Made by a program: the position numbers and the translations under genes
The notes under the pieces: model-generated
What the model saw: the letters and a program-made list of their open reading frames with translations, nothing else
Databases searched by the model: none
What the model was told of the DNA's origin: nothing
Source of the DNA: Prolixibacteraceae bacterium
GTDB taxonomy: Bacteria; Bacteroidota; Bacteroidia; Bacteroidales; Prolixibacteraceae
Direction of reading: 5' to 3'
DNA: 27,231 bases
NCBI GenBank assembly: GCA_017998095.1
Contig: JAGODU010000040.1
Coordinates: 1-27,231 of the forward strand
Shown: positions 1-27,231 of the stretch, one piece after another
Position numbering within the stretch: position 1 is the stretch's first letter
How the letters are laid out: each line of letters opens with the position of its first letter

Positions 1-1281
1 CTTGAATATGTTGGCACCAGAGACGGTAACTTCAGATGGATGAGTTCATCGAAAGTTCCTATTTTTGATGATGGAGGCAAAGTTGTTGGCACTGTTGGAA
101 TCACGAGGAACGTTGATAAGATGGTGAGGGTAGAGCACAGGATAAAGGCTGAAAGAGATTTGTTACAGCTGTTGATTGATAATATACCTTCTCCCATTTA
201 TTTTAAAGATATTCAGTCGAAGTTTACCAGGGTAAATCTTGCGCAGTCAAAACTATTGGGAGCCAATTCAATAGAAGATGTAATCGGTAAAACTGACTTT
301 GATTTTTATCCTGAAGAAAATGCCATTAGTTTCTATACTGATGAGATGAGGATTGTAGAAAGTGATGTTGCCATTGTAAATAAAATTGAAGAGGTTTATC
401 CTCCGGGCGATGGATTGAAATGGTTTTCTACAACAAAAATTCCAATAAAGAACGAAGACGGATATCTTTCAGGAATACTGGGGGTATCACATGATATTAC
501 AGATCAGGTGCTTGTAAAAAAGAACCTTGAATATGCAAAAGAAAAGGCAGAGCTTGCCAGCAATGCCAAAAGCAGTTTCCTTTCAAACATGTCGCATGAG
601 CTGAGGACGCCAATGAATGGGGTTATCGGGATGGCTGAAGTACTTAGTATGACTGAACTTGATGCTGATCAGACAAAAATAGTTGACCTTATTTTACGCT
701 CAGGAAAGAACCTTCTCAACATTATAAACGATATACTTGATTTTTCAAAGATTGAAAGCAATAAGATGACTATTGAAAGCATACCAATTGACATTAAATC
801 AATAGTTAAGGATGTTTATGAAATGATGGCTTTCAGTGCAAAAGAAAAAGAAATTGACTTCTATACAAAAATTGATTCAAATATTCCTGAAATTGTTTTA
901 GGAGATTCGCTCAGAATTAAACAAATTTTGATTAATCTTGTGAGCAACGCTATCAAGTTTACAAAAAAAGGGGAAGTTGTAATTGAAGCTTGTTTCTTAG
1001 GTAATTCAGAAAACAAACATTGTGTAGTCTTTAAAGTAAGAGACACAGGTATTGGCATAAGCGAAGACCAAATGACTTATCTTTTTGAAGCCTTTACTCA
1101 GGCTGATGCTTCAACATCCCGCAAATATGGAGGAACAGGACTTGGACTTGCAATCTCAAGTCGCCTTGTGGAAATGATGGAAGGTAAACTTAGCGTTGTG
1201 AGTGAGAAAGGTAAAGGTTCGACTTTCTTCTTTGACATTTGTTTCAAGAAAATGGCGATGAAGGATTCGGGCTTGATTTAA
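1..1281 (+). CDS. PAS-domain sensor histidine kinase, 5' end outside window
   Basis: The reading frame is open from base 1, so the gene starts upstream and only its last 426 codons are seen. They hold the end of one PAS/PAC domain (about residues 1-45 of the visible part), a second PAS domain (about 55-170), a HisKA dimerisation domain with the phospho-accepting His in [10 protein letters not shown] (codon 595-597), and a GHKL ATPase domain with N box (LVSNAIKFT), G1 (DTGIGIS), F box (FEAFTQAD) and G2 ([10 protein letters not shown]). All catalytic boxes are intact, so an active kinase is expected. What it senses cannot be told. The kinase ends abruptly after the ATPase domain and a response regulator follows 17 bp later in the -1 frame, so the pair may once have been a single hybrid kinase. 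No membrane segment is seen in the visible part. Confidence 0.93.
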
Positions 1282-1298
1282 TTTTACATTTTATTTCT

Positions 1299-1706
1299 AT
1301 GATTTTTAAGATTTTAGTAGCTGAGGACAATTCTATCAATGTTCAGGTGGCGAAGTTTGTATTGAAACCAATAGCATCTGAGCTCGATTTTGTTAAGAAT
1401 GGAGAGGAAGCCCTTGAGAAGTATCTTTCAAATGAGTACGATTTTATTTTAATGGATGTCAAAATGCCTGTAATGGATGGCTTTGAAGCCACTCAGGCAA
1501 TCCGCAATATTGAAGCTGAAAGGAATGACGGTAAAAGGATGCCGATTATTGCAATGACAGCCAACAACATGTATGAAGAAATCCAGGAATGCTTAAGGGC
1601 AGGGATGGATGCTTTTCTTGCTAAACCATTCAATACCGTTGATGTTAAAAACATGATTAAAAATCTTGATAATACTGATTTGCAAGCTAAGCTAAATGTG
1701 ATTTAA
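1299..1706 (+). CDS. single-domain response regulator (CheY-like receiver)
   Basis: The 135-aa product is a bare receiver domain. The acidic pocket is VAEDN near residues 8-12, the phospho-acceptor is Asp53 in LMDVKMPVMDG, the conserved Thr lies in IAMTAN, and the conserved Lys is in LAKPF near residue 109. There is no DNA-binding output domain. ATG 1299 is chosen because the only earlier start, a TTG at 1239, lies inside the kinase gene, and the receiver fold begins just after 1299 (KILVAEDN). It lies 17 bp after the kinase gene and 17 bp before mutS2, so the three are probably co-transcribed. The likely partner is the upstream kinase. It may be a hybrid-kinase receiver domain detached by a frameshift, because the reading frame stays open back to 1239. 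Confidence 0.88.
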   Translation: MIFKILVAEDNSINVQVAKFVLKPIASELDFVKNGEEALEKYLSNEYDFILMDVKMPVMDGFEATQAIRNIEAERNDGKRMPIIAMTANNMYEEIQECLRAGMDAFLAKPFNTVDVKNMIKNLDNTDLQAKLNVI

Positions 1707-1723
1707 TTTGCATAAAAAAACAA

Positions 1724-4219
1724 ATGCAATTAGTTTATCCTGATAATTTTGAACAAAAGATAGGATTCGACAGAATCAGGCAAATGCTTTCTGCCAATTG
1801 TCTGAGTCAGCTGGGCAAAGAAAAGGTTGAAAGCCTATGCTTTCTGAACAATTTCAAAGAGATAAATTTCCAGACAGATTTAGCACTTGAGTTTCTGCAA
1901 ATAATAAGGGAATACGACAATTTTCCCACAAACCATTATTACGACCTTCGCCATTCACTGGCTAAAATAAAGATAGAAGGCACTTTCCTTGAAGTGTTTG
2001 AAGTTTTTGATCTCAGGCGATCGCTGGAAACACTCAGGGCTATAATTAATTTCTTCAGCTCACCTGCTTCAGATAAATTTCCAAACCTTAAATCTCTTTC
2101 AGGTAATATTCAGGCATTTGGAAATATTATTAAGAGAATTGACGAGATACTTTCAAAGTTTGGAACGATAAAGGATAATGCTTCGCCCGGACTTCATGAT
2201 ATCAGAAAACAAATATTTGCCCTTCAGAGTAGTATAAGCAAAAAGATAGCATCAATACTTCATCAGCTTCAGGCTGAGGGTGTTGTGGATGAGGAGACAT
2301 CAATAGTTATCAGGGATGGAAGGCCTGTAATACCTGTTTCGGCAGCAAATAAGAAGAAAATCCTTGGAATAGTACAGGATGAATCGGCTACCGGAAAGAC
2401 AGCCTTTGTAGAGCCGGCAGTGATTGTTGAAATGAACAATACACTTAGGGAGCTTGAGAACGCAGAGAAGAGGGAGATAGTAAAAATACTTATTGATTTT
2501 TCTGCCTATATACGTCCTGACGTTGAAGAACTTGCTGCTTCCTATGAATTCCTTGGGGAAATAGATTTCATCAGGTCAAAGGCAGTATTGGCAAACCAAT
2601 TTGATTGTATAAAGCCTGAAATAAGAAATGAACCTGTATTCTATTGGTACAGAGCATGTCATCCTGTGTTAACTCAATCATTAAAGAAAGAAAAAAGGGA
2701 AGTAGTTCCTTTGAACCTCAGGCTTGATGAACCAAACAGAATACTTCTGATTTCAGGTCCGAATGCAGGAGGAAAATCGGTATGCCTAAAGACAACTGGC
2801 ATAATTCAGTATATGCTGCAATGCGGATTGCTGGTGCCAATGGCTGAAGGTTCAATAATGGGAATCTTCAATCAAATGTTTATAGACATTGGTGATGAGC
2901 AGTCGATAGAAAACGACCTGAGTACATATTCATCACACCTGCTGAATATGAAATTCTTTACCGAAAACTGCAATTCGCGTTCTTTGGTATTGATAGATGA
3001 ATTCGGAACAGGAACCGAGCCAATGCTGGGAGGGGCAATTGCAGAAGCAGTGCTCGATAAACTCAATAAACTGGGGACTTACGGCATTATCACCACTCAC
3101 TATACAAACCTGAAACATTTCGGTGCATCTCAAAAGGGGATAGTGAATGGCGCTATGATGTACGATACAGGCGAAATGAGGCCATTATTTCAATTGCAGG
3201 TCGGAAAGCCAGGAAGTTCGTTTGCCTTCGAAATTGCGCGTAAAATTGGTCTCTCGGAAGACATCCTTCAGGAGGCAACAGATAAGCTCGGTAAAGAGCA
3301 TATTGATTACGACAGGCATTTGAGGGATATTGTCAGGGATAAGCAATATTGGGAAACAAAAAAAGTAAAGATTCAAAGTGTTGAAAGAAAGCTGGATACC
3401 CTTAGTCAGGAATATGCTGATGAACTTCAGAATACTCAAAAGCAAAGGAAAGAGATAATTTCAGCAGCAAAGCTTGAAGCTCAAAAGATACTTGAAGATG
3501 CCAATAAGGTAATTGAGAACACTATACGTGAAATCAGGGAATCGCAGGCTGACAGGGAAAAGACAAAAGATATAAGGAAAAAGCTGGTTGAGCAAAAGGA
3601 AAAGATTGAAACAATTAACCCTGAAGAGGAAAAGAAGATACTTGAGAAAATTGAAAAGATAAAACGGCAGGAGCAGTCAAAGAAAGATAAAAAGCTGGCT
3701 CAGGTAATCAAAAGCGAGCCGGTGATGAAGAAAACCCCAGTATTCAAGGCCGGTGATAAAGTGAAGATTATTGAAAGCGGAAATATTTGTGAAGTTATTG
3801 ATGTAGATAAGACGAAGGTGATATTAGCCCTGGGCAATATTATGACTACACTTACTCTCGATAAGATTGAGCCTGTAAGTAAAAACGAGGCTAAAAAGCA
3901 GGATAAAACAGCAGGGTTAATGCCTAAGGCTGATTCTTTGAAAAGGACTAATGAAATAATGCAAAAGAAGCTTACTTTCAAAACTGATATTGATGTTCGG
4001 GGACAAAGGGCTGAAGAGGCTCTTGCCAATATTCAGGCTCTGATTGATGATGCCATTGTTTTGCGGACAAAGACTCTCAGGATATTACACGGAAAAGGGT
4101 ATGGGATACTGAAAGAAGTTATTCGTAACTACTTGAAAACAGAGCCTGTAGTCAAATCATTCAGGGATGAGCATGTTCAGTTTGGCGGGGCAGGAATTAC
4201 AATTGTTGAATTAGATTAA
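1724..4219 (+). CDS. mutS2: MutS2 family DNA/ribosome-associated ATPase with Smr domain
   Basis: The 831-aa length and domain order are those of MutS2. An N-terminal core/clamp region (about 1-300) precedes a MutS-type ATPase with Walker A GPNAGGKS at residues 345-352 and Walker B LVLIDEFGTGTEP with Asp425/Glu426. A long charged coiled-coil region (about 510-650) follows, and then a C-terminal Smr domain with DVRG at 757-760 and the HGKG motif at 789. The N-terminal mismatch-recognition domain of MutS is absent. In other bacteria MutS2 has been linked to suppression of recombination and to rescue of collided ribosomes through its Smr endonuclease; which role applies here cannot be seen. It sits 17 bp after the response regulator and 8 bp before the next gene, suggesting one transcript. 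Confidence 0.95.
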   Translation: MQLVYPDNFEQKIGFDRIRQMLSANCLSQLGKEKVESLCFLNNFKEINFQTDLALEFLQIIREYDNFPTNHYYDLRHSLAKIKIEGTFLEVFEVFDLRRSLETLRAIINFFSSPASDKFPNLKSLSGNIQAFGNIIKRIDEILSKFGTIKDNASPGLHDIRKQIFALQSSISKKIASILHQLQAEGVVDEETSIVIRDGRPVIPVSAANKKKILGIVQDESATGKTAFVEPAVIVEMNNTLRELENAEKREIVKILIDFSAYIRPDVEELAASYEFLGEIDFIRSKAVLANQFDCIKPEIRNEPVFYWYRACHPVLTQSLKKEKREVVPLNLRLDEPNRILLISGPNAGGKSVCLKTTGIIQYMLQCGLLVPMAEGSIMGIFNQMFIDIGDEQSIENDLSTYSSHLLNMKFFTENCNSRSLVLIDEFGTGTEPMLGGAIAEAVLDKLNKLGTYGIITTHYTNLKHFGASQKGIVNGAMMYDTGEMRPLFQLQVGKPGSSFAFEIARKIGLSEDILQEATDKLGKEHIDYDRHLRDIVRDKQYWETKKVKIQSVERKLDTLSQEYADELQNTQKQRKEIISAAKLEAQKILEDANKVIENTIREIRESQADREKTKDIRKKLVEQKEKIETINPEEEKKILEKIEKIKRQEQSKKDKKLAQVIKSEPVMKKTPVFKAGDKVKIIESGNICEVIDVDKTKVILALGNIMTTLTLDKIEPVSKNEAKKQDKTAGLMPKADSLKRTNEIMQKKLTFKTDIDVRGQRAEEALANIQALIDDAIVLRTKTLRILHGKGYGILKEVIRNYLKTEPVVKSFRDEHVQFGGAGITIVELD

Positions 4220-4227
4220 AATTTACA

Positions 4228-7164
4228 ATGAAGTCAAACACTGTGATCAGCAGCAGAATGCTGGAAAAGCTGGCAAATACACTTGAAGGAGAATTACGTT
4301 ACGATCATATATCAAAAATCATATATTCCACTGATGCTTCGGCATATAGGGAAACCCCACTGGCTGTTGCATTTCCAAAATCAAATGAAGATATCAGAAA
4401 GCTGATAGCTTTTTCTTCAGAACATAAGACTTCCTTAATTCCCAGAGGTGCAGGTACTTCACTGGCAGGACAGGTAGTAGGTCACGGAATAGTCGTTGAC
4501 ATTTCGAAATACATGAATCAGGTTCTGGAATGTAATCCTGAAGAGAAATGGATTGAAGTTCAGCCTGGAGTAATACTTGAGGAAATGAACATTTACCTTA
4601 AGCAGTTTGGTTTAATGTTCGGTCCTGAAACATCAACTGCCAACCGTTGTACAATGGGGGGAATGTTAGGAAATAACAGCTGCGGACTTCATTCTTTGGT
4701 GTACGGAAGCGTGAGGGATCATGTTGTTGAAGTAAAGGCTTTATTGAGTAATGGTTCAGAGGTTATTTTCAATGAGTTAAGTATTGATGAATTTAAAGAT
4801 AAGCTTAAGGGTAATACCCTTGAAAACAAGCTTTATAAAAAGATTGACAGTATATTGGCTGATGAAAGTATACGATCAGAAATTCAAATGCAATATCCCC
4901 ATCCTTCGGTTCCAAGAAGGAACAACGGCTATGCTTTGGATGTTCTTTCAAACATGAATCCTTACAATGGTGAAGGAGGAAAATTCAATTTTTCAAAGTT
5001 CATTGCAGGATCGGAAGGAACACTTGCCTTTATCACGAGCATAAAATTAAACCTGGTGCCACTGCCACCAAAGGAAAAGGCTGTGTTGTGCGTTCACTTC
5101 GATAAGCTGGAAGATGCTTTCAAAGCAAACCTGATTGCATTGAAGTATAAGCCCTGGGCAGTTGAATTGATGGACAGGACAATCATGGAAATGACCAAGG
5201 GAATTCATGGTCTTGCTAAGAACAGGTTTTTTATAAAGGGAGATCCGGAGGCAATTTTAATAATTGAGTTGTGTAGTGAAGAAAAGGATGAGATAAGCAA
5301 TTGTTCGGCCTTGATAGAGAAGGAGATGAGGGATAATGGATTTGGCAATCACTTCCCTTTGATCCGGGGTTCCGACATACAAAAAGTATGGGGATTAAGA
5401 ACTGCCGGACTTGGTGTTCTTTCAAACATACCGGGCGATGCCAAGCCTGTTTCACTTGTTGAAGATACTGCTATTCCTGTTGATAAACTGCCTGAATATC
5501 TTGAAGAATTCAAGTCTTTGCTTGACAAATACAATCTGAATGCTGTTTACCATGCACATATAGCAACGGGAGAGCTTCACCTTAGGCCTGTTTTGAATCT
5601 AAAGGATACTGAAGATGTTAAGTTATTCAGGATTATAGCAGTAGAAACAGCAAAGCTGGTTAAGAAATACAGAGGTTCATTGAGTGGAGAGCATGGTGAT
5701 GGCAGGTTGAGAGGAGAGTTTATTCCATATATGCTTGGAGATAAGGTGTACGGACTTTTAAAAGAGATAAAAAACAGCTGGGATCCTGATAATATTTTCA
5801 ATCCGGGCAAGATAATCAACACTCCGCCGATGGACAAATCATTGAGGTATGAGCCGGGAGTTGACACACTTAGCCTTAACAGTTATTTTGACTATAAGAT
5901 GGAACAGGGAATGGCCAGAGCAATAGAAAAGTGCAATGGTTCGGCCGACTGCAGAAAGAGTGAGATAATTGGAGGAACAATGTGTCCGAGTTTCATGGCT
6001 ACCCGCGATGAGATACATTCAACACGGGGCAGGGCAAACGTTTTGAGGGAGTTGATTACAAAGAAAGGAGATGTGCACTGGGCTGATCAGCATGAAGTTA
6101 TGGAATCGCTGGATCTGTGTCTTTCATGTAAAGCCTGTAAAAGTGAATGTCCTTCAGGGGTGGACATGGCAAAGCTGAAAGCCGATTTCCTGCAAAACCA
6201 TTATGATGCAAATCCTACACCTGTCAGGTCATTACTGATAGCCAATTTTCCCCGTTATATGGAACTGGCAATGAAGCTACAGCCTTTGACAGGATGGGCA
6301 TTCAGATCTAAATTAATATCACCTTTGATAAAATACTTTGCCGGATTCAATACAAAGAGACCAATGCCTTCAATTTCAAAATACTCATTGAACAGCTGGT
6401 ACAAAAAACATGATAACAGTTCTAAAGCACCAAAAGGCAAAGTGTATTTATTTAACGATGAGTTTGTTAACAACAATGAATCGCATATTGGGGTAAAAGC
6501 CATATTGTTGCTTGAGAAGCTTGGATATGAAGTAGTTATTCCGCAACATACATATAGTGGAAGGACTTATTTATCAAAAGGGCTTGTAAAAAAGGCAGCA
6601 GTTTTGGCAGACAAGAATGTTGAAATGATGAAAGACATTATTTCGGAAGAGACGCCTTTAATTGGAATTGAACCTTCGGCAATACTCTCATTCAGAGATG
6701 AATATCCGCAGTTAGTTAAAAAAGAGCTTAAAGTAAAAGCTTTAGAGCTTTCTAAAAATGCACTCATGTTTGATGAGTTCATAATGAGGGAAGCAGAAAA
6801 GGGGAATATAACTTCAGATATGTTTACAACAGAAGTAGCTGAGATAAAGCTACATGGCCATTGTCATCAGAAAGCTTTGGCAACAACTGATTCCAGTAAG
6901 AAGATGCTGGAACTGCCTGTAAATTATAAGGTAAGTGAAATACCATCAGGATGTTGTGGTATGGCTGGGGCATTCGGATATGAAAAAGAGCACTATGATA
7001 TTTCAATTAAAATAGGAGAATTGGTGTTATTCCCGGCAATAAGGGAAACAGCTGACAACGTGATAATTGCAGCCCCCGGAACAAGCTGCAGGGAGCAGAT
7101 AGAGCATGGAACGGGCAGGAAAGCCATGCATCCGGTGGAGGTGTTGTACGGGGCGATGAAATAA
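4228..7164 (+). CDS. FAD-linked oxidase / Fe-S oxidoreductase fusion (GlcD-GlcF type, YdiJ-like)
   Basis: This 978-aa protein joins a flavin dehydrogenase to an iron-sulfur subunit. The N-terminal part is an FAD_binding_4 domain (about 40-180) with PRGAGTSLAGQ at residue 72 and NNSCGLHS near 150, followed by the FAD-oxidase C-terminal domain (about 250-530) with SGEHGDGR. The second half has a first cysteine group CNGSADC...CP from residue 569, a ferredoxin motif CLSCKACKSECP from residue 631, and a CCG-type domain with GHCHQKA and SGCCGMAG near 877 and 909. The family oxidises 2-hydroxy acids such as D-lactate, glycolate or D-2-hydroxyglutarate and passes electrons to the respiratory chain; E. 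coli YdiJ (D-2-hydroxyglutarate) has the same layout. The true substrate is not readable. No signal peptide or membrane helix is evident. Confidence 0.9.
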   Translation: MKSNTVISSRMLEKLANTLEGELRYDHISKIIYSTDASAYRETPLAVAFPKSNEDIRKLIAFSSEHKTSLIPRGAGTSLAGQVVGHGIVVDISKYMNQVLECNPEEKWIEVQPGVILEEMNIYLKQFGLMFGPETSTANRCTMGGMLGNNSCGLHSLVYGSVRDHVVEVKALLSNGSEVIFNELSIDEFKDKLKGNTLENKLYKKIDSILADESIRSEIQMQYPHPSVPRRNNGYALDVLSNMNPYNGEGGKFNFSKFIAGSEGTLAFITSIKLNLVPLPPKEKAVLCVHFDKLEDAFKANLIALKYKPWAVELMDRTIMEMTKGIHGLAKNRFFIKGDPEAILIIELCSEEKDEISNCSALIEKEMRDNGFGNHFPLIRGSDIQKVWGLRTAGLGVLSNIPGDAKPVSLVEDTAIPVDKLPEYLEEFKSLLDKYNLNAVYHAHIATGELHLRPVLNLKDTEDVKLFRIIAVETAKLVKKYRGSLSGEHGDGRLRGEFIPYMLGDKVYGLLKEIKNSWDPDNIFNPGKIINTPPMDKSLRYEPGVDTLSLNSYFDYKMEQGMARAIEKCNGSADCRKSEIIGGTMCPSFMATRDEIHSTRGRANVLRELITKKGDVHWADQHEVMESLDLCLSCKACKSECPSGVDMAKLKADFLQNHYDANPTPVRSLLIANFPRYMELAMKLQPLTGWAFRSKLISPLIKYFAGFNTKRPMPSISKYSLNSWYKKHDNSSKAPKGKVYLFNDEFVNNNESHIGVKAILLLEKLGYEVVIPQHTYSGRTYLSKGLVKKAAVLADKNVEMMKDIISEETPLIGIEPSAILSFRDEYPQLVKKELKVKALELSKNALMFDEFIMREAEKGNITSDMFTTEVAEIKLHGHCHQKALATTDSSKKMLELPVNYKVSEIPSGCCGMAGAFGYEKEHYDISIKIGELVLFPAIRETADNVIIAAPGTSCREQIEHGTGRKAMHPVEVLYGAMK

Positions 7165-7291
7165 ATCAATATTTCTTCAACAAAAAAGCAGTAAGGCTTT
7201 ATATTTTGCGAAGGGTAATTGATCCCCAATGGTATAAAAGGCGAATAAATGTCTTTTTAAAAGGGTTTAAGATAAATGGGGCTGTTGAGTT

Positions 7292-8413
7292 CTAAAGAAT
7301 AAATTCGTCGAAATTATCCTTGTTTATAAGTTTAAAATCAGCATCAGGATAGCTGAGAGAAAAAGCTTTGGGAATATTAAACTTTTGCTTATCGTTCCAT
7401 TTGAATTCATAAGCATAAATGTTTCCATCATATTCCTCGATGTAATCAATTTCCTTTTGTTCTTTTGTTCTCCAGAACCATTTATTGGCCCAGAGGCCTG
7501 AATAATTAAGGAATTTTAATCTTTCAGAAACAATAAAGTTCTCCCATAATGCACCTGTGTCGTTGCGTAATTCAATCTGGTTAAAGTTGGCAATAACGGA
7601 ATTTCTTATACCATTGTCCCAGAAATAAATCTTTTTACTGTTTTTAAGTTCATTTCTAAGGTTTCTGCTAAATGAGCCAAGTCTGAAAATGATATAAGTT
7701 TTTTCAAGTAATGTGATATACTTTTCTACTGTCTTTGAGTCAATTCCACATAATTGACCAAGTTCGTTATATGAAACCTGAGAACCGACCTGAAAGGATA
7801 TTGCCTGAAGTAGTTTGATTAGATTGTCAGGCTTTTGTATTTGTTCCCAGCTTAAAATATCTTTATATAAAAAGCTGTCAGACAAGAATTTCAGTATTTC
7901 TTTTTCTTCGCCTGGATGATTAATTACATCAGGGTAATAACCATACAACAACCTTTGCGGGAGTAGTCTTTTTTCTTCTAAAAGTCCATGGTGGGCAACC
8001 ATTTCAGCAAAAGAAACGGGGAACATGTTATATTCCCATTTTCTGCCGGTTAAAGGTTCGTTTACATGATTGGCAAGTTCAAAAGATGAGCTTCCCGATG
8101 CAATAAGCTGGACATCTTGTAAAGTGTCGGTGATTAATTTCAATCTTATTCCAATATCTTCAATACGTTGGGCTTCATCTATTACCAGAATGTTTTTTTT
8201 ACCAAGTAAAGACTTTAATCTTGTTGCAGAAATGTTATTAAATAATGCCTGAACATCAAGTTCATCACCATTGAACCACATCACATTTTCATTATTGTCA
8301 GTCAATTCATGTATCAGAGTAGTTTTTCCAACCTGGCGGGGACCAAGTATTATTATGGCTTTTCCTTTAAAAAATTTTTTCTTTATTGTATTTGTCAGAA
8401 ATCTTTCTATCAT
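7292..8413 (-). CDS. AAA ATPase with DUF4143 domain
   Basis: The 373-aa protein has an N-terminal AAA_14-type ATPase domain with Walker A GPRQVGKTT at residues 24-32 and Walker B ILVIDEAQ at 75-82. A winged-helix-like middle region (about 190-260) and a C-terminal DUF4143 region follow, the latter including KEIDYIEEYDGNIYAYEFKW, which resembles a PD-(D/E)xK-like fold core (D...E-x-K). Such proteins are widespread, often strain-variable and of unknown role. It stands alone on the minus strand between plus-strand genes and pyk, next to a short repeat array, which fits an accessory insertion. The start ATG at 8413 gives a complete family N-terminus. Function beyond ATP binding is unknown. Confidence 0.85.
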   Translation of the reverse strand: MIERFLTNTIKKKFFKGKAIIILGPRQVGKTTLIHELTDNNENVMWFNGDELDVQALFNNISATRLKSLLGKKNILVIDEAQRIEDIGIRLKLITDTLQDVQLIASGSSSFELANHVNEPLTGRKWEYNMFPVSFAEMVAHHGLLEEKRLLPQRLLYGYYPDVINHPGEEKEILKFLSDSFLYKDILSWEQIQKPDNLIKLLQAISFQVGSQVSYNELGQLCGIDSKTVEKYITLLEKTYIIFRLGSFSRNLRNELKNSKKIYFWDNGIRNSVIANFNQIELRNDTGALWENFIVSERLKFLNYSGLWANKWFWRTKEQKEIDYIEEYDGNIYAYEFKWNDKQKFNIPKAFSLSYPDADFKLINKDNFDEFIL

Positions 8414-8458
8414 TTGGATTAGAATTATACACCAAAAGTAAAGGTATTTATTCTAAAT

Positions 8459-8542
8459 TCCAAGAAAGTTGACACTTTTACGGAATGAAATCCAAAAAAG
8501 TCGATACTTTTAGGGAATGTAATCCAAAAAAGTTGAGATTTA
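8459..8542. repeat. 2.6 copies of a 32-bp tandem repeat at the pyk 3' end
   Basis: Two full 32-bp units (8459-8490 and 8491-8522) share TCCAARAAAGTYGAYACTTT and end in GGAATGWAA. A third, partial unit (8523-8542) runs into the pyk stop codon. Read on the minus strand the core is GTCAACTTTTTTGGA-like, which resembles the repeated blocks inside the ends of IS21-family insertion sequences. No transposase is present, so a relic end is only an inference. Three copies without spacers are too few and too close for a CRISPR array. Confidence 0.75.
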
Positions 8543-9982
8543 CATATCCAGCGGACCTATCAATCCTTTGATGTCATCTTCTGACCGGGCTTTAAGTTCC
8601 TTCTTTATATCAATGATTTCAAGGAATGAAGCCTTGCTCCTGATACCATAGCTGCTTCCTACATAAACAATACGATCGTCTTCGCTTATACTTCCATCGG
8701 CAAGAAGGCTTTTTATTGCAGATTTAATTGTTTTATCCCTGTTTTTATTAGGAGTGATTAAAGAAGGAAAAACACCATAAGAAAGAGCAAGTTCTCGCAT
8801 TACTCTTGGTCTGTAGCATTTTGCGAAAACAGGCATTTCGCCTCTGAAAGCAGATATGTGGCGTGGGTTATGTCCGGAAAGTGTATCTGTAACGATGGCA
8901 TTTGCTTTCATTTCATCCATAGCTCTGATAGCAGTGGCAGCAAGGAAATTTGATGTGTCCATGTTTATTGGAGGCACGATATCATTTCTTTTATCCTTAT
9001 TTTTCTCAACTTCAAGAGCAACCTTTGACATCACCTTTACTGCTTCAATTCCATATTGCCCGTATGCTGTTTCACCACTTAGCATTATTGCATCGCAACG
9101 ATTATATACTGCATTGGCAATATCGCTTACTTCAGCTCTGGTAGGTCTTGGATGATCTATCATAGTGTGAAGCATTTGAGTAGCCATGATAACAGGGCGT
9201 TTTCTTTCAATACACTTCTTAATCAACATCCTTGAAACTGGAGGTATTTTTTCAGCAGGTATTTCAATGCCCAGATCACCCCTGGCTATCATTACTCCAT
9301 AGGCATGTTCCAGTATTTCATCAATATTATCAACACCTTGCTGATTTTCAATCTTGGCAATAATTCTGATTGGACTTTTATGCTCGTCAAGTATATTCTG
9401 AATATCAATGATATCCTGCTTGTTCCTGACAAAAGAATGAGCTATGAATTCAATCTTGTTTTCTATGGCAAATAAAATGAAATCTTTATCCTTATCGGTA
9501 AGTGATGGCAGATTAATGCTGACGCCCGGTACATTGACGCTTTTCTTATTTTTAATAACTCCGCTGTTGGTTGCTTCGGCATAAAGATAGTTGTTGTCTT
9601 TGTCAGTAACCTCAAGTTCTATTTCGCCGTCATCTATCATCAGACGGGAGCCGACAGGTATTTCATTTACAAAAAGAGGATAATTGACATGTATACAATC
9701 TTTTAATGATAAGTCGCCGCTTACTTTTACTTTGTCGCCAAATGTTACTGGATACTCTTTTTCCATGTTGTAAGTCCTTACTTCAGGACCCTTAGTGTCA
9801 ATTAAGAAAGGTATTTTATCGGAAACAGATTTGACATTATTCATTATTTTTAAAGCACCCTCCCTGTTTATATGGGCAGTATTCATTCTAACAACATTCA
9901 TCCCGTTTTCATAAAGAGCCTGTATGTATTCGGGATCACTCTTCCAGTCTGATATAGTTGCTACGATCTTTGTTTTTTTCAT
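8540..9982 (-). CDS. pyk: pyruvate kinase
   Basis: Pyruvate kinase converts phosphoenolpyruvate and ADP to pyruvate and ATP in the last step of glycolysis. The 480-aa protein has the usual length. It starts with KIVATIS and NGMNVVRMNTAH, where most bacterial enzymes have a Ser before the His; this variant is, from memory, usual in Bacteroidota. It also contains LIDTKGPEVR, the active-site signature IIAKIENQQGVDNIDEI, ARGDLGIEIP, and MATQMLHTM with RAEVSDIANAV. The C-terminal regulatory domain (about 350-480) is complete. Its stop codon lies in the last unit of a 32-bp repeat array, so the final codons may have been altered by an insertion, but the family end looks intact. It is monocistronic, facing away from the DUF2721 gene. 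Confidence 0.95.
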   Translation of the reverse strand: MKKTKIVATISDWKSDPEYIQALYENGMNVVRMNTAHINREGALKIMNNVKSVSDKIPFLIDTKGPEVRTYNMEKEYPVTFGDKVKVSGDLSLKDCIHVNYPLFVNEIPVGSRLMIDDGEIELEVTDKDNNYLYAEATNSGVIKNKKSVNVPGVSINLPSLTDKDKDFILFAIENKIEFIAHSFVRNKQDIIDIQNILDEHKSPIRIIAKIENQQGVDNIDEILEHAYGVMIARGDLGIEIPAEKIPPVSRMLIKKCIERKRPVIMATQMLHTMIDHPRPTRAEVSDIANAVYNRCDAIMLSGETAYGQYGIEAVKVMSKVALEVEKNKDKRNDIVPPINMDTSNFLAATAIRAMDEMKANAIVTDTLSGHNPRHISAFRGEMPVFAKCYRPRVMRELALSYGVFPSLITPNKNRDKTIKSAIKSLLADGSISEDDRIVYVGSSYGIRSKASFLEIIDIKKELKARSEDDIKGLIGPLDM

Positions 9983-10005
9983 TATAATCTGTTTTTAAGA
10001 GGCCG

Positions 10006-10013
10006 CAAAAATA
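10006..10013 (-). promoter_or_regulatory. pyk: possible -7 promoter element for pyk
   Basis: On the minus strand the octamer TATTTTTG matches the Bacteroidota -7 consensus TAnnTTTG, 24-31 bp upstream of the pyk ATG. No convincing -33 TTTG lies at the expected distance, so the call rests on one box in AT-rich DNA. Confidence 0.3.
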
Positions 10014-10121
10014 GCCGTTTGATTATACTTTGGTGAAATTTGTCCAAATAAAGTTATTAAATAACACTATATTTAAACTCTATAGTCAGATAATTGTTAA
10101 ACATAGAGAAAAAAAATTTAT

Positions 10122-10526
10122 ATGGAAGAATTAACATTAACAACTCCTGCTTTGCTTTTTTCTGCTGTTTCATTGATATTGCTGGCATACACAAACAGAT
10201 TTCTGACTTATACACAAGTGATAAGAAATTTGTATGATAAGTTTAAAGAAAACCCTGACAATGTATTGATGGCTCAGATAAATAACCTTAGAAAAAGATT
10301 ATATCTGACACGGACTATGCAGATTTTAGGTGTTTTAAGCCTATTCTTTTCAGTAATTTCAATGTTTCTTTTATATGTGAATTATGATGTTTCAGGGGCA
10401 TGGGTTTTTGGAATAAGTATTTTACTTATGATTTGCTCTTTGGCAATATCAGTATGGGAAATACAAATTTCTGTGAAAGCTCTTGACCTTCATCTTAATA
10501 AAATGGAAGAATACCTTAAAAAATAA
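10122..10526 (+). CDS. DUF2721 family small membrane protein
   Basis: The 134-aa protein has an N-terminal hydrophobic segment (about 8-25, TPALLFSAVSLILLAYTNRF), a basic cytosolic-looking loop (about 30-65) and two adjacent hydrophobic segments (about 66-88 and 92-113). A charged tail ends in KMEEYLKK. This pattern matches the DUF2721 family of small inner-membrane proteins, whose function is unknown. An A-rich stretch (AGAGAAAAAAAA-like) just before ATG 10122 is typical of Bacteroidota translation starts. The gene is divergent from pyk and its stop codon directly abuts the stop codon of the convergent DJ-1 gene. No partner gene is evident. Confidence 0.75.
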   Translation: MEELTLTTPALLFSAVSLILLAYTNRFLTYTQVIRNLYDKFKENPDNVLMAQINNLRKRLYLTRTMQILGVLSLFFSVISMFLLYVNYDVSGAWVFGISILLMICSLAISVWEIQISVKALDLHLNKMEEYLKK

Positions 10527-11078
10527 TTATTTTTCTACCTGCATTTGTTCTGCAAGTTTATCGGCATCTATTTTATTTTTAAGAATTGATACAATTTCAA
10601 GAGCAAATTTCATAGCAACACCGGGGCCTTTACCTGTAACTATTTTTCCATCTATTTCAATGGAATTACCTGTAGCATAAGCTCCGAAAAGTTCTTTTTC
10701 ATAACCGGGATAACAAGTGGCTTTTTTATCCTTCAGAATTCCGTTATGACCAAACACAAAAGGAGCTGCACAAATAGCGGTAAGATATTTATCATCATTA
10801 TAGAAATCGTGCAAAACAGCTTTAAGTCCTTCATGTTTATCAAGGTTTGCCGAGCCCGGCATACCACCCGGCAGAAATAAAAGGTCAGCATCTTTGCATA
10901 TTGATATATCAAATAAATAATCGGCAATGATGTTTATACCATGTGATCCGGAAACAGTTTTTTCGCCTGTAACAGATATAGTCTTAACTTCAAATCCGGC
11001 TCTGCGCCATACATCAAGAGGAGTTATTGCTTCTATCTCTTCAAACCCTGTTGCCAGAAATACTATTATCTTTTTCAT
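10527..11078 (-). CDS. DJ-1/PfpI family protein
   Basis: The 183-aa product carries the DJ-1/ThiJ fold markers: KKIIVFLATGFEEIEA with the conserved Glu14, LFLPGGMPG near residues 67-75, and the nucleophile elbow TAICAAP with Cys103. Glu14 plus Cys103 is the active-site pair of the DJ-1/YajL branch, whose members have been described as glyoxalase/deglycase-like or oxidative-stress proteins; the exact activity is debated. An in-frame ATG at 11105 would add nine residues but overlap the upstream gene by 22 bp. ATG 11078 leaves a 5-bp gap and puts the first beta strand at the very N-terminus as usual, so it is preferred. It is the last gene of the PAS-SpoIIE-lactonase-DJ-1 run. Confidence 0.88.
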   Translation of the reverse strand: MKKIIVFLATGFEEIEAITPLDVWRRAGFEVKTISVTGEKTVSGSHGINIIADYLFDISICKDADLLFLPGGMPGSANLDKHEGLKAVLHDFYNDDKYLTAICAAPFVFGHNGILKDKKATCYPGYEKELFGAYATGNSIEIDGKIVTGKGPGVAMKFALEIVSILKNKIDADKLAEQMQVEK

Positions 11079-11083
11079 TTTAT

Positions 11084-12214
11084 TTAATTTAAGAAAGTTA
11101 AACATACAGGAAGGGAAACATTGATTTTATTACCTGTGAATTTAAGTTTTCCGTTTTTTCTGTCTATTTTAAAAACAACAATTGAATTGTCATCCTGGTT
11201 TGCAACCAGTAAATATTTTCCAGATGGGTCAATGGTAAAATTCCTTGGCGTTTTTATATTTGAATTTTCCCATTCAACAAATTCAGGATTAAGAGATTCT
11301 GTTTTAAAAATTGCAATATTATCTGGTCCTCTATTTGAAGCATAAAGGAATTGTCCATCAGATGAATAGTGAATATCTGCACTTTTATTTTCGCCCTTGA
11401 AATCAACAGGTAGCGCAGTCACTGTGTTTAAATATTCTGAATAACACCCTTCCTGATCTTTCTTATATGTTGATATTGTTCCATTTAGTTCATTTATGAC
11501 TGACATAGTTTCATGCCTGATATTAAAAGCTATGTGCCTTGGTCCTGAACCCGGTTCAGCCTTTATTGTCTTATGAATTAATAATGAGTCTTTATCAATC
11601 AGGTAAACGTATATCTCATCAGTTCCAAGGTCACATGAATAAAAGTACTTTCCATTAGGATCAACTTTAGCACAATGAGCATGGGGTTCCTGTTGTCTTA
11701 GAGTATTCGGGCCACTGCCTGTATGCTGATGAGTTGCAAATTTTCCTGCCAGCTTTCCTTTGCCGTTGGTTGGTATTGCAGTTATATTCCCGCTTCCATA
11801 GTTTGCAACTACAACATTATCCGACTGCTGATAATAATCAATATAGCAGGGACCTGAACCTTCAGAGCTCATTTCTTCAATTTTTTTCAGATTGCCGGAA
11901 TTTCTATCTATTGAATAGCTAATCACCGTACCTTGTTTATCCCAGGATTCATTAACTGTCCACAATATCTTGTTGTCATCTGAAATACTTTGAAATGAAG
12001 GATTATTGCATTGTGCAACAAGTAAAGGCTGAGACATTTTACCCGAAAAACTATTGAAGTTTGATTTGTAAATTCCTTTGCTGTCTTTGGAAGTATATGT
12101 TCCAATATAAAAACAGGATTTAGTACAAGAACAAAAATTAAATGTTGTAATAACTATTAAAACTATTCCAATAAAAGGATTTTTGAATTTTGAAAAGTAA
12201 GATATTGATTTCAT
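11084..12214 (-). CDS. lactonase-family beta-propeller lipoprotein (PF10282-like)
   Basis: The 376-aa protein resembles the lactonase / 6-phosphogluconolactonase (YbhE) beta-propeller family. It has FYIGTYTS at the start of the propeller, repeated blades with NGTISTY-type strands, PHAHCAKVDPNGKYFYSCDLGTDE split near the centre, SGPRHIAFN, and late blades with LYASNRGPDNIAIF and TIDPSGKYLLVANQ. The N-terminus has a hydrophobic segment (about 14-27) followed by CSC (Cys28, Cys30), so it is probably an exported lipoprotein with Cys30 (Ser before it) the better lipidation site. Export argues against a role in the cytosolic pentose phosphate pathway, and the substrate is unknown. It begins 3 bp after the SpoIIE phosphatase gene, so the two are almost certainly co-transcribed. 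Confidence 0.85.
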   Translation of the reverse strand: MKSISYFSKFKNPFIGIVLIVITTFNFCSCTKSCFYIGTYTSKDSKGIYKSNFNSFSGKMSQPLLVAQCNNPSFQSISDDNKILWTVNESWDKQGTVISYSIDRNSGNLKKIEEMSSEGSGPCYIDYYQQSDNVVVANYGSGNITAIPTNGKGKLAGKFATHQHTGSGPNTLRQQEPHAHCAKVDPNGKYFYSCDLGTDEIYVYLIDKDSLLIHKTIKAEPGSGPRHIAFNIRHETMSVINELNGTISTYKKDQEGCYSEYLNTVTALPVDFKGENKSADIHYSSDGQFLYASNRGPDNIAIFKTESLNPEFVEWENSNIKTPRNFTIDPSGKYLLVANQDDNSIVVFKIDRKNGKLKFTGNKINVSLPVCLTFLN

Positions 12215-12217
12215 ATA

Positions 12218-13402
12218 TCAGATATATTCTACATTAACTTTCTTAAAAAACTTAAGTTCCAAAAGCTTTATGATTCTTTTAACAACTGTCTTTCGTATTT
12301 CAATTTCCACAGGCTGGTCCGGGTCCTGGTGAGCCCAGTTTATTCTTGTACCAACTATAAGATGTATGATATCGTGTTGAAGCAATCTTTTTACAATTTC
12401 TTCAGCAGGAGATCCAAATAGTCGAGTTTCACTGTTGTAATTTTCAAGTATTTCTTCAACCTTACCGATAGTAATAATTCCTTCTGTCACAAGATCAAAT
12501 CCATCAAGTTTGGAAATAGGGGGAAGAGTAGGGTCAGAGAAGTGCTGAACCATTTCAAGTTTAAGATTTAGTTCACGTGAGATAATTTCTGCAGTAGTAC
12601 CTCCGCATATTATTTTCATCCCCATGAACCCCTTTATCTTTTCAATAAAGCCAATATCCTTTACTTTATAAAATGGGGGACCGGTTATGAGCATCAGTTC
12701 CCGGGGTTCTCTGAAATATACAACCCCACAGCTTGTATCATCCTTTAAATCATACTTATCATTTGTCAGAGCTTTAGTTACTATTTTTTTAGACAATTGA
12801 GTTGCTGAAATATGAGGTTGATTTTCAATTTGTTTTAGTGCAAATTCAAGAACATTTTCTGTTCCCCAACCCATATTGAATTTGAAGTCATCAATGCCCG
12901 ATTGTGTTATCCCATCAGTGAAGAAAATCATCCTGTCTTCCTTCATTGCATAGTACTCCTGACAACGTAATATCTTTCCTTTGTTTTCTACTCCGCCTAC
13001 CGTTAGTTCGTATACATTTGAAGGTCTGAAGCGTTGATTTCCTCTGATAATAAGTATTGGTGGGTTATCGTAATTGATTGTTTTTACCAATCCGTTGCTT
13101 AAGATCTCTATTACAGTAAAAGTAGCATAGTTAGGTTTTTCTCCCGAAGGTGGAAGCACATCCATTATTATTCTGGCAGCTATTTCAGGGTTTGTATGAA
13201 AACTTGTATAGTTGAGGGCCATTGTTGCTGTCAGCGTAGCTAAAACACTGGCTTTTATTCCATGACCAACACCATCTGATAATACTAGTACAGTTCGACC
13301 ATCTTCTTTCATTTGCCGTGAAATAAAAACATCACCGCTTACTTCCTGTCCCTTAGGCCGTAATTGCTGAACATCTATTTCAGTATGATAAGATTGGGTC
13401 AT
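12218..13402 (-). CDS. SpoIIE-type PP2C serine phosphatase, hydrogenase-associated
   Basis: The 394-aa protein has an N-terminal PP2C/SpoIIE phosphatase domain (about 1-230). The metal-binding aspartates are all present: SGDVF (Asp24), LSDGVGHG (Asp43), FFTDGITQSG (Asp163) and KDDTS (Asp221/Asp222), so it should be active. Residues about 233-394 form a second domain I cannot name, with LITGPPFYK, MKIICGGTTAEI and VTEGIITIGK. SpoIIE/RsbU phosphatases dephosphorylate Ser/Thr on anti-anti-sigma factors in partner-switching systems. The gene lies 39 bp after the PAS-protein gene and is divergent from a hydrogenase operon encoding an RsbW-like kinase, the likely opposing activity. PP2C genes beside sensory-type [FeFe] hydrogenases are known in other anaerobes. 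The target protein is not visible in the window. Confidence 0.88.
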   Translation of the reverse strand: MTQSYHTEIDVQQLRPKGQEVSGDVFISRQMKEDGRTVLVLSDGVGHGIKASVLATLTATMALNYTSFHTNPEIAARIIMDVLPPSGEKPNYATFTVIEILSNGLVKTINYDNPPILIIRGNQRFRPSNVYELTVGGVENKGKILRCQEYYAMKEDRMIFFTDGITQSGIDDFKFNMGWGTENVLEFALKQIENQPHISATQLSKKIVTKALTNDKYDLKDDTSCGVVYFREPRELMLITGPPFYKVKDIGFIEKIKGFMGMKIICGGTTAEIISRELNLKLEMVQHFSDPTLPPISKLDGFDLVTEGIITIGKVEEILENYNSETRLFGSPAEEIVKRLLQHDIIHLIVGTRINWAHQDPDQPVEIEIRKTVVKRIIKLLELKFFKKVNVEYI

Positions 13403-13441
13403 ATTTTATCAGATGTGTTAATGTACCAGGTTGACTTAATA

Positions 13442-14368
13442 TTATTCATTTTCTTCGTGACTGTATTTCTGGGATTCAATGATTGAGTTGAGCAGTTCTT
13501 CAGTCTGAGCAGCATTCTCACCCAGGAGATATGCAATCTGCTGAACTGTTTTCATATTCTTGCGGTTAACCTGTCGTGCTCTTTCAATGATTTCTGCCCT
13601 TTCAAGCATAGGAGCAGAAAGGTCTCTTATCAAAGCACCGGCTATCTTATGCTTTTGTATCGTTGCTATTTCAATTGCCAGCAGCTTATTCTGGTATCTT
13701 ATATCTCTGTCGATACGGTTTTCCCCGGTTTCAAAAATAGAACGAAACATGTCGGAAATAACTCCCGGGACAAGCATTTCAAGTTCAGCACCCCTAAGTC
13801 CGGGTATGGTTTCATATAGTTCTTCGTTTTCACCGCCTATCAACCGTGCAAATCCCAGGTTACTATCTATGATTTTCATATCATCACTGACAATAACGAT
13901 GCCTGCCCTGATTTTCTGAAGCATAGTAGAAGAGATCAGCATCCCGGCTTCAGACCGCTTAAGTTTATCTTCCAGCTTTTTTCTTTTGGTAATATCGATT
14001 ATTGTGCAAACGATACCGCTTATCTCATCTTTGTCATTTCTTAATGCAGATTTATTTACAGTGATTTGGCCCTTATAGTTTTCAGAATATTTAAAGTCTG
14101 TTTCATAAAACTGATCAATACCTGTTTCAAGCAATTCTTTATCCTTGAGCGAAAAAATATCAGGTTGATTAAAAGGAGTAATTTCAGATGTCATCTTGCC
14201 GTATAAATCATCTTTTAATCTTCCTATAATACGTTCAAAAGCAGAATTGCATAATACAATTTTCGAATCAATATCCATGCAAAATACCGGTACAGGCAAA
14301 GAATCTATTATTTGAGGATAGTAAGAGTCAAAAAACGATAGCTTATTTTGGTCTTCAGGAATTTTCAT
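13442..14368 (-). CDS. tandem PAS-domain sensor protein without a kinase domain
   Basis: The 308-aa soluble protein has two PAS-like domains: the first at about 20-130 (IDSLPVPVFCMDIDSK to GIVCTIIDITKRKK) and the second at about 145-250 (IRAGIVIVSDDMKIIDSNL). A helical C-terminal part follows (about 255-308, ERARQVNRKNMKTVQQIAYLLGE). There is no HisKA, GHKL, GGDEF or helix-turn-helix output, so it probably signals by protein contact. It is the first gene of the minus-strand run and is followed by the SpoIIE phosphatase gene, which makes that phosphatase the most likely partner. In some clostridial hydrogenase clusters a PAS domain is fused to the sensory hydrogenase; here it is separate. The ligand (haem, flavin or none) cannot be told. 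Confidence 0.85.
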   Translation of the reverse strand: MKIPEDQNKLSFFDSYYPQIIDSLPVPVFCMDIDSKIVLCNSAFERIIGRLKDDLYGKMTSEITPFNQPDIFSLKDKELLETGIDQFYETDFKYSENYKGQITVNKSALRNDKDEISGIVCTIIDITKRKKLEDKLKRSEAGMLISSTMLQKIRAGIVIVSDDMKIIDSNLGFARLIGGENEELYETIPGLRGAELEMLVPGVISDMFRSIFETGENRIDRDIRYQNKLLAIEIATIQKHKIAGALIRDLSAPMLERAEIIERARQVNRKNMKTVQQIAYLLGENAAQTEELLNSIIESQKYSHEENE

Positions 14369-14582
14369 GATTTTCTGTTTATAAAACCATCTGAAAAATA
14401 ATCAAATGGGAGTTCATTATCAATATCCTTTTAAATTTTATTTTAATGCGTAATTTTAAATTGCTTATTATTAGAATCTATTCTCTGATTTTGCATATTT
14501 GTATTTAGTAAATATCAGAAAATATATTCAACCGGCATGTTCGTTATATTGATGAATTGTCTTTAAAACAAATTATATTAGG
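14369..14582. promoter_or_regulatory. divergent control region between PAS/SpoIIE genes and hydrogenase locus
   Basis: This 214-bp, very AT-rich gap separates the two divergent transcription units. It contains a perfect 6-1-6 inverted repeat, TATTTA-G-TAAATA at 14502-14514, and two copies of TTTTAAATT (14429-14437 and 14454-14462). I see no clean TAnnTTTG box on either strand and no Rex-like TTGTnA...TnACAA operator. Promoters for both units must lie here or very near, but I cannot place them. Confidence 0.5.
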
Positions 14583-14924
14583 ATGAAGATTGAAGAAGTA
14601 ATAAACTTACTTAATGGGAAACTAGTTACAACAGGAAATGTTAGTCAAATAGCAGAGACGGGTTTTTGCTCAGATCTTATGAGCGATGTTTTAACCCTTG
14701 ACACTGAAAAGATGTTGCTTATAACAGGAACAGCAAACCTGCAAACAATAAGGACTGCTGAAATGGGGGATATTCATTCTATATTACTGGTAAGAAACAA
14801 AAAAGCCACTAAAGAAATGATTCAACTGGCAGAAGAAGCCGGGATAATAATTATAGAAACTCCTTTTTCTTCCTTTAAATGTTGTGGGTTATTATATAAT
14901 TCAGGATTGAAACCTGTTTACTGA
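14583..14924 (+). CDS. DRTGG-domain protein, copy 1
   Basis: The 113-aa protein resembles the DRTGG domain, a small alpha/beta fold known from the region before the CBS/phosphotransacetylase parts of some enzymes and as stand-alone proteins in hydrogenase clusters. Recognisable pieces are VINLLNGKL at the start, the GFCSDLMSDVL core at about 27-37, and a C-terminal AEEAGIIIIETPFSSF. It is a clear paralogue of the protein encoded at 16707-17039 (shared G-x-x-SDL-x-SDV and an IT...NL..I stretch). Its function is unknown; ligand sensing or docking to the hydrogenase is a guess from context. It is the first gene of the hydrogenase locus and ends one base before the RsbW-like ATPase gene. Confidence 0.75.
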   Translation: MKIEEVINLLNGKLVTTGNVSQIAETGFCSDLMSDVLTLDTEKMLLITGTANLQTIRTAEMGDIHSILLVRNKKATKEMIQLAEEAGIIIIETPFSSFKCCGLLYNSGLKPVY

Positions 14925-14925
14925 T

Positions 14926-15354
14926 ATGATACAGCTGAGGTATGAAATAGAAGGTGGAAACTTTAACAGGGCGGGACATGCATCCAGTCAGGTTAAAAAA
15001 GTTCTTAAGCAGCTTAATACTGAGCAGCGTTTAATAAAAAAAATTGTTGTAGCTTTATATGAAGCTGAGGTTAATATAGTTGCTCATGCATATAGCGGGG
15101 AAATAGAAATTTATATTTATCCTGAAAAAATTGACATGATACTTAAAGATAAAGGTCCCGGAATACCGGATGTTGAAGCAGCAATGAAGGAAGGTTTTTC
15201 TACTGCATCCCAGCTTGTCAGGGAAATGGGATTTGGTGCCGGAATGGGCTTGTCGAATATTAAAAAGAATACTGATATATTTGAGATAGAAACAGTTGTT
15301 GGAGAAGGAACAACTTTAAAAATGACAAAATTTTTCAATGATGCAGAACAATGA
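14926..15354 (+). CDS. RsbW-like GHKL serine kinase / anti-sigma-type ATPase
   Basis: The 142-aa protein is a single GHKL (HATPase_c_2) domain without a phospho-accepting His domain. The N box is YEAEVNIVAHAY with Glu46 and Asn50, G1 is DKGPGIPD with Asp75, and G2 is GFGAGMGLSN near residues 102-111. All ATP-binding parts are present. Such proteins (RsbW, SpoIIAB) phosphorylate a Ser on a STAS partner and can bind sigma factors. No STAS or sigma factor gene is visible here, so its target is open; the neighbouring DRTGG proteins or the hydrogenase-like protein are possible. It overlaps the downstream iron-sulfur gene by 17 bp, indicating tight co-translation, and is the natural opponent of the divergent SpoIIE phosphatase. 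Confidence 0.87.
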   Translation: MIQLRYEIEGGNFNRAGHASSQVKKVLKQLNTEQRLIKKIVVALYEAEVNIVAHAYSGEIEIYIYPEKIDMILKDKGPGIPDVEAAMKEGFSTASQLVREMGFGAGMGLSNIKKNTDIFEIETVVGEGTTLKMTKFFNDAEQ

Positions 15355-16720
15355 AGCTTTTTATCATTCACTGGTGATAGATGATGAAAAATGCATCAGA
15401 TGCACCCACTGTGTTAAGGAGTGTCCTACCGAAGCAATAAGAATTATTGATGGCAAGGTAGTTATCAGGGAAGAAAGATGTGTCGATTGCGGTGAATGCA
15501 TGAGGGTATGCCCTCAAAAGGCAATTTATATCGAACATGATGATCTTGAATTGATTAAAGCATTTAAATACAGAGTAGTGCTTTTCCCTTCTGTTTTTAT
15601 AGGCCAATTTCCCGACAGAATATCTGAAAACAAGATTTATGCATCCTTGATAGAAATAGGTTTTACTCATGTCTATGAAGTTGAACAACCAATTGAAGTT
15701 CTTAAAAACCAGATAAGAAAGGAAATAAAAGCCAATCAAACAGGAATGCCTTTAATTTCATCTTTTTGTCCGGCAATTGTCAGGCTTATAAGAACACGTT
15801 ATCCTTCTCTGGCATCTAATATTCTCAGAGTAAAAACTCCTCATGATATGGTTGCTAACTATGTGCTGAAAACGTTTGAGGATAAAGGAATTGCAAAAGA
15901 TGAAGTAGGTATATTCTACGTAACACCTTGTGCTGCAAAGATTACAGCTGTAAAAAGTCCTCTTGGTGAAAAACAGTCAATTATAACCGGTGTTGTTAAT
16001 TCCAAGGTAATTTATAATAAGGTGATGAGTGTTGCCGATAAGATTATTCCGGTCGACAGTAGTGAAATGAGAAGGGAAATAACAAAGGAAGGAATTCAAT
16101 GGAGCCTTACTCACGGCGAAACATGGTGGCAGACTTCCAGAACTATTGCAGTTGATGGTATTCACAATACTATTAAAATTCTGGAAAGACTTGAAAATGA
16201 TGATATGCCTCAATATGACTACCTTGAGCTGCGAGCATGCGATAGAAGTTGTGCAGGAGGTGTACTGTTATCACAAAACAGATTTCTTACTGTTGAAAGA
16301 TTAAAAAGAAGAGCTAAAAAATATCCATCATCGGAAAAGAAATCGCAGTTTGAAGAGGAAACCGACTACAAATGGCTTGATTCAAAAATGAAGATTGAAG
16401 AGATTCAGCCCCGGCCTATGCTTCGCTATGGTAAAGACAGGAAAAGGGCAATTGAAAAAATGCAAAAAGCCAGAAGTATAATGTGCCATCTGCCGGGTAT
16501 AGATTGCAGTGCCTGTGGTGCGCCGACATGCATGGCTCTTGCTGAAGATATGGCAAACAATCAGGCGAAAATGTCAGATTGCATATTTATACAACAGCTT
16601 TGGCAAAAGAATGAAAAGGTTGATCCTGCCAAGGCATTTGAAAGAATGGAAAAGAAATGGGGTGTTGGAAGATTCGACCCCGATTGCACAAAGAAAGGAG
16701 CAAAAAATGAAGGTTTCTGA
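15338..16720 (+). CDS. sensory-type [FeFe]-hydrogenase-like iron-sulfur protein (HydS/HsfB-like)
   Basis: The 460-aa protein starts with two [4Fe-4S] ferredoxin motifs, CIRCTHCVKECP (residues 19-30) and CVDCGECMRVCP (48-59), followed by a hydrogenase large-subunit-type domain (about 75-315). The four expected H-cluster cysteines appear as Cys144 (SSFCPA), Cys198 (TPCAAK) and Cys301/Cys305 (ACDRSCAGG), and Lys201 is kept. The usual first Cys of the TSCCP motif is Phe143, and the Glu three residues after the Lys is Ala204; in catalytic enzymes these serve proton transfer. A C-terminal Fe-S domain with Cys390, Cys393, Cys398 and Cys415 resembles the CODH/RnfB-type module. This fits the putative sensory groups of [FeFe] hydrogenases found beside HydABC. 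ATG 15338 overlaps the ATPase gene; an in-frame ATG follows at 15341. Confidence 0.85.
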   Translation: MMQNNEAFYHSLVIDDEKCIRCTHCVKECPTEAIRIIDGKVVIREERCVDCGECMRVCPQKAIYIEHDDLELIKAFKYRVVLFPSVFIGQFPDRISENKIYASLIEIGFTHVYEVEQPIEVLKNQIRKEIKANQTGMPLISSFCPAIVRLIRTRYPSLASNILRVKTPHDMVANYVLKTFEDKGIAKDEVGIFYVTPCAAKITAVKSPLGEKQSIITGVVNSKVIYNKVMSVADKIIPVDSSEMRREITKEGIQWSLTHGETWWQTSRTIAVDGIHNTIKILERLENDDMPQYDYLELRACDRSCAGGVLLSQNRFLTVERLKRRAKKYPSSEKKSQFEEETDYKWLDSKMKIEEIQPRPMLRYGKDRKRAIEKMQKARSIMCHLPGIDCSACGAPTCMALAEDMANNQAKMSDCIFIQQLWQKNEKVDPAKAFERMEKKWGVGRFDPDCTKKGAKNEGF

Positions 16721-17039
16721 ATTAGTTGAAAAACTTGAACTTAAAGTTTATGCCGGTAGCGATAACCTGGATACGGAAATAACAGGTGGCTATGTGTCTG
16801 ATCTTCTCAGCGACGTTATGGGCTTTGCAAGAGAAGGAAATGTATGGATTACCCTGCAAAACCACTTAAATGTTATTGCTATTGCTTCTTTAAAAGATTT
16901 ATCATGTGTAATTCTTGTTAAGAATATTGTCCCGGGTGATGATGTTATAGAAAAAGCTAACGAAGAGGGAATACCACTGTTGGGTAGCAGCTCTAAAACA
17001 TTTGAGCTAGGCGGCGAAATATACCGACTTCTTTTATAA
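16707..17039 (+). CDS. DRTGG-domain protein, copy 2
   Basis: The 110-aa protein is a paralogue of the DRTGG protein at 14583-14924. Both share a VxxLxxKL-like start, a GGYVSDLLSDVMG core here at about 27-39, an ITLQNHLNVI stretch, and a C-terminal ANEEGIPLLGSSSKTFEL. ATG 16707 is supported by AAGGAG at 16695-16700, one of the few clear Shine-Dalgarno sequences in the window. The frame is open further upstream, but that stretch lies inside the hydrogenase-like gene. It overlaps that gene by 14 bp and its stop directly abuts the PHP gene start, so translational coupling on both sides is likely. The function is unknown; location suggests work with the HydS-like protein. Confidence 0.78.
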   Translation: MKVSELVEKLELKVYAGSDNLDTEITGGYVSDLLSDVMGFAREGNVWITLQNHLNVIAIASLKDLSCVILVKNIVPGDDVIEKANEEGIPLLGSSSKTFELGGEIYRLLL

Positions 17040-17780
17040 ATGAAACGCTTTAAAGCAGATCTGCATATACACACCGTTTTATCTCCTTGCGGAAGCCTGG
17101 AAATGAGCCCTAAGATAATTGTGGAACATGCACTTTCAGCAGGTTTGGATATTATTGGTATTACTGACCATAATTCTACAAGACAATCACAAATTATCAG
17201 AGATTATGCCTGCGAAAAGGGACTTCATGTTATTTGCGGAGCTGAAGTAAATACTGCAGAAGAAGTACACTGTCTTGCCCTCTTTGAAAAGGATGAAGAA
17301 TTAAATGAATTTCAAAGCTTCCTTGATATAAAATTGAAAAACATAAAGAATAATCCCGATATTTTTGGCTATCAGGTTTATGTTGATGTCAATGAAAAAA
17401 TACTTGGAATGGAAGAAAGGCTTCTTATCAGCTCATTGGATGCTGATATTTATGAAGTTGAAGAAAAAGTCCACATTCTCAACGGCTTATTCATTCCTGC
17501 TCATATTTTCAGACCATATAACGGAATTATCAATCAACTTGGCTTTATTCCGTCAAACCTTAAAGCAGATGCGTTTGAAGTATCTTCCATTAACGACATT
17601 AGCTCTTTAAATCAAACATTAAGAATACCTTACAAGGGTACCTTTATTAAAAATTCAGATGCCCATACCCCCCGGATGATTGGAAAATCATTTACTACCT
17701 TTGAAATGGAATCACTTTCTTTTGCAGAAATAAGAATGGCTTTTGCTGATGAAAACGGAAGGAAAGTAATCCTCGAATGA
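17040..17780 (+). CDS. PHP-domain phosphoesterase
   Basis: The 246-aa protein belongs to the PHP metal-dependent phosphoesterase superfamily. Metal-binding residues are seen as DLHIHT (His9, His11), ITDHN (Asp43, His44), GAEVN (Glu69), His77, PAHIF near residue 158 and SDAHTP (Asp207, His209), so the trinuclear site looks complete. The first motif reads HTVLSPCG instead of the HTxxSDG of many family members. The substrate is unknown; relatives hydrolyse histidinol phosphate, nucleotides or DNA ends. PHP genes occur in hydrogenase clusters of other anaerobes, so a link to H2 metabolism or nucleotide signalling is plausible but not shown. The start codon follows the DRTGG stop with no gap. It is the last gene before an internal promoter. 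Confidence 0.85.
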   Translation: MKRFKADLHIHTVLSPCGSLEMSPKIIVEHALSAGLDIIGITDHNSTRQSQIIRDYACEKGLHVICGAEVNTAEEVHCLALFEKDEELNEFQSFLDIKLKNIKNNPDIFGYQVYVDVNEKILGMEERLLISSLDADIYEVEEKVHILNGLFIPAHIFRPYNGIINQLGFIPSNLKADAFEVSSINDISSLNQTLRIPYKGTFIKNSDAHTPRMIGKSFTTFEMESLSFAEIRMAFADENGRKVILE

Positions 17781-17839
17781 TATTTACATTGAAAATTTAG
17801 ATTAATTTTTAAATGTTTTTTCATTCAAAATCCTTAATA

Positions 17840-17871
17840 TTGTTTACATACTTTTTTTTCAAGTATTTTTG
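17840..17871 (+). promoter_or_regulatory. Bacteroidota-type promoter upstream of the catalytic hydrogenase genes
   Basis: TTG at 17840-17842 and TATTTTTG at 17864-17871 match the Bacteroidota -33 TTTG and -7 TAnnTTTG pattern with a 21-bp gap. The -7 box ends 21 bp before ATG 17893, giving a short leader. It lies in the only gap over 100 bp inside the locus (17781-17892), so the downstream genes could be transcribed separately from the sensory half. Confidence 0.5.
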
Positions 17872-17892
17872 GCAATAAATGTTTCAAAATAA

Positions 17893-18441
17893 ATGACCGA
17901 ACTATCACTGCATATCCTCGACATTGTTCAAAATTCAATTACAGCACAAGCTTCGTTGATCAGCATTATTATTGACGAAGACATTAAAAATGATAAGTAT
18001 ATCATTAGCATAGTCGATAACGGAACAGGAATGGATAGTGAAACATTAAATAAAGTTACCGACCCTTTTTATACTTCAAGGACAACCCGAAAGGTTGGTG
18101 TAGGGATTTCTCTATTTAAACAAAATGCAGAACAGGCCGGAGGAAGCTTTAATATTGAATCAACTCCTGGTGCAGGTACTTCAGTTACAGCTATTTTCGG
18201 TCATTCTAATATCGACAGACCAATTTTAGGAGATATTGCCGGTACTATGACTTTACTCATAGGAGCTAATCCGCAAATACGTTTTATTTACGAGCATAAA
18301 ACACCGGTAAGTGATTTTCAGTTTGATACCGAAGAAGTTAAATCAGAACTTGAAGGTGTGCCTATCAACCACCCCGATATTATAAAAATATTAAAGGAAT
18401 TGATAGAAGAAAATCTTAAATTGATTGAAGCCGGTAATTGA
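17893..18441 (+). CDS. stand-alone GHKL ATPase (histidine-kinase-like ATP-binding protein)
   Basis: The 182-aa protein begins directly with a GHKL ATPase domain: N box LDIVQNSITAQA with Asn14, G1 VDNGTGMD, DPFYTSRTT, and G2 as KVGVGISLFKQNAEQAGG. It is of the sensor-kinase type (DPFYTSR) rather than RsbW type, yet has no HisKA, sensor or membrane part. Residues from about 107 onward (GDIAGTMTLLIGANPQIRF and a charged C-terminus) form a short extra region I cannot name. It could be a kinase for an unseen partner or an ATP-dependent docking protein. Similar ATPases are often found next to the HndB-HydB genes of [FeFe] hydrogenase operons. It is the first gene behind the internal promoter and lies 79 bp before the ferredoxin gene. 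Confidence 0.82.
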   Translation: MTELSLHILDIVQNSITAQASLISIIIDEDIKNDKYIISIVDNGTGMDSETLNKVTDPFYTSRTTRKVGVGISLFKQNAEQAGGSFNIESTPGAGTSVTAIFGHSNIDRPILGDIAGTMTLLIGANPQIRFIYEHKTPVSDFQFDTEEVKSELEGVPINHPDIIKILKELIEENLKLIEAGN

Positions 18442-18520
18442 TAAGGATGAATCGCAAATTGGCATAAGCCGATATTCAAATGAGAGTTCCATCCGACTTT
18501 AAAATATAAATTATATTCGA

Positions 18521-18916
18521 ATGAAAATCAAATCCTTGGATGATCTGCGAAAGATAAAGGCAGATGTCAGTGAAAAAATGAAGCTTAGGGAGCAAGCTGA
18601 AAATTCCGATAATATTGTTCAGGTTAAAGTTGCAATGGCTACATGTGGTATTGCAGCAGGGGCCAGGGATATCATGACATTTATTATCGATGAACTTGAA
18701 TTTCAAGGGATAGATGCTATTGTCACCCAAACAGGCTGTATGGGCTTTTGCTATGCAGAACCTACAGTTGAAGTTGTAATTCCGGGACAAGCTCCTGTTG
18801 TTTATGGTTTTGTAACTAAAGACAAAGCCCGGGAAATCATTACCGAACATATAATGAAAGGCGAAATTGTTGATGGGATGATTCCTGTTAATTATAAGAC
18901 AATCAACGAACAATAG
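18521..18916 (+). CDS. hndB: thioredoxin-like [2Fe-2S] ferredoxin, HndB-like hydrogenase subunit
   Basis: The 131-aa protein has a charged N-terminal helix (about 1-35) and a thioredoxin-like ferredoxin fold with MATCGIAAGARD (Cys42) and QTGCMGFCYAEP (Cys73, Cys77). Only three of the four cysteines of classic [2Fe-2S] thioredoxin-like ferredoxins are obvious; this pattern is, from memory, usual for stand-alone HndB-type proteins, so cluster binding is uncertain. In the HndABCD hydrogenase of Desulfovibrio the equivalent subunit relays electrons or aids assembly. HydB encoded next door has its own N-terminal domain of the same fold, so two versions coexist. It is followed 20 bp later by hydB. 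Confidence 0.85.
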   Translation: MKIKSLDDLRKIKADVSEKMKLREQAENSDNIVQVKVAMATCGIAAGARDIMTFIIDELEFQGIDAIVTQTGCMGFCYAEPTVEVVIPGQAPVVYGFVTKDKAREIITEHIMKGEIVDGMIPVNYKTINEQ

Positions 18917-18936
18917 TATAAATCAAAATTATTGTA

Positions 18937-20730
18937 ATGGCTGATTTCAAAATGCACATATTAGTTTGTGGCGGTACCGGTTGCCGGGCATCACATTCAG
19001 AGAAAATAGTTACTAATCTGAAGACAGGCTTGAAAGAAAGGAACCTTGAGAATGAAATTAAGGTAATCACTACCGGCTGTTTCGGATTTTGCGAAAAGGG
19101 TCCGGTGATAAAAGTTGTTCCCGATAATACTTTCTACACTGAAGTTCGTCCGGAAGATGTTAATGATATCATTGAAGAACACATTATTAAAGGTCGTCCG
19201 TTAAGGCGTCTGCTATATGTGAATCCTAAAAATGAATATCATGTAACAAGCACTGCCAATATTGATTTTTATAAGAAGCAGGTTAGAATTGCTTTAAGGA
19301 ATTGTGGTTTTATAAATCCTGAAAATATTGAAGAGTATATTGCCCGTGATGGCTATTCTGCATTAGGCGTATGTTTATCAGAAAAGACACCGGCTGAAGT
19401 TATCTCTATAATCAAGGATTCGGGCCTCAGAGGCAGGGGAGGCGGTGGTTTTCCAACCGGTCTTAAATGGGAAATTACTTCTAAATCACAAAGTGATCAG
19501 AAATATGTAGTCTGCAACGCTGATGAAGGCGACCCCGGGGCTTTCATGGACAGGTCTATTCTTGAAGGCGACCCTCACTCTGTTATTGAAGCAATGGCAA
19601 TTTGTGGTTACAGTATTGGCGCTGACAAAGGGCTGGTTTATATAAGGGCTGAATATCCTCTTGCTATTAATCGTTTGAAAATAGCAATCAATCAGGCCAG
19701 GGAATATGGTTTGCTTGGTGAAGATATTTTAGGTACAGGCTTTAATTTTGATATTGAACTGAGATATGGTGCAGGCGCTTTTGTTTGTGGCGAAGAAACT
19801 GCTTTAATTCATTCAATGGAAGGCTCCAGGGGTGAACCTACATTCAAGCCGCCTTTCCCTTCTGTGTCGGGTTATCTTGGAAAACCTACCAACGTTAATA
19901 ACGTTGAAACATTTGCCAATATTCCTGTTATTATAAACAAAGGATCGGAGTGGTTCAATAAAATAGGCACAGAAAAATCCAAAGGAACTAAGGTTTTTGC
20001 CTTAGCCGGAAAAGTTAACAACGTTGGACTTATTGAAGTTCCGATGGGTATTACTCTCCGTGAAGTTATTTTCGATATTGGCGGAGGAATCAGGAATGGC
20101 AAGAAATTCAAGGCAGTACAAACCGGTGGACCTTCAGGAGGCTGTCTTACTGAAAAACATCTTGATACTCCAATAGATTACGATACTCTTATTGCTGCCG
20201 GTTCTATGATGGGATCAGGCGGAATGATTGTTATGGATGAAGATGATTGTATGGTGTCGATTGCAAGATTCTACCTTGAATTTACACTCGATGAATCGTG
20301 CGGGAAATGCACACCTTGCAGAATTGGTAATAAACGACTGCATGAAATCCTAACCAAAATAACAATGGGTGAGGGGACAATGAAAGATATCGAGAAACTC
20401 AGAATATTGTCCGGTGTTATTAAAGATGCTTCATTATGCGGATTGGGGCAGACTTCTCCAAACCCCGTATTATCTACCCTGGATAACTTTTACCATGAAT
20501 ATGAAGCTCATGTAAAAGATCAAAACTGTCCGGCAGGTCAATGTAAAAATCTAATTCGATATAGTATAAATGCTGAACTATGTACCGGTTGTACCCTTTG
20601 CTTCAGGAATTGCCCTGTGGGTGCAATTACAGGAGAAAGAAAAATGCCGCATTATATCGATCAGTCTATATGTATAAAGTGTGGTATCTGCTTTGAAAAA
20701 TGTAAGTTCAAAGCTATCAGCATTAACTAA
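18937..20730 (+). CDS. hydB: [FeFe] hydrogenase flavoprotein subunit HydB/HndC (NuoF-like)
   Basis: The 597-aa subunit binds NAD(P)H and FMN and is the site where bifurcating hydrogenases split electrons between NADH and ferredoxin. An N-terminal thioredoxin-like [2Fe-2S] domain (Cys11, Cys16, about Cys48, Cys52) is followed by the NuoF core: glycine-rich GLRGRGGGGFPTG from residue 163 (NADH), CNADEGDPGAFMDR, GAGAFVCGEETALI (FMN), and the [4Fe-4S] motif SCGKCTPCR with its distant fourth Cys in SLCGLG. Two C-terminal [4Fe-4S] ferredoxin motifs start at Cys549 (CTGCTLCFRNCP) and Cys579 (CIKCGICFEKCK). This extended layout matches HydB/HndC rather than complex I NuoF. It pairs with HydA and HydC encoded directly downstream. 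Whether the enzyme is truly bifurcating, and whether it uses NAD or NADP, cannot be read. Confidence 0.95.
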   Translation: MADFKMHILVCGGTGCRASHSEKIVTNLKTGLKERNLENEIKVITTGCFGFCEKGPVIKVVPDNTFYTEVRPEDVNDIIEEHIIKGRPLRRLLYVNPKNEYHVTSTANIDFYKKQVRIALRNCGFINPENIEEYIARDGYSALGVCLSEKTPAEVISIIKDSGLRGRGGGGFPTGLKWEITSKSQSDQKYVVCNADEGDPGAFMDRSILEGDPHSVIEAMAICGYSIGADKGLVYIRAEYPLAINRLKIAINQAREYGLLGEDILGTGFNFDIELRYGAGAFVCGEETALIHSMEGSRGEPTFKPPFPSVSGYLGKPTNVNNVETFANIPVIINKGSEWFNKIGTEKSKGTKVFALAGKVNNVGLIEVPMGITLREVIFDIGGGIRNGKKFKAVQTGGPSGGCLTEKHLDTPIDYDTLIAAGSMMGSGGMIVMDEDDCMVSIARFYLEFTLDESCGKCTPCRIGNKRLHEILTKITMGEGTMKDIEKLRILSGVIKDASLCGLGQTSPNPVLSTLDNFYHEYEAHVKDQNCPAGQCKNLIRYSINAELCTGCTLCFRNCPVGAITGERKMPHYIDQSICIKCGICFEKCKFKAISIN

Positions 20731-20747
20731 TAAGAAAAATATTGAAA

Positions 20748-22520
20748 ATGGATACGATAAAATTAACAATAGACAATAAAGAACTGGAAGTTGAAAAGGG
20801 AACTACAATCCTTGAAGCGGCCCGGAAAGTAGGTGTCCATATTCCTACACTTTGTCACATGAAGCTTGAAGATATGGGCATTGAAAATAAGCCCGGTGGT
20901 TGCAGGGTTTGTGTAGTGGAAGTGAAGGGAAGAAGAAATCTTGCTCCGGCCTGCGTTACTGAAGTTGATAATGGAATGCTTATAAACACTCATTCCATGA
21001 GGGTCGTTAATGCCAGAAGAACAATTCTTGAACTAATTATTTCTGACCATCCTTTTGAATGTCTTACCTGTGCAAAAGCCGGAGAATGTGAATTACAGAA
21101 GCTGGCTCAGGATATGGGAATCAGAGAAATTCATTACGAAGGTGAAAAGTCAACTTACAGAGAAGATACATCTCCGGCCATCATTCGGGATATGGATAAA
21201 TGTATCATGTGCAGAAGGTGCGAAATGATGTGTAATGAAGTGCAGACGGTAGGTGTTCTTTCTGCTATAAACAGAGGCTTTCAGGCTGTTGTTTCTCCTG
21301 CTTTTGAAGAAAACCTTGACCATTCGGTTTGTACATATTGTGGTCAGTGTGTTGCTGTTTGCCCGACCGGTGCTTTAACTGAAGTAAACCATACTGCTGC
21401 TGTTATCCGCGCATTATCTGACCCAAATAAAACAGTAATTGTTCAAACTGCTCCGGCTGTCAGAGCTGCCTTAGGCGAAGAATTCGGATTACCGGCCGGA
21501 ACTCTTGTTACAGGTAAAATGGCTTCTGCTTTAAGGAGATTGGGTTTTGACTTTGTCTTTGATACTGATTTTGCTGCCGACCTTACTATTATGGAAGAAG
21601 GCACGGAATTACTGTCAAGACTTACAAGACACCTTGAAGGTGACACTTCAGTGAAACTCCCAATCCTTACTTCTTGTTGCCCTGCCTGGGTTAAATTCTT
21701 TGAACATCAGTTTCCAACAATGATTGATATTCCTTCTTCTGCCAAGTCACCTCAGCAAATGTTTGGTGCTATTGCCAAAACATACTTTGCAGAAAAACAA
21801 AATATTAAGAGGGAAGACCTTGTGGTTGTTTCTATTATGCCTTGTGTTGCTAAAAAATACGAGTGCAGCAGAGATGAATTCAAGGTAAATGGAAACCCTG
21901 ATGTAGATTATGCTTTAACTACCAGAGAGCTTGCCGCTTTAATCAAGCTTGCAAATATTGATTTTATGTCACTGGAAGATGAAGAGTTCGATCATCCTTT
22001 AGGTGAATCTACCGGGGCAGCTGTAATCTTTGGAACAACAGGCGGTGTTATTGAAGCAGCTGTAAGAACAGCCTATGAATTGCATACTAAAAAGCCTTTG
22101 CCTAAAGTTGATTTTGAAGAGCTTAGAGGAATGGAAGGAGTGAGGGAAGCTATTATCGACTTCGACGGTCTTCCAATTCATATAGGTATTGCTCATGGTT
22201 TGGGCAATGCACGTAAACTACTTGAGGATATTCAATCAGGTAAGTCACATTACCATGCCATTGAAATAATGTCTTGCCCCGGTGGTTGTATCGGCGGTGG
22301 CGGACAACCTTATCATCATAGCAACTCTGAAGTATTGAAAGCCCGCCAGATGGCTATTTATAGCGAAGATTCCATGAAGGTTATCAGAAAGTCGCACGAG
22401 AATCCGTATATAGTTAAGCTTTACGAGGAATATCTGGGTCATCCTATGAGCGATAAAGCTCATCATCTGCTACATACAGGATATTTCGACCGTAGTACTA
22501 AAATTATTAAAGAAGGTTAA
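20748..22520 (+). CDS. hydA: [FeFe] hydrogenase catalytic subunit HydA/HndD
   Basis: The 590-aa subunit makes or consumes H2. An N-terminal [2Fe-2S] domain (Cys36, Cys52, Cys55, Cys69) is followed by a His-ligated [4Fe-4S] site (His101, Cys105, Cys108, Cys114) and two ferredoxin clusters (CIMCRRCEMMC from 152, CTYCGQCVAVCP from 195). The H-cluster domain has all three classic motifs intact: TSCCPAW from residue 308, MPCVAKKYE with Cys366, and EIMSCPGGCIGGGGQP with Cys510 and Cys514. The small-subunit-like tail (about 535-590) is fused, as in monomeric or HydA-type enzymes. ATG 20748 is preferred over a TTG two codons upstream. HydE, HydF and HydG, needed to build the H-cluster, are not in the window. 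It lies 17 bp after hydB. Confidence 0.96.
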   Translation: MDTIKLTIDNKELEVEKGTTILEAARKVGVHIPTLCHMKLEDMGIENKPGGCRVCVVEVKGRRNLAPACVTEVDNGMLINTHSMRVVNARRTILELIISDHPFECLTCAKAGECELQKLAQDMGIREIHYEGEKSTYREDTSPAIIRDMDKCIMCRRCEMMCNEVQTVGVLSAINRGFQAVVSPAFEENLDHSVCTYCGQCVAVCPTGALTEVNHTAAVIRALSDPNKTVIVQTAPAVRAALGEEFGLPAGTLVTGKMASALRRLGFDFVFDTDFAADLTIMEEGTELLSRLTRHLEGDTSVKLPILTSCCPAWVKFFEHQFPTMIDIPSSAKSPQQMFGAIAKTYFAEKQNIKREDLVVVSIMPCVAKKYECSRDEFKVNGNPDVDYALTTRELAALIKLANIDFMSLEDEEFDHPLGESTGAAVIFGTTGGVIEAAVRTAYELHTKKPLPKVDFEELRGMEGVREAIIDFDGLPIHIGIAHGLGNARKLLEDIQSGKSHYHAIEIMSCPGGCIGGGGQPYHHSNSEVLKARQMAIYSEDSMKVIRKSHENPYIVKLYEEYLGHPMSDKAHHLLHTGYFDRSTKIIKEG

Positions 22521-22536
22521 CCCTAAAAATAATATT

Positions 22537-23028
22537 ATGCCAAAGATTAAATTATCGGAATACGCAATAACCACTGTTAAGGAAATTTGTTCCGCGTTTA
22601 ATAACAGCGAAGGGGAGTTGATCAATGTATTACATCAGGTGCAGCATAAATTAGGTTATTTACCGGCCGAAATTCAGGAGTTAATTTCTAAAGAACTGAA
22701 TGTTTCTGTTGCCAAAGTTTATGGTGTTGTGACCTTTTATTCCTTCTTTACAATGAAGCCTCAGGGCGAACATCCAATTTCAATTTGTATGGGAACTGCC
22801 TGCTATGTCAGAGGGGGCGAACAAGTACTTGATGAATTTAAGCGGCAGTTGAAAATCGACGTTGGTGAAACTACTGCTGATGGTAAGTTTTCACTTAGCG
22901 CCCTCCGGTGTGTTGGTGCCTGCGGACTTGCCCCTGTTGTAATGATAGGTGAGAAAGTTCACGGAAGAGTTGCTCCTGCTGATGTTAAAAATATTCTATC
23001 GGAATATAAAGAAGGCTGTGTCAAATAA
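22537..23028 (+). CDS. hydC: [FeFe] hydrogenase NuoE-like subunit HydC/HndA
   Basis: The 163-aa subunit has the NuoE/24-kDa layout: an N-terminal helical part (about 1-75, with LINVLHQVQHKLGYLP and VYGVVTFYSFF) and a C-terminal thioredoxin-like [2Fe-2S] domain with cluster ligands Cys84 and Cys89 (ICMGTACYVRGG) and Cys125 and Cys129 (RCVGACGLAP). All four ligands are present. It completes the HydABC core by passing electrons near the flavin of HydB. It starts 16 bp after hydA and is the last gene before a strong terminator. The same fold occurs in NADH dehydrogenases and formate dehydrogenases, but the order HndB-HydB-HydA-HydC makes the hydrogenase assignment secure. Confidence 0.95.
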   Translation: MPKIKLSEYAITTVKEICSAFNNSEGELINVLHQVQHKLGYLPAEIQELISKELNVSVAKVYGVVTFYSFFTMKPQGEHPISICMGTACYVRGGEQVLDEFKRQLKIDVGETTADGKFSLSALRCVGACGLAPVVMIGEKVHGRVAPADVKNILSEYKEGCVK

Positions 23029-23050
23029 ATGCAGTTTAAAAAACTTAATA

Positions 23051-23081
23051 AAAAAACCCGGTCGTATTAACCGGGTTTTTT
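23051..23081. terminator. bidirectional rho-independent terminator
   Basis: A 12-bp perfect stem (AAAAAACCCGGT at 23051-23062 pairing with ACCGGGTTTTTT at 23070-23081) encloses a 7-base loop. The T-tract on one strand and A-tract on the other allow it to stop both the hydrogenase transcript ending at 23028 and the convergent hppA transcript ending at 23105. Confidence 0.9.
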
Positions 23082-23104
23082 ATTATCTGTTTCTTTTTTG
23101 AATA

Positions 23105-25378
23105 TCAGAAAATATGGAAAGCTACAGTAACACCTGCAACAACCACTGATACCATTGACATAAGTTTAATAAGAATATTTAAACTTGGTCCTGATGTGTC
23201 TTTAAAAGGATCACCAACTGTATCACCAACAACAGCAGCTTTGTGTGTCTGGCTGCCTTTTCCACCAAGATTTCCTTTTTCAATGTATTTCTTTGCATTA
23301 TCCCATGCTCCTCCGGCATTGTTCAACATTACTGCCAGTGTGAAGCCGGTTGTCATTCCTCCCATCAAAAGACCTACAACACCTGCAACACCAAATAAAA
23401 TACCTATTGCTACAGGAATAATAATTGCCAATAATGCAGGTAATAACATTTCTTTCTGAGCTCCTCTTGTTGAAATTTCAACGCACTTTGCATATTCAGG
23501 TTTTCCCTTTCCTTCCAGAATTCCCGGTATTTCACGGAATTGTCTTCTTACTTCTTCAACCATTGAACCGGCTGCTCTTCCTACAGCTTTCATTGTCATT
23601 GCACAGAAAACAAACGCCATCATTGCTCCAATGAACAATCCGCTTAAAAGGATTGGATTTAAAAGCGTAAGGTTATAATATGATGAGAAATCCTGCAAAG
23701 ATGCATTAGAAATAACTACCTGTTTAACACCTTCAGCTACAGTGTCTGATTTTTCAAGCACGAATTGTATGCCGTTACTCACTAAAGTATCTCCTTCATG
23801 AAGAGCTTTGCCAAGCCAGATCTTTATTTCTTCCATGTATGCTGCAACAAGTGCCATAGCTGTTAAAGCTGCAGAGCCAATTGCAAAACCTTTTCCGGTA
23901 GCTGCAGTTGTATTGCCAAGCATATCAAGTGCATCAGTACGTTGCCTTACTTCTTTCGGAAGTTCTGACATTTCAGCATTTCCTCCTGCATTGTCGGCAA
24001 TAGGTCCGAAGGCATCAGTGGCCAATGTAATACCTAATGTTGAAAGCATACCTACAGCTGCAAATCCAATACCGTAAACACCTTCACCAAAATTTGAAAA
24101 TCCACCTGCAAATCCAAAGGCAGCAATAATTCCTGCAACTATTGTTACAACCGGAATCCATGTTGAATACATCCCTGTTGCTATACCGTCGATTATTGTT
24201 GTAGCCGGACCTTGTTGTGCTTGTTGAGCAATTCCTTTTGTTGGTTTATATTCATCAGATGTAAATAACTCGGTTCCCTGTCCGATTATTACCCCTGCTA
24301 CCAATCCTGCAACGACTGAACCAAATACCCCCCAAGTTATCATTCCAAGTGAAGCCATAATTGCAACAGCAACAAGTATTAGGGCTGAACTTCCTCCTGT
24401 TCCCAGCAGGAGTGCATTTAATAAGTTTTTCTGAGTAGCCGATTCTTTTGTTCTTACCATGAAAATTCCCGCAATGGAAAGTACGATTCCAATTGCAGCA
24501 ACAAGCATTGGTGCTATAACTTTTGTAGTTTGTTCTTCAGCATTCATTGATAACGCAGCTCCTAAAGCTGCCGTTGCCAATATCGATCCGCAATACGATT
24601 CGTAAAGGTCAGCCCCCATACCTGCAACATCACCAACGTTATCACCCACGTTATCAGCTATTGTAGCCGGATTTCTCGGGTCGTCTTCAGGAATACCTGC
24701 TTCTACTTTACCAACAAGGTCAGCTCCGACATCAGCAGCTTTTGTATAAATACCACCACCTACACGTGCAAATAATGCCTGTGTTGAAGCTCCCATACCG
24801 AATGTAAGCATAGTGGCTGTAATTTCTACCAACCTTTGTGATTCTTCCAATCCCGGTTTTACAAATGTCAAACCTAAGAATGAAAGCCCTTCTCTCATAT
24901 TTTCAGCTGTATAAACCAATTTAGTTAAGATAAGGTACCAAAGTGAAATATCAAGAAGCCCGAATCCAACTACCACAAGACCCATCACTGCACCACTTCT
25001 GAAAGCTACTTTCAATCCTTTGTTTAATGATTCTGAAGCTCCCTGAGCTGTTCTTGCAGATGCATTTGTTGCTGTTTTCATTCCCAGAAAACCGCAAAGA
25101 CCTGAAAAGAAGCCTCCGGTCAAAAAGGCTACGGGTACAAAAGGATTTTGTACGCCCATGTATGCAAGTAACAGAAGTAATACAACCAAAACGAGGAAAA
25201 CAATAGTTACTACTTTATACTGACGCTTCAGATAAGCCATAGCTCCTTCTCTTACATACTGGGCTATCTCCTTCATCTTGTCGTTGCCTTCAGAACTTTT
25301 CATCATGGTTTTGTAAAAGTAAAAGGCAAATACTAATGCAGCAATGGCTGCTACAGGTATTAAAATGAAATAATTCAT
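23105..25378 (-). CDS. hppA: membrane-bound ion-pumping pyrophosphatase, probably K+-dependent and Na+-pumping
   Basis: This 757-aa integral membrane enzyme couples pyrophosphate hydrolysis to ion export. It has many hydrophobic segments (about 16 expected for the family), the substrate motif [11 protein letters not shown] from residue 216, [20 protein letters not shown] near 245-265, DNAGGNAEM, and the C-terminal [25 protein letters not shown] at 488-497 has Ala492 where K+-independent enzymes have Lys, so K+ dependence is predicted. MGADLYESY, rather than the SDLFGS of plant-type proton pumps, points to a Na+ or Na+/H+ pump. An Na+,H+-PPase is known from Bacteroides. The gene converges on the hydrogenase operon across a shared terminator. 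The gap upstream (25379-25667) holds its promoter, which I could not place. Confidence 0.95.
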
Positions 25379-25667
25379 AAGTCTAAAAATTTATAGTTAG
25401 GCAAATTGTCTTTGTTTATGTTGATTGTATTAAACAACTAAAAAAAGACAAACATTTTTAAAATTACTTGTTCATTAAAAACAAATATTTCACGACTCTA
25501 AGATAAAAAAATTGAAATAAGTATGACACATTTCACTAAATCTTTTCATTTCAATAATAATTTTTTAAAAATAAACCCCTAATTATTATAAATTTTTATT
25601 CAGTGCTTTTAATGTTATATTATAATTCTATTTTGGTCGTAATAATTGAAATTTAATACTTTTTACA
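25379..25667. other. AT-rich divergent intergenic region (hppA / phosphatase)
   Basis: This 289-bp gap separates the divergent hppA and tyrosine phosphatase genes. It is extremely AT-rich with several A and T runs. No reading frame, tRNA, hairpin with T-tract or clean TAnnTTTG box was seen on either strand. Confidence 0.6.
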
Positions 25668-26138
25668 ATGAAAGTTGTTTTTGTTTGTCTCGGTAACATT
25701 TGCAGATCACCCGCTGCTGAAGCTGTTTTTAGATTTATGCTTGAAAAAGAGGGGCTAAGTGATAAGATAAGCACAGACTCAGCAGGTATTATTGGCGTTC
25801 ATTCAGGTGAAAAGGCCGACCGCAGAATGATTCGTCATGCTTTTGAAAGAGGTTATATTGTTGACAGTATTTCAAGAAAATTCAATCCTACTAAGGATTT
25901 CAATGAATTCGACATGATTATCGGAATGGACGATCAGAATATTTCTGATTTGCATTCTTTAGCAAGAAATGATTCCGACCGAAAAAAGATTCACAAATTG
26001 TCACAATTCCTTACAAAACACTATGATAAAGAAATCCCTGACCCGTATTATGGAGGAGATGAAGGGTTTAATCACGTGCTTGATCTTTTGGAAGATGCAT
26101 GCAAGGGCTTACTTGAAAAACTGAAAAGGGAAATTTAA
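25668..26138 (+). CDS. low-molecular-weight protein-tyrosine phosphatase
   Basis: The 156-aa protein has the family P-loop FVCLGNICRSP, with nucleophile Cys7 and Arg13, directly at the N-terminus. The general acid is Asp125 in DPYYGG. Length and motif placement match the bacterial LMW-PTP family, which dephosphorylates protein tyrosines; arsenate reductase relatives lack this DP-Y/F pair arrangement. Many bacterial members act on tyrosine kinases controlling polysaccharide export (Wzb-Wzc), but no such genes are nearby, so the target is unknown. It stands alone and its stop codon overlaps the stop of the convergent MgtC-family gene by 4 bp. Confidence 0.93.
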   Translation: MKVVFVCLGNICRSPAAEAVFRFMLEKEGLSDKISTDSAGIIGVHSGEKADRRMIRHAFERGYIVDSISRKFNPTKDFNEFDMIIGMDDQNISDLHSLARNDSDRKKIHKLSQFLTKHYDKEIPDPYYGGDEGFNHVLDLLEDACKGLLEKLKREI

Positions 26139-26821
26139 ATTTTAGGATCAGAAAATTCTATTTGAAGTATATTCAAATCATTTTCATACAATTTTTCAGT
26201 TAGAATATTCCATTTTGCACTTGAAGGGGCATTCAGCTTATAATTGTATATGAAAGTGCCTGGTCTGATATATGTAGGATTGACATCCAAAATTCTGAAA
26301 TGATTCTGGTGCAATATCTCTTGCGCCTTTTCATCAGTCTTTCCCGAAGACGATTTAATAGTCAGTATCTTAACGCTTAATGGAGTGAAAAAATGATTTT
26401 CAAGCTGCTCAACTACTATGAGAACAATTAATATCAAAGCAACAGCTACCATGGCCGCAAAATACATTCCGGCTCCAATTGCAAGTCCGACCGCTGCTAT
26501 TGCCCATATCGAAGTGGCAGTTGTTAATCCCCTGACATTGATGCCCATTCTTAATATTGCTCCTGCGCCTATAAACCCTACTCCTGTTATAACCTGTGCT
26601 GCAATCCTGCCCGGATCACCGGTTTGAGTAGTATTAAAACTGAATGGAATATAAATTGACAGCAGCATTATTAATGTTGAACCAAGACAAATAAGCATGT
26701 GAGTTTTTAAACCTGCCGGCTGTTTGTGGGCTTCCCTTTCCAAACCGATTATTGCTCCTGCTATAAGGCTGAATACCAGTCGGATTATTATTGTATTGTT
26801 GTCTATGTCAAATGGAACCAT
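26135..26821 (-). CDS. MgtC/SapB family membrane protein
   Basis: The 228-aa protein has an N-terminal MgtC domain with about five hydrophobic segments (to about residue 145). It contains the signature LIAGAIIGLEREAHKQPAGLKTH, here split by charged residues, and GVGFIGAGAILR with GLTTATSIWAIAAVGLAIGAG. A soluble C-terminal domain (about 150-228) resembles an ACT-like extension. MgtC proteins are inner-membrane factors tied to low-Mg2+ growth and, in pathogens, to control of ATP synthase; most homologues are uncharacterised. ATG 26821 is chosen; an in-frame TTG at 26857 would add 12 residues and cannot be excluded. No Mg2+ transporter gene lies nearby. Confidence 0.87.
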   Translation of the reverse strand: MVPFDIDNNTIIIRLVFSLIAGAIIGLEREAHKQPAGLKTHMLICLGSTLIMLLSIYIPFSFNTTQTGDPGRIAAQVITGVGFIGAGAILRMGINVRGLTTATSIWAIAAVGLAIGAGMYFAAMVAVALILIVLIVVEQLENHFFTPLSVKILTIKSSSGKTDEKAQEILHQNHFRILDVNPTYIRPGTFIYNYKLNAPSSAKWNILTEKLYENDLNILQIEFSDPKI

Positions 26822-26956
26822 TTCATCAATAATTGATTTGAATTGCAAGATAAGCAATTAAATTAAATATTTTTAATGGTGAAGTATGATAAAAAGCCGG
26901 ATTTTCGCAATTATAAAAGTGTTATTTTTTGCTATTTCTCACTTATACCAAATAGG

Positions 26957-26989
26957 TACCAAGTTCTTACCAAGTTCTTACCAAGTTCT
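26957..26989. repeat. three tandem copies of an 11-bp repeat
   Basis: TACCAAGTTCT occurs three times head to tail at 26957-26967, 26968-26978 and 26979-26989, without mismatch. A partial AC-C start follows. It lies upstream of the MgtC-family gene, about 140 bp from its start. Confidence 0.9.
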
Positions 26990-27057
26990 ACCGTGACCTT
27001 TTTTTAGACTGATCAAATTTGCATTATTTTCGGTTAGGGTAGGAATGTGCTTTGCAC

Positions 27058-27106
27058 GTTGTCGCTTCGCTCTATTAGAAAGCTTCGCTTTTGTTGTCGC
27101 TTCGCT
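27058..27106. repeat. paired GTTGTCGCTTCGCT repeats
   Basis: The 14-mer GTTGTCGCTTCGCT occurs at 27058-27071 and again at 27093-27106, with a related AGCTTCGCTTTTG between them. On the minus strand the second copy reads CATTGGTAGCGAAGCGACAA, the style of dispersed intergenic repeats containing GCGAAGCGA seen in many bacterial genomes. Confidence 0.7.
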
Positions 27107-27177
27107 ACCAATGACAGATTTTTACAATCATCACATATTCAGGTATTTTTACCAATAAAAGTTTCTTTTTGTGTATT

Positions 27178-27204
27178 GAGATTCCTCACTTCGTTCGGAA
27201 TGAC
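27178..27204. repeat. dispersed intergenic repeat with GTCATTCCGAACGAAGTGAGG core
   Basis: On the minus strand the block reads GTCATTCCGAACGAAGTG followed by AGGAATCTC. TTCC and GGAA (near 27182 and 27197) can pair to form a short hairpin. From memory, this GTCATTCCGA(G/A)CGAAG...GGAATCTC pattern is a common non-coding repeat in Bacteroidota and other phyla. Its role is unknown. Confidence 0.6.
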
Positions 27205-27231
27205 GGCCGCTTTTTGGGGTATATGAAGGGA

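Follow-up and report, generated by a model that had tools for sequence, protein, structure and literature searches.

The locus at positions 12218..18441 of the window (the whole stretch of DNA that was analysed, 27,231 nucleotides from a Prolixibacteraceae bacterium) raises the question of which protein a kinase and a phosphatase act upon when their usual partner is missing. A HydS-like gene is surrounded by genes for a SpoIIE phosphatase, an RsbW-like kinase, a second ATPase and a PAS protein, and the genes and coordinates given in an earlier note on this DNA are confirmed. In the classical switch the phospho-acceptor is a STAS protein, but, as the earlier note had reported, none is seen here: no STAS family is recognised by Pfam in 16 window proteins (HydB, HydA and some outer genes lie outside this set). 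Two ways out had been offered, (i) a STAS target encoded elsewhere, and (ii) a local phosphorylated partner, either a DRTGG protein or the HydS-like protein. The reading preferred here, given about an even chance, is a partner switch that works without STAS and responds to hydrogen or electron-carrier state, built from the following genes:

12218..13402, minus strand: SpoIIE-type (PPM) serine phosphatase (PF07228, 60.4 bits against a Pfam cut-off of 25)
13442..14368, minus strand: PAS2, a PAS protein with one clear PAS, one weak PAS and a conserved tail
14583..14924, plus strand: DRT1, a DRTGG-fold protein, proposed partner and phospho-acceptor (motif SDLMSDV)
14926..15354, plus strand: RsbW/SpoIIAB-like GHKL serine kinase (E46, N50, H54, D75 and G boxes intact)
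15338..16720, plus strand: HydS, [FeFe]-hydrogenase with group D (M2e) features, including the Cys motifs
16707..17039, plus strand: DRT2, second DRTGG protein (motif SDLLSDV)
17040..17780, plus strand: PHP-domain phosphoesterase, a possible second phosphatase (His/Asp/Glu motif residues intact)
17893..18441, plus strand: HK2, stand-alone GHKL ATPase with no further Pfam domain found
18521..23028, plus strand: HydABC genes, downstream of the module, presumed output
18521-18916, plus strand: small protein of the HydABC region, weakly like Trx-type ferredoxin
18937-20730, plus strand: HydB
20742-22520, plus strand: HydA (914 bits to NF040763, cut-off 765)
22537-23028, plus strand: HydC/NuoE

The layout differs from the earlier description in two details: DRT2 starts at the ATG at 16707, with a 14-base overlap with HydS, and SpoIIE and PAS2 are minus-strand genes that diverge from the rest of the module. 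The sensory-type HydS module stands upstream of HydABC in the window.

The linkage of DRT1, kinase and HydS is far above chance. In Bacteroidota loci with complete genes the kinase comes directly after DRT1 in 77/77 and HydS directly after the kinase in 78/78; an absence of such linkage in related genomes, which would have spoken against a local switch, is not what is found. The same gene set occurs in one Bacillota record, and that of Parabacteroides distasonis stands in locus L144. Across the phylum DRT1 is rare (2/148 genomes), but within the order 76/247 genomes have it, and the 15 pattern matches in viral contigs include no relative. Many gut and sediment bacteria carry the gene set next to a hydrogen-metabolising enzyme.

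The kinase scores 47.0 bits to HATPase_c_2 (cut-off 27.4) and keeps a SpoIIAB-like fold. E46 and D75 show no exception among 79 separate and 120 fused sequences, the latter being the best 120 of 6,266 matches to a DRT1-kinase fusion, and N50 is kept in 119 of those best 120; the protein is thus predicted to act as a GHKL serine kinase, its catalytic residues being intact, as in a classical switch. HK2 is likewise a kinase-type ATPase (HATPase_c, 60.3 bits against 26.4). DRT1 and the kinase also occur as a single natural fusion protein, with both parts present in the best 120 of the 6,266 matches, which shows partnership but not which partner is modified. In the case of locus L034, where the DRT1-kinase pair was joined through a stop codon, the structural model has good domains, but its pTM of 0.55 (24/87 rows paired) gives no confident DRT1-kinase interface.

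Both DRTGG proteins of the window match PF07085 above the cut-off (26.6 and 28.9 bits against 25.2), and DRT1 shares its fold with the DRTGG part of CBS-pyrophosphatases and with the HprK N-domain. Within the motif SDLxSDV, S34 of DRT1 (codon 14682-14684) is invariant in 78/78 separate DRT1 sequences and in 120/120 fused ones (the best 120 of 6,266), and is common to DRT2, where its codon is 16809-16811 (S35 counted from the ATG at 16707, S36 in an alternative numbering). In L143 the DRT2 serine is kept but the remainder of the motif is not. S34 stands at the start of a helix (33-37) that follows a strand (26-29), and the phosphorylated residue of STAS acceptors is placed in the same way. Among the structural matches listed for the DRT1 model there is no STAS chain, which leaves room for a distant similarity. 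The invariance of the serine suggests that DRT1 is the phospho-acceptor of the kinase; S34 would be the likeliest site, with S30 (codon 14670-14672), T48 and T58 less likely. Adjacency, natural fusions and the invariant serine support the DRTGG half of the earlier proposal for a local partner.

The most serious alternative, possible though unlikely, is that the DRTGG proteins are not phosphorylated but hold or gate the kinase as regulatory or ligand-binding subunits, like those in CBS-pyrophosphatases, and that the phosphate goes to some other protein, such as a subunit of HydABC. The shared fold is consistent with this, as is the similar conservation of T48 and T58. DRT2 moreover carries the motif in separated DRT2-PHP-HK2 blocks that lack an RsbW-type neighbour, and since the same motif sits beside a different ATPase, SDLxSDV may be structural or ligand-binding. 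On the other hand, S34 and T48 are the only Ser/Thr positions conserved across DRT1, DRT2 and fused DRT1, and the STAS-like placing of S34 favours a phosphorylated serine.

In the preferred partner switch, HydS would sense H2 or redox state and control the RsbW-like kinase, which would act on DRT1, the DRTGG fold taking the place of the STAS partner. DRT2, PHP and HK2 may be the second half of the same switch, with a DRTGG protein and a GHKL ATPase of its own and a phosphoesterase whose His/Asp/Glu motif residues, which we take to be its metal site, are each kept in 65/65 sequences. The opposing arm in the window would be SpoIIE with its PAS regulator; either SpoIIE or PHP could reverse the phosphorylation. 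The most likely output is HydABC activity, at the protein level, since Pfam recognises no DNA-binding domain in the module.

HydS looks like a sensor rather than a phosphorylated target. According to the available part of PMC8163306, group D enzymes have the H-cluster cysteines, loss of C299, Ser/Thr for Met353, a C-terminal Cx2Cx4Cx16C and no fused PAS. The window HydS has F143, T196 and C390-C393-C398-C415 and is placed in group D (M2e) by these sequence features, not by a tree; C144, C198, C301 and C305 of the H-cluster and the C-terminal motif are kept in all 19 aligned rows. Membership of this family suggests coupling to H2 or ferredoxin state. At L141 the place expected for HydS is taken by a CBS pair that forms one protein with the kinase (there below the HATPase_c_2 cut-off), so HydS is better read as the sensor than as the phosphorylated partner that the earlier note had allowed for. 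L074, which counts against the preferred switch, carries HydS but neither DRT1 nor kinase within 1.2 kb upstream; in its 955-aa frame HydS reads on into a thioredoxin-like protein whose start resembles a signal peptide, and this was rejected as a meaningful fusion.

It is improbable that the GHKL ATPases, DRTGG proteins and PHP serve assembly or maturation of HydABC instead of signalling. All 40 module-bearing genomes have HydA, and the lack of a recognised DNA-binding domain would suit such a role, but the kinase retains its catalytic residues and fold, a CBS pair can replace HydS, and the DRT1-kinase-HydS block also sits among unrelated genes.

The phosphatase arm is similar to group C units already known to be linked to a phosphatase. 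The earlier note's full set of metal aspartates in SpoIIE is borne out, with D24, D43, D163, D221 and D222 (presumably the metal ligands) invariant in 21/21 sequences; the conserved C-terminal part of ∼160 residues has no Pfam match. The tandem PAS described for PAS2 holds only for the first domain (residues 17-126, over the Pfam cut-off), whereas the second, at about residues 155-230, stays below it (PAS_9, E 0.017, 15.8 bits of 27). Its main support is an alignment with the end of HydS-PAS proteins of group C type, in which the conserved tail takes part as well. SpoIIE of the window type follows HydS-PAS genes in L025, L028, L054 and L060, the hydrogenase domain with fused PAS being recognised by Pfam in L028 and by alignment in the others. 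The SpoIIE/PAS arm looks like a descendant of a group C3 pair of hydrogenase and phosphatase. Pfam finds no hydrogenase domain in PAS2, and the window pair is not itself such a unit. Among 30 SpoIIE loci examined from 40 matches, 18 are not of the PAS2 type; 15 of these have a long upstream frame with a PAS match, cut in all 15 by the stretch end, and 14 of the 15 frames show HydS or HydA similarity. The remaining 3/18 have neither upstream, so the idea that SpoIIE outside PAS2-type loci always follows a HydS-PAS gene was rejected.

The PPM phosphatase of a classical switch is present in the window but not universal. SpoIIE is held in 21/80 loci and unlinked in most; the window type is found in 33/40 module-bearing genomes and absent from 7/40, and any SpoIIE domain is absent from 3/40, so it cannot be the universal reversing enzyme. 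This also counts against a rather remote alternative, in which the kinase is an RsbT-like activator that DRT1 holds until a signal lets it bind and activate SpoIIE, phosphorylation being secondary. That some sources name close relatives of the kinase RsbT, and that SpoIIE/PAS2 adjoins DRT1 in 17/80 loci, are in its favour.

The 40 module-bearing genomes, a sample without the window's own genome, were also surveyed for stand-alone STAS (PF01740, PF13466) or STAS-like DUF4325 genes; none was found in 10/40 (completeness unstated), window-type SpoIIE being present in 8 of these 10. The least probable reading, classical partner switching with a stand-alone STAS encoded elsewhere as the substrate of kinase and SpoIIE, can point to a small STAS gene in 28/40 genomes but is disfavoured as a general answer by those 10, five of which (G015, G023, G029, G030, G037) have no SpoIIE besides the window type. 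Together with adjacency, fusions and the invariant serine, these genomes favour the local DRTGG partner.

A wider claim is put forward tentatively, at somewhat less than even confidence: SDLxSDV DRTGG proteins would be a second, STAS-independent class of phospho-partner for RsbW-type kinases. They would occur separate or fused in at least Bacteroidota, Bacillota and Aminicenantes, take either HydS or CBS domains as interchangeable sensors, work with two phosphatase types and control an electron-bifurcating hydrogenase at the protein level. If the proposed kinase-DRTGG switch is right, partner switching gains a new acceptor fold, and the switch would offer a way in which fermenting bacteria of gut and sediment regulate how much H2 they make or take up.

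A small partner gene beside the kinase gene is the classical partner-switch layout. The module shares it, as well as the GHKL serine kinase and PPM phosphatase families, with RsbW/RsbV/RsbU and SpoIIAB/SpoIIAA/SpoIIE. It differs in that the partner is a DRTGG-fold protein instead of STAS, the module genes include no sigma factor, and the kinase goes together with HydS or CBS parts and lies far below the cut-off of the spIIAB equivalog (anti-sigma F factor; 62.6 of 135 bits). In Pta, pyrophosphatase and HprK the DRTGG-type fold is found within enzymes, as opposed to stand-alone or kinase-fused in the module; the fold is also common to AF1212, and SDLxSDV is not seen in Pta and AF1212, the two compared.

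Group C3 units, such as hfsB-hfsC of Thermoanaerobacterium and HydS of Ruminococcus albus, have SpoIIE beside a HydS-PAS gene, as do L025, L028, L054 and L060; HydDB notes that this group possibly regulates via Ser/Thr phosphatases. The available parts of PMC5707799 and PMC11837493 describe hfs and HydS and cite a proposal in which R. albus HydS passes its signal via PAS to a Ser/Thr kinase next to it, and those of PMC9431212 and PMC6288185 hold nothing on mechanism. In contrast with these units, the window PAS2 has another PAS at its front and no hydrogenase domain, and SpoIIE/PAS2 adjoins a HydS-kinase-DRTGG module; the likeness to HfsC does not come from a direct homology comparison. Group D (M2e) sensory [FeFe]-hydrogenases, among them HydS of Thermoanaerobacter mathranii, have been purified and studied, with signal transfer an open question and the word DRTGG absent from the available part of that paper (PMC8163306). 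The conserved kinase-DRTGG pair offers a concrete, testable next step for signal transfer in this group.

The window is Bacteroidota DNA, close to Prolixibacteraceae judging by what its best matches are called. The module is laid out on both strands, with the hydrogenase genes at its downstream end:

Within 12218-18441, minus strand: the SpoIIE phosphatase and PAS2, the PAS protein beside it
Within 12218-18441, plus strand: DRT1 (first DRTGG protein), the RsbW-like kinase, HydS (a sensory-type [FeFe]-hydrogenase), DRT2 (second DRTGG protein), the phosphoesterase PHP and HK2 (a stand-alone GHKL ATPase)
After HK2: HydB, HydA and NuoE-type genes

Residues whose catalytic roles we assume from their families are kept in SpoIIE (active-site aspartates, 21/21 sequences), the kinase (E46 and D75, 79/79), PHP (motif residues, 65/65) and HydS (H-cluster cysteines, 19/19 aligned rows); this upholds the earlier description of a SpoIIE with all metal aspartates, their role as ligands being presumed. 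The group D marks set out in PMC8163306 are loss of the C299 cysteine, replacement of Met353, a Cx2Cx4Cx16C end and no PAS domain. Judged by its sequence, the window HydS carries these marks, with Phe at the C299 place, Thr at the Met353 place and the Cx2Cx4Cx16C end without PAS.

A scan of genome contigs yields at least 582 HydS relatives, of which the best 80, all named Bacteroidota, are compared here; adjacency is counted for complete genes only, leaving out the window. The earlier note had called for a check of co-occurrence across genomes, and the linkage is conserved: DRT1 is followed directly by the kinase in 77/77 loci (leaving out L021, at a contig edge, and L039, where DRT1 is present but cut), and the kinase directly by HydS in 78/78. 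HydS is followed by DRT2 in 59/79 loci, DRT2 by PHP, its usual neighbour, in 60/65, and PHP by HK2 in 58/64. Of 79 stretches, some of them short, 46 also contain HydB and HydA. Housekeeping genes surround DRT1-kinase-HydS in several loci, and in three genomes (G029, G030, G034) DRT2-PHP-HK2 is on a separate contig (L099, L083, L100). Locus L074 has HydS, with neither DRT1 nor the kinase found in 1.2 kb upstream; its apparent HydS fusion (L074:1142-4009) continues into a thioredoxin-like protein and is probably a lost stop or an assembly fault. Of 16 genomes, 15 give at least two PF07085 matches; G003 gives one, with both DRTGG genes present at its locus L005. The sole match of another type comes from G010, where it is a DRTGG-bearing Pta.

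The same six genes, DRT1 through HK2, adjoin hydABC in a Subdoligranulum record (Bacillota) and recur in a Parabacteroides distasonis record whose stretch lacks hydABC (L144, NZ_OY725779.1; the record is labelled a plasmid but carries gyrA, which makes the label doubtful). DRTGG and kinase are naturally joined in one protein at L142:5364-6203 (minus strand), and the best 120 of 6,266 matches to this fusion have the identical make-up. Within a hydABC-type operon, L141:5726-6643 encodes an RsbW-like kinase fused to a CBS pair, with no HydS found in that stretch, an apparent sensor swap.

The conventional target of such a kinase, a STAS protein, was sought in 40 module-bearing genomes. PF01740 has no match in one genome and only frames above 500 aa, of transporter size, in 11 further genomes; a smaller frame is present in 28/40. 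In the 12 genomes without one, PF13466 adds no small frame. DUF4325, which we take to be a STAS-like family, has a match in G034 and a weak one in G028. With these three families, which a divergent STAS could escape, no stand-alone STAS or STAS-like gene is found in 10/40 genomes (G015, G021, G023, G027, G029, G030, G031, G032, G036 and G037, of unstated completeness). Eight of these ten carry the window-type SpoIIE; in G015, G023, G029, G030 and G037 the SpoIIE domains equal the window-type SpoIIE in number, and G015, G029 and G037 have one HATPase_c_2 match apiece.

What is shown comprises the parts list, gene order, fusions, conservation and STAS searches; the most likely mechanism would run from HydS through the kinase and DRT1 to HydABC. 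HydS would set the kinase, the kinase would modify DRT1, SpoIIE/PAS2 or PHP, a candidate second phosphatase, would reverse the modification, and the state of DRT1/DRT2 would set HydABC. HydABC as output is consistent with the finding of HydA in 40/40 module-bearing genomes, a fit and not a proof. Among the open-access papers searched, none that mentions DRTGG concerns hydrogenase or RsbW-type kinases by title and abstract start, and none that combines at least three of partner switching, hydrogenase, SpoIIE, HATPase and STAS domain concerns hydrogenase regulation by title; the novelty of the module holds only within that literature.

Three further observations concern individual genes. A small protein at 18521-18916 weakly resembles a thioredoxin-type ferredoxin, under the Pfam cut-off; among 50 loci that encode this protein, 46 place it upstream of HydB. 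In connection with HK2 (17893-18441), the bifurcating hydrogenase of A. woodii is reported to have an additional subunit of ~15 kDa, HydD, that carries no cofactor (PMC6288185). An AAA_14/DUF4143 ATPase at 7292-8413 adjoins pyruvate kinase.

The window-type SpoIIE is not universal: 40 matches are spread over 33/40 module-bearing genomes. Among the best 80 HydS relatives it is present in 21/80 loci, and in 17/80 SpoIIE and a PAS2-type gene are divergent to DRT1 in a window-like layout. Neighbours could be inspected for the 30 of 40 matches retrieved: 12 are PAS2-type, 15 are long PAS-hit frames truncated where the stretch ends, 14 of them resembling hydrogenases, and three are neither. In L025, L028, L054 and L060, the window-type SpoIIE follows a protein made of a hydrogenase (verified by Pfam in L028 only), an FeS end, a PAS-like part and a conserved tail; of the three scanned, Pfam PAS is over the cut-off in L060 and below it in L025 and L028. 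The window PAS2 aligns with the PAS-like part and tail of these proteins. At 13442-14368 it resembles a sensory-hydrogenase end, the hydrogenase part apparently swapped for another PAS. The conserved C-terminal part of the window SpoIIE (12218-13402, residues about 232-394) has no Pfam match and may serve in sensing or docking.

Phosphatase-linked hydrogenase units are already on record. HydDB names them C3, with no assigned role (PMC5037454), hfsB is a PAS hydrogenase and hfsC a serine phosphatase (PMC5707799, PMC11837493), and the latter two cite a proposal that R. albus HydS signals via PAS to an adjacent Ser/Thr kinase. Compared with C3 units, the SpoIIE arm is alike but its hydrogenase is absent from the window, and the kinase arm is like group D. 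Because SpoIIE and PAS2 resemble both the hydrogenase-SpoIIE loci and the published C3/hfs units, the window is most simply read as a C3-like phosphatase arm, shorn of its hydrogenase, combined with a group D-like kinase arm.
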